From Betaproteobacteria bacterium (GTDB lineage Bacteria > Pseudomonadota > Gammaproteobacteria > Burkholderiales > Burkholderiaceae_C), in the NCBI GenBank assembly GCA_009921265.1, contig RFYV01000003.1:1-64000 (forward strand): a stretch of 64,000 bases of DNA, given 5' to 3'. Under the pieces are notes generated by a model. The model ran no database searches, was not told the DNA's origin, and saw only the letters and a program-made list of their open reading frames with translations. Position 1 is the first letter of the stretch; the number at the start of each line of letters is the position of its first letter. The translations under genes and the position numbers were made by a program. Below, one piece after another: positions 1 through 64,000 of the stretch.

Positions 1-311
1 GCCATTCCGCCATTTGCCATTGCTGCCGCGATAGGTGCAAGGAAGGCGAATGATGAACCTAAATAGCTAGGTACTTTGTTCTTAGTTAGCGTTAAGAAAA
101 CTAGAGTTCCAACGCCAGAGAAAAATAGCGTTGTGCTTGGTGGAAATCCGGTGATGATTGGTACTAAAAATGTTGCGCCGAACATAGCGGCGATATGTTG
201 AACGCCAACGCCAATTGTCAGTGGCCAAATTAGACGTTCTCCTGGCTTAACTACATCGCCGTCAGCAATGCTCTTTCCATTTCCATGAAGCTTCCAAGAT
301 AAAAGCGACAT
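1..311 (-). CDS. Uracil-xanthine permease (NCS2 family), N-terminal part, truncated by window edge
   Basis: Reverse-strand reading from CAT at 309-311 gives [104 protein letters not shown], typical of UraA/uracil permease ([21 protein letters not shown]). Absent from ORF track because it is open at the edge. Confidence 0.8.
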
Positions 312-486
312 TCACTTTCCTTCCCATTGCATATTTATATGGCCATAGACCTCTCTATGACTGGGGAATATTTAGAACGAGGGTATGCGGATACGCCTTA
401 GTAACCCAGTAAATACACGCAAAATTACGGGCTATTTTGGGATGAACTGAGCGTGGTGCCCAAGAATTAAAAGTGAATCTTGGGGA

Positions 487-1572
487 TTAAAGGGTAAATC
501 GTGGGTAATCGTCGGTTACCAAAACTATTGCGTAACCATAGATGCGATTCCAAAATTCAATTGTTCCAAGAACAAAGTTCGCAGTTCCCTCTGGATATTT
601 TCCAGTTGCACTTGTGGTGATCCACGCGAAAAAAGTTAGAACAAATGCAATTGCCACGTAGATAATTCCCACAATATAAAGTGGAATTGCGAAGAGCCAT
701 TTAACTAGAGGTAGAACGCGAGATAGCTTTGCGCCACCTTCTATTTCTGGAAGGTCTACCTTGATATTTGGATTCGCTTCAATTGAAGGATATTCATCTG
801 TAAGCAATAAGGCGTAAGCCGCAATTCGCGCATTTAATTCCAGCATTGATTTATTAAAACTTAGAACATAACTTGGATAAACGCCACGAACCAAGAGTGC
901 ACTGTCTTTTTCTCCCATGGTTTGTTTGATATGGGTGGGCATATAACGAATGGCAAAGCCAACGCGTGGATGGTTGGCCAAATTAGGTTCCGAGCCATGA
1001 AAAATCATGACATGGTGCAGAGACATTTGACCTGGTTGAAGAATGATAGGGACCACTTCTTTGGGATCGACTTTGACAGCAATTTCTTGGCCTCTGGAAA
1101 GCAAATTGTTTTCTGCAAACGTATCAATGTGCTGCACCCTTTGATTTTGAGATCCTGGGACAACATTCATACAACCTGATTCAAGTGTGCTTGGTGTCAG
1201 TGCAATCCATGCTGTAATCACATCAACCGATGATAGGCCCCAGTAGTTGCCATCTTGATGCCATGATACGTATGCCTTGTCACCCGCATCTTTTGCAAAA
1301 AACTGAGATGCCCAACAAAAGATATTGGGACCTAAGACGTCTTCGACTGTATCTAAAACTTTTGGGTGTCTAACGATCGAGTTAATCCAAGGAGAAAGTA
1401 GATGCGGTTTTTGGTTGTAACGGCCCGCAATCTTTCCGCCAATTTTGGTTCTGAATTGATCTAAATGAACGTTGAGATTGCTAATTTCATCTGGCGCAAA
1501 TACATCAATAGGTGAGACATAGCCATCTCGTTGGTATTTTTGAATTTGCTCAGAGGATAAAACCTTTGTCAT
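487..1572 (-). CDS. Chimeric ORF: phytanoyl-CoA dioxygenase (PhyH) N-terminal ~230 aa fused to a DUF4389-like membrane C-terminus
   Basis: N-terminal part has PhyH features (WHQDGNYWG, HHVMIFHGSEPN, RVGFAIRYMPTHIKQTMGEKDSALLVRGV). C-terminal part (YPSYVLSFNKSMLELNARIAAYALLLTDEYPS...FFAWITTSATGKYPEGTANFVLGTIEFWNRIYGYAIVLVTDDYPRF) reads as DUF4389. Confidence 0.7.
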   Translation of the reverse strand: MTKVLSSEQIQKYQRDGYVSPIDVFAPDEISNLNVHLDQFRTKIGGKIAGRYNQKPHLLSPWINSIVRHPKVLDTVEDVLGPNIFCWASQFFAKDAGDKAYVSWHQDGNYWGLSSVDVITAWIALTPSTLESGCMNVVPGSQNQRVQHIDTFAENNLLSRGQEIAVKVDPKEVVPIILQPGQMSLHHVMIFHGSEPNLANHPRVGFAIRYMPTHIKQTMGEKDSALLVRGVYPSYVLSFNKSMLELNARIAAYALLLTDEYPSIEANPNIKVDLPEIEGGAKLSRVLPLVKWLFAIPLYIVGIIYVAIAFVLTFFAWITTSATGKYPEGTANFVLGTIEFWNRIYGYAIVLVTDDYPRFTL

Positions 1573-1679
1573 TCAATGCTCCAGTTTGATAGATGAAATT
1601 AACATTTAAATATGAAAGTCTAATGCTCGCAGTAAGTTTGGTGTTAATGCATTGGTAGATACCCTGATGGGGGTTTCGC

Positions 1680-2552
1680 TTGTTCTGCTTTTCGAAATTG
1701 TTATACGATCAAACCTCAATTGATGTAATGTTCTCTTCTATGACGAAAAATAAGTCTAATGTGCATTCCACTCTGACCAAACAATTATCGGGTGCTTTGT
1801 ATGCAGCTCCTGCCCTAGAAAAGGGCTTGGATATTTTGGAGTGCTTGGCGCAGGGTCCTGAGGGTAAAACTTTATTAGAGCTCTCTGAGGCATTAGGAAA
1901 ATCTTCAAGTGAAATTTACCGAATGGTAGAGGTGCTTGCAAGACGCGGTTACATCACGCGACAAGACGATGGTTTTCGATTAAGTTTAAAAATGTTTGAT
2001 TTGGGCAAACAGTTTTTACCATTAAGCGATATCACATCGATTGCCACATTGCATATGCACGAATTGGCTCTGTTAACGAGGCAATCGGTTCACTTGAGCA
2101 TGCACCACGACAAGCGTTTGGTGGTGGTGATATCCGTGCAAACGCCCGAACCTCTGGGCTTTAGTGTTCGACTTGGATCTCATTTTCCCTTTAGAACCGA
2201 TCGCACATCTGCTCGGGTGATTGCTGCATTTCAACCTGCAGAATTACAAAAAAAATGGATTGTTGAGTTGGTTGAAAATGCAAAGCCAACTGTTTTAAAC
2301 CCACGGTTGCTATTAAAAAAATTAAATGAAATACGGTTTAGAGGTTACGAGCAAGTACCCAGCGATACGGTCAATGGCATCACCGATATTGCGTTTCCTA
2401 TCTTTGATGCTTCTCATATGGGGGCAATCGCTTCCATCAATATGCCATATCTGAAACAACGCGATGCTCAAATGACAATTGCGCAATCACGATCGGCACT
2501 CAAAAAAACAGCAGAAACGATTTCAATTTATTTGGGTTCCAATTTGGCGTAG
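1680..2552 (+). CDS. IclR-family transcriptional regulator (start may be at 1741)
   Basis: N-terminal winged HTH (ALEKGLDILECLAQGPEGKTLLELSEALGKSSSEIYRMVEVLARRGYI) and an IclR effector domain; divergent from the PhyH gene. Confidence 0.9.
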   Translation: MFCFSKLLYDQTSIDVMFSSMTKNKSNVHSTLTKQLSGALYAAPALEKGLDILECLAQGPEGKTLLELSEALGKSSSEIYRMVEVLARRGYITRQDDGFRLSLKMFDLGKQFLPLSDITSIATLHMHELALLTRQSVHLSMHHDKRLVVVISVQTPEPLGFSVRLGSHFPFRTDRTSARVIAAFQPAELQKKWIVELVENAKPTVLNPRLLLKKLNEIRFRGYEQVPSDTVNGITDIAFPIFDASHMGAIASINMPYLKQRDAQMTIAQSRSALKKTAETISIYLGSNLA

Positions 2553-2636
2553 ATGGCAATACCTGTCTCATAAGGGCTTGTTTTATAACGGATTCGTTGT
2601 AAGAATAGCCGTTGACCTTTATATAGGGGAAATGAT

Positions 2637-3029
2637 ATGAAACGCGTCAAAAATAATACTTTCAGCGTACTTTTTTTATTAATGACTTTTTCAACAATGG
2701 TCATGGCAGATGCGTCGCCAGAATCCTTAGGCAAATGTGTGGGCTACATGGTTTATGCCACCTCCATGCAAAAAATGAAGGTTTCTGATTTTTCCAAAAA
2801 ATCACAAAACGTTTTTTCAAAAAATATAGGTAATTTTCAGCGCGACCAAGGTGCAATTACCAAATGCAAACAACATAACGAAACCGAGGCCAAATGCATC
2901 AGCGCCTTACCCACGTCTGCAGACGCTGTATTTTTCAAAAGCGTGATGAATGGCATCAATCAAGGAGGGAAAAATCACGATCCACAAGCCATTATCAAAA
3001 GCACCGACGAGGTTTGTGAAGCCTCTTGA
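2637..3029 (+). CDS. Small secreted hypothetical protein
   Basis: Signal-peptide-like N-terminus (MKRVKNNTFSVLFLLMTFSTMVMADA), four Cys in the mature part; no family recognised. Confidence 0.55.
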   Translation: MKRVKNNTFSVLFLLMTFSTMVMADASPESLGKCVGYMVYATSMQKMKVSDFSKKSQNVFSKNIGNFQRDQGAITKCKQHNETEAKCISALPTSADAVFFKSVMNGINQGGKNHDPQAIIKSTDEVCEAS

Positions 3030-3048
3030 ATATCATAGGAATCTAATC

Positions 3049-4002
3049 ATGAAATTATTTTTGTCTCTCTGTTTATTTGTAATCAGTATTTCTTTGCAAG
3101 CACAAACGTATCCATCAAAGTCCATTCGTATTGTGGTTCCATTTCCACCAGGAGGTTCTGCGGATTTATTGGCGCGTGCTCTGGGCGAAAAACTCACCGC
3201 ATCCATGGGTCAACCTGTCTTGATTGACAACAAACCCGGTGCAGGTGGTATTCCAGGGGCAGAAGCTGTTGCAAAATCTACAGCCGATGGATATACCTTG
3301 TTGTTTGCCAATACCAATATCGCCATCAATCCCAGTTTGTATCCCAAATTGCCTTATGACACGGCAACAACATTTACACCTGTTTTGTTGTTAGCCTTGG
3401 TACCTTCATTGATCATGGTGTCAGAAAAAACACCTGCAAACAATATTCAAGAGTTGATTGCATTGGCCAAAGCAAAACCCGAAACACTCAACTACGCATC
3501 GGCGGGCAGTGGAACTTTTCCACACTTGGCAATCGAGCTTTTTAAAATGCAAGCTGGTATTTCAATCACGCATATTCCATACAAGGGTGCAGCACCTGCA
3601 CTCAATGCCTTGCTCACAGGTGAAGTGCAAGTGCTTTGTAACGATATGTTGACGGGCTCGCAACACGTTAAATCAGGACGCTTGCGTGCATTGGGTTACA
3701 CAGGAAGCACACGTGCGCCAACCTTGCCGCAAATTCCAACCATGGCAGAAGCTGGTGTTAAAGACTATGTGGCTGTGGGTTGGCAAGGCATCATGGTTCC
3801 TACGGGCACACCCAAAGCAATCATTGATCGACTCAATGCAGAATTTAATAAAGCGCTCACAGATCCAACCTTGCGACAAAATTTATCGGCGCAAGGTTTG
3901 GTCATTAGTGGCGGTACTACTCAACAATTTGCAGAATTTATTGCACAAGATACTGAGCGTTGGCGCGCTGTCGTTAAAGCATCGGGTGCAAAACCAGAAT
4001 AA
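3049..4002 (+). CDS. Tripartite tricarboxylate transporter substrate-binding protein (Bug/TctC family)
   Basis: Signal peptide then YPSKSIRIVVPFPPGGSADLLAR...IDNKPGAGGIPGAEAVAKS.ADGYTLL; start moved from 2950 to ATG 3049, directly before the signal peptide. Confidence 0.93.
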   Translation: MKLFLSLCLFVISISLQAQTYPSKSIRIVVPFPPGGSADLLARALGEKLTASMGQPVLIDNKPGAGGIPGAEAVAKSTADGYTLLFANTNIAINPSLYPKLPYDTATTFTPVLLLALVPSLIMVSEKTPANNIQELIALAKAKPETLNYASAGSGTFPHLAIELFKMQAGISITHIPYKGAAPALNALLTGEVQVLCNDMLTGSQHVKSGRLRALGYTGSTRAPTLPQIPTMAEAGVKDYVAVGWQGIMVPTGTPKAIIDRLNAEFNKALTDPTLRQNLSAQGLVISGGTTQQFAEFIAQDTERWRAVVKASGAKPE

Positions 4003-4023
4003 AAATTTCAGTAAAGGACAAAA

Positions 4024-5307
4024 ATGCTGAGTAGAGAAGATAACAATCGTTTAACGCAAGTCGGGCCCGATACACCCTTGGGTCGCATGATGCGACGTTA
4101 TTGGCATCCGATTGCCACATCCGCAGAATTACCCAAGCCCGATTGCAAACCCATGCGAGCCAAATTATTGGGTCAAACCTTTGTGGCTTTCAGAGATACG
4201 AGCGGAAAAGTAGGCGTGATGGATGAGTTGTGCACGCACCGCGGTGCATCCATGGCGTTGGGGCGCGTTGAAGATGGAGGCATTCGTTGTATCTATCACG
4301 GATGGAAATTTTCTGTTGATGGCACGATATTGGATATGCCCAACAATGCAGACTCTACTTTTAAAGATCGATTAAAAGCACCCGCATATCCTGTTGTAGA
4401 AGTGTCGGGTTTGATTTGGACTTATATTGGTGACGCAAACAAAAAACCTCCCTTTAGAAGGTTTGCATACGATGAAGTACCCGATAGCAATCGAATTTTA
4501 TTTAGAGTCAATACCAGTGCTAATTTTTTTCAGATGTGGGAGGGAGGTACCGATTCTTCGCACGTGGGTATCTTGCACAGCAACCTCACGCGACCTGGTT
4601 GGCTCAAAGAAAACCATGGGGAAACTGCATTAGAAGTAAACGATATGGTGAGCGATGCGTGGGACGATATGTCTCCACAACTTGATATCGAAAATACGGC
4701 ATTTGGCTTTCATTACGCCAGCATTCGAAAAATTGGTGGGCCACAAGCCCGAAACAATGTTCGCCTCGTGCCGTTGTTTGAGCCTTATGGACGAGTGATT
4801 CAATTTCCTGATTTTTTTACCACCGTCTATGATGTGCCGATGGATGACGAGAACACGGCCACTTATTTGATTGATGCAAGCTTTTCACGCAAACTCGATT
4901 TGCAAGAAAGACTCAAACGCTCTGGCATGACCGAAGAACGTTTTTACAAAGACAACACCTTTGTCGCCAATTGGGATAACAGCTATTGGCAAGATCGCGA
5001 TGCGATGGAGAAAAGAAAAAATTGGAGTGGCTTTAAAGGCATCACACAAGAAGATGCAGTTATTTCAACGTCAATGGGCCCCATCTACGATCGAACACAA
5101 GAGCATCTGGTTGCGGCAGATGCAGCGGTTGTGCGCTTACGAAAGAGACTCATGGACTCTATCAATCTCAATGAGAAGGGTGAAGATCCGATAGGCCTTC
5201 ATTTGCAAGACATGACCAACGTGATTGGTTTTGATGTGGACATGCCTGATGGAAAAATATGGCGTGAGTACGCGCATCAACAAGGTTTGCACAAGGGTGA
5301 AAAATAA
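4024..5307 (+). CDS. Rieske [2Fe-2S] aromatic ring-hydroxylating oxygenase, large subunit (phthalate/vanillate oxygenase-like)
   Basis: Rieske motif CTHRG...CIYHGWKF; N-terminus LTQVGPDTPLGRMMRRYWHPIA typical of phthalate 4,5-dioxygenase-like oxygenases. Confidence 0.92.
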   Translation: MLSREDNNRLTQVGPDTPLGRMMRRYWHPIATSAELPKPDCKPMRAKLLGQTFVAFRDTSGKVGVMDELCTHRGASMALGRVEDGGIRCIYHGWKFSVDGTILDMPNNADSTFKDRLKAPAYPVVEVSGLIWTYIGDANKKPPFRRFAYDEVPDSNRILFRVNTSANFFQMWEGGTDSSHVGILHSNLTRPGWLKENHGETALEVNDMVSDAWDDMSPQLDIENTAFGFHYASIRKIGGPQARNNVRLVPLFEPYGRVIQFPDFFTTVYDVPMDDENTATYLIDASFSRKLDLQERLKRSGMTEERFYKDNTFVANWDNSYWQDRDAMEKRKNWSGFKGITQEDAVISTSMGPIYDRTQEHLVAADAAVVRLRKRLMDSINLNEKGEDPIGLHLQDMTNVIGFDVDMPDGKIWREYAHQQGLHKGEK

Positions 5308-6308
5308 TGAACAATAAAATGAATGCACGCGTTTTATCGCGCCGCCATTATTTAAAGCGGTCCGTAGCAGCGTCATTGATTGTGTCTGCTCCATTTGCAT
5401 TTGCTGCAGATGACAAGTACCCATCCAAGTCCATCAAGATGTTGGTTGGTTTTCCTCCTGGTGGTGCGATTGATTTAATTTCGCGATCGGTTGCAATTGA
5501 AGCGTCTAAAAAACTGGGACAAACGATCGTTATTGAAAATCGATCAGGCGCCAGTGGCACGATTGCATACAACGCACTCAAAAATTCTCCCTCCGATGGC
5601 TACACCCTTGCGCCTGTCACGATCACCGCATTTCGTGCGCCTGTGATTGAAAACGTCACCTTCGATCCGTTGCAAGATTTTGATTATGTGGCGGGTATCA
5701 CTGATATTCCATTTGGTGTTGTTGTTAAAGAAGATTCACCGTTTAAAACATGGGCTGATCTTTTGGCGTGGGGTCGCGCTAATCCTTCACAAATGATGTA
5801 TGGCGCGGCGGCAGGTTTGGGGAACACATCACATTTGTTTGTTGAAGAAGTCGCAGCAAAAGAAAATCTAAAGTGGACGCCTGTTCCATTTAGAGGAACA
5901 ACCGATTGCATGCAAGCATTACTCAGCAGTCAAATTGTTTTTACAGTTGATACCATTGCGGGCACTTCGGGACTCATCAAGGGCGGAAAGGTTCGTATCT
6001 TGGCCGTTGCAACCGATGCACGCTTACCCAGTTGGCCTCAAATACCCACCATGCGAGAGCTGGGATCTGCCATATCGGTCAATAACCTATGGGGCATTGC
6101 AGGACCCAAAGGCTTGCCCACTTCTGTGTATCAAACCCTAGAGGCTGCATTCAAATTTGCGATGGAGCAACAAAGCGTCATTGCGTTGCTTCAAAGTGTT
6201 GAGCAAAAGTCTTTGTACACGGATGGTAAAACATTTAGAGCGTTTGCAGAGCGTTCGGTTAAAGAGCAAAAAGAGGTACTTACTAAATACGGTTTTGCGA
6301 AAAAATAA
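5307..6308 (+). CDS. Bug/TctC-family tripartite tricarboxylate receptor
   Basis: YPSKSIKMLVGFPPGGAIDLISR, IVIENRSGASGTIA, SDGYTLAPV; start overlaps previous stop (TAATG). Confidence 0.92.
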   Translation: MNNKMNARVLSRRHYLKRSVAASLIVSAPFAFAADDKYPSKSIKMLVGFPPGGAIDLISRSVAIEASKKLGQTIVIENRSGASGTIAYNALKNSPSDGYTLAPVTITAFRAPVIENVTFDPLQDFDYVAGITDIPFGVVVKEDSPFKTWADLLAWGRANPSQMMYGAAAGLGNTSHLFVEEVAAKENLKWTPVPFRGTTDCMQALLSSQIVFTVDTIAGTSGLIKGGKVRILAVATDARLPSWPQIPTMRELGSAISVNNLWGIAGPKGLPTSVYQTLEAAFKFAMEQQSVIALLQSVEQKSLYTDGKTFRAFAERSVKEQKEVLTKYGFAKK

Positions 6309-6317
6309 AAAACACGC

Positions 6318-6767
6318 ATGATGGAATCACATTCGCTCAATTGGTCCGATGAATGGTTGCTAGGCTATACGCCAATGGACCAAGAACATGAAGAATTTGT
6401 TAAACAAATAGCATGCATGCAACAAGCCAATGAAACCGAATTACTGGGTCTGCTTGACTCTTTTTATCTTTTGGCCAAGCAGCATTTTGAAGCTGAAAAT
6501 AATTGGATGACGCAAACGCAATTTCCGCCGCGTGATTGCCATATCGATGAACACAATGCGGTGCTTCGTTCGATCGAAGAAGTCCGCCAACTGTTATCTG
6601 TTGGGCGTGTTGATGTTGCTCGTTCGCTCGTGGCTGAATTGGTAAATTGGTTTCCAGGGCATGCCACGCATCTTGACTCAGCACTCGCACATTGGATGTT
6701 TAAACAAAAAAATGACGGTAAGCCCGTTGTAATTCGACGAGGTCTAAATTTTGAAAAAACCAGCTGA
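6318..6767 (+). CDS. Bacteriohemerythrin
   Basis: WSDEWLLGYTPMDQEHEEFVKQI, HFEAENNWM, CHIDEHNAVL, HATHLDSALAHWM: hemerythrin diiron ligand pattern (H..HxxxE..HxxxH..HxxxxD). Confidence 0.88.
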   Translation: MMESHSLNWSDEWLLGYTPMDQEHEEFVKQIACMQQANETELLGLLDSFYLLAKQHFEAENNWMTQTQFPPRDCHIDEHNAVLRSIEEVRQLLSVGRVDVARSLVAELVNWFPGHATHLDSALAHWMFKQKNDGKPVVIRRGLNFEKTS

Positions 6768-8154
6768 TTTTCGACCTTCTGTTCCAACGTTGGAGTATCC
6801 ACGCGTTGCTGCATTTCAAGGGCGCGACGCATTTGATCATGCAAAGGCAGGTTTATCGCATCCCATATTTTCTGAGATGCTTTATAAACCGTGGGAGGCC
6901 GCGTACGCCCAATCCTTTCGTGGCATCACCACCGACGGTCATGTTATGCACGGATTGTTTTCATTGGGTCAACACGGTGCGCCTGTGGTTGCAATGCGCC
7001 AAGCAGTCGGTTATTTGTGGGAACAATTGTCCTCTGATGAACGTCAAGCGTTGAGCTATGCAGTTGACGCGCGTGAATGGCGCAGATGGAACAACACCGA
7101 ATATTATGTGTATCAACAAGGTTTGCGTTTGGAGTTGGTGTCGCCCGCTGTGCGTCAATTGATACTCGATGTTTTAAAAGCAAGCTTGAGTGAAATTGGT
7201 TATCAAAAAACGCGTGACGTCATGCGCTTAAATCATTTTTTGGGTGAACTCACCAACAACACCAAGGTGTTGGGTGAATGGAGTTTTAATTTCACCTTGT
7301 TTGGTTCTCCATCCGATACTGAACCTTGGGGTTGGCAAGTGATGGGTCATCATTTGGCGCTCAATTGTTTTGTAGGAGGCGGACAAATGATTTTGTCACC
7401 AGCATTTATGGGGGCTGAACCCACCTATGCTGATGTTGGCCCTTGGGCAGGTACACGTTTATTTGAAGCCGAAGAGAGTGGTGGTTTAGAGGTGATGCGT
7501 TCGCTCACACCATTTCAGCGCGATCAAGCGGTGTTATTTGCGTCTAATTTAGCCAAAGATTTGCCCGAGGGTCGCAGACACCGCGCCGATCAATTGCATT
7601 TGGGTGGCGCTTTTCATGACAATCGAATCATTCCACTCGAGGGTTTGTGTTGCAATCAATTGTCGTTGGAGCAAAAAAAGAAATTGCTCGATTTGGTGAA
7701 AGTTTTTGTAGAGCCATTACCAGAAGGCCCACAAAAAGCCCGATTAGAAGAAGTTGAAAAACACATTGATGCCACTTATTTTTGTTGGATCGGTGGATTT
7801 GGTGAAGACGATACGTTTTACTATCGCATTCAAAGTCCTGTGGTGATGATAGAGTTTGATCATCACTCGGGTGTTTATCTCGCCAATGAATTGCCCGCCA
7901 AATTTCATATACATACCATTGTGCGCACACCTAATGGCAACGACTACGGCATTGATTTGTTGCGACAGCATTACGCACAAAGTCATCACCAAGAAAGTAA
8001 ACCTGGCGATCATGGCGGTCATGTGGGGCATACCTACCCGCATTCGCACCTGGATTCCCATTCACACAACTTCAGTCATACGCATGATGGACACACCCAC
8101 CATCACTTGCATGATCACTCCAACGATCACCCACCAAACAAGGACAAAAAATGA
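6751..8154 (+). CDS. DUF3500-like protein with His-rich C-terminal tail (TTG start)
   Basis: WGWQVMGHHLALNCFVGGGQMILSPAFMGAEP, HIHTIVRTPNGNDYGIDLLRQHY resemble DUF3500; tail HTYPHSHLDSHSHNFSHTHDGHTHHHLHDHSNDH. Overlaps hemerythrin gene by 17 nt. Confidence 0.75.
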   Translation: MKKPADFRPSVPTLEYPRVAAFQGRDAFDHAKAGLSHPIFSEMLYKPWEAAYAQSFRGITTDGHVMHGLFSLGQHGAPVVAMRQAVGYLWEQLSSDERQALSYAVDAREWRRWNNTEYYVYQQGLRLELVSPAVRQLILDVLKASLSEIGYQKTRDVMRLNHFLGELTNNTKVLGEWSFNFTLFGSPSDTEPWGWQVMGHHLALNCFVGGGQMILSPAFMGAEPTYADVGPWAGTRLFEAEESGGLEVMRSLTPFQRDQAVLFASNLAKDLPEGRRHRADQLHLGGAFHDNRIIPLEGLCCNQLSLEQKKKLLDLVKVFVEPLPEGPQKARLEEVEKHIDATYFCWIGGFGEDDTFYYRIQSPVVMIEFDHHSGVYLANELPAKFHIHTIVRTPNGNDYGIDLLRQHYAQSHHQESKPGDHGGHVGHTYPHSHLDSHSHNFSHTHDGHTHHHLHDHSNDHPPNKDKK

Positions 8155-9137
8155 AACATTCATCGCAAAGACGCAAACTTGTCTTATCTGCTGCATTAGG
8201 CGCGCTTGTTTTACCCACAGCATGGGCGCAAAAACCAAAATTTCCCAATCGCGTTGTCAAGATGGTTGTTCCCTCAACACCAGGAGGTGGCCCCGATTTT
8301 GTCGGTCGCTTGGTTGCGCAAATGCTAAGTGTCAAATGGGGTCAAAGTATCATTGTTGAAAACCTTGCAGGCGCGTCTATGCAATTGGGAACCAACTCGG
8401 TTGTCAAAGCGATGCCTGATGGACATACGGTTTTATTCACGCCACCCACGCCGATCACTATTGCAAATTTTTTTGAACCTAAGCCGCCGTATGAAGTGAA
8501 CAAAGATTTAGTCACTGCTGGTTTGATGGGCCGCAATCCTGCTTTGATTGTGATTAATTCACAGGTTAAAGCTAATACCATGAAAGAATTTATTGCCTTA
8601 GCCAAAAAAGAAAAATTATTTTATGCGTCTCCTGGTCAAGGCCATGCGTTTCAACTCACCACAGAAATTATTTGTACCAAAGCAGGCATTCACATGACCC
8701 ACGTTCCCTACAAAGGCAGTAGCCCTGCGGTGATGGGGTTGATTGGTGGCGAAGTACAGTTTTTAGTTCAATCAACCGAGGCAGTCAAAGAGCACATCAA
8801 AAGTGGCCGCTTGCGTGCATTGGCAACGCTAGAAAATACAAGACTTGAAGCGTTTCCAGATGCGCCTACATTGGCAGAATCAGGTTTAGAAAATCTGGGA
8901 ATTATGAATTGGTATGGTTTATTTATGCCCATTGCAACGCCCAAAGATATTTTGGAATTTTGGGAAAGTGAATTGCAAGCGTTATCCAAAGATCCTGGAT
9001 TTAGAAAAAAAATGTTCGACATGAGTTTTGATCCTGTTTTTTATGGAACACAAGATTTTCTAAGCATCATGCAAAAAGAGCGCATGCAATGGCGTGATGT
9101 GATTGCTTCAACACAAGTTCAAACCAAGAAAGAGTAA
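8151..9137 (+). CDS. Bug/TctC-family tripartite tricarboxylate receptor
   Basis: FPNRVVKMVVPSTPGGGPDFVGRLVAQML, IIVENLAGASMQLGTNSVVKAMPDGHTVLF; ATGA overlap with previous stop. Confidence 0.92.
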   Translation: MKHSSQRRKLVLSAALGALVLPTAWAQKPKFPNRVVKMVVPSTPGGGPDFVGRLVAQMLSVKWGQSIIVENLAGASMQLGTNSVVKAMPDGHTVLFTPPTPITIANFFEPKPPYEVNKDLVTAGLMGRNPALIVINSQVKANTMKEFIALAKKEKLFYASPGQGHAFQLTTEIICTKAGIHMTHVPYKGSSPAVMGLIGGEVQFLVQSTEAVKEHIKSGRLRALATLENTRLEAFPDAPTLAESGLENLGIMNWYGLFMPIATPKDILEFWESELQALSKDPGFRKKMFDMSFDPVFYGTQDFLSIMQKERMQWRDVIASTQVQTKKE

Positions 9138-9140
9138 AAA

Positions 9141-9923
9141 ATGGATTTAGGAATTAAAAACAAAAAAGCAATTGTTTGTGCATCATCGCAAGGACTAGGC
9201 TTGGCGTGTGCCACGGCATTGGCACGTGAGGGGGCTATTGTTTATATCAATGGACGTGATGTAACGCGTTTGGAAGCTGCCAAAGCTAAACTATCAAACA
9301 CGGTTGCGAGTGCACAGGTTCATATCGTAGCTGCTGATATCACCACCGAAAAAGGCAGAGAAGCATTAGTCAATGGGTGTCCTGATGCAGATATCCTCAT
9401 CAATAACAATGCAGGTCCACAACCAGGCAATTTAGCAGACTGGGATCACTCCGCGTGGATGGTTGCTCTAGAGTCCAACATGTTGGCGCCTATTTTGCTC
9501 ATTCGTGCGTTGATTCCTGGTATGCGTCAAAGAAAATTTGGACGCATCGTTAATATCACCTCCGCTATGGTTAAAAGTCCAAGAACACACATGGGTTTGT
9601 CAACATCAGCGCGCACAGGTCTGACAGCTTTTTCTAAGGCAGTCGGTATTGATGCCGTGATTGATAACGTTACGATTAATAATTTATTGCCTGAGCGAAT
9701 CGATACACCCAGGCAAGAATTTTTAGCGCAGCGAATGATGAAAATGCACAGTATTGATCACGCAGAGGCCAGGCGTCGAATTGTTGAAACGGTTGCGGCT
9801 AAACGATTTGGAACACCTGAAGAATTTGCTGATGCGTGTGCGTTTTTGTGTGCCGCTCAATCGGGTTTTATTTCAGGTCAAAATTTGCAACTCGACGGCG
9901 GTTCTTATTCTGGTTTGATTTAA
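9141..9923 (+). CDS. SDR-family oxidoreductase
   Basis: Rossmann N-terminus (KKAIVCASSQGLGLACATALAREGA), NNNAGPQPG, C-terminal SGQNLQLDGGSYSG. The usual YxxxK motif looks altered (see findings). Confidence 0.88.
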   Translation: MDLGIKNKKAIVCASSQGLGLACATALAREGAIVYINGRDVTRLEAAKAKLSNTVASAQVHIVAADITTEKGREALVNGCPDADILINNNAGPQPGNLADWDHSAWMVALESNMLAPILLIRALIPGMRQRKFGRIVNITSAMVKSPRTHMGLSTSARTGLTAFSKAVGIDAVIDNVTINNLLPERIDTPRQEFLAQRMMKMHSIDHAEARRRIVETVAAKRFGTPEEFADACAFLCAAQSGFISGQNLQLDGGSYSGLI

Positions 9924-11063
9924 ATGCCGATTTACCTCATTGCACTGCTTTGTGTTTTTAATCACAGTTGTTTCGGTGGCAGTCGCATGGCGATTGCACT
10001 CTATGCACTCGATTTAGGTGCATCTCAGTTTGATGTGGGTGTGTTGATGGCCTTTTACGCTTTGTTTCCCGTTTTTTTAGCGATATGGGTGGGCAAACTG
10101 GTTGACAGGATTGGACCCCGAAACCCAATGATGTATGGAAGTTTGGGCGTTGGATTGGCAACTTTATTGCCGTCTTTTTTTCCAAGCTTGGCTACTTTGT
10201 ATTTTTGTTCATTATTGATTGGTTTTTCTTTTCATTTTTTCTTTATTGCAGTTAATGGCGTGAGTGGTGGAATTGGAGGGCCAGAAAATAGAACCAAAAA
10301 CTATGCCGTGGTCAGTATTGGTTTTTCAAGTGCTGCTTTTTTAGGACCATTTACCACTGGGTTTGCGATCGATCATTTTGGTTTTTTGACCGCTTTTCAA
10401 TTTTTATCGGCGCTTACATTTGTGCCTTTTTTATTGCTGTTACTTAAGCCTGATTTTCTACCAGGCCCCAACAAGCAAAGTAGCGATCGATCTAAAAATA
10501 AAATCACAGATCTATGGAAAATACCGCAACTGCAAGGCGCTTTTATCGCAAGTGGAATTTTATCGTCAGGACTTGATTTATTTCAATTTTATTTTCCTGT
10601 GTATGGCCACTCGATTGGTTTGTCTGCTTCCATCATTGGTACTGTTATGGCGTGCTTTGCAGTGGCAACTTTTAGTGTGCGTTTGATCATTCCCTATTTT
10701 GTTAAACATTGGGGAGAAGCTGTCATCTTGATGTACGGCATTTTTATTGCAGCGTTTGCAATCGCACTGTTTCCATTTTTTGCCAATCCTTGGATTCTGG
10801 GCATGATTGCATTTGTTTTGGGTCTGGGCTTGGGCAGTGGCCAGCCAATGTCGATGTCACTCATTTATGTATTGGCCCCCGATGGGCGTTCATCAGAGGC
10901 TGCAGGACTTCGAATCATGATCAACAACATGGTTCATTTTTCATTCCCGTTGGTGTTTGGAGGACTCGGCACTGCTTTGGGATATTTCCCTGTCTTTTTG
11001 TCGAATTCTGCATTGCTCATGTCGGGAGCTGCATTTTTAAAAACAAAATACAATAAAAAATAA
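9924..11063 (+). CDS. MFS transporter
   Basis: Multiple TM segments; MFS loop motif GKLVDRIGPRNPMMYG between TM2 and TM3. Confidence 0.85.
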   Translation: MPIYLIALLCVFNHSCFGGSRMAIALYALDLGASQFDVGVLMAFYALFPVFLAIWVGKLVDRIGPRNPMMYGSLGVGLATLLPSFFPSLATLYFCSLLIGFSFHFFFIAVNGVSGGIGGPENRTKNYAVVSIGFSSAAFLGPFTTGFAIDHFGFLTAFQFLSALTFVPFLLLLLKPDFLPGPNKQSSDRSKNKITDLWKIPQLQGAFIASGILSSGLDLFQFYFPVYGHSIGLSASIIGTVMACFAVATFSVRLIIPYFVKHWGEAVILMYGIFIAAFAIALFPFFANPWILGMIAFVLGLGLGSGQPMSMSLIYVLAPDGRSSEAAGLRIMINNMVHFSFPLVFGGLGTALGYFPVFLSNSALLMSGAAFLKTKYNKK

Positions 11064-11083
11064 ATTAAATAGGTTTCAACGAA

Positions 11084-11635
11084 ATGCCACTCTCAACACC
11101 ACACGCGCGCAAACCGATTCATGATCGCAAAATTCATATGCAAGCCTATCAAAGAGATGATGGCTTTTATGATATTGAATCGCATTTGGTGGATACCAAG
11201 CCTTATCCCTTTAAACGTTTTTTGGCAACTGAGCCTGCCCCACCGCACACACCGTTGCATGATTTATGGATTCGTTTTGTTTTGGATGAAGACTACGTTG
11301 TTCAATCCATTGAAGCTGCTTCTGACGTGACGCCTTTCCCGATTTGTAAAGAGGCTGAAAATACATTGAAGGTGTTGATCGGTGAGCGCGTGGGTTCGGG
11401 CTGGTCAAAGATGGTGAAAGAAAAACTACGCGGTGTGGCCAGTTGTACTCATTTGGCTGAGATGTTGATACCGATGGCAACAACAGCGCTTCAAGGAATT
11501 CGTGGCCTCAAATTGGGCGATTTTTTGAATACAAAAAGTGAAGGCAAGCCTAGACATCTGAATAGTTGTTATGCCTATGCGGAGCACCGCGATGTGGTGC
11601 TCAAGATTTGGCCTGAATATCATCGAAAAAATTAA
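11084..11635 (+). CDS. DUF2889-like protein
   Basis: RKPIHDRKIHMQAYQRDDGFYDIESHLVDTKPYPF is DUF2889-like. Confidence 0.75.
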   Translation: MPLSTPHARKPIHDRKIHMQAYQRDDGFYDIESHLVDTKPYPFKRFLATEPAPPHTPLHDLWIRFVLDEDYVVQSIEAASDVTPFPICKEAENTLKVLIGERVGSGWSKMVKEKLRGVASCTHLAEMLIPMATTALQGIRGLKLGDFLNTKSEGKPRHLNSCYAYAEHRDVVLKIWPEYHRKN

Positions 11636-12654
11636 TCCGCCTTCACACCCGCACTTTTAATAATTCGCGCCCACTTTGCAGTATCAGCTCTCAAATACTC
11701 CGCAAATTTTTCAGATGAACTGGTAAGTGGATCCATTCCTTGTGCGGCCAGCTGTTCTTTCCATTTTTCATTGGTAAATAATTTTGCGGTTTCACGATTG
11801 AGTCGCTCAATCAAATCGGGCGTCGTACCTTTGGGTGCCATCAAACCAAACCAAACCGACGCTTCAAAACCTGCGAGGCCAGATTCTGCAACGGTTGGTA
11901 ATTCAGGCGCAGAGGCTGTGCGTTGTGCACCCGTGGTAGCCAATGCCTTGAGGCTACCCGCCTTGATGTGTTGAAGCACAGAAGAGGTTGGCGCGAACAT
12001 CACCATCACGCGACCTGCAATCAAATCCGTCACCGCTTGAGGACTGCCTTTGTAGGGCACATGCATCATTTGAATATCAGCCATGTTGTTAAATAATTCT
12101 GCGGCAAGGTGAGTGCCTGTTCCATTGCCTGATGATGCGTAAACAACAGAACTGGGTTTTGATTTTGCAAGTGCAATGAGTTCTTGCACCGATTTAACGT
12201 TAACCGATGGATGAACCACCAACAAGTTGGGGACGCTAGCTACAATTCCAATGGGTGCGAAGTCGCGCAAGATATCAAAATTCGCGCTGGGCATCAAGGT
12301 GGCGTTGATGGCGTTTGCCACCGTTGTTAAAAGAAGTGTGTAGCCGTCGGGTGCAGAACGCGCAACAGCGTCAGCGCCTAAATTACTTCCCGCGCCCGGT
12401 CTGTTTTCGATGGTAATTGGTTGTCCGAGGCTTTCGCCTAAGCGAGTTGCTAGCAGGCGGGCAAGGACGTCAGAAGAGGCACCAGGCGGAAAACCTACAA
12501 CCAGCTTGATGGGTTTGTTAGGATAGTTTGAATTGCTCTGTGCCCATAGGGACGTGCTTGTTGCGCAAATGGCAATCACGACCCATAACAATGAACGGCA
12601 TAAGAATTGAACTTGTTGCATGCTGTCTCCTATCTGTCTACTGTGTGTGCTCAT
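11632..12654 (-). CDS. Bug/TctC-family tripartite tricarboxylate receptor (start probably 12621)
   Basis: YPNKPIKLVVGFPPGASSDVLARLLATRLGESLGQPITIENRPGAGSNLGADAVARSAPDGYTLL. Confidence 0.93.
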   Translation of the reverse strand: MSTHSRQIGDSMQQVQFLCRSLLWVVIAICATSTSLWAQSNSNYPNKPIKLVVGFPPGASSDVLARLLATRLGESLGQPITIENRPGAGSNLGADAVARSAPDGYTLLLTTVANAINATLMPSANFDILRDFAPIGIVASVPNLLVVHPSVNVKSVQELIALAKSKPSSVVYASSGNGTGTHLAAELFNNMADIQMMHVPYKGSPQAVTDLIAGRVMVMFAPTSSVLQHIKAGSLKALATTGAQRTASAPELPTVAESGLAGFEASVWFGLMAPKGTTPDLIERLNRETAKLFTNEKWKEQLAAQGMDPLTSSSEKFAEYLRADTAKWARIIKSAGVKAD

Positions 12655-12712
12655 TTTTGTCGATGCGTTGTTATAGTAGCCTAAATTTCAATCAATTTCA
12701 CGGGAGACGCAC

Positions 12713-13636
12713 ATGATTGACAACATCGCTTACAAAGAACCCTTGGTGGTTGGCAAAGAGCATTGGACTAGCAAGGGAGATGTCAAACTTTTTATTTGGG
12801 AAAAAAAGCGCCATCCATCGACCAACTATCGCGGCACCATTATTTTTAACCATGGATCTTCATGGTGTTCGCAACCCTCTTTCGATTTGTACGTGCCAGG
12901 GCGGCCTTATTCGTCGGTGATGGATTGGTTTGCAGCGCAAGGCTTTGATACCTGGTGCTTTGACAATGAGGGCTATGGTCGATCCGACAAATACCGCCCG
13001 ATAAACTTTGGTATTGATAACGGCGCAGATGATTTGGCTTGCGTGATGGACTATGTATTAAAAGCCAGTAGCTTAAAGCAAGTGATGTTGTATGGCATTT
13101 CTTCGGGTGCACTTAAAGCAGCTGTGTACACGCAAAAGCATCCAGGAAAAGTATCTCGATTGGCGCTCGATGCGTTTGTGTGGACGGGTGAGGGCAGTCC
13201 CACATTGGTTGAGCGAAGAAAAAAATTACCCGAGTATTTGGCTTCCAATCGCAGGCCATTTACGCGTGAAGTGATTCAAAGCGTATTCGATCGCGATCGG
13301 CCCGGTACCGCCGAGCAAGTGATGATTGATGCATTTGCAGACGCATCGATGGCATTGGATACAACAGTGCCTACAGGTACTTATGTGGATATGTGTTCTA
13401 AGTTGCCGATGGTGGACCCTACCAAGGTGTTGGTACCTACCATTGTGATGCGTGGTGAGTATGACGGTATTGCAGGTGTAGACGATTTGATCGATTTTTT
13501 TAGGGGACTGCCCCATGCCGACAAACAATTTGTTTGCATGCCAGGCGTTGCGCATGCCAGTTTTCAGCAGACCAATTATTTGTTGGTGTATGAAACCTTG
13601 TTGGGATTTTTTGGCAGAGTCAAACCAGTTTTTTAA
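12713..13636 (+). CDS. Alpha/beta hydrolase
   Basis: Alpha/beta fold with YGISSGALKAAVY nucleophile region, GYGRSDKYRP, late Asp/His (MRGEYDGIAG...GVAHASF). Confidence 0.82.
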   Translation: MIDNIAYKEPLVVGKEHWTSKGDVKLFIWEKKRHPSTNYRGTIIFNHGSSWCSQPSFDLYVPGRPYSSVMDWFAAQGFDTWCFDNEGYGRSDKYRPINFGIDNGADDLACVMDYVLKASSLKQVMLYGISSGALKAAVYTQKHPGKVSRLALDAFVWTGEGSPTLVERRKKLPEYLASNRRPFTREVIQSVFDRDRPGTAEQVMIDAFADASMALDTTVPTGTYVDMCSKLPMVDPTKVLVPTIVMRGEYDGIAGVDDLIDFFRGLPHADKQFVCMPGVAHASFQQTNYLLVYETLLGFFGRVKPVF

Positions 13637-13639
13637 ACC

Positions 13640-14062
13640 TCAAGGCTTGATGTACGCATAGCCTTCTTTGGATTGCAGTCTTCCTACTCTCACTACGCCC
13701 GAGGGTGTAAAGTCTGCATCCATAATAAATTGCTCTTTTTTGAGATTTCTATTTTTAAGCGTAATCTCACACACTTCAAATTTAACTTTTCTGGCTTTGA
13801 GTGCTGACACTAAGGACGCGTAATCAATACTTGGATTATTTTTATCTTTAGCGCCTTCCATTAAAAAATCAACACCGTCTGCATGCGTGACTACAACAAT
13901 TTCTGTGTCAGGTGCAACGTCTAAGTGGTTGCGAATGTTGCGCAGTCCTTTGGTTGCTTGCGCAGCCGCATTGTCAATGTGATAGACCACTTTGTCCGCT
14001 TGTGCCCACGTGAGGGTGCTAGTGAATAGACAAATAGCAACGAGGAAATTTTTGATTGACAT
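13640..14062 (-). CDS. DsrE-family-like periplasmic protein
   Basis: Signal peptide, then KVVYHIDNAAAQATKGLRNIRNHLDVAPDTEIVVVTHADGVDFLMEGAK...VKFEVCEITLKNRNL. Confidence 0.7.
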   Translation of the reverse strand: MSIKNFLVAICLFTSTLTWAQADKVVYHIDNAAAQATKGLRNIRNHLDVAPDTEIVVVTHADGVDFLMEGAKDKNNPSIDYASLVSALKARKVKFEVCEITLKNRNLKKEQFIMDADFTPSGVVRVGRLQSKEGYAYIKP

Positions 14063-14085
14063 GGGATGACCTTGGTTAAAAAAAA

Positions 14086-15072
14086 TTATAAAAAAACAAC
14101 TTGTAATAATGTATCAAAATGAAAGCCACGCAAAATAAAATGGTGAATGTGAGCGGAAATGCGGTACCAAGTTAATTCTGCGTGCACACTCCAGTTGACA
14201 AAGGGATACAGAACAGCGTGTGACTGTTGCAACTGAGGTGCCAAAACTTCTGTATACGTTTTTGATAGTGCCAATCGATGGGGAATCAACCATGTGCCCA
14301 ATATGATCGCCAAAGACAAACCACTTACTGTGTATCGTCTGATCCAAATCTTGAGTTTGTTTTTGGATCGCAAATATTGCATGATCAACAAAGCCACGCA
14401 TTGCGCCAAATTGAGCAAACCAAAAAATGAAGATAAAGCCAATGTGATGGGTGGCGAGATGAGATTGCGATAAGCTTTATTCAAGGTTTCTTCAGAAAAA
14501 ATGGAAATCCATTCTTTTTTAACAACGAGTGTTTTGTCATAGGGCGCATCGAGATCGCTGGGTTGCAAGCCCAAACCCAAAACAGGAAATAAAGCAAAGA
14601 GTGTTTTTTCTTCGGGTTCATCAATAGGGTTGATCAAAATCGCTTGACCCTGCAAACGCAATTCACCACTTGCAGCCAATTTGGCCAATGGCAGCAATTG
14701 AATACTCATTTGTTTGTCGCTGATACTGGCACGCGCCACCAATTGATCCAAAATAACTTGTTGAAAATTCCACATGGCACTCATGCCCACAATCAAACTC
14801 AATAAAACTGCAATCCAGCGTTGATCCATGTGCATGTCTAACCAGCGCACAATTAGCATCGAGAGACCAAACCCTGCTATTAAACGCCCCCAAGTTTGTA
14901 AGCCATCAAATTCAGATTGAGACAGGGAAGCGCCCGCAGACTCCAATAAGCGGTGATTAAAAGACAATTCGATCAGCGCATAAAGGCCAACGATACAGGC
15001 AAAGGCAAATGAATAGTGAAGGGGTTGGCGTTTCATTCTTACATTGTTACAGACGTTTTCATCAAAATACAA
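14086..15072 (-). CDS. Hypothetical multi-pass membrane protein (start probably ATG 15036)
   Basis: Several hydrophobic segments; MKRQPLHYSFAFACIVGLYALIELS is a more plausible N-terminus than the track start. Confidence 0.6.
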   Translation of the reverse strand: MYFDENVCNNVRMKRQPLHYSFAFACIVGLYALIELSFNHRLLESAGASLSQSEFDGLQTWGRLIAGFGLSMLIVRWLDMHMDQRWIAVLLSLIVGMSAMWNFQQVILDQLVARASISDKQMSIQLLPLAKLAASGELRLQGQAILINPIDEPEEKTLFALFPVLGLGLQPSDLDAPYDKTLVVKKEWISIFSEETLNKAYRNLISPPITLALSSFFGLLNLAQCVALLIMQYLRSKNKLKIWIRRYTVSGLSLAIILGTWLIPHRLALSKTYTEVLAPQLQQSHAVLYPFVNWSVHAELTWYRISAHIHHFILRGFHFDTLLQVVFL

Positions 15073-15105
15073 TAAGATAACTCTAACCCTACATGCCAGT
15101 TATGC

Positions 15106-16968
15106 TTGTTCATGCGATTAAATCTGTTTGCATTCTATTTTTATATCACTTTTGTATGCTCTTTTGTGGGGGGCAGCTTTGCTGCGGGTACCAACAACTG
15201 GAAACTCAAGGCTGAACAAACGGGATTTAAAGAAACGGGTACATACGAAGAAGTTGAGCGTATTTGTTTTCAATTGGCGCGTGATTTCTCTTCTGCTGTG
15301 CGGTGCCAATCGATCGGACAAACATCCGAGGGCAGAAACATTTATTCCATCATTGCGAGTCGTACGGGTGCATTAGACCCTGGCACTGCAAAAAATAAAA
15401 ATATTCCTGTTGTCTTGATGATTGCTGGCACACACAGTGGCGAAATTGATGGGAAAGATGCTGGATTGATATTACTCAGAGAGTGGCTATCAACACATCA
15501 AAAAAATCCATTGAATGAACTTATCATCGCTTGGATACCCGTTCTTAATGTGGATGGACACGAAGACCGCGGTCGGTTCAATCGACCCAACCAAAATGGC
15601 CCTCTTGAGCAAGGTGCGAGAACAACTGCACAGCGCATCAACATCAATCGCGATTGGATTCTGGGTCAGTCAACAGAAGTTCGATCGGTCTTGCGTTGGA
15701 TGAATCGCTGGGATCCGTTGGCTATTATCGATCTGCACGTGACTGACGGTTTAAAGTTTCGGCACAAAGTGTCAATTACGTTATCGACTGAATACAGTGT
15801 CAATCAAACTTTAAAAAATAAAACTGCAGAACTTCATCAACATATTTTGAATGAGGTTACTCAATTGGGCCATTTGCCGTTAGGGTTTTATCCACAACTC
15901 AGAGATGTTGATAATCCAGGCGCCGGATTTTTATTAGAAGCCGATGCACCGCGTTTTTCGCATGTGTATGCGGTTTTGCGAAATCGGATTGGACTATTGA
16001 TAGAAAACTACGCGTGGAACGATTACGCAACCCGTATTCAAACAAGCAAAGATACGATTTCTGCAATCGCAAAATCAATCGCTAAACAAAAGCAACAATT
16101 GATGCAAGCCACTCGTTTGGCGGACCAGCAAATCAATCAATGGTCGGGTGCTCATGTGGGTATGGTGTGGGCGAATTCCTTGGAGTTGAACACGCAATTG
16201 ATGCCCAAGTTTTTAGAGTTGCAAGGTTATCGCTACCAAGTTCACAATGACGCCCCAGTTGTGGGTGGTCGCAATATTACATATGACGAGACGGTTCCTG
16301 AGGTTTGGCGTGTTCCATTTTTTAATGAGATTAGAGCAGTACCAGAATCAATGGTTAATTTGCCCCATGGCGGTTATGTGATTCCTGCCGCTTGGGCGGG
16401 GTTGGTCAAACCCTATTTGATTCAACATGGTATTAAATTCAAAACACTCACATCATCAAAAAAGAGTTTGCAATTGGAGGCCTTGCGAGTTCAACCCAAT
16501 GATGTTGTGTATGACACGGAAAGTTTTCAAGGTCGACTCAGAACGAATATCACAGGCGTTTGGCAAGTTGAATCGATTGATTTATACAAAGGGGCGTTGT
16601 TTGTACCTATCAGACAGTCGAAGGCGTTATTGCTCGCTCACTTGTTAGAACCCTTTGCGCCTGATTCATTGTCCTCATGGGGATTATTTAATACGGCCTA
16701 TGAGGTGAGTGACTATATGGCCAATCACAGAGAACTTGAGTTGATACGCTGGATGTATGAAAAAAATCCAAAGATCAAAGATACGTATGGTCAAGAATTA
16801 TTTAATCGTTTAGACGATATCAAACAAAGCTATGAAAAGAGAATGTTGGCAGATGAAAATTTTAAAAAAGATTCACAGGCCCGCATTGATTTTTGGTTGT
16901 CTTATTTGCCTGCATTTGACACAAAATTAAATTTATACCCCATCTATCGATCGGCGTATCAACTGTAG
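15106..16968 (+). CDS. M14-family zinc carboxypeptidase-like protein, secreted
   Basis: Signal peptide; IAGTHSGEIDGKDAGL (HxxE-type Zn ligands), RININRDW, LHVTDG, late LIENYAW. Confidence 0.82.
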   Translation: MFMRLNLFAFYFYITFVCSFVGGSFAAGTNNWKLKAEQTGFKETGTYEEVERICFQLARDFSSAVRCQSIGQTSEGRNIYSIIASRTGALDPGTAKNKNIPVVLMIAGTHSGEIDGKDAGLILLREWLSTHQKNPLNELIIAWIPVLNVDGHEDRGRFNRPNQNGPLEQGARTTAQRININRDWILGQSTEVRSVLRWMNRWDPLAIIDLHVTDGLKFRHKVSITLSTEYSVNQTLKNKTAELHQHILNEVTQLGHLPLGFYPQLRDVDNPGAGFLLEADAPRFSHVYAVLRNRIGLLIENYAWNDYATRIQTSKDTISAIAKSIAKQKQQLMQATRLADQQINQWSGAHVGMVWANSLELNTQLMPKFLELQGYRYQVHNDAPVVGGRNITYDETVPEVWRVPFFNEIRAVPESMVNLPHGGYVIPAAWAGLVKPYLIQHGIKFKTLTSSKKSLQLEALRVQPNDVVYDTESFQGRLRTNITGVWQVESIDLYKGALFVPIRQSKALLLAHLLEPFAPDSLSSWGLFNTAYEVSDYMANHRELELIRWMYEKNPKIKDTYGQELFNRLDDIKQSYEKRMLADENFKKDSQARIDFWLSYLPAFDTKLNLYPIYRSAYQL

Positions 16969-18572
16969 TGCAGTTTTCCTTTGATCATGTCAGCGGCTTT
17001 TTCTGCGACCATGGTTGTTGCTGCTAATGTGTTGGCGCTAGGCACTTGTGGCATCACCGAGGCATCGACCACGCGTAAATTTTGAATGCCATAGACGCGT
17101 AATTGCGAATCAACAACGGCCATTGAATCGTTTGTGGTGCCCATCTTGCAAGTACCCACCAAGTGATAGGACGTAGAGCCTCGTGTGCGCGCAAAATCAA
17201 GTAAGGCCTCGTCAGACATGCAATGAGAGCCAGGTACAAGCTCTGAATGGAAGTGTGGCGCAAGTGATGCGCTCGCCATTAATTCTCTGGCGATTTTGAT
17301 TCCAGCAACCATCACTTGCTGATCGACTTCATCGGTCAAATAATTGGGTTGAATAATGGGTTTATCGTTGACATTGGCCGATCGTAATCGGAGCGTGCCT
17401 GAACTGTTGGGTCTTTGTTGACGTACTCCACAACTCATACCCGGAAAATCATCGAGCTCGTAATTTTTTCCAGATTTGTAACTGGCAGGCGTGAATAAAA
17501 CTTGAATATCACCACGCGTTAATTCAGGTTTTGATTTCCAACACACATGAACCATCGATGGGCTCAATGCCAATATGCTGGGTAAACCCAAGAGCCACTT
17601 GGAAATTTCTATACCTAATCTCCACCCGCGTGATAGCTCATTAATCGACGCTGCATTTTTTGCGCGCGCAACCAATCGAACGGTGAAGTGATCGCGTAAA
17701 TTTTTTCCAACGCCAGGCAAATGGTGGGTGACAGGAATTCCTAAGGCTTGTAAGTCAGTTGAGTCTCCAATACCTGAGTGTTGCAAAATTTGGGGTGAGT
17801 TGAGTGTGCCAGCGCAAATAATCACTTCTTTGTTGGCCATCACATCGTGAATGACACCGTCTTGCAAATATCGAACACCAACAGCACGTGTTTCTTCAAA
17901 TAATATCTTTTGAACTCTTGCATTTACTTGCAACTGAACACCGCCTCTTTTGATTGCGGGATGCAAAAATGCATCGGCGCAACTCACGCGTTTGCCTTTA
18001 TAAATATAGCGTTGAAAGTAACCTACGCCATCGTGGACAACGCCATTGAAATCTTGATTGCGTGGAATGCCGTGATCCATCGCGCCTTGAATGTAGGATT
18101 CACAAAGTTTGCTTTTCCAATCGGGATTGGTGATGGGTAACTCACCATTTCTGCCTCGTACATTCTCGTCAGCAGGGCCGATTCTTTTTTCGGTGCGTTT
18201 GAAATAGGGCAGGATGTCTTTGTAAGCCCAACCCACATTGCCCATCTGTGCCCAGTCGTCAAAGTCTTCGGGTTGACCACGGCTATAAACCAAACCATTG
18301 ATTGAGCTTGATCCACCTACTAATTTTCCTTGCGGTAAATTGATGGATCGTCCATTGATGGAGTCGCTCGGTTCGGTTTCGTACGACCATAAAAAACTCG
18401 GGTCGTACAGTGTTTTTACAAAACCTGCAGGTATGCGAATGTACATGCTCGTGTCTGGAATGCCAGCTTCAATCACGCACGCGGTGTGAAGTTTGTCTTG
18501 TGTGAGTCGGTTGGCAAGAATGGATCCAGCGGTGCCGGAACCCACAATGATGTAATCGAATGAATGGTTCAT
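16959..18572 (-). CDS. GMC-family FAD oxidoreductase (choline/alcohol dehydrogenase-like)
   Basis: FDYIIVGSGTAGSILANRL, LPQGKLVGGSSSINGLVYSRGQPEDFDDWA, YHLVGTCKMG, LRVVDASVMPQVPSANTLAATTMVAEKAADMI. Confidence 0.93.
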   Translation of the reverse strand: MNHSFDYIIVGSGTAGSILANRLTQDKLHTACVIEAGIPDTSMYIRIPAGFVKTLYDPSFLWSYETEPSDSINGRSINLPQGKLVGGSSSINGLVYSRGQPEDFDDWAQMGNVGWAYKDILPYFKRTEKRIGPADENVRGRNGELPITNPDWKSKLCESYIQGAMDHGIPRNQDFNGVVHDGVGYFQRYIYKGKRVSCADAFLHPAIKRGGVQLQVNARVQKILFEETRAVGVRYLQDGVIHDVMANKEVIICAGTLNSPQILQHSGIGDSTDLQALGIPVTHHLPGVGKNLRDHFTVRLVARAKNAASINELSRGWRLGIEISKWLLGLPSILALSPSMVHVCWKSKPELTRGDIQVLFTPASYKSGKNYELDDFPGMSCGVRQQRPNSSGTLRLRSANVNDKPIIQPNYLTDEVDQQVMVAGIKIARELMASASLAPHFHSELVPGSHCMSDEALLDFARTRGSTSYHLVGTCKMGTTNDSMAVVDSQLRVYGIQNLRVVDASVMPQVPSANTLAATTMVAEKAADMIKGKLHYS

Positions 18573-18668
18573 GCGATTACTTTAACAGTATTGAACTGTC
18601 ACATGTGTGATTCGAAAACTCGAAACTAGGTTCGCTTAAAACCTAGGTATACAAGGCCAACTACCCAC

Positions 18669-19766
18669 TTACAACCAGTCTTTTAAAATTTGCTCACTGT
18701 CTGCACCTGCGAGGTGAGGCGGATTTTGAATCGCTGAGGGTGTGTGACTAAACCGAGGTGCGGGCTGTGCTTGTAAAACACCTTGCACGCGTGTGTAGGT
18801 TTGACGCTCCACATGATGCTGGTGCTTATCTGTTTCCATCAAATCGAGTACGGGTGCAAAGCATGCATCTGTTCCCTCCAAAAGAGAGCACCAGTGGTCG
18901 CGCGTTTGCGTCAAAAAAAGTTTTTCTAATTTTGTTTTAACTTGATTCCAATGTTCTTGAGAATTTTGTGGAGGTAACTCTTGGATATCAATTTCAAGTC
19001 GACTCATCAATTCTTCATAAAATTTTTTTTCTATCGGTGCAATGCTGATGTATTTACCATCAGATGTTTCATACACGTCATAAAAGGGCGCACCACCATC
19101 AAGAATATTTTGTCCTCGACCACCACTCCATTGCCCCATTTGAGCAATTGCATATTGCATTGTCATCAAACTCGCCGCACCATCGACCATCGCTGCATCG
19201 ACCACTTGGCCTTTGCCACTTTGTTTGGCGTGCAAAAGGGCAGCAAGCAAGCCCATTGCCAAGTACAAGGCGCCACCACCAAAGTCACCAATTAAATTAA
19301 GTGGGATCATGGGCTTGTGATGAGGTCTGCCCATGCTGTGTGTCACACCAGTGAGCGAAATGTAATTCAGGTCGTGACCTGCGGCATTTGCCAATGGCCC
19401 ATGTTGTCCCCATCCCGTGATTCTTCCAAAGCACAATTTGGGATTGAGTTGCATACAAACATCCGCCCCCAAGCCCAATCGCTCCATCACTCCCGGTCGA
19501 AAGCCTTCAATCAAACCATCGGTTTTACCGATGAGTTTTAAAACTGTTTGCAGTCCTTCATCGGTTTTTAAATCAACAGCAATGGATCGTTTGCTGCGAT
19601 TGAGTAAATCGAATTCGGGTGAAAAGTTAATGCCTTTATCGTGTGAAGAGACGCGATCAACGCGCACCACATCGGCTCCCATATCTGCGAGCAACATGCC
19701 ACAAAAGGGTCCAGGGCCAATGCCAGCCATCTCGATGATTTTGATGCCTTTGAGTGGACCGCTCAT
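18669..19766 (-). CDS. CaiB/BaiF (class III) CoA-transferase / alpha-methylacyl-CoA racemase-like
   Basis: LKGIKIIEMAGIGPGPFCGMLLADMGADVVRVDR, LNRSKRSIAVDLKTDEG, GRITGWGQHGPLANAAGHDLNYISLTG. Confidence 0.93.
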   Translation of the reverse strand: MSGPLKGIKIIEMAGIGPGPFCGMLLADMGADVVRVDRVSSHDKGINFSPEFDLLNRSKRSIAVDLKTDEGLQTVLKLIGKTDGLIEGFRPGVMERLGLGADVCMQLNPKLCFGRITGWGQHGPLANAAGHDLNYISLTGVTHSMGRPHHKPMIPLNLIGDFGGGALYLAMGLLAALLHAKQSGKGQVVDAAMVDGAASLMTMQYAIAQMGQWSGGRGQNILDGGAPFYDVYETSDGKYISIAPIEKKFYEELMSRLEIDIQELPPQNSQEHWNQVKTKLEKLFLTQTRDHWCSLLEGTDACFAPVLDLMETDKHQHHVERQTYTRVQGVLQAQPAPRFSHTPSAIQNPPHLAGADSEQILKDWL

Positions 19767-19784
19767 GATTGAACTCCAAAAAAA

Positions 19785-21080
19785 TTACATTTTTAAAATT
19801 TGTGGCAATACCATCACGATAGAAGGAAACGCAACAATCAAAGCAAGCACCACAATCAAACAATAAACAAATGGCATCACGCCTTTAAAAATAACACCTG
19901 TTGTGAGATGGGGCAGCATATTTTTAACGACAAACATATTCATCCCCACAGGCGGGCTGATAAGTCCAATCATCACCACCAAAACAATGATGACGCCAAA
20001 CCAAACAGGATCCATGCCCATACCCACAACCAATGGAAAGAAGACGGGGATGGTTAGAAGAATCATGGATAACTCTTCCATGGCGGTACCAAGCAACACA
20101 TAAATCACGCAAATGGTCATCATCACCATGGTGGGGCTGATGTTGTTGGACATCACAAAATTGCGCAAATCGGCTGGCATAGAAGTGAAGTTGATGAAGT
20201 TACCAAACACCAGCGCGCCCACCAAAATCATAAATAGCATGCCCGTAGTGCGTGCGCTATCGACTAATATTTCTAATAATATTTTGAAATTTAATGTCTT
20301 GCGACTTATCGCAATGCACAAAGCACCAAACGCACCGATACCTGCGCCTTCAGTTGCTGTAAATACACCACCATAGATGCCACCCATGACAATGACAAAC
20401 AACAGAGCAACTGCCCATACGTGTTTGAATGCATCCCAACGCTCGCTCCAAGAAGACCGTTGTGCGCCAGGTCCCCATGTGGGATGACGCCATGTGAGAT
20501 ATGAAACAGTGACGCACATGAGTGCTGCCGTTAATAAGCCAGGAATCAATCCTGCAGCAAACAATTTACCGATGTTTGTCTGTGTAACCAATCCGTAAAT
20601 GACCATGATGGTCGATGGTGGTATCAAGATACCCAATGTGCCGCCCGCAGCAATCGTTCCTGCAGAAAGCTCATCGGAGTAGCCATTGATTTTCATGGAG
20701 GGGTAAGCTACTTTGGTCATTGTCGCTGCTGTAGCAATTGAGGAACCACAGATAGCGCCAAACCCTGCACACGCCAATACAGTAGCCATTGCCAATCCAC
20801 CACGCAAATGACCAATGAGTGTGTAGGCCAATCGATATAGCTCATTGGACATACCTGCTCGTGTCACCAGGTTGCCCATTAATATAAATAAAGGCACGAC
20901 CGATAGCGTGTATTGAAAACCTGATTCATAAACAGTGGATGTAACCGATGCCATTGATGGCATCACACCGCGCATCCACCACAAACCTAAAAAACCCATC
21001 AAGCCCATCGAGATTGCAATGGGTATTCGAATCATCGATAGCATCAACATGGCGACAAGGCCAACGATTGCTTCAGTCAT
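19785..21080 (-). CDS. TRAP transporter large permease (DctM-like)
   Basis: IPIAISMGLMGFLG, GTLGILIPPSTIMVIYGLVTQTNIGKLFAAGLIPGLL, LISPPVGMNMFVV. Confidence 0.93.
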   Translation of the reverse strand: MTEAIVGLVAMLMLSMIRIPIAISMGLMGFLGLWWMRGVMPSMASVTSTVYESGFQYTLSVVPLFILMGNLVTRAGMSNELYRLAYTLIGHLRGGLAMATVLACAGFGAICGSSIATAATMTKVAYPSMKINGYSDELSAGTIAAGGTLGILIPPSTIMVIYGLVTQTNIGKLFAAGLIPGLLTAALMCVTVSYLTWRHPTWGPGAQRSSWSERWDAFKHVWAVALLFVIVMGGIYGGVFTATEGAGIGAFGALCIAISRKTLNFKILLEILVDSARTTGMLFMILVGALVFGNFINFTSMPADLRNFVMSNNISPTMVMMTICVIYVLLGTAMEELSMILLTIPVFFPLVVGMGMDPVWFGVIIVLVVMIGLISPPVGMNMFVVKNMLPHLTTGVIFKGVMPFVYCLIVVLALIVAFPSIVMVLPQILKM

Positions 21081-21100
21081 GTCATGGTTTCAATCACAAA

Positions 21101-21589
21101 TCAAGTGGTGGTAGGGCCAATATCGAATGTTTCCGCACGGGGCATGAAAATTAATACGAATTGAATAAGTGCAGTGGAAACAATCATGAAGGCCATGACA
21201 TAAGCAACAGGGGCTAAAGGAATATGTAACACGTGGGTCGTATCGCCATAATTAGCAATACGTGTAGCGCGATTAAAAATTAAATAACCAATACCTAAAA
21301 ATACAAATGCACAAACGGTGTCAGATAGTTTATTTAAAAATTGTTTGACGGCAGGACTCATGAATGAATCTAACGTATCAATCACAATGTGTTCGCGTCG
21401 TGCGGTGACCAAGGGCAGGGCAGAGTAGATGAGCAAAGCCAATGCCATCTCTGTCATCTCTAAACCGCCTAGCAAAGGAATATTAAAAAAATAACGCCCA
21501 ATCACATCAACGGTGGTGATGCCCATCAATGCAAACAAAACGAATGCACTGATGAATTCAAGAATTTGAATGGGCGTTTTTCGATTCAT
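21101..21589 (-). CDS. TRAP transporter small permease (DctQ-like)
   Basis: Four TM, TTVDVIGRYFFNIPLLGGLEMTEMALALLIYSALP. Confidence 0.88.
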   Translation of the reverse strand: MNRKTPIQILEFISAFVLFALMGITTVDVIGRYFFNIPLLGGLEMTEMALALLIYSALPLVTARREHIVIDTLDSFMSPAVKQFLNKLSDTVCAFVFLGIGYLIFNRATRIANYGDTTHVLHIPLAPVAYVMAFMIVSTALIQFVLIFMPRAETFDIGPTTT

Positions 21590-22629
21590 CGACCTGCTGC
21601 TACACGTTTGATTTCTTCATGAAACTCAGCCAATACTTTGGTGCCATCGATGCCTTTTGCGTTGGCTGCCTTGATCCAATCGTTGGAGAGTGGTTCGGTA
21701 CGCTTGCGTACATCTGCAACAAATGCGGGGTTGGCGTCAACCATAGCAACCCCAGCAGCTTTTAAAGCGTCGTATGCAACTTTGTCAGCGGCGTCCCAGG
21801 CCTTACCTGCTAAGCGTGCCAATGATTCACCAGAAACCGAAGTGATGGCGTCTTGATCTTGTTTGGACAATGAATTCCATTTGTCTTCATTCATGAAAAA
21901 ACCAAACGACGATGAATAAAAGCCGCCAGGAAAATATGTGGCGTGTTTAACGACTTTATCGAGGTTGAATGATTTGATCGATTCAGAAGGAAAGAACGTG
22001 CCGTCTGCAATGCCTGATGAAAGAATTTCATAGGACTCAACTGAAGGCTTGACCAATGGGGACGCGCCCAATGCTTTGGCTGATGCTTCAGAGATACCAC
22101 CGCCACTTCTGATTTTCATACCCGCCAAATCGGCAACCGAGTTGACTGGTTTTTTGACGGAAAACATTTGACCAGGACCGTGCGTGAATACAGCCAACAA
22201 CTTAACACCTTTGTATTCGTTGGCTTGTTGCAAATATTTCCAGTGAATGCGGTTGTAAGCCACTGAATTGATTTCTGCCGTTGGACCTGAACCAGGCAAT
22301 TCGGCTAATAGAGGGAGTGGATGACGTGCGGGTGTGTAGCTTGCCGTTACAAACGATACATCCATCAAACCGTCTCGTACACCGTCGAAAGTTCCGGGAG
22401 GAGCGACAGGGTGTTTGGGGAGCATTTGAACTTTGACGCGTCCGTTGGTTGCTTTTTCGACGGCAGAGGCCCAACCCATCATCACATCTTTGGTGAGTAA
22501 ATGCGTGGGGGGTACCCAACTTGACATATTGACGACGGTTTGCGCTTGCAATAGGGTGGACCCCAAGAGTGCAAAAGCTGCGCAGAATTTGGCTAGGTTT
22601 TGAAGGGTGGATTTCATAAACGACTCCAT
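21586..22629 (-). CDS. TRAP transporter substrate-binding protein (DctP-like)
   Basis: Signal peptide, then VVNMSSWVPPTHLLTKDVMMGWASAVEKATNGRVKVQML..., DLAGMKIRSGGG; overlaps dctQ start by 4 nt. Confidence 0.9.
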   Translation of the reverse strand: MESFMKSTLQNLAKFCAAFALLGSTLLQAQTVVNMSSWVPPTHLLTKDVMMGWASAVEKATNGRVKVQMLPKHPVAPPGTFDGVRDGLMDVSFVTASYTPARHPLPLLAELPGSGPTAEINSVAYNRIHWKYLQQANEYKGVKLLAVFTHGPGQMFSVKKPVNSVADLAGMKIRSGGGISEASAKALGASPLVKPSVESYEILSSGIADGTFFPSESIKSFNLDKVVKHATYFPGGFYSSSFGFFMNEDKWNSLSKQDQDAITSVSGESLARLAGKAWDAADKVAYDALKAAGVAMVDANPAFVADVRKRTEPLSNDWIKAANAKGIDGTKVLAEFHEEIKRVAAGR

Positions 22630-22710
22630 GTTTTATTTCGAAGAAAAACTCCACGAAGTATAGTCAGTATAAGATGGCATTTTGCCTAGGGCAAACCACA
22701 AGACATCTAA

Positions 22711-23736
22711 GTGACTCATTCATTGAATCAGACAAAGTTAAATCGAATATTGGTAACGGGGGCGTCAGGCTTTTTGGGTCAAGCATTGGTGCGTCAATTG
22801 TGCAGTTCAATGACAACGCAAACGCAATTGATTTTGACCGATACGTTAGCGGGTGACTTTCAACATCCGCAATGCACATGGATCACGGGCGATTTATCCA
22901 AACCTCAATTGCAATCTTTACTCTTTGAAAATCCTATTGATGCGGTTGTGCATTTGGCAGGTATCGTGAGTGGACGCGCAGAAGAGGATTGGCTCTTGGG
23001 TCAACGCGTCAATGTGCAAGCAAGTATGGATTTGCTTCATCGCTGTCGACATCAATGGTTGACACATCAACGCAAGGTGCGATGGGTGATGAGTAGCTCG
23101 ATTGCTGTTTATGGCGCGCCACTTCCTGTGCAAATCAACGAAGAAACCCACAGCATTCCAAGTTTGACTTATGGTGCGCACAAACGAATGATCGAGATGA
23201 TGCTCCATGATTTAAGTCGTCGGGGTGAACTCGATGCGCGTGCACTGCGCTTGTCGGGGGTGGTGATTCGACCGGCCACGCCCAACGGTGCATTGTCGGG
23301 TTTTAATAGTGATTTGCTCAGAGAACTTTTGTCAGGTCGTGATTTTGTTTGCCCTGTGTCACAAGATGCAAGTATTTGGATTATGAGTTTAGAAACAGCG
23401 GTTAAACAATTGTTGCAGTTGTTGAGGATGAATGAAGATCAATGGAATGACGTGATGTCTGGGCATGGTTGTTGGGTCAATGCGCCATCTTGGACTCTTA
23501 CAGTTGCACAATTGGTGCAAGCGATGACGCTTATCGATTCAAACATTCCATCTCGCATTCATTACCAAGTGCAAAATCATTTGCAACAGCAATTTGGCTC
23601 GTGGCCATTGCAAACTCAATTTGAAAGAGGTGTTGCGCTCGGTCTCAAATACGATAGAAGCGTTCACGACCAAGACATCGCATCATTTGTGCATCGTCTT
23701 TGGCAACAATATCAACATCAGAAAGTGATGACATGA
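22711..23736 (+). CDS. NAD-dependent epimerase/dehydratase, D-erythronate dehydrogenase (DenD)-like
   Basis: [86 protein letters not shown]. Confidence 0.82.
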
Positions 23737-25448
23737 GTTCAGATTCACCGCGTATTTTTAAACCGCAAGACAAACTTAACTCCGCACGCATTGTGGAAGG
23801 TATGGATCGCACACCGCATCGTGCTTTTTTGCGTGCATTGGGTTTGGGTGATGAAGATTTTGGCAAGCCGATGATTGGCATTGTGAGTCAACATGGCGAT
23901 AACACGCCGTGTTCCAAATCATTGGGGCCACAAGCTGACGAGGCGCGATTAGGTGTTGCGTCTGAGCAAGCCATTCCCGTGCCTTTCACCACTATTTCTG
24001 TATCCGATGGTGTGTCGATGAATCATCCGGGTATGCGCATGAGTTTGGTTTCGCGCGAACTAATTGCAGATTCCATTGAAGCGGTGATTGCTGCGCACGC
24101 ATACGATGGCTTGGTTGGTTTTGCGGGTTGTGACAAAACATTGCCAGGTGTTTTGATGGCAATGGTGCGACTCAATTGCCCCAGTGTATTTGTGTATGGT
24201 GGTGCGATGTTGCCAGGGCAATGGAAGGGTCGCGATGTCACGATTTTGTCTGCGTATGAAGCCGTGGGTTCGGTGATTGCAGGACAAATGTCTGAAGCTG
24301 ATTTATTAGGACTTGAAAAAGCATGTTCACCCACTGTGGGCTCATGCCCAGGTCAATTCACAGCCAATACCATGGCGATGGTTGCAGAAACATTGGGTCT
24401 TGCTTTACCAGGATCGGCCATGATGCCTGCTGTTTATAGTGAACGATTGGCATTGGCTCGAATGGCAGGCAGACGTGTCACGCAAATTGTTCGTGAGGGT
24501 GGGCCCCTGCCACGCGATCTCGTCACGCGTCAATCCTTAGAAAACGCAGCAGCAGCCGTTGCTGCAACAGGTGGTTCAACAAATGCAGGTTTGCATTTAC
24601 CTGCGATTGCGCACGAAGCAGGTATTTCATTCACATTAGAAGATGTGGCCAAAGTGTTTGAACGAACACCATTAATTGCAGACTTACAACCCGGCGGAAA
24701 ATATTTGGCCGTTGATTTGCATCGTGTGGGTGGCGTTCAATCGGTGTTAAAAGTTTTGCTCGATGGTGGTTTTTTACACGGCGACGCACTCACACTATCG
24801 GGTCATACATTGGCGCAGTCATTGCGAGAAATGCCTGCGCCCGATGGTGGTGTTGTCAAAAGTATTTCGCAAGCACTCTCTAAGAGCGGTGGACTCGTTG
24901 TACTCAAAGGCAATCTTGCACCCGATGGTGCTTTGATCAAAGTAGCAGGACTTCAACAACGTGTGTTTGAAGGAACGGCTCTTGTATTTGAAAATGAAGA
25001 AGAAGCCTTTGAAGCGGTGTCTGCACGTCAATACAAAGAAGGCGATGTATTGGTCATTCGCAACGAAGGCCCCAAAGGAGGTCCAGGAATGAGAGAGATG
25101 CTGGGTGTGACCGCATTGGTTTACGGCCAAGGCATGGGAGAAAAGGTAGCGCTACTCACTGACGGTCGTTTTTCTGGTGCAACACGCGGCATGATGGTGG
25201 GCTATATTGGTCCTGAAGCGGCGGACAACGGTCCAATTGCATGGTTAAAAAATGGCGACCGCATTCGATTAGATACTCACAACGCAACCTTGGATGTGTT
25301 GATGGACGCAGCCTTATGGCTTCAAAGAAAAAAAGAAAGCGCGAATCGTGTGAAACCTTATTTGTCGGGTGTTCTTGAAAAATATGCGCGCTTGGTCTCG
25401 CCTGCAAGGTTAGGCGCCGTGACACACAGTGGGCCAGAAAAAAAATGA
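23733..25448 (+). CDS. ilvD: IlvD/Edd-family dehydratase (dihydroxy-acid dehydratase-like)
   Basis: [61 protein letters not shown]. Start set to ATG 23733 overlapping the upstream stop. Confidence 0.88.
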
Positions 25449-25804
25449 TCGAAGGTTTGGTTTTTATTTTTATTTTTCAATCTTTGGGCGAATTGTTTTC
25501 GCATTTTATTTTTTCTCTGATTCCAGGTCCTGTTATTTGTTTGATTTTTTTATTGATTTTTCTATTCATGCGCGGAAATGTGCCTGCTTCAATTGATTGG
25601 GTGGGTAGTTCAATCTTGCAACATTTAGGTTTGCTATTCATTCCCGCAACAGTTGGTGTGGTTTTGTATTTGCCGCTGTTGCAAACGCATGCTTGGGGTA
25701 TCGCTTTGGCTTTGCTTGTCAGCACAATCACTACTGTCGCCGTTACATCGTTGTTTTTGAAGTTCATGGCGTCAGCCGATGGGGAGCAAAATCATCATGA
25801 CTAA
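25445..25804 (+). CDS. CidA/LrgA-family membrane protein
   Basis: [19 protein letters not shown]...[19 protein letters not shown]; directly before an LrgB-like gene. Confidence 0.85.
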
Positions 25805-26534
25805 TGCATTGCCACCCATGACAGAAATTTGGGTTTATCTATCGGGTAGTCCCTTGCTTGCGTTGGTCTTCACTCTCAGTGCTTATTTACTGGGTTTGTC
25901 GGTCTATGAAAAATCTCAACGCCATCCATTAGCCAATCCCGTTTTAATTGCTGTGATTGTGGTTGCTGTGAGTATCACAGTGCTCAATATGCCTTATGCC
26001 AAGTATTTTGAAGGCGCGCAGTTTGTTCATTTTTTATTAGGAACTGCAACTGTCGCGTTGGCTATTCCAATTTACAAAGGTTTTGAATCCTTGCGTTCGC
26101 GCATGGGAGTGCTCTTGTTGGCCTTGATTGCAGGTGGCATTACATCGATAGCAACTGCAGTGGGTGTTGCCAAATTCATGCGTGTTGATGAAGCATTGGT
26201 CAGAGGCCTATGGGCTAAATCGGTGACTGCACCCATTGCTATGGGTGTGGCAGAGCGCATTCATGCATCGCCGACTTTAACGGCCATCTTTGCTGTGAGT
26301 ACAGGTATATTGGGCGCAGTATTGGGTCGATTTGTTTTGAATGCATGCGGCATCATTCCTTGGTGGCAAAGAGGATTTGCTTTAGGCGTTGCATCCCATG
26401 GAATCGGCACATCGCGCGCTTTCAGTGTTCATCCACAAGCAGGCACCTATGCCAGTTTAGGCATGGGCTTACATGGCATGGTTGGCGCTGTATTGATACC
26501 GTGGGCTGCAAGTTTTTTTTATACAAACATTTAA
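25797..26534 (+). CDS. LrgB/CidB-family membrane protein
   Basis: FEGAQFVHFLLGTATVALAIPIYK, LWAKSVTAPIAMGVAERI, RGFALGVASHGIGTSRAF. Confidence 0.87.
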   Translation: MTNALPPMTEIWVYLSGSPLLALVFTLSAYLLGLSVYEKSQRHPLANPVLIAVIVVAVSITVLNMPYAKYFEGAQFVHFLLGTATVALAIPIYKGFESLRSRMGVLLLALIAGGITSIATAVGVAKFMRVDEALVRGLWAKSVTAPIAMGVAERIHASPTLTAIFAVSTGILGAVLGRFVLNACGIIPWWQRGFALGVASHGIGTSRAFSVHPQAGTYASLGMGLHGMVGAVLIPWAASFFYTNI

Positions 26535-26547
26535 AATTTTAAAAATT

Positions 26548-27867
26548 TCATTTCATCATGTCAGGTGAAAACTGCGAGGGTAAGAATAAAGCCAATTGCG
26601 GAAAAATAATCACAGCGATTAAGACAACCAACATCGGTATCAACATAATCATGGTGTCTTTGAGTGCGTAGCGAAGAGGTACTTTAGCCACCGCGCACGA
26701 AATCATCAAGCACATGCCATAAGGCGGTGTGATCAAACCAAACGCGAGCGACACAATGCCAACAATTGCAAAGTGAACGGGATGCATACCAACTGACTCG
26801 GCCAAGGGTTGTAAGGTGGTGCCCACAATAATAATGGCGGGGATGGCATCTAAAAAACAACCCACAACCAAAAAAGCAAAAGCGATTAACAGTCCAACAC
26901 CAGTCACGCCTAATCCAATATTTTCAACATTTGACAGCAATGCTTTTGGAATTTGGTAATAGGCCAATAACCAACCAAAAACAGATGCAGTGCCCACACA
27001 AAACAAAGCTACTGCGGCTAATTTTCCAGTCTCAACCACAGCGTCAAAGAGTTGACGGGGTGAGAGTTCGCGATAGAAAAATAAAGACAATATTGACGCA
27101 TAGATCACGGCAACTGCAGCAGACTCTGTTGCAGTAAACCAGCCTAATAAAATTCCACCCACAATAATCACAGGCGTCATTAATGCTGGAATAGATACAG
27201 CAGCAGCTTTAAAAAATTCATTGAGGTTTGATCTTGGATAGACAGGATAGTTGCGTTTTTTAGCATAGGCATGAACGGTGGCCATTTGCGCCAAGCCAAT
27301 CAATAAGCCAGGAACAATACCCGCCAAATACATCGCACCAATCGATGTTGAAATAACACCGCCCCAAACTACCATCAAAATCGAGGGTGGAATGATGACC
27401 GCTAAAACAGCCGATACGGCTGTAATGGCAATAGAAAAAGACAAGTCATAGCCTTCTTTGACTTGAGCTTCGATGAATAACTTTCCTTGACTCGCTGCGT
27501 CAGCCGTCGATGAACCCGAGATGCCCGCAAAGAAAACAGACAACAACACATTGATTTGAGCCAAGCCACCTGGAAAATGTCCAACCATTGCTCTGGATAA
27601 ACGCATGAGTCGATCGGTGATGCCACCCACATTCATTAAGTTAGCGGTGAGTAAAAAAAACGGGACCGCTAATAAAATAAACGAGTTGTAAGACTTGAAC
27701 ATTTCATTGAACAAAACCATCGGCGATAGTCGGGGTTCGATGATTAAAACGGGGAGGGAACACAAACCCAATGCAAAGGCCACGGGTACGCGCAAAATCA
27801 ATAAGAGAAAAAATCCACCGAATAAAACCATTGCGGCGGAGCCTGAGGATAAAACTGCGGTGTTCAT
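26548..27867 (-). CDS. TRAP transporter large permease (DctM-like)
   Basis: VPVAFALGLCSLPVL, FAGISGSSTADAASQGKLFI, VIIPPSILMVVWGGVISTSIGAMYLAGIVPGLLIG, LITPPYGMCLMI. Confidence 0.93.
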   Translation of the reverse strand: MNTAVLSSGSAAMVLFGGFFLLLILRVPVAFALGLCSLPVLIIEPRLSPMVLFNEMFKSYNSFILLAVPFFLLTANLMNVGGITDRLMRLSRAMVGHFPGGLAQINVLLSVFFAGISGSSTADAASQGKLFIEAQVKEGYDLSFSIAITAVSAVLAVIIPPSILMVVWGGVISTSIGAMYLAGIVPGLLIGLAQMATVHAYAKKRNYPVYPRSNLNEFFKAAAVSIPALMTPVIIVGGILLGWFTATESAAVAVIYASILSLFFYRELSPRQLFDAVVETGKLAAVALFCVGTASVFGWLLAYYQIPKALLSNVENIGLGVTGVGLLIAFAFLVVGCFLDAIPAIIIVGTTLQPLAESVGMHPVHFAIVGIVSLAFGLITPPYGMCLMISCAVAKVPLRYALKDTMIMLIPMLVVLIAVIIFPQLALFLPSQFSPDMMK

Positions 27868-28358
27868 GCGGCGCCTTTGCTTGCATTGATTTGTTTGTAG
27901 GCTTGGATATTGTTTTTAAAGCTTTCAAATAAAAACAAAAGCCATAGAAATCCAGCAATTGGCCAAGAAATGAATATTTGCCACATGGGTAAATCAGCCA
28001 ACTCGGAAGTTTGGTTCCAGCCAAATTGGGTGAACTCAATGCCCCAATAAAAGATAACTCCAGCAAAAACAACCACCAATGTATCGCTCAGCATTTTAAA
28101 GGTCAGGGATGTTTTATCGCTTAAATTGCTCCAAACGTCGACATCAAAATGTAATTTTTCACGGACACCCACAGTTGCGCCCAGCATCACCATCCAAATA
28201 AAAAAGAAACGACTCATCTCTTCGGTCCACATATAGCGTGGAATGATTTCGGTGAATCGAGAAAAAATTTGTAGACTCACAGGAATCAGCAAAACAACAA
28301 CCGTGATTGCCAGCAACACAATGAGAAACTGGTGAATGCGCTCGAGTAATTGATGCAT
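27864..28358 (-). CDS. TRAP transporter small permease (DctQ-like)
   Basis: Four TM, RYMWTEEMSRFFFIWMVMLGATVGVREKLHFDVDV. Confidence 0.88.
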   Translation of the reverse strand: MHQLLERIHQFLIVLLAITVVVLLIPVSLQIFSRFTEIIPRYMWTEEMSRFFFIWMVMLGATVGVREKLHFDVDVWSNLSDKTSLTFKMLSDTLVVVFAGVIFYWGIEFTQFGWNQTSELADLPMWQIFISWPIAGFLWLLFLFESFKNNIQAYKQINASKGAA

Positions 28359-28383
28359 GACCCGCTTTCGAAAAATAAAAAGA

Positions 28384-28412
28384 AAAGAGGCTACGTGTGA
28401 GGCAGCCTCTTT
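28384..28412 (-). terminator. Hairpin between dctP and dctQ (attenuator/terminator-like)
   Basis: AAAGAGGCT / AGCCTCTTT 9-bp arms, followed on the minus strand by a T-rich run. Confidence 0.6.
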
Positions 28413-28426
28413 TTACTGGATTGAGC

Positions 28427-29413
28427 TTATTTAATAGAGTTGATCTTGTTATAGATCGCTTCTGCGCCAACTTCTTTAGCGTATGCCGCCATTACAGGCT
28501 CAACCAACTTTTGCATTTGTGCACGCTCGGTAAATGCAACTTGTTTGAGTTTGCCTTCTTTGGCATATTTGTCCAATTTGGCTTGGTCTTCTGAAGACTC
28601 CACTTGTCGACCATAAGCACCCGCTTCTTTGCCAGCTTTGATGATTGCTGCTTGTAAATCCTGTGGCAAGCTCTTAAGTGTCTTGACAGAAAAACACAGG
28701 GGGCGAATGGTGATGGCATGGCGAGTCATCAATAGGTTGGGTCCTACTTCAAAAAACTTCATGGCTTCAACGCCAGCAGCCTCATTCTCACCCGCGTTAA
28801 TCACGTTGTTTTGAATCGCGTTATAAACCTCGTTATAAGCAATCACGGTAGGCGCCATTCCAATTGCACCGAATGTGCGGCTCCAAATAGGAGCTCCTTG
28901 TACACGAACCTTTAGATTTTTTAATTCAGCGAGGTTGGTTGCTGATTTGTTTGAAAAAATATTTCTTACACCACCACCTGCATAACCAATCAACATGACT
29001 TCGGCTTTTTGTGCCACTTCATCTGCAATGGGTTTGAGGATGTCTTGATCTAACACTTTATTCCAATGGGTGAGATCAGAGAATAAAAATGGCGCATCAA
29101 TAAAAGGTGCCGCTTTGGAAAACGTCGACATGTGCGCAGGTGACACGATGGCATAGTCCACAGCTTTGCCTTGATTCATGTAAGCAAAATAATCTTTTTC
29201 TAAGCCCAGTTCGCTGTTTTTATGTAGAACAAAATTAATGGGCTTGCCGTAATATTTTTTAACCAATTCTTCAAATCGAACCATGGTTTTTGTAAATGCA
29301 TGGTCATCACCAAATTGTGAGGCTCCATGCAAGGTAATGGCTTGTTGCGCATGAGCGCCTAATACAAAGAGGGAAGAAATTAATCCGATGACTAAAGGTC
29401 GAAAGGCTTTCAT
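28427..29413 (-). CDS. TRAP transporter substrate-binding protein (DctP-like)
   Basis: Signal peptide; ITLHGASQFGDDHAFTKTMVRFEELVKKYYGK, LAELKNLKVRVQGAPIWSRTFGAIGMAPTVIAYNEVYNAIQNNVINAGENE. Confidence 0.9.
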   Translation of the reverse strand: MKAFRPLVIGLISSLFVLGAHAQQAITLHGASQFGDDHAFTKTMVRFEELVKKYYGKPINFVLHKNSELGLEKDYFAYMNQGKAVDYAIVSPAHMSTFSKAAPFIDAPFLFSDLTHWNKVLDQDILKPIADEVAQKAEVMLIGYAGGGVRNIFSNKSATNLAELKNLKVRVQGAPIWSRTFGAIGMAPTVIAYNEVYNAIQNNVINAGENEAAGVEAMKFFEVGPNLLMTRHAITIRPLCFSVKTLKSLPQDLQAAIIKAGKEAGAYGRQVESSEDQAKLDKYAKEGKLKQVAFTERAQMQKLVEPVMAAYAKEVGAEAIYNKINSIK

Positions 29414-29630
29414 TGCGTGTCTCCATGAGTTGTTTTAATGACCTATCCATTAAGAAATAGATTGATGGGTTCGTACATCGGGTTTAACCATATAAAAACG
29501 CCTGCTCGTTAATTCAATAGTATTCGTTCTTGTTTTTTTGTGTAGATTGCTAGGTATTTACTCAATTGGCACGTGCTTGATCCCGTTTCAAAATACGCAT
29601 CTGAAATGACTTTGATTTGAAAGATTAAAA

Positions 29631-30521
29631 ATGAAACACATTGGTTTTGTAGGTGCTTCTGGCCTGATGGGTCATGGAATGGCAAAAAATATCCTCTCCA
29701 AGGGTTATCAGTTGTCTTTAACGGTTCATCAAAAACGCGAACCGCTCAAAGATTTATTAGACATGGGCGCAAAGATTGTGAATGACTACGCTGCATTGAA
29801 CGCGTGTGATGCAGTGATCATTTGCGTCACGGGTTCGCCGCAAGTGGAGATGGCGATTCATGGACCGCATGGCATTTTAAAAAAACCACGCATGGGTTTA
29901 ATCATCATTGATGCATCCACCAGCGAGCCCGACTCCACGCGCCATTTGGAGCAATTGTGTCAAGCGCAAGGCATCACGCTCGTTGACGCACCATTGGCAC
30001 GAACACCTGTTGAGGCAGAGCTTGGCAAACTCAACACCATGGTGGGCGCATCCCAAGAAGTTTTTTCTAAGGTCGAGCCCTTGCTCAAAGCGTATTGTGA
30101 AAATGTTTTTCATGTTGGCACTTGTACGCATGGCCATGTCGTGAAGTTACTCAATAATTTTTTAGCGCAATCGATTTGTACTTCTGCCGCAGAAGCATTT
30201 GCCGTGGGCGCTAAGGCTGGAATCGACGTCAATCAATTGGTCAATGTTGTGTCTGCTGGGGGTGTTAATTCGGGTTTGTTTCAAGCCATGTCAAAAACCC
30301 TGTCAGGTGATTACACAGGCCTTAAATTTGAATTGAACAATGCAACCAAAGATTTACGTTATTTTTTGCATCTGGCTGAAAATTTAAAAGTGCCAGTTGC
30401 TGTGGGCAGTAGTGTGACGCAAAGCTTAACAACGGCATGCGCCGTTGGATTTGGGAGTGAATTGGTGCCATCCTTGGTGAAGGCGCAAGAAAAAATCAAT
30501 CAAATCAAAATTGGGAACTAA
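29631..30521 (+). CDS. 3-hydroxyisobutyrate dehydrogenase-like NAD(P)-dependent oxidoreductase
   Basis: HIGFVGASGLMGHGMAKNILSKGY, VDAPLARTPVEAELGKLNTMVG, HVVKLLNNFL. Confidence 0.88.
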   Translation: MKHIGFVGASGLMGHGMAKNILSKGYQLSLTVHQKREPLKDLLDMGAKIVNDYAALNACDAVIICVTGSPQVEMAIHGPHGILKKPRMGLIIIDASTSEPDSTRHLEQLCQAQGITLVDAPLARTPVEAELGKLNTMVGASQEVFSKVEPLLKAYCENVFHVGTCTHGHVVKLLNNFLAQSICTSAAEAFAVGAKAGIDVNQLVNVVSAGGVNSGLFQAMSKTLSGDYTGLKFELNNATKDLRYFLHLAENLKVPVAVGSSVTQSLTTACAVGFGSELVPSLVKAQEKINQIKIGN

Positions 30522-30588
30522 AGATTTATTGCGAGCAGGCACGGGGTTTGCGTTTCCTTAAAGCCAACTTACCAAGGTGTTGGTTTTT

Positions 30589-30655
30589 GGACAGCCCCTA
30601 GAGCCACTCTCGCCTTCATAAGAGTACACAGAGGGATTTGAAACAGGGGCTGTCC
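30589..30655. repeat. Inverted repeat GGACAGCCCCT...AGGGGCTGTCC
   Basis: Perfect 11-bp arms at 30589-30599 and 30645-30655 with 45-nt loop, intergenic. Confidence 0.75.
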
Positions 30656-30716
30656 CTTCTTTCTTTTCCATAGCTATCATCGACTCTATTATTTTTAAAA
30701 AATCGGAGCGTTGAAA

Positions 30717-31604
30717 ATGGAAATAGGAATCGCCGGAACGGGCAAGATGGGTTCAGCCATCGCCAAACGATTGATTCAATTGGGTCACACCGTTTATGTT
30801 TGGAACCGAACAGCTGAACGCGCCAAGCCCTTGATCGATCTCGGTGCCCATTGGGTCGCAACACCCCAAAAATTATCAACACAGGTGAGCACCATCATCA
30901 GCATCGTGACCGATGAAGCAGCCATGGATCAGGTTTATTTATCACCCGAAGGCTTAATCAGCGCAGACGTTAGCAAAAATCTTTTCATTGATATGAGTAC
31001 GGTCAAACCCGCGCAACAACAAAAAATGGGTGAAGCCGCGATTGCAAAAGGAGCTGCCTACGTTGAATGCCCTGTGGGCGGAAGTGTGGGACCCGCATCA
31101 GAAGGAAAATTATTGGGTTTTGCAGGTGGACTTGAAAAAGATTTCTTACGTGCAAAACCGATTCTTGATTTGTTATGCAAAAGAGCCGAACACTTAGGCG
31201 CATTGGGTTCAGGAGAAACCATGAAGCTCGCCATTAATCTTCCGTTGATGGTGTATTGGCAAACACTGGGCGAGGCTTTGTCGCTCATTGATCATTTGAA
31301 ATTAGATCCCAAGTTGGTGGTTGATTTATTTACTGAATCATCGGGAGGCCCCAATATGCTCAAGGTAAGAGGGGGCATGATTACCAACGCACTGGCAGGT
31401 GTTAAAAATGAAATGATCACCGTGAACGTTGCGACCATGCGAAAAGATTTGCGCGCCATGCTCGATCAAGGACAGAGTTTAAACAGGCAAATGCCATTAA
31501 CCACACAATCATTGGCTAACTTTGACAAAGCCGATGCAAGTGGTTTGTCATCTGCCGATTGCACGCAATTGTTGGTGTGGTGGTTGGCTAACGGTAAAAA
31601 ATAA
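30717..31604 (+). CDS. NAD(P)-dependent oxidoreductase, 3-hydroxyisobutyrate dehydrogenase-like
   Basis: MEIGIAGTGKMGSAIAKRLIQLGHTVYVWNRT, ECPVGGSVGPASEGKLLGFAGG, MKLAINLPL. Confidence 0.88.
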   Translation: MEIGIAGTGKMGSAIAKRLIQLGHTVYVWNRTAERAKPLIDLGAHWVATPQKLSTQVSTIISIVTDEAAMDQVYLSPEGLISADVSKNLFIDMSTVKPAQQQKMGEAAIAKGAAYVECPVGGSVGPASEGKLLGFAGGLEKDFLRAKPILDLLCKRAEHLGALGSGETMKLAINLPLMVYWQTLGEALSLIDHLKLDPKLVVDLFTESSGGPNMLKVRGGMITNALAGVKNEMITVNVATMRKDLRAMLDQGQSLNRQMPLTTQSLANFDKADASGLSSADCTQLLVWWLANGKK

Positions 31605-31605
31605 A

Positions 31606-32649
31606 TTAATGCGCAACAACGGCGCCCACAGCAGAGAATAAATTTTTAATGGCTGTGACTTCAATGTTGCGACTGATAAAAACCAAACGCGTGTCGTGAT
31701 CGTCGCTTGGCCAGCGATCCAATTTAACGGGCGGATGAAAAATATGTTGAACACCTTGAACCACAATCGGTTTACCGTCCACGTTGACTATGCCTTTGAC
31801 TCGCAGCAGATCGGGCCCGCGCAATTGACTCAACAACTCCATCGCCGAAGAAAAGGCCTGCCATTGAAATGGGGTTTCAAACCTCAAACTGAGTGTTGCA
31901 ATGCTTGAATCATGCAAGGCTTGTTTTTTTCCTAAATATCGTTCGCCATCAGAAGACAATTGATTCAAATCTTCGCCTAAAAAATACAAGGTGTTGTTGT
32001 TGACTCGAGATGAGTTGAGTCCTAGGTTGATTAAATCGTTGGGTTGTGCGTTTCCATTGAGTGAAAAAAGTATTTTGCTCATGGGTTGTAGTTGCACAAT
32101 GGCTTGTTGCAACTCGTCTAATTGCTCTAAAGCGACTAAATCTGTTTTGGTGATGACCACGCAGTCGGCCATGGCAATTTGTTTATTGGCTACCGATTCA
32201 TTTTTTAAAAGATTAAGGCCATGAAATGCATCGATCAAACTGATCATGCCATCCAGCCTAAATTGAGCACCAATCAAAGTGTCGCTCATCAGCGTTTGAA
32301 TCACAGGTGCGGGGTCGGCGAGCCCCGTGGTTTCAATCATCACGCGATCAAATTCTGGAATCAAGCCTGAGCGACGCTGGGCAAATAAATCTCGCAATGT
32401 ATCTTGCAAATCAGTTCTTACCGAGCAACAAATACAACCATTGGCGAGCAAACTGATGTTCTCATTGGACATCGATACCAAATCGTGATCGATACCGATT
32501 TCGCCCACTTCATTGATGATGACAGCCACCTTGTTCATATCGGGGTGGCGCACCAACTGAGAAATCAGTGTGGTTTTACCGCTTCCCAAAAACCCAGTGA
32601 TTAAACTCACGGGCAATCGAGAAGCCAAAAGATCGCGTTGTTGATTCAT
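31606..32649 (-). CDS. CobW/COG0523-family GTPase
   Basis: PVSLITGFLGSGKTTLISQL (Walker A), ANGCICCSVRTDL (CxCC), VVITKTDLV. Confidence 0.93.
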   Translation of the reverse strand: MNQQRDLLASRLPVSLITGFLGSGKTTLISQLVRHPDMNKVAVIINEVGEIGIDHDLVSMSNENISLLANGCICCSVRTDLQDTLRDLFAQRRSGLIPEFDRVMIETTGLADPAPVIQTLMSDTLIGAQFRLDGMISLIDAFHGLNLLKNESVANKQIAMADCVVITKTDLVALEQLDELQQAIVQLQPMSKILFSLNGNAQPNDLINLGLNSSRVNNNTLYFLGEDLNQLSSDGERYLGKKQALHDSSIATLSLRFETPFQWQAFSSAMELLSQLRGPDLLRVKGIVNVDGKPIVVQGVQHIFHPPVKLDRWPSDDHDTRLVFISRNIEVTAIKNLFSAVGAVVAH

Positions 32650-32659
32650 AAATCAAACA

Positions 32660-33907
32660 CTAGATATTCATCTCCAATGTATAAAGTCCACCCGTGAAGC
32701 GATCGACGGTATAAACAATGCGTCTTTCATCGACATACACATCGTTGAGTTGAATAGCGCCTGCAGGAGAGAGTTTGGGTGCGCCGGGTACAAAGTATGC
32801 AATCTCTTGAACTGCAAACGGATCGGTCGTGTCATAAATTCTCACACCCGCATTAAAAAACGAACCCACGATGATGGTGTCTGAAACAAATGATGTGGGT
32901 ACGGGTAAATTTTCATGCAAATTATGTGCGCCAAATCGCCCACCACGCTTGGCAAATACTGCAGGATCTGCCGCAGGAAATGTACCGATGGGAACAGGAT
33001 TTTTTTCATCGCGCGAGTCAATCATCCAAACCAATTTGGGCCAATCTTTGCCATCGTCTTGAACGCACTCATCGCTCACGATCCATAAGTTGCGTTCAAA
33101 CAAAGGTAGCAAGGTATGAATAAAACCATTGAACGGTGGCGAATGATTCCAATGTGTTGCAACTTTGATATCGCTTTTGTTGGAGATATCAAGAACGAAT
33201 GCACCGCCGTCGATGTAGCCGATGTATGCGCGATCGGGTTGTTGTGGAAATACGTTGGTGTTGTGCGCTCTAAAGCCTGTATCAAATTGTGGTTTTAGTC
33301 GAGTGGGCTGCGGCGCGCTATCACCCACGCGTGTGCCGGGATACCACCAACGTCCCACCTCAACAGGCTTGGATGGATTGGATACATCCAAAATTCTGTA
33401 AAACTGATCGTCGAGTTGATTGTGCGGTTGAAAGTCTGCTGAACCAGAACTCATATGAAGGTATTTACCATCGACAAACCAAACCGCATGAACACCGCGT
33501 GAATAGGGGCCTGAGCAATCAAAGTGTGAAATCAGCTTGGGTGCCTCGGGATGACTGACGTCAAACAAATCAACGCCCGCAGGTTTGAGACCTGGTTCAG
33601 AGCATTGATAGGCCACGGCCAAGATATTGCCAACGACATCCAAAGAATTGGAGCGAAGTTTCATGTGTGGCAACTCGGTTTGAACAATGACCTTTGGATT
33701 TTTGGGATCGGTGACATCCACGCCCGAAAAATTTTTAGGTGCTGATTCGTGCGCCAACCAAAGGATGCGTCGCCCATCGGATGTGGCTTGTATGCCCATG
33801 CCTTCTCCTAAGCCGCCAAACCCATTCAATTCATGGTGCGACAAGAGTTTCATGTTGTGTGAAAGTGTTTGATCTGCACGGCCTGCAGGTTGCGACATTT
33901 TGTACAT
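32660..33907 (-). CDS. LVIVD-repeat-like beta-propeller protein
   Basis: Repeated segments such as VDVTDPKNPKVI, VDLFDVSHPEAPKLI, YRILDVSNPSKPVEVGRW, FVLDISNKSDIKVA, VRIYDTTDPFAVQEIA. Confidence 0.75.
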   Translation of the reverse strand: MYKMSQPAGRADQTLSHNMKLLSHHELNGFGGLGEGMGIQATSDGRRILWLAHESAPKNFSGVDVTDPKNPKVIVQTELPHMKLRSNSLDVVGNILAVAYQCSEPGLKPAGVDLFDVSHPEAPKLISHFDCSGPYSRGVHAVWFVDGKYLHMSSGSADFQPHNQLDDQFYRILDVSNPSKPVEVGRWWYPGTRVGDSAPQPTRLKPQFDTGFRAHNTNVFPQQPDRAYIGYIDGGAFVLDISNKSDIKVATHWNHSPPFNGFIHTLLPLFERNLWIVSDECVQDDGKDWPKLVWMIDSRDEKNPVPIGTFPAADPAVFAKRGGRFGAHNLHENLPVPTSFVSDTIIVGSFFNAGVRIYDTTDPFAVQEIAYFVPGAPKLSPAGAIQLNDVYVDERRIVYTVDRFTGGLYTLEMNI

Positions 33908-33968
33908 ATAAGGGTTGTCCTGTTTGTTTTAATTCCTCCACAATATAAACTATTCAAAAAACCAATTT

Positions 33969-34955
33969 ATGGAGACAAAGATGTTTAAACAAAAGATTGC
34001 TGTCGGTATATTTGTATTAATAACTCTTTTGGGTTACAACGTTCAGGCGCAAGATGCGAACTTCCCCAATAAGCCCGTCAAATTAGTTGTGACCTATCCG
34101 CCTGGTGGTAGTAGCGATTTAATGGCTCGCATCATGGGTCAAAAGTTGAGTCAATATTGGAATCAACCAGTCATCATCGAAAGTAAACCAGGTGCTGCAG
34201 GCTCCATCGGTATGGAGTTTGCAGCTCGACAAGCCGCTGATGGATACACCTTTGTGATCGGCAATTTAGGTCCTGCAGGTGTCAATCCTTTGCTGTCTAA
34301 AGTTCCATACAGCATGGAGAAAGATTTCATCGCCGTTTCTCTCACAGCAACGGGACCCAATATTTTGGTGGTGCCCACTACTTCACCTTATAAGAGTTTG
34401 TCTGATTTGGTGGCTGCTGCAAAAGCAAAACCCGATTCCATCTCTTTTGGAACGAGTGGTCCTGGCAGCATGTCGCATTTGGCTGGCGAGATGATCATGC
34501 GCCAAGCGGGCGTGAAGATGATTAGTGTGCCCTATAAAGGTGGTGGTCTTGCAGTGAATGATTTGATTGCAGGGCAAATCAATATGATGGTGTCGGATGC
34601 ATTGCCTGTCAGTCAACACATCAAAACAGGACGCTTGCGTGCATTGGGTATCACCAGTGCAAAACGTTCACCAATGTCACCCGAGATTCCCACCTTTGCC
34701 GAGGTCGGTATGAATGGCTTAGTTGCCGTTAACTGGTGGGGCGTATTTTTACCCACAGGAACACCCAAAGCAATTGTTGATCAGTACATGAGTGCACTCG
34801 TCAAAATCATGGCGGATCCCGACTTAAAAGAACGTTTTGCTGGATTAGGCGTTGAAGCCATGGCGAGTACGCCAGATGAATTTCGTGCATTTTTAGCTGA
34901 AGAAAAATCCAAATACTCCAAACTCATTTCAGACAACAACATCAAAGCAGAATAA
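33969..34955 (+). CDS. Bug/TctC-family tripartite tricarboxylate receptor
   Basis: FPNKPVKLVVTYPPGGSSDLMARIMGQKLSQYWNQPVIIESKPGAAGSIGMEFAARQAADGYTFV. Confidence 0.93.
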   Translation: METKMFKQKIAVGIFVLITLLGYNVQAQDANFPNKPVKLVVTYPPGGSSDLMARIMGQKLSQYWNQPVIIESKPGAAGSIGMEFAARQAADGYTFVIGNLGPAGVNPLLSKVPYSMEKDFIAVSLTATGPNILVVPTTSPYKSLSDLVAAAKAKPDSISFGTSGPGSMSHLAGEMIMRQAGVKMISVPYKGGGLAVNDLIAGQINMMVSDALPVSQHIKTGRLRALGITSAKRSPMSPEIPTFAEVGMNGLVAVNWWGVFLPTGTPKAIVDQYMSALVKIMADPDLKERFAGLGVEAMASTPDEFRAFLAEEKSKYSKLISDNNIKAE

Positions 34956-34965
34956 GGTCAATTTC

Positions 34966-36096
34966 ATGTTTTTCAAATGCCAACCCAATTGCTGTCATCC
35001 CGCACATCGTCACAGCGCAGCAGCAGCAAAAAAACCTGCAAAAAAATCAATTGCAGTTGCAGTCAAAAAATCTTCATCAACTGCAAAAAAACCATTGAAG
35101 ATTGATATTCATTGTCATTACTTCAATCCAACCGTTGCACAAAAAGCAGCCGTGATGAAACCCGCTGAGCAAGAAATGGCTTATGTGTATGCCAATCAAC
35201 TCACGCGTGACGTCAATGTCAAACAAATGAAGGACCGTGCGCCTAAGTTGTCGGATATTGCTGTGCGACTCAAAGACATGGATCGCATGGGGGTTGATGT
35301 TCAAGCGGTGTCGCCTGCGCCGTTTCAATACTATTATTTTGCAGAGCCTACATTTGGTGCCGAATTGGCAAGAGAAGTCAACGATGGTATTACCAATATT
35401 GTGGCGACGCACCCCAAACGTTTTGCTGGAATAGGAACAGTGCCTTTGCAAAATGCAGACATGGCGGTTGCAGAGCTCAATCGCGCCGTCAAAGATTTGG
35501 GATTGCGTGGCATTGAGATCAATACCCATGTGAATGGTAAAAATTTAACCGATCCATCACTCGGATTAGAAAAGTTTTTTGCACGAGTGGCCGAGTTGGG
35601 TGTGGCGTTATTTATTCACCCCAATGGTTTTAGTGATGCGCAACGACTCACCGAACACTACTTTAATAATGTGATTGGTAATCCGTTGGAAACCACCGTC
35701 GCAGTCAGTCATTTGATTTTTGATGGTGTCATGCAACGCAACCCCAAACTCAAAGTGGTGTTGGCTCACAGTGGCGGTTATTTGGCCCACTATTGGGCGC
35801 GTATGGATCACGCACATCGCGCGCGTCCCGACTGCAAAACAGTGATCAAGAAAAAACCATCGTCGTATCTCGAAAAATTTTATTTCGACACCATCACGTT
35901 TGATCCCGGTATGTTAAAAAATTTAATCGATCGCTTCGGTGCAGATCATGTGATGTTAGGAACGGATTATCCGTATGACATGGGTGAAGACGATCCTGTG
36001 GGTTTGATTAATTCCGTCAAAGGACTTAAAAAAATTGACAAAGATTTAATCATGGGTGGCAATGCTGCCAAACTTTTGAAAATTAAAACATATTGA
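34966..36096 (+). CDS. Amidohydrolase family 2 (ACMSD-like) with unusual N-terminal extension
   Basis: KIDIHCHYFNP metal motif, IHPNGFSDAQ, VVLAHSGGYLAHYWARMDH, MLGTDYPYDMGEDDPVG. Confidence 0.87.
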   Translation: MFFKCQPNCCHPAHRHSAAAAKKPAKKSIAVAVKKSSSTAKKPLKIDIHCHYFNPTVAQKAAVMKPAEQEMAYVYANQLTRDVNVKQMKDRAPKLSDIAVRLKDMDRMGVDVQAVSPAPFQYYYFAEPTFGAELAREVNDGITNIVATHPKRFAGIGTVPLQNADMAVAELNRAVKDLGLRGIEINTHVNGKNLTDPSLGLEKFFARVAELGVALFIHPNGFSDAQRLTEHYFNNVIGNPLETTVAVSHLIFDGVMQRNPKLKVVLAHSGGYLAHYWARMDHAHRARPDCKTVIKKKPSSYLEKFYFDTITFDPGMLKNLIDRFGADHVMLGTDYPYDMGEDDPVGLINSVKGLKKIDKDLIMGGNAAKLLKIKTY

Positions 36097-36109
36097 TCTG
36101 AAAGGTTGA

Positions 36110-37063
36110 ATGATGAAAAAATTATTATTAACAATTGTTGCCAGTGTGGGTTTATGCGGCGCGTTGCAAGCGCAAAATATTTCGATTGCAACGGGTGGCA
36201 CGGGTGGTGTGTATTACCCCATGGGAGGCGGCATGGCGGCAGTGCTGTCTAAGCATGTACCTGGCATGCAAGCCACTGCAGAAGTCACTGGCGGCTCGGT
36301 AGATAACTTGAAATTGATTGGAACAGGCAAGCCCTATATCGGCTTTACCATGACCGATGCAGGACTTGACGCATACAACGGTGAAGATAAATTCAAAGGA
36401 CACAAAGTGCCTTTGCGCACGCTCATGATTTTGTATCCCAATCGCATGCATGTGGTAAGTATTGAAGGTCGTGGTGTTAATCGCATGGCTGACCTCAAAG
36501 GCAAACGCGTGTCTACTGGCTCTCCTGGTAGTGCAACAGAAGTAATGGCTTTTCGTTTGATTGAAGCGGCAGGTTTAGAAAGAGACAAAGACATGAAGCG
36601 CGAGCGGTTAGGTGCTGCAGAGTCAGTCAACGCCATGAAAGACGGAAAAATTGACGCATTCTTTTGGGTAGGTGGATTGCCAACGGCTGCAGTTACCGAT
36701 TTGGCCAACACGCCTGGTACCAAAATCAAGATGGTCGATCATGCAGAGGCAGTGGCTGCAATGAATAAAAAATACGGTAACTTGTATGTAGAGGACGTGA
36801 TTGATAAAGCAGTTTACAAAGGCATGGATACCGACAACAAACAAGCAACAGTAATGAATATTTTGGTTGCTCACGAAAATATGGATGACAAAACGGCTTA
36901 CAACATTGTGAAAACCATTTTTGATAAGCGCGATGATTTGATTGCTACGCATAAAGAAGCAATGAACTTCAAGTATGAAAATCAAAAACAAAAAGCTTCC
37001 CCGATTCCATTTCATCCAGGCGCTGCTAAATATTTTGCTGAAAAAGGCGTCAAGCTCAACTGA
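36110..37063 (+). CDS. TAXI-family TRAP transporter solute receptor
   Basis: Signal peptide, then ISIATGGTGGVYYPMGGGMAAVLSKHVPGMQATAEVTGGSVDNLKLI, DLKGKRVSTGSPGSATEVMA. Confidence 0.93.
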   Translation: MMKKLLLTIVASVGLCGALQAQNISIATGGTGGVYYPMGGGMAAVLSKHVPGMQATAEVTGGSVDNLKLIGTGKPYIGFTMTDAGLDAYNGEDKFKGHKVPLRTLMILYPNRMHVVSIEGRGVNRMADLKGKRVSTGSPGSATEVMAFRLIEAAGLERDKDMKRERLGAAESVNAMKDGKIDAFFWVGGLPTAAVTDLANTPGTKIKMVDHAEAVAAMNKKYGNLYVEDVIDKAVYKGMDTDNKQATVMNILVAHENMDDKTAYNIVKTIFDKRDDLIATHKEAMNFKYENQKQKASPIPFHPGAAKYFAEKGVKLN

Positions 37064-39096
37064 TGAATACACCTCAAGACATGCATCCAGGCTCTAACGG
37101 GCCTGATGTAGTGATCAGCCAAGAGTCACTGAGCAAAGCCGAAGAATTTATTGAAGCCGAGGAGGGCGCGGCCAATAAATTCAAAGGCTGGGCGGCGGTC
37201 TTGGTGACCTTGCTCGCCGTGGCAATGTCGGTGTTTCATCTTTATACGGCTTACGCGATTGTTCCCACGCAAATCCTCAGACCCATCCACGTGGGAATGG
37301 TTTTGTTTTTATGTTTTTTGATGTTTCCAATCAGTAATGCGTATCGTCATCGCATCATGTGGTGGGATTGGATTGCTGGCGCTTTATCCATTGCAGTCGT
37401 CGTTTATTTGGTGATGGGTGGAGATGACTTCACCGATCGAAATACATTGCCAGAAAACTGGGATGTCTTTTTTGGAATTTGTTTGATCGTACTCATCATG
37501 GAGGCCATGCGACGCACCAATGGGTGGATCATGCCCATCATCACTTCACTTTTTATTGTGTACGCATTGGCAGGGCCCTCATTGCCCGCACCGTGGACGC
37601 ACAAAGGTTACGAAGTAGGACGATTGGTGGGTGTGTTGTACATGACCTTAGAGGGTATTTACGGCGTTGCAGTCGACGTATCTGCTTCACTCATTATTTT
37701 ATTCACCATTTTTGGCGCATTCTTGCAGTATTCGGGTGCGGGTAAGTTTTACATTGATTTTTCTTTTTCTGCGATGGGCGGTAAATCAACAGGCGCAGGT
37801 CGCACGGTTGTATTGGCTTCATTTTTGTTAGGGGGTCCATCGGGTTCGGGTGTTGCAACCACGGTTACTTTGGGAGCGGTGGCTTATCCATTGCTCGCAA
37901 AAGTGGGGTATGAAAAAAATGCTGCAGGTGGTTTGTTGGCTGCAGGTGGATTGGGCGCTATCATCTCGCCCCCTGTATTGGGTGCGGCAGCTTTTTTAAT
38001 TGCTGAATTTTTAAAAATTTCATACCTTGATGTGTTGTTGATGGCGATCATTCCAACACTTCTTTTTTATCTCGCCCTATTTTTGATGGTTGAAATTGAT
38101 GCTCGCAAATACGGAATGCGCGATAGCGCCATCGAACGTGTTGATTCAATTTGGAATTTAACGCGCAAATATTGGTATCACTTTTTGTCTCTCATCTCGA
38201 TCGTGTTTTTTATGATGTGGGGCTTCTCGCCCGTGTTGTCGGTGTTTTGGGCTACGGTGGTTTCACTCTTTACCAGCATGCTTAGAAGCGACACCACACT
38301 CATCCCCTACGATCTGTTTGAAGGTGGAAGCGATTGGATGCAACGCATGTGGTCTTCACCATTCATCAAAGCGATGGAGGGCGGATCGATTGGCGTGCTC
38401 AATGTTGCGGCGACTTGCGCGGGTGCTGGCATTATTGTGGGCGTCGTCACGCTCACAGGCTTGGGACTTAAATTCAGCACCATCGTGATTGACTATGCGG
38501 CAGGTTCGTTGCTCTTAACAGCCATCTTCACATCTTTGGTGGTTTGGATTGTTGGACTCGCGGTTCCTGTTACTGCTTCTTATATTATTTGTGCAGTGAT
38601 TGCTGCACCCGCACTCACCAAATTAGGCGTTCCTGATTTTGCCGCGCACATGTTTATTTTTTATTACGCTGTGTTGTCTGAAGTTTCTCCACCCACCGCG
38701 CTTTCGCCTTTTGCGGCAGCAGCCATCACAGGCGGCGACCCCTACAAAACAACCTTGCAATGTTGGAAATACACAGTCCCTGCATTTTTATTGCCCTTTA
38801 TGTTTGTACTCGATCCCAGTGGACAGGGATTGTTATTGATGGGTTCTACAAAGTCCTTGGCGTCAGCCGATTGGGTCTCTATCGGTTTGGTATTCACAAC
38901 AGCAGCCTTGGGCATTGCATCGATCGCAGCAGGCTTTCAAGGATGGGCTTGGGTTAAAACCACCACCTACGAGCGCTTACTTTTTATCGCTGCAGGATTT
39001 GCTTTGGTCTACCCGTCGACTTGGAGTGATGGATTAGGCTTGGCCATGGTGGGAATTGCAGTTGCCTCACAACTCATCCGTCATCGAAAAAATTAA
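37063..39096 (+). CDS. TRAP transporter fused permease (4TM/12TM)
   Basis: 677 aa many-TM protein; FLLGGPSGSGVATTVTLGAVAYPLLAKVGYEKNAAGGLLAAGGLGAIISPPVLGAAAFLIAEF. Confidence 0.93.
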   Translation: MNTPQDMHPGSNGPDVVISQESLSKAEEFIEAEEGAANKFKGWAAVLVTLLAVAMSVFHLYTAYAIVPTQILRPIHVGMVLFLCFLMFPISNAYRHRIMWWDWIAGALSIAVVVYLVMGGDDFTDRNTLPENWDVFFGICLIVLIMEAMRRTNGWIMPIITSLFIVYALAGPSLPAPWTHKGYEVGRLVGVLYMTLEGIYGVAVDVSASLIILFTIFGAFLQYSGAGKFYIDFSFSAMGGKSTGAGRTVVLASFLLGGPSGSGVATTVTLGAVAYPLLAKVGYEKNAAGGLLAAGGLGAIISPPVLGAAAFLIAEFLKISYLDVLLMAIIPTLLFYLALFLMVEIDARKYGMRDSAIERVDSIWNLTRKYWYHFLSLISIVFFMMWGFSPVLSVFWATVVSLFTSMLRSDTTLIPYDLFEGGSDWMQRMWSSPFIKAMEGGSIGVLNVAATCAGAGIIVGVVTLTGLGLKFSTIVIDYAAGSLLLTAIFTSLVVWIVGLAVPVTASYIICAVIAAPALTKLGVPDFAAHMFIFYYAVLSEVSPPTALSPFAAAAITGGDPYKTTLQCWKYTVPAFLLPFMFVLDPSGQGLLLMGSTKSLASADWVSIGLVFTTAALGIASIAAGFQGWAWVKTTTYERLLFIAAGFALVYPSTWSDGLGLAMVGIAVASQLIRHRKN

Positions 39097-39115
39097 TTCA
39101 AACTATTTTTTGATC

Positions 39116-40048
39116 ATGAAACTTTCAACACAAACCCAAGGCGTTTTTCCGATTGCGCCCACACCTTTTTTTGAAGATGGAAAAATTGATTATTCATCCA
39201 TCGATCGATTGGCCGATTTTTATGTGGGTTGTGGTTCAACAGGCGTGACCGTGCTTGGGCAATTGGGCGAAGCACCCAAACTGTCTTCGCAAGAAGGTAT
39301 TGCGATCACCAAACAATGGATTCAAAAATTTAAAAACTTACCCGTGATCGTGGGTGTGTCGGCACCTGGCTTTGCAACTATGCAGGCATTAACACACGAA
39401 GTGATGTCATTGGGCGCGGCTGGCGTGATGATTGCGCCACCCAATACTTTGCGCACCAACGAACAAATCATTACGTATTACGCACAAGCAGCCGAAGCTA
39501 TCGGCCATGATGTGCCGATTGTGTTGCAAGATTATCCGTTGACGTTTTCTGTGCAGATGTCGCCGCAAGTGATTCGTACCATGGTTGAGCAAATTAAAAG
39601 CATCGTGATGCTGAAACACGAAGATTGGCCAGGTTTGGAAAAAATTTCAACGCTTCGTGGCTATGAAGCAGAAGGCACGATGCGTCACATTTCTATTCTG
39701 TGCGGCAATGGTGGTTTGTTTCTTGACTACGAAATGGCGCGTGGTGCAGACGGTGCCAATACGGGATATTGCTTTCCAGATATGTTGTGTGATGTAGTCC
39801 GTTTGTCTCACAGTGGTCAGGCGCAAGAGGCGCATGATTTGTTTGACTCACACTTGCCATTGATTCGATACGAGCAACAACCAAATATTGGTTTGTCGGT
39901 TCGAAAAAATGTGATGTTCAGACGCGGCTTAATCAGTTGTGACGCACAAAGAAAACCAGGCGGCTTGATGAGCGTAAAAACCCATGCAGAGGTATCACAC
40001 TTACTGAGGAGATTAGCCCGACACGACCCACGTGCTCAAGGTTTATAA
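39116..40048 (+). CDS. Dihydrodipicolinate synthase (DapA/NAL) family lyase
   Basis: GVFPIAPTPFFEDGKIDYSSIDRLADFYVGCGSTGVTVLGQLGEAPKLS; VLQDYP and VMLKHED (Schiff-base Lys region). Start set to ATG 39116. Confidence 0.87.
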   Translation: MKLSTQTQGVFPIAPTPFFEDGKIDYSSIDRLADFYVGCGSTGVTVLGQLGEAPKLSSQEGIAITKQWIQKFKNLPVIVGVSAPGFATMQALTHEVMSLGAAGVMIAPPNTLRTNEQIITYYAQAAEAIGHDVPIVLQDYPLTFSVQMSPQVIRTMVEQIKSIVMLKHEDWPGLEKISTLRGYEAEGTMRHISILCGNGGLFLDYEMARGADGANTGYCFPDMLCDVVRLSHSGQAQEAHDLFDSHLPLIRYEQQPNIGLSVRKNVMFRRGLISCDAQRKPGGLMSVKTHAEVSHLLRRLARHDPRAQGL

Positions 40049-40935
40049 TTACTATTGCGCTTTAAAAAATCGAGTTGAATCTGCAAATAGTGTTCAGGTA
40101 TTTCAAAATAGGGGAGAGCGCCTGTGGGGAGCGAGTGAACTTCCCATTTCCCTTGGCATGACGTATTGCGAATCCCACTGTAATCTTTGAAATCCCCTTT
40201 TTGACCGTGAATCATCAAAACAGGGCATTGAATATTTTCGTAAACCGTGTGAATGTCTTTGCTAAATAGGACTCCACTTAAAAAACACAATGGGGCATAC
40301 TCGGCGTTGGCTTGTTGAGCCGTTAAACAATTGTAGTCCCACAATTGTTCATCGATTAAAGATGATCCCCATGTCTTTTTTAAAAAAATACGAATAATTG
40401 AAGGTCTTGTAAGTTGCTTAAATAAAAATGCCCCCCATCCTTTTTCTCTTAATAAATGATTGAGCCACGGAATCATTCGCGTTGTGCCTGTGGGTTCGCG
40501 AAAACGTTGACCTTTGCGCAAACCTGTAGGGCTAATTAAGGTAATGGATTGAAACAACTCAGGTTTTAATGTGCACGCACGCGATAAAAATTCAGACGAA
40601 AGTGACAGCGCAACGGCATGAACTTTTTGATTGGTATGCCTCTGTGCAATCCAATTCGCTGTTTGTTTGATGGTATCGGTCATGATGGTGTGCGTGTATT
40701 GAATGTCCTTGCGGTCTGAGAGGCCGTATCCTGGCAAATCGATTGCATAGACCGTGTAATTCGCTTGAAGACTTTCAAACAATGGTCTCATTTCGGCTGC
40801 ACTGGCAACCGCATTGACGCTGTGAATTAAAAATAAGGGCGGTCCATTGCCCGATTGATAGAGGGTTATTTGTCCATTGGGTGTATCTAGATGATGCGCG
40901 ATGGCGTCAAGCGCTGGCGGTAAAGTTGTTGTCAT
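40036..40935 (-). CDS. Alpha/beta hydrolase
   Basis: GPPLFLIHSVNAVASAAEMRPLFESL, VYAIDLPGYGLSDR, ALSLSSEFLSRA, VLMIHGQKGDF. Confidence 0.82.
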   Translation of the reverse strand: MTTTLPPALDAIAHHLDTPNGQITLYQSGNGPPLFLIHSVNAVASAAEMRPLFESLQANYTVYAIDLPGYGLSDRKDIQYTHTIMTDTIKQTANWIAQRHTNQKVHAVALSLSSEFLSRACTLKPELFQSITLISPTGLRKGQRFREPTGTTRMIPWLNHLLREKGWGAFLFKQLTRPSIIRIFLKKTWGSSLIDEQLWDYNCLTAQQANAEYAPLCFLSGVLFSKDIHTVYENIQCPVLMIHGQKGDFKDYSGIRNTSCQGKWEVHSLPTGALPYFEIPEHYLQIQLDFLKRNSNYKP

Positions 40936-41696
40936 TGTTGTGTGTCAATCCACTCTAATTGATGGAAGTCAAATCCAGACTCAATCGTCGGTTTAACAAT
41001 TTGAAAATAGGGCGACACATCAAAATCTCTGGGTGTAAACAAGCTGTGATGTTTGGTTGGAAAAATTTGAGGTTGACCATATGAGTCTTTCGCCTGTTCC
41101 AATCGTGATCGATCTGCATCTGCCAATATGGGGTAGTGTATCGATTCAAAAGCTTGTGCAATTAAGGTAGAACAAATCGCTTGGCTAGGGTCTCCACTAC
41201 CTAGAGACAGCAACCTTCTTCGAAACCGTGTAGGTATCGGCGGCGTTGGAAAAAGATATCTTGCCAAATCAAAGATATTGCGCAGATCGTATTGATTGCC
41301 GATTTTTTCAATCGCATAGGATGTGATTGCTCTGCATTCTTCAGATTTGATCTTAGCAGGCCTACAAATGCGTGTGTGCATTTTGGAATAGCGTTCTAAG
41401 TCAGAACTGATCACGCCGCGCAAGGTATCCGCTTCCACTAAGCAGTGATTGGGATTGCCTCCCATATCAGCCAAATGTGATCCCACATATAGTGCGGCAT
41501 GCGACCATGTCGATTGCGTGAGGTATTTAATCGCAGTACTCACGCGCGTATTACCTTCGACCAACAAGACATCGCCAGGGCGAAGTGTGGTTTGCAAATG
41601 CAATGGATTAGACGGCGGGGCACTGCCTTTTATAAAAATTTCTTGAGCTAAGTAGCTTGCAATTTGTTTGCCCAAAAATTGAAAGGCTCTGTTCAT
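40932..41696 (-). CDS. YiiX/permuted NlpC-P60-like cysteine hydrolase
   Basis: LRPGDVLLVEGNTRVSTAIKYLTQSTWSHAALYVG plus GDPSQAICSTLIAQAFESI (permuted His then Cys order). Confidence 0.75.
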   Translation of the reverse strand: MNRAFQFLGKQIASYLAQEIFIKGSAPPSNPLHLQTTLRPGDVLLVEGNTRVSTAIKYLTQSTWSHAALYVGSHLADMGGNPNHCLVEADTLRGVISSDLERYSKMHTRICRPAKIKSEECRAITSYAIEKIGNQYDLRNIFDLARYLFPTPPIPTRFRRRLLSLGSGDPSQAICSTLIAQAFESIHYPILADADRSRLEQAKDSYGQPQIFPTKHHSLFTPRDFDVSPYFQIVKPTIESGFDFHQLEWIDTQQ

Positions 41697-42610
41697 TTTT
41701 GTGTCGGGTTTGGGTTGAATTGCGATAGTGCCACACCTGCTAAGGCCATTAAGCCGCCCAAAATTTTGGTTGTTGTGAATTCTTCACCTGTGATAAGCCA
41801 TGAAAACACACCCGCTACCACAGGCATGAGATACATCAAAGGAGCAGATTTTGAAACACCTCTGACAGCATTGATCCAACCCCACACCAACCATCCCATA
41901 AACGCGGACATAAACACCGATAAAAATAAAATGAAGGCAATCGTTGGCGTGATCAACTCGGCTGTATGTTCCCAACTGAGCGATGCAGTGATAAAAAATA
42001 TCGGTACCGATCCGATCAATGTGGCATACCCCATGGTAATCCAACTGCCATGGCGTTCAATCATCGGTTTGGTTTTGATGGTGTATAAAGAAAATGAACA
42101 CGCCGCAGTTAATAAAATCAAATCACCCAAAGATGCTTGCCATTGCACGTGCATGATTTTTTGCGACAAAAAAATCATCACACCCATACAAGCAACGGTA
42201 ACACCAGTGAGTTGTCTGGCTCCCATGCGTTCCAATTTCATGATTCGCAAGATAAGTAAAGTAAATAGAGGTCCGCAAGCCAATATCACTGAACTCGAAA
42301 ATGGAGTTGACCAATGCGCGCCCCATGCCGCCAAAGTGGTGTGCAAACTGTGTCCAATCAAGCCCAAGATGGTCATGGGTAACCAATCTGCTCTTGGCAG
42401 TGGTGGAAAAAATTCACCGCATTTGATTCGAAACATGATCAATGCACAGACAGGCATCACCACGTAGCGACACATTAAAAAGCTGGTGGGTTCCAAAATG
42501 GTGAGCAAATATTTTTGAACGGTAAAGTTAGCTCCCCATATCAAGATCAAACCTATGGCAGCAAGCAGGGCCATATTTTGTAAACGTTGATGTTGAGATG
42601 GATTGTGCAT
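41693..42610 (-). CDS. DMT-superfamily (EamA) transporter
   Basis: Ten hydrophobic segments; LILIWGANFTVQKYLL, ATLIGSVPIFF, C-terminal ITGEEFTTTKILGGLMALAGVALSQ. Confidence 0.88.
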   Translation of the reverse strand: MHNPSQHQRLQNMALLAAIGLILIWGANFTVQKYLLTILEPTSFLMCRYVVMPVCALIMFRIKCGEFFPPLPRADWLPMTILGLIGHSLHTTLAAWGAHWSTPFSSSVILACGPLFTLLILRIMKLERMGARQLTGVTVACMGVMIFLSQKIMHVQWQASLGDLILLTAACSFSLYTIKTKPMIERHGSWITMGYATLIGSVPIFFITASLSWEHTAELITPTIAFILFLSVFMSAFMGWLVWGWINAVRGVSKSAPLMYLMPVVAGVFSWLITGEEFTTTKILGGLMALAGVALSQFNPNPTQK

Positions 42611-42833
42611 TAACCATTGTGACTCTTTTGGGTATATCCCTTGTAAGTCACATTAATCATGAGCTGAAGCAATCTTGTAATCATAATTGATTTAAATTTC
42701 TCTAAAACGAGTTCAAATGGATTCATTCGTTTGAATTGAAATTCATTGGTCTTCAAGTTTCCCCAGTTAGTGCCGACCTATTCGTTTTAGGATATTCTTA
42801 TCCTATGGAAATTGCATTCTTTAGGAGAAGTTC

Positions 42834-43430
42834 ATGTCCTCACTCGCTACCAAGCCCCAATCCCCTTTGTCTTGCACCTGCTGTGCGCCTTTTTCTTTAA
42901 CGGACAAGACAACAAGGCGTAGCTTGTTGGGCCTTGGCGCTGCCACATTGGCGGGAGTCGCATTGGGACTTCATTCAAACACCGCGCAAGCGTCCAGTGG
43001 CAACTACGAATCCATGTTGATCAATTGCATTGATCCTCGCTTTACGACTTTGAGTTGGCAATACATGGGTTTGTTGCAAGGCGTTAATCGCGACAAACTT
43101 GACGACAACTACAGTCACTTTGTAATTGCAGGCGGTCCTATTGGTGCTGTGCATCCCAAATTTGCAGCATGGCACAAAGCCTATTGGGACAATTTAGACA
43201 TCACCGTTTCTTTGCATCACATCAAGCGAGTTGTTGCACTCACGCACCGCGATTGCGGCGCCGCAAAATTGGCTTTTGGTGACGATAAAGTTTCTAATAA
43301 GGATGTAGAAACTGCTTCTCATTCAGATGCACTCAAAGAATTCAGATCACAAGTCATTAAGCGTCAACCCAAATTGAGCGTGATTACAGGAATCATGGAT
43401 TTGAACGGACGCGTTGATTTGGTTGGATAA
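42834..43430 (+). CDS. Beta-carbonic-anhydrase-like protein with Tat-type signal
   Basis: TRRSLLGLGAATLAGVALGLHSNTAQA twin-Arg leader; NCIDPRF (CxDxR) and THRDCGAAKL (HxxC) zinc-site signature. Confidence 0.75.
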   Translation: MSSLATKPQSPLSCTCCAPFSLTDKTTRRSLLGLGAATLAGVALGLHSNTAQASSGNYESMLINCIDPRFTTLSWQYMGLLQGVNRDKLDDNYSHFVIAGGPIGAVHPKFAAWHKAYWDNLDITVSLHHIKRVVALTHRDCGAAKLAFGDDKVSNKDVETASHSDALKEFRSQVIKRQPKLSVITGIMDLNGRVDLVG

Positions 43431-43434
43431 AGCG

Positions 43435-44223
43435 TCAACGCTCTACCGTTACTAAGTTTCCCAACCACTCGTGCAAAACTTGTCTCGAGTTTTGTAGTCC
43501 GTTTGTTGATGGGAGTGCGTGTAACAACGCAGATCCGCTGGGCATGAATTTGCCAGTGGGTGCAGGCCTTACTTCAAAACCTACTTTTTGAAACTGAGCC
43601 ACACTGCGTTGCATATGCACATGGGTAGTCACCAAAACAATTTTTTTAATACCTTCTTTTTCTAGAATGGTCCATGTGTTTTGCGCATTTTCTTGCGTGT
43701 CACGTGAAGTCATCTCCATCCATCGCAAATTATTTTTGTAATGACGCAGTGCTACGATTTGAGCACTTTGAGCTTCTGCTATTTTTTGATTAGGTGCGCC
43801 GTGACCGATGCCGCCCGAAAATAGCACAGGTAACTGGATTTGATCTGCCAGCCATAAACCATAACGCAAACGTGCATGACTGGGTTCACTCAAGTCAGCC
43901 GTCTTGTATTCATCTCGTAAATCGTAAGAACCACCACCCAAAATAACAATAGCTTGCGCATCTTTCAATTCGGATACATCAATTGTTGGATAATTTTTGA
44001 GTAAATGGTCAGATAAGGCAATCGCCACCGATTGGCAACTCAAAATCCACAAAATAACAATACCAAAAAAAATCAAGCAGCAAGCAGTTTTAAAAAATCG
44101 CTTGATTAAAAATAAACCCAACAATGCACATAAAATAGGCCCTGCGGGTGGCAAGACAAAAGCAGCAATTAAAGGCTTGATCATCGTGTCTTCGTTGTTA
44201 CATCCAATACTGGCATGATACAC
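43435..44223 (-). CDS. YdcF/ElyC-like DUF218 membrane protein
   Basis: AIVILGGGSYDLRDEYKTADLSEPSHARLRYGLWLADQIQLPVLFSGG, SRDTQENAQNTW, IVLVTTHVHMQRSVAQFQKVG. Confidence 0.88.
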   Translation of the reverse strand: MYHASIGCNNEDTMIKPLIAAFVLPPAGPILCALLGLFLIKRFFKTACCLIFFGIVILWILSCQSVAIALSDHLLKNYPTIDVSELKDAQAIVILGGGSYDLRDEYKTADLSEPSHARLRYGLWLADQIQLPVLFSGGIGHGAPNQKIAEAQSAQIVALRHYKNNLRWMEMTSRDTQENAQNTWTILEKEGIKKIVLVTTHVHMQRSVAQFQKVGFEVRPAPTGKFMPSGSALLHALPSTNGLQNSRQVLHEWLGNLVTVER

Positions 44224-44256
44224 AACGCTCTTTCATCGCTTCATACAGGAACAACC

Positions 44257-45570
44257 ATGTCCGATTCTTTGTCCAATTCTCTGAACCCAGGCGTTCAAAA
44301 GCGTGAAGTTTTTGGCTGGGCCATGTATGACTTTGCCAATTCTGGGTATGTCACCGTTGTTATGACGGCCGTGTTCGCCTCTTATTTTGTAGGTGGCATT
44401 GCTAAATCGGCAACATGGGCCACATTGGCTTGGACCATCGCTTTGAGCATTTCTTATGCGTTGGTGATGATCACTATGCCCATCATTGGTCAATGGGGCG
44501 ATGTGTACGCCATCAAAAAGAAATTGTTGATGTGGACTACAGCAGCCTGTGTTATCACTACCGCCATGTTGTCTTGGGTGCAACCTGGAGACATTTTTCT
44601 GGCGCTATTTTTAGTTGTTCTTTCCAATTTATTTTTTTCATACGGCGAAACGCTTGCTGCTGCATTCTTGCCTGAATTGGCACAACCCCAAGCCATGGGC
44701 AAAGTCAGTGGCTGGGGGTGGTCATTGGGATATGTCGGGGGCATGTTGTCGCTCGGCGTGAGCCTTGCCTATGTTTTAAACGCACAAAAAAATTCAATCC
44801 CAGCGTCTCAATTCGTACCCGCCACGATGTTGATTACAGCAGGTTTGTATGGGGTCGCTTCCTTGTTTTGTTTTGCACTCCTCAAAGAACGCGCCGTTGC
44901 CAAAGAAGTCAATGAAGATATTGACAAGCCAGCGCTCAATTTAAAAGCCTTGATGCTGACATTCAATAAGGCCCGCAAATACAAAGATTTTTTACAACTC
45001 TTGGCTTGCATCGTGGCCTATCAAGCTGGCGTTGCTGTGGCCATTACATTGGCAGGTATTTATGCAGAACAAGTGATTGGTTTTGAGCCACAAGAAACCA
45101 TGGTTTTGATTTTTGTACTCAATATCGCGGCCATGGTGGGCGCATTCGGTTTGGGTTACTTGCAAGACAAAATGGGACATAAATCCACACTCGCACTCAC
45201 ATTGGTCGGATGGATTCTCACTTGTATTTTGGCCGCTCTCACCACCAGCAAAGGTGTGTTTTGGATTGCGGCGGCGGTTGCAGGATTTTGTATGGGTTCG
45301 AGTCAATCCTCAGGGCGCGCCATGGTTGGTATTTTGGTGCCAGCCGATCAATCAGCAGAATTTTTCGGCCTATGGAGTTTCGCGGTTCGCTTGGCCAGTA
45401 TTTTGGGACCCTTGATGTATGGCTTGATCACGTTTCTGACAGATGGCAATCAACGCATCGCCATTGCATCCACCGGACTTTTATTTGTTGTAGGTTTGTT
45501 ATTGTTATTGCCCCTTAATTTAGATCGGGGACAAGAGTTACGCAGGCAAGAATCGAACGCAAGCCATTAA
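44257..45570 (+). CDS. MFS transporter, UMF1/Atg22-like
   Basis: REVFGWAMYDFANSGYVTVVMTAVFASYFV and SGWGWSLGYVGGMLSLGVSLAYVL. Start set to ATG 44257. Confidence 0.87.
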   Translation: MSDSLSNSLNPGVQKREVFGWAMYDFANSGYVTVVMTAVFASYFVGGIAKSATWATLAWTIALSISYALVMITMPIIGQWGDVYAIKKKLLMWTTAACVITTAMLSWVQPGDIFLALFLVVLSNLFFSYGETLAAAFLPELAQPQAMGKVSGWGWSLGYVGGMLSLGVSLAYVLNAQKNSIPASQFVPATMLITAGLYGVASLFCFALLKERAVAKEVNEDIDKPALNLKALMLTFNKARKYKDFLQLLACIVAYQAGVAVAITLAGIYAEQVIGFEPQETMVLIFVLNIAAMVGAFGLGYLQDKMGHKSTLALTLVGWILTCILAALTTSKGVFWIAAAVAGFCMGSSQSSGRAMVGILVPADQSAEFFGLWSFAVRLASILGPLMYGLITFLTDGNQRIAIASTGLLFVVGLLLLLPLNLDRGQELRRQESNASH

Positions 45571-46947
45571 TCCTTTGGATTGTGGGTTGTCTTCAAGACT
45601 AAATTGCGCATTCATCAATCGTGCGTATTCGCTCACAATTGATAACCCTAAACCAGATCCGTTGGAAGACTCTGCGGTTTTTTTGCCTTTTGACCACCTG
45701 GCCAGGGCTTGTTGTTTTTGCTCATTGCTCAACCCTGATCCTTCGTCAATCACTCGCAGTTGAATTGGTTCATTCGCATATATTGTTTTAACAATCGCAA
45801 CCGTGATATTTGGCTTTTGATTTGAAAAATCACATCCATGACGCATCGCGTTATCAATCAAGTTATTCAAAATACCTTCTAACAAAGGGCGATGCGCTTT
45901 GATATTACAGGGCGCATCCAAACCCATTCCGCCTAAATCAATACCCATTGCATCTGCACGCGGTAAAAAGCGAATCAAAGTGTCTCGAGCTACTTCATCG
46001 AGTGCGATAGTTTCTAAAACAACGCTGTTGCGCGCTTCATCTGCCAAAGCCAAGGCAATCAGTTGATCGATCAAACGGCTTGCCTTGTCTTGCGTGCCCA
46101 ATATAGCGACAAGTTGATCTTTCATCACTTCGGGCGATTGATTTTTAACTCCGTATTCTGCCAATGCACGAATACCCGCCAGTGGTGTTCGCATCTCATG
46201 GGCGATATTTCCAGAGAACTCACGTTGTGCCTTGACTTGTTCTTGAATGCGCGACATTAAGCTATTAAAAGAATTGCCCAGTTTTTGAATATCGCTCACC
46301 TTGGCGTCTAAATTTAAAGGATTGAGATTATTGGAGTCACGGTGCCGCATGTTGTCCTCAAGATCAGACAAGGGCTGTAAATCATCGCGAATCATTTTTC
46401 TAAGCCAAAGCAGCAACAGCAACAATATAAAAATTTGCGGCAAGATGCTGATGTAAAGTAAATTTTCGAGCATGCTGTCTCTGCCTGTTGTGGTTTGTGC
46501 CATCACCACATAAAAATCAGGATCTGTTTGATGATGCAAGGTGATCGAGCGAAGGCTCTTTCCTTGATAGTTGTATTCTGTAAATGCGGGTTTTTTTTCT
46601 GCTTCTTTTAATTGCAAGGTAAGGCCGCCGTGTCCAGCCACCCATTTGCCATCGGGATCATAAATTGCAAAATAAATAGACTCTACAGGGTCAAATAAAA
46701 CCGTGCTTAAATCTTGCGAAGTTAAATTCAGTTTTATTTTTCTCTCGTTGTATTCATCTATTTCTAAAACTCGGCTTGAAATCAAATAGGCGTCATCCAA
46801 TAAGCTTCGGTCATGGGCTTTTTGAACAAAATAACTCGCCACCATCATGGTGGTGGCAGCTCCTAATATCCATGTAATCGCCAGAGGAATAAAGACATGC
46901 TGTAGTATTTTTGTTTTGAAGGATGGAAAACGAAATTGTTCAATCAC
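45538..46947 (-). CDS. Two-component sensor histidine kinase (QseC/TctE-like)
   Basis: H-box FSGNIAHEMRTPLAGIRALAE, N-box LIDNAMRHG, G boxes VIDEGSGLS, GSGLGLSIV. Confidence 0.93.
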   Translation of the reverse strand: MIEQFRFPSFKTKILQHVFIPLAITWILGAATTMMVASYFVQKAHDRSLLDDAYLISSRVLEIDEYNERKIKLNLTSQDLSTVLFDPVESIYFAIYDPDGKWVAGHGGLTLQLKEAEKKPAFTEYNYQGKSLRSITLHHQTDPDFYVVMAQTTTGRDSMLENLLYISILPQIFILLLLLLWLRKMIRDDLQPLSDLEDNMRHRDSNNLNPLNLDAKVSDIQKLGNSFNSLMSRIQEQVKAQREFSGNIAHEMRTPLAGIRALAEYGVKNQSPEVMKDQLVAILGTQDKASRLIDQLIALALADEARNSVVLETIALDEVARDTLIRFLPRADAMGIDLGGMGLDAPCNIKAHRPLLEGILNNLIDNAMRHGCDFSNQKPNITVAIVKTIYANEPIQLRVIDEGSGLSNEQKQQALARWSKGKKTAESSNGSGLGLSIVSEYARLMNAQFSLEDNPQSKGLMACVRFLPA

Positions 46948-47639
46948 GATGAACTCACTTCTAAAACATATCCGATACCTCTAACCGTACGAATCGTGGC
47001 GCCACTGGCGGCAATTTTTTTTCTAATGCGTGAAATAAAAACTTCTAAAGCATTGTTGCCCAAGTAATCATCGAGGTCTGATAGTTTTTCGGATAACACC
47101 GATTTGCTCACCACGCGACCCGAGGGTGAGCATAGCTCCCACAGCACTTCAAATTCGCGCGCGGGCAAAATCAACTCATCTCCCCCCATTGAAAATCTTC
47201 TTTGCGCGCGATGCAAAACCAAGTGACCGACCTGATGTATTTCTTCTGATTTGTGTTGAATACGTCTTGTGAGCGCATGTAGTCTGGCTTCAACTTCGGC
47301 CAATTCAAAAGGTTTGCCTAAATAATCATCGGCGCCTAAATGGAGACCTTCGATTCGCTCTTCGGTGCGATTGCGCGCTGTTAAAACAAGCACAGGTGTT
47401 GTGTCACCGCGTTGCCTGGCTTTTTGAAGCAATTGCAGGCCACTGGCCGTTTCAAACTGTGCGTTGTGCGACATCGGTAAATTCAAATCAAGAACAACTG
47501 CGTCATAGGGTTGATTGCGCCACAGTTGATCAGCGTCTGAAAAATTGTCGCTTGCGTCAATTCGGTGCCCACTATCACTTAAGCTCTTTTGTAATACCTT
47601 TTGAATAACAGGATCGTCTTCAATTAAAAGAATTCGCAT
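46944..47639 (-). CDS. OmpR-family response regulator
   Basis: MRILLIEDDPVIQKVLQKSL, VVLDLNLP, VLTARNRTEERIEGLHLGADDYLGKPFELAE; winged-helix ISRIRKKIAASGATIRTVRGIGYVLE. Confidence 0.94.
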   Translation of the reverse strand: MRILLIEDDPVIQKVLQKSLSDSGHRIDASDNFSDADQLWRNQPYDAVVLDLNLPMSHNAQFETASGLQLLQKARQRGDTTPVLVLTARNRTEERIEGLHLGADDYLGKPFELAEVEARLHALTRRIQHKSEEIHQVGHLVLHRAQRRFSMGGDELILPAREFEVLWELCSPSGRVVSKSVLSEKLSDLDDYLGNNALEVFISRIRKKIAASGATIRTVRGIGYVLEVSSS

Positions 47640-47676
47640 GGTGTGGTTTAAATCGCAAAAAAAAGATTAATCGCTG

Positions 47677-47696
47677 TTGGTCAGGTTTTGGTCAGG
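47677..47696. promoter_or_regulatory. Direct repeat TTGGTCAGG-N2-TTGGTCAGG, candidate response-regulator operator
   Basis: Two exact 9-mers at 47677-47685 and 47688-47696, 11-bp period, between divergent regulator and efflux operon. Confidence 0.6.
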
Positions 47697-47718
47697 GCGG
47701 GTATGAGATAAACTACGA

Positions 47719-49086
47719 ATGAGCATACGACATTCGTTTACATTTTGCAGGATTGCCCAAGCGCTGGCAAGCCTTTGCATCTTTATTTTGATGGGGTTTG
47801 CGCAAGCGCAAGTCACGCAAAGTACAAGGGGCTCTGCGCCTGCAAGTTTTCAACAGGCTACACCTTTAAAACTTTCCGTTGTTCTTGATTGGGTCAAGCG
47901 ACTGCCAGATGTTGGCGTTGCACTTCAACAATGGGAGTCTGCCAAGGCCAATATTCAAATCGCTGATCACGCACCATTACCCGTTGCTTCCATCAAGGCA
48001 GGATCGATTGATTTGCAAAATGGCATCGGCAACGGAACCATTCTTGGACAAAAGCGAGTGGATAAAGCATTGGGTGTTGACTGGACTTGGGAGAGGGGTG
48101 ACAAAAGGCTGCAACGCACACTCACTGCGCAAAATGAAGCGGCTGCTGCTTATTCCGAATATCTCGATGTCGTGGTGCAAAAAAATATTGAAGCATACAT
48201 AGCGTATTTTCAACTCAAGGCTTCACAACAACGATTTGAAGAACTCAATGATTTGTTACAAAGCTCAGTGCAACTCGAGCGTATCAGTCAACTTCGACTC
48301 AAAGCAGGCGACATTTCACAGCAAGACGTGTCTCGCATCGCAATTGAAACACTCAGAGCACAAACCGATGTGCTCACTGCGCGTTTAGAAAATCAAAAAT
48401 CTATTCGTACCCTGGCCATAGCCACAGGCATCGCCACTCCCGCAGATCAATGGTTTGCGGCTGACAATTGGCCCGAACAACAAGCGTCTTTTTTAACGCA
48501 AGATTTTTCAGATCAACAATTTTTAGCGTCTATTGAATCAAGACCCGATGTGATTGCGGCCAAGCAACGCGTCACAGCTGCAGAGTTTGCTCTGAAGTCT
48601 GCACAAGCGCTCAAGTCCACCGACGTGACAGTGGGCAGCTCCTTTGATCACTATCCGCCCGATCAACGCCGATCGGTTGAGTTGCGTATGCAGTTTCCTC
48701 TTCAATGGGGTTACTCGTATCAAGGTGAAATTGTTCGTGGGCAAACGCAATTACAAATTGCCAAAGACACCTTGCAAAAAGTGGTGGTCAATGCCAGCTC
48801 TCAATTGAGTAACGCATGGAGCAACGTCAAAATTGCTGCGCAACGATTGCAAGCCTTTGAAAATGAAATGGCGCCTAAGGCACAACAAGTTTTAGAGCAA
48901 GCCGAGCTAGCCTATCAAAAGGGCGGGATCAGTCTTACTGATTTATTAGAAGCCAGACGTATTTATCGTACCACTCGATTAGACGTTGTCAATGCAAAAC
49001 TCGAATTTTCATCCGCAACGGGCGCCTGGCAAATGCGCACCCAAAACAACAACACATCATCCACACAGCCCGTGATTAAGAATTGA
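47719..49086 (+). CDS. TolC-family outer membrane efflux protein (CzcC-like)
   Basis: Coiled-coil OEP repeats; QLRLKAGDISQQDVSRIAIETLRAQTDVL and AELAYQKGGISLTDLLEARRIYRTTRLDVVNAKLEF. Confidence 0.88.
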   Translation: MSIRHSFTFCRIAQALASLCIFILMGFAQAQVTQSTRGSAPASFQQATPLKLSVVLDWVKRLPDVGVALQQWESAKANIQIADHAPLPVASIKAGSIDLQNGIGNGTILGQKRVDKALGVDWTWERGDKRLQRTLTAQNEAAAAYSEYLDVVVQKNIEAYIAYFQLKASQQRFEELNDLLQSSVQLERISQLRLKAGDISQQDVSRIAIETLRAQTDVLTARLENQKSIRTLAIATGIATPADQWFAADNWPEQQASFLTQDFSDQQFLASIESRPDVIAAKQRVTAAEFALKSAQALKSTDVTVGSSFDHYPPDQRRSVELRMQFPLQWGYSYQGEIVRGQTQLQIAKDTLQKVVVNASSQLSNAWSNVKIAAQRLQAFENEMAPKAQQVLEQAELAYQKGGISLTDLLEARRIYRTTRLDVVNAKLEFSSATGAWQMRTQNNNTSSTQPVIKN

Positions 49087-49087
49087 C

Positions 49088-50284
49088 ATGATTCCAATGC
49101 ACAACCGTTTTGTATTCGCAGCATTCGTATTATTTTTAAGTATTTTTTTGCATTCATGCAAAGATGCTGAAAAAGCAATAGCGCAAGCACCTCAACCGAT
49201 TTTAGAAAATAATCGATTGCGATATCCAGCAGGCCATCCACAACTGTTGTCATTCGCTATTATTCAAGCGCAACCCATGGGTATTTCTCACGTGGTTGCG
49301 CCTGCCAGAGTGGTGTGGAATGAAGACCGTACACAACGCGTCATGGCACCCTTTGCAGGTCGCGTGGCGCGCATTGTGGTCGACATGGGACAAGAAGTAA
49401 AACCAGGTACTCTATTGGCAGAAATTGCATCCCCAGAATTTGGTGTTGCACAAGCCGAAACCACGCGCGCACAGGCTGATGTCAATGTAGCGCAAAAAAA
49501 TCTAGAAAGACAAAAAGATTTATTCGAGTTGGGCATCGTTGCCAAAAAAGAATTAGAGCAAGCGCAAGCTGACGCCATCCGAGCCAAAGCAGAACTTGAT
49601 CGTGCCAACGCCAAAACTGCTTTGTATGGCGGTGCAAAAAGTGTTGATCAGCAATTGGCTTTGCGCTCTGAAATGCGTGGTTTGGTGGTCGAGCGAAACA
49701 TCAACCCTGGTCAAGAAGTCAAACCCGAATCAGCGAGTCCTACCAATCCCGCATTATTTTTAATTTCTGATCCCTACGAGATGTGGTTGCAAATCGATGC
49801 ACGCGAAGAGTTCCTCAATGATATAAAGCAAGGTCAGTGGGTTCAATTCAAAGCCAATGGGTTGAGCGATCAAGTTTTTAAAGCCAAAGTCGTGGCGTCA
49901 AGCGACTTCATTGATCCAGTCAGTCGCGTGATCAAAATGCGTGCATTGGTTTCCAATCCGCAACGATTACTAAAAGCCGAAATGTTGGGCTCTATTCAAT
50001 TTGACAGGTCGTCCATTTCGGGTGTGGTGGTGCCCGCCAAAGCCGTGTTTTTAAAAGGTGTGCAGCATTGGGTTTTTGTTGAGACAGCACCCAGTGTTTT
50101 TGAGCCACGAGAAGTGGCGGTGATGCCTCTTAGTCCTCAGCAAGTTGTGATAACAAAAGGTTTGCAACCGGGTCAACCATTCGTAAGCGACAACGTCTTG
50201 CTACTTGCACGCGAATTTAAAATCGCACAAGATAACTTAGAGATGTCTGCATCCCCCGTCTTGGCGCCTGCTCAAAAGCCATGA
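49088..50284 (+). CDS. RND periplasmic adaptor (CzcB-like)
   Basis: MAPFAGRVARIVVDMGQEVKPGTLLAEIASPEFGVAQAE, helical hairpin, VVPAKAVFLKGVQHWVFVE. Confidence 0.9.
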   Translation: MIPMHNRFVFAAFVLFLSIFLHSCKDAEKAIAQAPQPILENNRLRYPAGHPQLLSFAIIQAQPMGISHVVAPARVVWNEDRTQRVMAPFAGRVARIVVDMGQEVKPGTLLAEIASPEFGVAQAETTRAQADVNVAQKNLERQKDLFELGIVAKKELEQAQADAIRAKAELDRANAKTALYGGAKSVDQQLALRSEMRGLVVERNINPGQEVKPESASPTNPALFLISDPYEMWLQIDAREEFLNDIKQGQWVQFKANGLSDQVFKAKVVASSDFIDPVSRVIKMRALVSNPQRLLKAEMLGSIQFDRSSISGVVVPAKAVFLKGVQHWVFVETAPSVFEPREVAVMPLSPQQVVITKGLQPGQPFVSDNVLLLAREFKIAQDNLEMSASPVLAPAQKP

Positions 50285-53200
50285 AAAATTTAATACGTTA
50301 CGCTTTAGATCAATACGTTGTAGTGGCCTTGGCCACATTGCTCTTTGCTTTTGCGGGTGTGATTGCATTCAAAAATTTAAGTGTTGAAGCATTTCCAGAC
50401 GTGACCGATACACAAGTTACCGTTATCTCTTTGTATCCAGGGCGTGCGGCAGAAGAAGTAGAAAAACAAGTCACACTACCGATCGAAGTGGCATTATCAG
50501 GATTGCCCAACTCGATTCGACTTTTTTCTCACACGCAGTTTGGGTTGTCATTCAATGTCATTACTTTCAATGACAATGCCGAAGTCAATTTGGCCAGACA
50601 ACAAGTGAACGAGCGTTTAAGAAGCATTGATTTGCCGCCAGGTGTTGAAGCCAATATTGCACCCAACGCGACGCCAGTGGGTGAAATCATGCGCTATCGA
50701 CTCAGAGGCGATGGTTTTTCAACCACCGATTTGCGCACCCTCGAAGATTGGGTGGTTGAACGAGCCTTGCGTCAAGTCAGTGGTGTTGCCGATGTGGTTG
50801 CCATGGGCGGTTACATCAAGCAATACGAAGTGAGGCCTGATCCTGCCAAATTGCGCGCCTACAAAATCAGCTATCAAAATTTACTCGATGCGTTGGGCAG
50901 AAGTAATTCAAATGCAGGCGGCAGTTATATCACTCAAGGCATTCAACAATACACGATACGCGGCATTGGCTTGCTTCAATCCGTTGATGACATTGGTCGC
51001 ATTGTTTTGTCGTCGCGCAACACCACACCCGTTCTCATTCGTGACGTTGCAGAAGTTCATATCGGCTCGGTCCCACGCTTGGGTACTGTGGGTCAAGATC
51101 AAGACGATGACATCGTCACAGGTATTGTGGTGATGCGTCGTGGAGAAAATCCATCGGTAGTTCTTAAAAACGTCAAAGAAAAAATTGAAGAACTCAATCA
51201 AAAAGGATTACCCAAGGGCGTACAAATCGTTCCCTTTTACGATCGAACATGGTTGATGGCCAAAACGCTTGGTACCGTATTTAGAAATTTAGTCGAAGGC
51301 GCATTGTTGGTCTCATTGGTGTTGTATTTGTTTTTATCCAATGTCCGAGCCAGTTTGTTGGTTGTGTTGGTGATTCCTCTTTCACTCTTGGCAACGTTCT
51401 TAGGCCTCAAGTTCATGGGTGTGCCAGCCAACTTGCTCAGTTTGGGTGCCATGGACTTTGGCATCATCGTCGATGGTGCTGTCATCGTGATTGAAAATAT
51501 CATGCATCGATTGGCCGAGCGCGGCGAAGGCATGAACGAAAAAGAGCGCAAAGACGTGATCGTGTCGGCAGCTAATGAAGTAGGGCGACCTACTTTGTTT
51601 TCCATGCTCATCATCATTGCGGCGCATATTCCGATATTTGCTCTTCAAAGACACGAGGGACGAATTTTTCAACCGATGGCCTTGTCGGTCACTTCTGCTC
51701 TTATTGGTTCATTGATTTTTTCACTCACCTTGGTGCCAATGTTGGCTTACTGGGTACTCAGAAAAAAATTACCTCATCACGACAACAAGTTGGTCACTGC
51801 TGCCAAATCTTTTTATAAACCGATTTTGCTTTGGTCGCTCAATCACAAAAAAAATATCATCATCGGCGCATTGATAGCATTTGCGATATCGATGTTTGCA
51901 GCTTCACGCTTAGGTTCAGAGTTTTTACCCGAACTCAATGAAGGCACCATATGGGTCAATGTTCGATTGCCCTCCAGCGTTTCCAACGATGAGGCCGCCA
52001 GAATTCTAAAAAATGTAAGGCGCGCATTGCTCACAGTGCCCGAGGTGCGAACTGCTGTATCAAAGGCGGGTCAACCCGAAGACGGCACCGATCCAAAAAC
52101 CATCAGCATGGCAGAGGTTTTTGTAGATATCAAACCACAAGATGAATGGCGCTCTGGTCTTACACGCGAACAACTCATTGATCAACTCGATCGTGCGGTT
52201 TCAGCTTTGCCGGGTATACAGCCTACATTTTCACAACCCATTCGAGATAACGTGTTGGAGTCCATTTCACAAATCGATGGACAAATCGTCATCAAAATTT
52301 CTGGTGATGATTTGGCGCAACTCAAAAAAACGGCAGAAGCCATCGAACTTGAAATCAAACAAGTCAAAGGTGTTTTTCGTGCAGAGATCGATCGACTCGG
52401 TGAATTGCCACAGTTATTAATTGAAATTGATCGCGAACGCGCCGCGCGTTTTGGCCTCAACATCAGCGATGTACAAGACGTGATTGAATCTGCACTGGCT
52501 GGCAAAAGTGCAACCAGTTTATGGGAGGGTGAACGCCGCTTTGCAGTTGCTGTTCGACTTTCACCCGACAAAAGACAGTTGGCTGATTTGTCTGCCATCT
52601 CCATTCCCGTAGCAGACGGGGGCTTCACCTCTCTCGGCCAGGTGAGCCAAATTCGCGAAGCCAGTGGAGCCATGAACATTGCACGAGAAGCAGGGCGCAG
52701 AACCATGGCGATTGGTATTTTTATCAAAGACCGCGATATGGGATCGATTGTGGCAGATATGAAAGTGCGTGTTCAACAACGCATACAAATTCCAGCAGGC
52801 TACACACTCACATGGTCGGGTGAATTTGAAAACCAAGAACGTGCCATGCAACGCTTGAGCATTGTGGTCCCTATTTCATTGCTCTTGATTTTTGTATTGC
52901 TATTTGATGCATTCAGCTCATTTAAAACGGCGATGTTGATTTTGCTCAATGTGCCTTTGGCGTTGATTGGTGGCTTCATCGCGCTGTGGATTTTTAATAT
53001 TCCCTTGTCGGTATCAGCTGCCATTGGCTTTATTGCATTGTCGGGGCAGGCCGTGCTTAATGGTGTGGTGATGCTCACCGTTTATCAACAACTGCGGCAG
53101 TCAGGGCAAACCGTATTGGATGCTGTGATCAATGGTTCTGATCAGCGACTGCGAACCGTATTGATGACGGCGATGCTGGCCGCTTTGGGTTTGCTTCCCA

Positions 53201-53352
53201 TGGCTTTGTCTCACGATATTGGTGCTGAGACGCAAAGACCTTTGGCCATCGTTGTGATTGGAGGCCTCTTCACAGCCACTTTGCTCACCTTGGTTGTTTT
53301 GCCCACTTTGTACGTGGCTTGGTTCACTCCCAAAACTGTCACAAAACGCTGA
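50281..53352 (+). CDS. CzcA-type heavy-metal efflux RND pump
   Basis: 1023 aa; VEAFPDVTDTQVTVISLYPGRAAEEVEKQVTLPIE, TM4 motif GAMDFGIIVDGAVIVIENIMHRLAE. Confidence 0.93.
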   Translation: MKNLIRYALDQYVVVALATLLFAFAGVIAFKNLSVEAFPDVTDTQVTVISLYPGRAAEEVEKQVTLPIEVALSGLPNSIRLFSHTQFGLSFNVITFNDNAEVNLARQQVNERLRSIDLPPGVEANIAPNATPVGEIMRYRLRGDGFSTTDLRTLEDWVVERALRQVSGVADVVAMGGYIKQYEVRPDPAKLRAYKISYQNLLDALGRSNSNAGGSYITQGIQQYTIRGIGLLQSVDDIGRIVLSSRNTTPVLIRDVAEVHIGSVPRLGTVGQDQDDDIVTGIVVMRRGENPSVVLKNVKEKIEELNQKGLPKGVQIVPFYDRTWLMAKTLGTVFRNLVEGALLVSLVLYLFLSNVRASLLVVLVIPLSLLATFLGLKFMGVPANLLSLGAMDFGIIVDGAVIVIENIMHRLAERGEGMNEKERKDVIVSAANEVGRPTLFSMLIIIAAHIPIFALQRHEGRIFQPMALSVTSALIGSLIFSLTLVPMLAYWVLRKKLPHHDNKLVTAAKSFYKPILLWSLNHKKNIIIGALIAFAISMFAASRLGSEFLPELNEGTIWVNVRLPSSVSNDEAARILKNVRRALLTVPEVRTAVSKAGQPEDGTDPKTISMAEVFVDIKPQDEWRSGLTREQLIDQLDRAVSALPGIQPTFSQPIRDNVLESISQIDGQIVIKISGDDLAQLKKTAEAIELEIKQVKGVFRAEIDRLGELPQLLIEIDRERAARFGLNISDVQDVIESALAGKSATSLWEGERRFAVAVRLSPDKRQLADLSAISIPVADGGFTSLGQVSQIREASGAMNIAREAGRRTMAIGIFIKDRDMGSIVADMKVRVQQRIQIPAGYTLTWSGEFENQERAMQRLSIVVPISLLLIFVLLFDAFSSFKTAMLILLNVPLALIGGFIALWIFNIPLSVSAAIGFIALSGQAVLNGVVMLTVYQQLRQSGQTVLDAVINGSDQRLRTVLMTAMLAALGLLPMALSHDIGAETQRPLAIVVIGGLFTATLLTLVVLPTLYVAWFTPKTVTKR

Positions 53353-53382
53353 CATAATCTCAAGCAAAGCTAGGAGTTTGCG

Positions 53383-53944
53383 TTGGGCACTTGTTTGTTT
53401 AATTGTCGATTGATAAAAACTCTAGCGGTATCTATTACCGTTAGCATTTTTTATATTCATTCATGGGCTGCACGCCCGATGAATACCGATGACGCCAACA
53501 TCGTCGACTACAAATCGTGTCAAGTGGAGAGTTGGTATAAAAAAAATCAAAATAATTCAGAGTTCTGGAGTATTCCAGGATGCAACTTTGGTAATGACAT
53601 TGAATGGTCATTGGGCGGCGTTCACCAAACAGCTGGATCTAGCGACGCTGCCAATTTTTTTTATACATATCAATGTTGGTGGTGTACACCATGTGATGCA
53701 AGGGACGACGCAAGCCACATGGGGATTGGGCCTTGAGTATCCGTTATCAAGCCAGTTGATTTTGATATCTGAATCGTTTGGTGAAAAAAAGACAGCTAGC
53801 AAATATCAAGTAGGATTGCGATTTTGGATCGTGCCTCAACGATTACAACTGGATACAACTTACGGAAATGCTTGGCAAGGCACGCAACAAGATCGATGGA
53901 TGACGATTGGTTTGCGCGTGTTAACAGCCCCGTTTTTGCCTTAA
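53383..53944 (+). pseudogene. Frame-broken outer-membrane/secreted protein gene at the end of the RND operon
   Basis: Frame 1 encodes signal peptide + RPMNTDDANIVDYKSCQVESWYKKNQNNSEFWSIPGCNFGNDIEWSLGG; the plausible continuation WGLGLEYPLSSQLILISESFGEKKTASKYQVGLRFWIVPQRLQLDTTYGNAW is in frame 2. Confidence 0.65.
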
Positions 53945-54053
53945 AAGCGAAAACCGATCGACAAACGTCGTTGATCAATCTGTGTTAAATTAACTTTAGA
54001 GTTTCTGATTATTTTTAAAAAAAGTCGTTGGCGTCGTATCCAAAAGTAATTGA

Positions 54054-54691
54054 TTAAGCATTAATTACTTTAGGAATCACTTCACTATTTGTTACCGATT
54101 CTTTGCCTTTTTTATTGGCCCAATCAACAAGCCATCGCTCGCCTTTTTCTGGACTGAATTGCCAAACCACATGATTAACAGTTTGACCCGTGTTGAGGCG
54201 GTTGTCTTTGATAGAGTAATAATCCAAATTGGTTTATTTAAAAAATTTTGTTCCTATACCCAAAGAGATCGAATCCATAGGCTCAAAGCTAAGGTTGTAA
54301 TAGTCTTGAAGATTGGTGCGACTAAAGCCTAAGATGGAATAAACCTTATCCCCCATTTAATGGTTGATTGCTAAGTTTGTAAATCCTTTGGATGCAATTT
54401 GAACTGAGGGTTTGATGTGACCCAAATGCGCATCAAGCCTATATTCATATCCTGCGCGTACTTGTTTGAAATGCTCGGGGCCCTTGTAGTATCCTAATGA
54501 AGTAATGTGATCGGTCCTGAATTTGCCCTGAGGTTGAGGTCTGTGCCGTTCGTGTTGTTAGAGTTAGCCAAAAAGGTCGGTGTCAATTTATAAAATACCT
54601 CTTCCGTATTTTCATTGTCCGTATGAGCACTTTCAGAGCATTGAATGAGAAAAATGAGTAGGGGTGAAACAATTGATTTGTAGCTTTTCAT
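54054..54691 (-). pseudogene. Decayed exported (beta-barrel-like) protein gene
   Basis: Minus strand: signal-like MKSYKSIVSPLLIFLIQCSESAHT..., frameshift near 54520, then FRTDHITSLGYYKGPEHFKQVRAGYEYRLDAHLGHIKPSVQIASKGFTNLAINH*MGDKVYSILGFSRTNLQDYYNLSFEPMDSISLGIGTKFFK*TNLDYYSIKDNRLNTGQTVNHVVWQFSPEKGERWLVDWANKKGKESVTNSEVIPKVINA*. Confidence 0.75.
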
Positions 54692-54778
54692 GACAAGAGG
54701 ATTTATTGGGTATATTTGTATTCAAATAAATTATTAATATAATCATAAATTGCTTAATTTAAACCTGGAGTTTTTCTT

Positions 54779-55606
54779 ATGTCCTTGTTTTTTAGTGCGA
54801 TGTGGCATGCTTGGGTCGGTAGTTTTCATCCCAAAATGATTGGCTTATCTTTTTTGCCTTTGATATTGATGGTGGTACTGACTCTTGGTGGTGGATATTT
54901 TTTATGGGAGCCTGCGCAAGCCGCTTTGCGCGGATGGATGCTTCAAATGCCCGAGCCTTGGTTGTTGAACTATCTCCACCCTTGGTTTTTACAAGCGCTT
55001 CAACATATTTTTATTCCAACATTGATCATTGTGTTGATCACACCTGTGTTGGTGATCTTTGCACTTTTAATCGTGTCATGGTTTGCTACGCCTTGGGTGG
55101 TTCAACATGTATCCATTCAAAATTTTTCAACTCTTGAAAAAAAACAAGGTGCGAATTGGTTTCACAGCATCGGCTGGTCGGTGTTTTGCACCTGTGTTGC
55201 CGTTTTCTTTCTATTGATCTCTTTGCCACTGTGGTTGATTCCGATGCTCGCTTTTTTTATACCTGCACTCATTATTGGATGGCTCACTTATCGAATTATT
55301 TTTTACGATTGTTTGTCTTCACATGCGTCAAGCGAAGAAAGAAAAATTTTATTTGAGCAACATCGATATCCATGTTTCATGATCGGCATCACCAGTGGTG
55401 CAATGGGTACGATACCAGGCATATTGCTTTCATCGTCATCCATGTTGGCCGCTTTGTTTTTGGTCATCGTTCCAATCGCAGTTTGGCTTTACACCTGGAT
55501 TATGATTTTTACGGTTCTGTGGTTTGTTCACTATGCATTAACAGCATTGCATCAACTTCGCATTGTTCCAACGATTTACCCCAGCGACAACGTCATTGAT
55601 ATTTAA
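54779..55606 (+). CDS. EI24-domain (CysZ-like) membrane protein
   Basis: Hydrophobic protein with WLTYRIIFYDCLSSHASSEERKILFEQHR characteristic of EI24 proteins. Confidence 0.8.
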   Translation: MSLFFSAMWHAWVGSFHPKMIGLSFLPLILMVVLTLGGGYFLWEPAQAALRGWMLQMPEPWLLNYLHPWFLQALQHIFIPTLIIVLITPVLVIFALLIVSWFATPWVVQHVSIQNFSTLEKKQGANWFHSIGWSVFCTCVAVFFLLISLPLWLIPMLAFFIPALIIGWLTYRIIFYDCLSSHASSEERKILFEQHRYPCFMIGITSGAMGTIPGILLSSSSMLAALFLVIVPIAVWLYTWIMIFTVLWFVHYALTALHQLRIVPTIYPSDNVIDI

Positions 55607-55622
55607 AAGTTAAAATTACCAG

Positions 55623-56453
55623 ATGACCAATACACAAGACCAACTTCAAACATTCGGACTCATCATCGTTGGCGATGAAATCATGTCGGGTAAACGTGCC
55701 GATAAACACTTGCCCAAGTGCATAGAAATTTTAGCCAAGCGCGGTTTGGAATTATCTTTTGCCGAGTATGTGGGTGACTCACCCGATCGGATCACTCAAA
55801 CATTAGAGCGTGCCTTTGCGCAGTCCAATATTGTTTTTTCTACGGGTGGTATCGGTGCTACACCTGATGATCACACGCGTCAATGTGCTGCCAAGGCTTT
55901 GGACCAAGAATTGAAATTACATCCGCAGGCAGAATTATTAATTCGAGAACGCATGCAAGACACGGCTAAAGAGCAGGGGATTGCTTATGAGCCCGATCGC
56001 CCCGATAACATTCATCGACTCAACATGGGTGTATTTCCGCTAAGCGCTCAAATTATTCCCAACCCTTACAACAAAATTCCTGGCTTTACTTGTCAAGGAG
56101 TAAAAGGAATTGTTCATTTTGTGCCTGGTTTTCCTGTGATGGCTTGGCCCATGATGGAATGGGTTTTAGATGCTTACTATCCGCATTTGTTTGTCAAAGA
56201 TCAGTGGCTCGAAAAGTCAGTGATTGTTTTTGGTGCCATGGAAGCTTCCCTCACTCCACTGATGGAAAAACTCGAAAAACAATTTTTTGGGATTAAAGTT
56301 TTTAGCTTGCCAAGCGTGGACCACCCCGAGTTTGGTCGCCATATAGAGCTTGGCGTCAAAGGAGAGCCGCAGCTGGTCGACAATGCGTTTATTTCGATGA
56401 AACAGGGCTTGCTCGAATTTGGTGCAAAATTAGGCCCCGAATTGGTGCGGTAA
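55623..56453 (+). CDS. CinA N-terminal/MoaB-like molybdopterin-binding domain protein
   Basis: FGLIIVGDEIMSGKRADKHLPKCIEILAKRGLELSFAEYVGDSPDRITQTLERAFAQSNIVFSTGGIGATPDDHTRQCAAKAL. Confidence 0.9.
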   Translation: MTNTQDQLQTFGLIIVGDEIMSGKRADKHLPKCIEILAKRGLELSFAEYVGDSPDRITQTLERAFAQSNIVFSTGGIGATPDDHTRQCAAKALDQELKLHPQAELLIRERMQDTAKEQGIAYEPDRPDNIHRLNMGVFPLSAQIIPNPYNKIPGFTCQGVKGIVHFVPGFPVMAWPMMEWVLDAYYPHLFVKDQWLEKSVIVFGAMEASLTPLMEKLEKQFFGIKVFSLPSVDHPEFGRHIELGVKGEPQLVDNAFISMKQGLLEFGAKLGPELVR

Positions 56454-56459
56454 TTAGTA

Positions 56460-56476
56460 TGCACTATAATAGTGCA
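56460..56476 (+). promoter_or_regulatory. Candidate NtrC binding site upstream of glnA
   Basis: TGCACTATAATAGTGCA, 8+1+8 palindrome with the TGCAC-N7-GTGCA core of NtrC enhancer sites. Confidence 0.7.
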
Positions 56477-56616
56477 AAAAATGAATTGGCATATAACTGA
56501 TAAAAACACTTCAATTCCAGCGGTTTGGCTGATTATTGATGGTGATTTTGTCAGTTATAGCGATTCCGAGAGGCACAATACACGGTTACGCGGTGTGTGA
56601 AGCGGCCCATCTTAGA

Positions 56617-56632
56617 TGGCACAAAATCTGCT
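56617..56632 (+). promoter_or_regulatory. Candidate sigma54 (-24/-12) promoter of glnA
   Basis: TGGCACAAAATCTGCT: GG and GC separated by 10 nt as in TGGCAC-N5-TTGCW; upstream of ATG 56685. Confidence 0.75.
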
Positions 56633-56684
56633 CAGCATATCAAGTACAAACACTTTTTCTAACACCTATCCTCAGGAGATTTTG

Positions 56685-58100
56685 ATGGCCAAAACCGTCG
56701 CTGATGTCATGAAGCTTGTGACTGACAACGAGCTTAAATTTGTAGATTTTCGATTCACCGATACACGCGGCAAAGAACAACACGTGAGCGTGCCTATTTC
56801 TGCATTCAGTGAAGATAAATTTTCTGAAGGTCACGCATTTGATGGTTCATCCATCGCAGGCTGGAAGGGTATTGAAGCGTCTGATATGTTGTTGATGCCT
56901 GATGCAAATTCAGCATTCATCGATCCGTTTTTTCAAGAGCCCACATTGGTTTTGTCATGTGACGTATTAGAGCCAGGCGACGGCAAATCTTACGACCGAG
57001 ATCCACGATCAATTGCAAAACGCGCTGAGGCTTATCTCAAAGCATCTGGCATTGGCGACACGGCTTACTTTGGACCCGAGCCTGAGTTCTTTATTTTTGA
57101 TAACGTCACATGGGGCAATGAAATGTCTGGTTCGTTCTTCAAGATTGACGAATACGAAGCACCATGGAACAGCAGTGCCAAACTCGAAGGTGGTAACCGC
57201 GGACATCGTCCAACTGTTAAGGGCGGATATTTTCCCGTTCCTCCCGTTGATAGCACACAAGATATGCGCGCCGAGATGTCTTCTATTCTTGAAGAAATGG
57301 GTATTCCTGTTGAAGTGTTCCACCACGAAGTGGCAGGCGCTGGTCAAAACGAAATCGGTACCAAATTCTCAACTTTGGTTGAGCGTGCCGACTGGACACA
57401 AAAGCTCAAGTATGTGGTTTGGAACGTAGCCAATGCCTATGGCAAAACAGCCACGTTCATGCCAAAGCCTCTCGTTGGTGACAACGGTTCAGGCATGCAC
57501 GTTCATCAATCCATTTGGAAAGATGGCAAAAACTTATTTGCAGGCAAAGGCTATGCAGGTTTGAGCGATACGGCTTTGTATTACATCGGCGGCATCATCA
57601 AGCACGCACGTGCACTCAATGCGATTACAAACCCTACAACCAACAGCTACAAGCGTTTGGTTCCTGGTTTTGAAGCCCCTGTGAAGTTGGCTTACTCAAG
57701 CCGCAATCGTTCTGCTTCAATTCGCATTCCACACGTTGCATCCGACAAAGGACGTCGTATCGAGGCGCGTTTCCCCGATCCAATGGCCAACCCCTATTTG
57801 TGCTTTTCTGCACTCATGATGGCGGGTCTTGATGGAATCGAAAACAAAATTCATCCTGGTGAAGCAGCGACCAAAGATTTGTATCACTTGCCCCCAGAGG
57901 AAGACGCATTGGTGCCAACCGTGTGTCACAGCTTGGATCAAGCGCTCGATTATTTGGATAAAGGACGTGCGTTCCTGACCAAAGGTGGCGTGTTCACAGA
58001 CAGCATGATTGACGCATACATCGAACTCAAAATGCAAGAAGTCACGCGTTTTCGCATGGCAACGCATCCTGTTGAGTACGACATGTACTACTCACTCTAA
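56685..58100 (+). CDS. glnA: Glutamine synthetase type I
   Basis: [90 protein letters not shown]. Start set to ATG 56685. Confidence 0.97.
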
Positions 58101-58122
58101 GCCGTTTTCGCAACAAGCAATC

Positions 58123-58152
58123 AAAGGGACGGCGCGGCCGTCCCTTTTTTTT
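58123..58152 (+). terminator. Rho-independent terminator after glnA
   Basis: AAAGGGACGGC-GCG-GCCGTCCCTTT perfect 11-bp stem followed by T run. Confidence 0.88.
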
Positions 58153-58164
58153 AGAGAGAGAAAA

Positions 58165-58623
58165 TTGAAACGATTGTTGATGTGTCTGCTGAGTTGTATT
58201 TCGATTGCTTATGCGCAATCGAATGCTTCGATTTGGAAATGCGGCAATGCCTATACCAATCAACCTATTTCAAATGAGTCTTGCGTATTGATGCCTCAAA
58301 GTAATGTCACTGTGATTGAAGGTACCAAGTTGGCCAATCAAACGCCTTCTGCCTCAAGTTTGACATCGGTCAAGATTGATCCGCAACAGCAACGCGAAAG
58401 AGATGCGCAGGCTCGAAAGATTTTGAATGAAGAAATGACCCGCATCGATCAACGTTTGCTTGAATTAAAAAAACAATGGAATCACGGAGAAGTAGCCAAG
58501 CTTGCCAATGAAACCGCGCAATCGGCTGCTTATCTTCAGCGAGTAGAAAAATTAAAAATTGAAATGCAAAGAACGCAGGCCGATTTAGCGGGCGTGCAAC
58601 GCGAAATTGCTCGATTGCCATGA
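58165..58623 (+). CDS. DUF4124-like secreted protein with coiled coil (TTG 58165 or ATG 58180 start)
   Basis: LKRLLMCLLSCISIAYAQSNASIWKCGNAYTNQPISNESC then a Gln/Glu-rich helical region; the ORF-track start at 58009 lies inside glnA. Confidence 0.65.
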   Translation: MKRLLMCLLSCISIAYAQSNASIWKCGNAYTNQPISNESCVLMPQSNVTVIEGTKLANQTPSASSLTSVKIDPQQQRERDAQARKILNEEMTRIDQRLLELKKQWNHGEVAKLANETAQSAAYLQRVEKLKIEMQRTQADLAGVQREIARLP

Positions 58624-58633
58624 AGGAATTTGT

Positions 58634-59692
58634 ATGCCGATGATGACCCGTTTTGCAGCACTGGATTTATTGGCCACTTTGGTGATCGTCACAGACGCCA
58701 AGGGACAAGTGGTGTTTGCTAACTCTGCATTAGAGGATGTGATGGGCTTCACCCGTCGAAGTATTGAGGGCTCACAACTCAAAGATTTGTTTTTAGCTCC
58801 TGAGAATTTAACCAACGCCATTAAGGGCGCGGTCAATAATGAATTCAGTGCGCTCAGATTTGATGCGCAGATGCAAAGACCCAATCACGAGCCTGTTTTG
58901 GTGCATGTGATTGTTGCACCTACCCACGAGTTCGATGAGGTGTTGGTTGAATTATTGCCCCTGGAAAAACAATCTAGACAAGATCGTGAAGTCAGGCTGA
59001 TTGATCAAGCGCAGGCCAACAAAGAATTGATACGCAACTTGGCCCATGAAATCAAAAATCCCCTGGGTGGAATTCGTGGTGCGGCTCAGTTGCTGCAAAT
59101 GGAGTTAGACACCCGTGATCTCATCGAGTACACGCAAGTGATTGTCCGAGAGGCTGATCGTTTGCAGTCTCTGGTCGATCGATTGCTCGCGCCACATCGA
59201 AAGCCTCATGTTGTTGGCAATGTCAATATTCACGAAGTTTGTGAGCGTGTTCGAGCGCTGATCTTGGCCGAATTCCCTCGAGGCTTAAAAGTGGTGCGTG
59301 ATTACGATATATCGCTTCCCGAATTTCGCGGCGATGTAGAGCAATTGATTCAAGCGGTGCTCAATATTGCCCACAACGCAGCACAGGCTTTGGTCGATCG
59401 CATCGCCCAAGGCGAAGCTCAAATTGTTTTATCCACACGCATCGCAAGACAAGTTACTTTTGGCATGCAACGCTATCGGTTGGCATTGGAATTGCATGTC
59501 ATTGACAACGGACCAGGGATTCCAGAATCGATTAAGGATCGCTTGTTTTTTCCCTTGGTTTCTGGACGAGATGGTGGATCGGGTTTGGGCCTCAATTTGG
59601 CGCAAACTTTTGTTCAGCAACACCATGGTTTGATTGAATGTGAAAGTGAGCCAGGGCAAACAGATTTCAAAATCTTGATTCCCTTGCCGTAA
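58634..59692 (+). CDS. ntrB: Nitrogen regulation sensor kinase NtrB
   Basis: PAS domain; LIRNLAHEIKNPLGGIRGAAQLLQMEL H-box, VIDNGPGIP, GSGLGLNLAQTFVQQHHGLIECES; next to ntrC and glnA. Confidence 0.93.
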   Translation: MPMMTRFAALDLLATLVIVTDAKGQVVFANSALEDVMGFTRRSIEGSQLKDLFLAPENLTNAIKGAVNNEFSALRFDAQMQRPNHEPVLVHVIVAPTHEFDEVLVELLPLEKQSRQDREVRLIDQAQANKELIRNLAHEIKNPLGGIRGAAQLLQMELDTRDLIEYTQVIVREADRLQSLVDRLLAPHRKPHVVGNVNIHEVCERVRALILAEFPRGLKVVRDYDISLPEFRGDVEQLIQAVLNIAHNAAQALVDRIAQGEAQIVLSTRIARQVTFGMQRYRLALELHVIDNGPGIPESIKDRLFFPLVSGRDGGSGLGLNLAQTFVQQHHGLIECESEPGQTDFKILIPLP

Positions 59693-59737
59693 AGATGAGG
59701 CAACTGTGATGCGAACAACAAAAGGCGGAGTACTGTC

Positions 59738-61270
59738 ATGAAGTCTATTTGGATCGTTGACGACGACCAGTCCATACGTTTTGTTCTTGAAAAAGCGTTG
59801 ATACGAGAAAATTTACCCACTCGCAGCTTCACCAATCCTCGTGAAGTGTTGCAAGCTTTGGATAACACGGCTGAAAGCGAAATGCCCCAAGTGTTGGTGA
59901 GTGATATTCGTATGCCTGGTGGATCGGGTCTCGATTTATTAGGCAAAGTCAAAGAACGTTTACCGGGTTTGCCCGTCATTATCATGACGGCTTATTCAGA
60001 TTTGGATAGTGCAGTCTCTGCGTTTCAAGGCGGTGCGTTCGAATATTTGCCCAAGCCCTTTGATTTGCCAAAAGCAATTGAATTAATTCGTCGTGCGATG
60101 GACGAGCGACAACGCGAACTCGTGGGCGAGACGAGTGCGCAAGAAACACCCGAGATGTTGGGTCAAGCGCCTGCCATGCAAGACGTGTTTAGAGCCATTG
60201 GTCGATTGAGCCAAAGTAATGTCACTGTGATGATCACAGGTGAATCAGGCACAGGTAAAGAGTTGGTGGCGCGTGCACTGCACAAACATTCATTGCGTGC
60301 AAGCGGAACATTTGTTGCGATCAACACAGCCGCCATTCCCAAAGATTTATTAGAGAGCGAACTTTTTGGTCATGAGCGTGGTGCATTTACGGGCGCGCAA
60401 ACCATGCGTCGTGGGCGCTTTGAACAAGCCGAGGGTGGTACTTTATTTTTAGATGAAATTGGGGACATGCCTTTGGATTTACAAACGCGTTTGTTGCGTG
60501 TGTTGAGTGACGGAAATTTTTATCGCGTCGGTGGACACAGTGCTATCAAATCCAATGTGAGAGTCATTGCAGCCACGCATCAAGATTTGGAACAACGCGT
60601 CAAAGATGGTGTGTTTCGTGAAGATTTATTCCATCGGCTCAATGTGATTCGTTTGCGTCTGCCGGCATTGCGCGAGCGCAGAGAAGACATCCCTGTTTTG
60701 ACGAAACATTTTTTAACGCAAAGTGCGTTGCAATTGGGCGTTGAAGCAAAGCGTATCTCTGATACAGCGATGGCTATGTTGCAAGATTTTCAATTCCCTG
60801 GCAATGTGCGACAACTCGAAAATATTTGTCATTGGCTAACTGTGATGGCGCCTGCACAATTGATTGAGTCCAAAGATTTGCCGCCCGAAGTGACCATGGG
60901 TTCTTCTGCCATTGTGATGCCCATGATTGCTGAACCGATTCATACCAACGGTCATGCCATAACTCAAGAGACACTATCTGCGACACACATTCAAACACCA
61001 CACAGTGATGACATCAATGGAATTCCTGCGCCCGTATTTTTAAATGTACCAGGCGAAGATTGGCAAGCGGGTTTAGAGGCGCAAGCGATGAATTTGCTGG
61101 TGTCGGGTCGAACCGATGTGTGGGACGTGTTAACAGCTAAATTTGAATCGACCTTGATTCAAACGGCGTTAGCCAATACAAGAGGGCGTCGCATCGAGGC
61201 TGCACAAAAATTGGGTATTGGTCGCAACACCATTACTCGAAAAATTCAAGAATTAGGTTTGGACGATTAA
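59738..61270 (+). CDS. ntrC: Nitrogen regulation response regulator NtrC (sigma54 activator)
   Basis: Receiver [21 protein letters not shown]+ [30 protein letters not shown]-terminal Fis-type [27 protein letters not shown]. Confidence 0.95.
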
Positions 61271-62055
61271 GTATGAATGCTCACGATCACCGGTGTGTGA
61301 TCGCTGGGCCGTTCATTTTTGCGCGGACGTTTGTCAATCCAACACGCGCTCACTCGATCTTTAAGTGCATTGCTAACTAAAACATGGTCAATTCTTAAGC
61401 CACGATTGCGTCTAAACGCAAACTCGCGGTAATCCCACCAAGAAAAACTTTTTTCGGGTTGATCAAACAATCGATGTGCGTCGTGCATGCCCAGTTGCAA
61501 CAAGCCCGCCATGCGTTCGCGTTCTTCTGTTGTGCAATGAATGGTGTCTTTGAGTGCGACAGGATCCCACACGTCAGCGTCGTCCCATGTAATATTGAAG
61601 TCACCCATCAAAATCAGTTGGGAGTGTTGTTGCAATTGGGTAGTTAACCAATTTTGCAGAGCTTGCAGCCATTTCATTTTGTAAACAAATTTATCCGAGT
61701 CGGGCGCTTGTCCATTGGGGAAATAAGCGCCAACTACGCGAACACCGTTGATGCTGGCGGAGATGACGCGTGACATGTCGTCATCAAAACCAGGAATGTT
61801 GTAAACCACATCAGTGATGGCGTGTTTTGAAATGAGTGCAACACCGTTGTAAGTTTTTTGTCCAAAGTAAGCCACTTGATAGCCCGCATCATTGATGGCT
61901 TGCGCAGGAAATTTATCGTCAGTGGTTTTGGTTTCTTGTAATGCCAATACATCAATGGGTTTTTCAGATTCGCACAGCGTAAGCCAATCAACTACTTGCG
62001 GTAAACGCACGGTGAGTGAATTGACATTCCATGTGGCGTATTGGTGTGCGGTCAT
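61267..62055 (-). CDS. xth: Exodeoxyribonuclease III
   Basis: ATWNVNSLTVRLPQVVDWL, LALQETKTTDDKFP, LMGDFNITWDDADVWDP, GLRIDHVLVS, PSDHTPVIV. Confidence 0.94.
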   Translation of the reverse strand: MTAHQYATWNVNSLTVRLPQVVDWLTLCESEKPIDVLALQETKTTDDKFPAQAINDAGYQVAYFGQKTYNGVALISKHAITDVVYNIPGFDDDMSRVISASINGVRVVGAYFPNGQAPDSDKFVYKMKWLQALQNWLTTQLQQHSQLILMGDFNITWDDADVWDPVALKDTIHCTTEERERMAGLLQLGMHDAHRLFDQPEKSFSWWDYREFAFRRNRGLRIDHVLVSNALKDRVSACWIDKRPRKNERPSDHTPVIVSIHT

Positions 62056-62156
62056 CGGTGTGCTTTAATCATTTTGTTTGGTGTGTTTTTAAGGGAGTTG
62101 GAGGCTTGCCGTGCACCTATCTTTTAAGCAATATACACCATATCAAAATGGCTCAA

Positions 62157-62555
62157 TTAATCCAAAAACTTTTTCCCACGCAATGCCTTGGTTTCGCCCA
62201 TTTTTTTCTTATCTGTTAAGCGACGCAAACGAGAAGCGCGTGTGGGCTTGGTGGCTTTGCGCTCGATGGGTTCTTGCTCCACACTTTCGATCAAAGAAAT
62301 CAAACGCGCATAGGCGTCGAGTCGATTCATGTCTTGTGTGCGATGGGCTTGCGCTTTGATGACGATGACGCCTTGCAAGGTGATGCGTTTATCGCGCAGT
62401 GCCAATAAGCGTTGTTTGATGGATGGAATAAGAGAGCTGGCCGCGATATCAAAGCGCAAATGAATAGCGCTAGAAACTTTATTGACGTTTTGCCCACCCG
62501 CGCCTTGCGCGCGAATGGCCATCATTTCAATTTCAGATTCTTTGATATCGATCAA
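62157..62555 (-). CDS. arfB: Peptidyl-tRNA hydrolase ArfB-like (RF-1 domain)
   Basis: EIEMMAIRAQGAGGQNVNKVSSAIHLRFDI (GGQ motif) and a basic C-terminal tail. Confidence 0.92.
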   Translation of the reverse strand: MIDIKESEIEMMAIRAQGAGGQNVNKVSSAIHLRFDIAASSLIPSIKQRLLALRDKRITLQGVIVIKAQAHRTQDMNRLDAYARLISLIESVEQEPIERKATKPTRASRLRRLTDKKKMGETKALRGKKFLD

Positions 62556-62681
62556 TGGGCCTCACGCAGTCGCAGTTGTTGGTAGTCGGCATTGAATATT
62601 TTGTACTAAAAATATTTAGATGGAATCTATCAAGTCTAAATCATCTAAAAGTGTTTGGGTTGCTCATGAAGTTGGGGTGAA

Positions 62682-63515
62682 TCAATATCTCAATTGTGCA
62701 ATTTCTCTGAGTACTTCGGGTGTGGTGGTTTTAAACCCAAAATATTCCAAATACGCGGGTATTTGTTCAAACAACATATCTGCACCTACCTGAACTTTGC
62801 AACCCCGCATTGCAGCGGCTTTGAGCAAGGCGGTGGTTTCGTTTTTGAGGACCACTTCGCCAACAAACGTATCTTGATGTAACAAAGACACATCAAAGGG
62901 CAGGGGATCGTCTTCTTTCATACCCAATGGTGTGGCATTGACGACCAAATCCATGTGTCGCGGGTTATTCGATCCATTAGCAACATCTGTTTTAGGAAAA
63001 TATTGTTTGATGCGTTGCGTCAATTGTTGCGCTGCCGATTCATTCATATCGAATACATGTAGTTGCGCAACTTGCGCTTTGGCCAAGGACGCGGCGATGG
63101 CACTCCCCACGCCACCACTACCGACAACCAATGCGCGTTTGCCACGCAAATCCAAACCTTTGCGTTGAATGCCTCGCACAAAGCCTTCACCGTCAAACAT
63201 ATCCCCCTGTAATAGGCCATCGCTGGTGCGCCTGACTGCATTGCAAGCACCTGCAACGCGTGCTGTGGGAGAAATATCTTTTAAAAAATGTGCCGTGGTG
63301 ACTTTGTGCGGCATGGTGATCAGCGCACCACGAATATTGGTGAGGTGGAAAACAGAATTTAAAAAGACTCCAAAATTTTCTGGCTTGCAACCCATGGGAA
63401 TGACAACAGCGTTAATCCCCATTTCTTCAAAATAGGGGTTGTAAATCATGGGTGATTTGAATGTGTGCGTCGGGTAACCGATATGCGCAATGAGCTCAGT
63501 GTTGCCGTTGATCAT
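62682..63515 (-). CDS. Shikimate dehydrogenase family protein
   Basis: IAHIGYPTHTFKSPMIYNPYFEEMG, GALITMPHK, ACNAVRR, ALVVGSGGVGSAIAASLA, VVNATPLGM. Confidence 0.9.
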   Translation of the reverse strand: MINGNTELIAHIGYPTHTFKSPMIYNPYFEEMGINAVVIPMGCKPENFGVFLNSVFHLTNIRGALITMPHKVTTAHFLKDISPTARVAGACNAVRRTSDGLLQGDMFDGEGFVRGIQRKGLDLRGKRALVVGSGGVGSAIAASLAKAQVAQLHVFDMNESAAQQLTQRIKQYFPKTDVANGSNNPRHMDLVVNATPLGMKEDDPLPFDVSLLHQDTFVGEVVLKNETTALLKAAAMRGCKVQVGADMLFEQIPAYLEYFGFKTTTPEVLREIAQLRY

Positions 63516-63679
63516 GATGTTGAGTATATGTAATGGGTTGATAAGAGACTTTTAAAAATCGTTCAATCGCTCATCTATCTTGGCAATGGCGATATAACGG
63601 GAAATAACAATTGATTGAGTACTTTGTTCGTAATGATGAGTTTATGGGTGGTTTGCTGTGACTTTGCTATTGATAGCAA

Positions 63680-63805
63680 TCAACTAATAACCCCCTGCAC
63701 AATTTGAACAAATGCGACGCGATCAAAAGCCTAGATTTTTAGGGCACGACGAACTTCAATAGGAATCGTGAGTTGACCATTAGATTTGAGCGTCGCAGCA
63801 GGCAT
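63680..63805 (-). pseudogene. Decayed AbrB/MazE/SpoVT-family antitoxin-like ORF
   Basis: Minus strand from 63805: MPAATLKSNGQLTIPIEVRRALKI*AFDRVAFVQIVQGVIS*: swapped-hairpin AbrB motif with an in-frame TAG at 63731-63733. Confidence 0.65.
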
Positions 63806-63854
63806 TCAAAATGTCCATGTTATTTACTTTTAGAAGTCCAGTATTATTCACCAC

Positions 63855-64000
63855 ATGTCCCCATCAGCCCCAACCAAATCCATGGCCGGCATCGGCCTAT
63901 TGCTGATGGCGGTGGCGTGTTTTGGTTTTATTGATACCCTCACCAAACAAGTCACGCTCACGGTTCCTATCTTGATGGTGGTTTGGGTGCGTTATTTCAT
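63855..64000 (+). CDS. DMT/EamA-family transporter, N-terminus, truncated by window edge
   Basis: MSPSAPTKSMAGIGLLLMAVACFGFIDTLTKQVTLTVPILMVVWVRYF reads as EamA TM1-TM2. Confidence 0.75.
   Translation, partial: MSPSAPTKSMAGIGLLLMAVACFGFIDTLTKQVTLTVPILMVVWVRYF

Follow-up and report, generated by a model that had tools for sequence, protein, structure and literature searches.

It has been documented that metagenome assemblers can fail by building chimeric contigs through k-mers that genomes have in common (PMC7299287). The 64,000-nucleotide stretch of DNA analysed here (the window, bases 1-64000 of the 96,918 bp contig C113) was similar to these contigs, in that two unrelated genomes appeared to be connected by a short shared word and the join was found in no relative of either parent, but it differed from them in that the shared word stood in frame in both genes and the product resembled a real fusion protein. 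Each side of the join also had a close counterpart. With the PhyH gene (PF05721) and IclR gene of a genome of the same family (G306, locus L018), the window shared residues 1-231 of its fusion frame and the divergent IclR gene, whereas the C-terminal ~45 residues of PhyH were replaced by foreign sequence. With the DUF4389 (PF14333)-permease loci of freshwater actinobacterial MAGs (L002-L014), it shared residues 232-361, the gene order, and the permease neighbour, but the N-terminal ~70 residues of DUF4389 were missing and the permease was cut at the contig end. The PhyH-DUF4389 fusion was almost certainly a misjoin of metagenome assembly at the end of the contig, with the connection probably made by the assembler, or by a chimeric read, and not by the cell.

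Translation of the window revealed one open frame on the minus strand (487..1572) with a product of 361 aa. In the Pfam search, residues 13-204 matched PhyH (E 3.6e-27) and residues 290-358 matched DUF4389 (E 8e-11; 42.1 bits against a gathering cut-off of 25), the latter match taking in profile positions 6-73 of 76, so both domains scored over their cut-offs within the single frame. Residues 1-231 were PhyH, and residues 232-361 corresponded to a DUF4389 protein without its N-terminal third. The Pfam matches and the sharp switch between relatives confirmed the preliminary description, in which the frame was read as PhyH joined to a DUF4389-like tail. In the translation of the PhyH part, the Fe(II)-binding HxD...H residues of the family could be assigned to the motif WHQDGNYW and, for the distal H, to SLHHVMIFHGSEPN. 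The features on both sides of the join are listed in Table 1.

Table 1. Features at the left end of the window
Feature	Coordinates	Strand	Basis
Uracil/xanthine-type permease, N-terminal 103 aa, cut by the contig end; actinobacterial	3..311	-	Pfam PF00860; 94% identity to the L008 permease
Actinobacterial intergenic stretch	312..486	.	Within the collinear DNA alignment of 1-900 to L008, L007, and others
DUF4389 gene, C-terminal 130 codons and stop; N-terminal ~70 aa absent	487..879	-	Pfam PF14333; 82-92% identity, 13 actinobacterial loci
Junction zone encoding ALLVRGV, fits both parents	880..901	-	Drop in actinobacterial identity; xLVRG[V] in PhyH relatives
First 231 codons of a PhyH-type dioxygenase gene; ~45 codons absent at the C-terminal end	880..1572	-	Pfam PF05721; 74% identity to the 277-aa PhyH in G306
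IclR-type regulator; divergently oriented native neighbour of PhyH	1680..2552	+	Pfam IclR_C E 2.7e-21, HTH_IclR E 2.5e-13; same pair in G306/L018

The 130-residue tail alone was used as a query against one genome per species. The results showed 15 matching loci, all titled as actinobacterial MAGs, and 13 of them were 82-92% identical across all 130 residues. When the DNA of the window was aligned with these loci, the alignment started at base 1 and stopped at 891-901 in twelve of them, and the best match (L008) was 82.6% identical over 1-900 with the intergenic stretch included. Small freshwater actinobacterial MAGs were thus collinear with bases 1-~900 (72-83% DNA identity) and kept the order DUF4389-permease. 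In L008, a 444-aa frame, which by inspection only read as argininosuccinate synthase, was followed by DUF4389 (200 aa, 3990..4592) and then by the permease (420 aa); DUF4389 in this MAG was a complete, separate gene of ~200 aa. The DUF4389 relatives had their own N-terminus and an upstream sequence unlike that of the window. The frame at the left edge of the window matched Xan_ur_permease with an E value of 3.2e-12, and its identity to L008 was found over residues 1-103 of the 420-aa protein. Within the genus of L008, 23 of the 27 genomes matched the window, and in 13 of these the match spanned essentially the whole of 1-~900 (72-83% identity); a near-identical actinobacterial parent was sought in these 27 genomes and not found, the best being at 83%. 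The matching genomes of this genus were 0.8-1.5 Mb, sizes that presumably fit freshwater Nanopelagicales (acI). The earlier proposals that bases 1-~880 were foreign and actinobacterial, and that the gene at 1-311 was an actinobacterial-looking uracil permease, were borne out by the 83% DNA identity over 1-900 to a MAG with the same gene order and by the identity of the permeases, respectively. As a separate observation, two of the loci (L003, CAMCPZ010000082.1, and L014, CAMAYZ010000012.1) were titled Bifidobacterium breve and carried the DUF4389-permease locus of the freshwater actinobacterial MAGs. Their DNA identity to 1-900 of the window was 74 and 76%, so the organism names in these titles look wrong.

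For the other side, residues 1-231 of PhyH were used as a query against 401 genomes of the window's family, and 15 of these had matches at E < 1e-40. The best match outside the window's own genome was that of G306, which belonged to another genus of the family; its PhyH was intact, lacked DUF4389, and ended in DTYHHFEHEREPDEEF...KKRKD. An IclR gene stood divergently beside it, as at 880-2552 of the window, and the DNA similarity between the window and this locus extended into parts of the IclR gene. A DNA search for the PhyH gene within the window's genus, covering 60 other genomes, found none, so the best comparison for PhyH was G306 from the same family. Further along the window, 49.1-53.4 kb was 89% identical over 4.3 kb to G020, a genome of the window's own genus. 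The PhyH/IclR pair in G306 and this long match indicated that the right side was native to the genome bin, in agreement with the Burkholderiales-type content from ~900 described earlier. GC was alike on both sides of the join (0.40-0.45), and composition was therefore uninformative for origin.

To locate the join, agreement with eleven actinobacterial loci was averaged in 9-base steps. The mean agreement was 5.4-8.8 of 9 at 790-888 and 6.5 at 889-897, dropped to 2.7 at 898-906, and was 1.1-3.2 past 898. The PhyH relatives tracked the window up to residue 230 or 231 (the codon ending at 880) in nearly all cases and diverged at 879, where the closest of them (those read on the plus strand) continued D-T-Y, D-D-F, or D-E-F. 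The crossover of identity was thus within 880-901, which corresponded to residues 225-231 (ALLVRGV). The switch placed at 877-890 in the preliminary description was real and sharp, but by the stepwise agreement and the divergence of PhyH the breakpoint lay within 880..~901. At the crossover, the nearest DUF4389 proteins all had ALLVRGV or TLLVRGV, and the PhyH relatives had AMLVRGV, ALLVRG, ATLVRGV, and the like (xLVRG[V]). The microhomology GGCGTTTATCC proposed earlier was not upheld because the PhyH relatives did not continue with TAT CC; the shared stretch was instead the one encoding ALLVRGV. Each codon of the window in 880-901 was found in at least one actinobacterial relative, and G306 used other synonymous codons. 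At the motif level the word was thus shared by the relatives on the two sides. The search gave no exact match to either parent, and the ~21 bases may have been identical in both parents, the PhyH side included. A nearly shared ALLVRGV puts similar codons in one frame in both genes, which accounted for both the site of the join and its in-frame state.

Since base 1 of the window was base 1 of the contig, the left edge of the window was a physical contig end, and the permease was cut there. The draft genome consisted of 267 contigs and was 95.8% complete and 2.75% contaminated. When the 420-aa permease was used as a query against this genome, only residues 1-103 matched, and the rest of the permease was absent. 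The missing C-terminus of PhyH was also sought in the genome and nothing was found, whereas the same query did find G306; this absence is expected if the contig breaks inside PhyH. The tail was present as a single copy in its own genome and was found in none of the 400 other genomes of the family. The ORFs of L018 (PhyH) and L008 (DUF4389) were separate, unfused genes. A relative of the fusion was not found in viral contigs, and the plasmid records had no single place covering 80% of the fusion query, with the listed matches ending at residue 256 or before. The occurrence of the same fusion in independent genomes, raised in the preliminary description, was therefore not observed in the 400 family genomes or in the viral and plasmid scans.

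The preliminary description had left the choice between a misjoin and a real recombination edge. The misjoin was strongly favoured, because the segment was terminal in the contig, the break fell at a common short motif, both genes were truncated, and the join was unique. In the proposed sequence of events, the true contig would stop inside a Burkholderiaceae-family PhyH gene. A bridge of ~21 bases, encoding ALLVRGV in both genes, would lead the assembler out of PhyH and into DUF4389 of a freshwater actinobacterium that co-occurred, and the assembler would then extend for ~880 bases until the actinobacterial path ended. Recombination, by which actinobacterial DNA would have entered the Burkholderiaceae chromosome within PhyH very recently and in this strain specifically to create a fusion gene, was judged improbable. 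The frame was open across the join, and freshwater habitats are assumed to be common to both groups, but the segment was at the contig end with its second boundary out of view, it was unique among the 401 family genomes, and both the PhyH and DUF4389 genes were truncated. Nothing was found in favour of recombination beyond the open frame, and this was already explained by the shared in-frame motif without selection. A conserved two-domain PhyH-DUF4389 protein with its own function had a negligible likelihood, although both domains passed the Pfam cut-offs in one frame, since the PhyH relatives matched only to about residue 230-231, the DUF4389 relatives started and were flanked differently, the viral and plasmid searches gave no such protein, and the architecture was contradicted by the relatives examined.

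With the misjoin as the explanation, the 361-aa product was very probably not real, and no grounds were seen for assigning it a function. A short motif in the same frame in two unrelated genes can produce a plausible in-frame fusion protein at a contig end, and neither a new domain architecture nor gene transfer should be concluded from such frames. In any further use of the contig, bases 1-~900 should be regarded as foreign.

Several other features of the right side were observed. PhyH (880-1572), with its 74% relative and the same IclR neighbour in G306, appeared to be an accessory gene of patchy distribution. At 2950-6308, two proteins that, by inspection only, resembled tripartite-tricarboxylate (Bug/TctC-type) binding proteins stood around a Rieske oxygenase-like protein (4024..5307), for which the NCBIfam matches were only weak. 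These genes adjoined IclR and PhyH and possibly formed a small catabolic cluster. A CusA/CzcA-type heavy-metal RND efflux pump (NCBIfam TIGR00914, 1026 bits) was found at 50281-53352, and many genomes of the genus matched this region at DNA identities of 69-89%.
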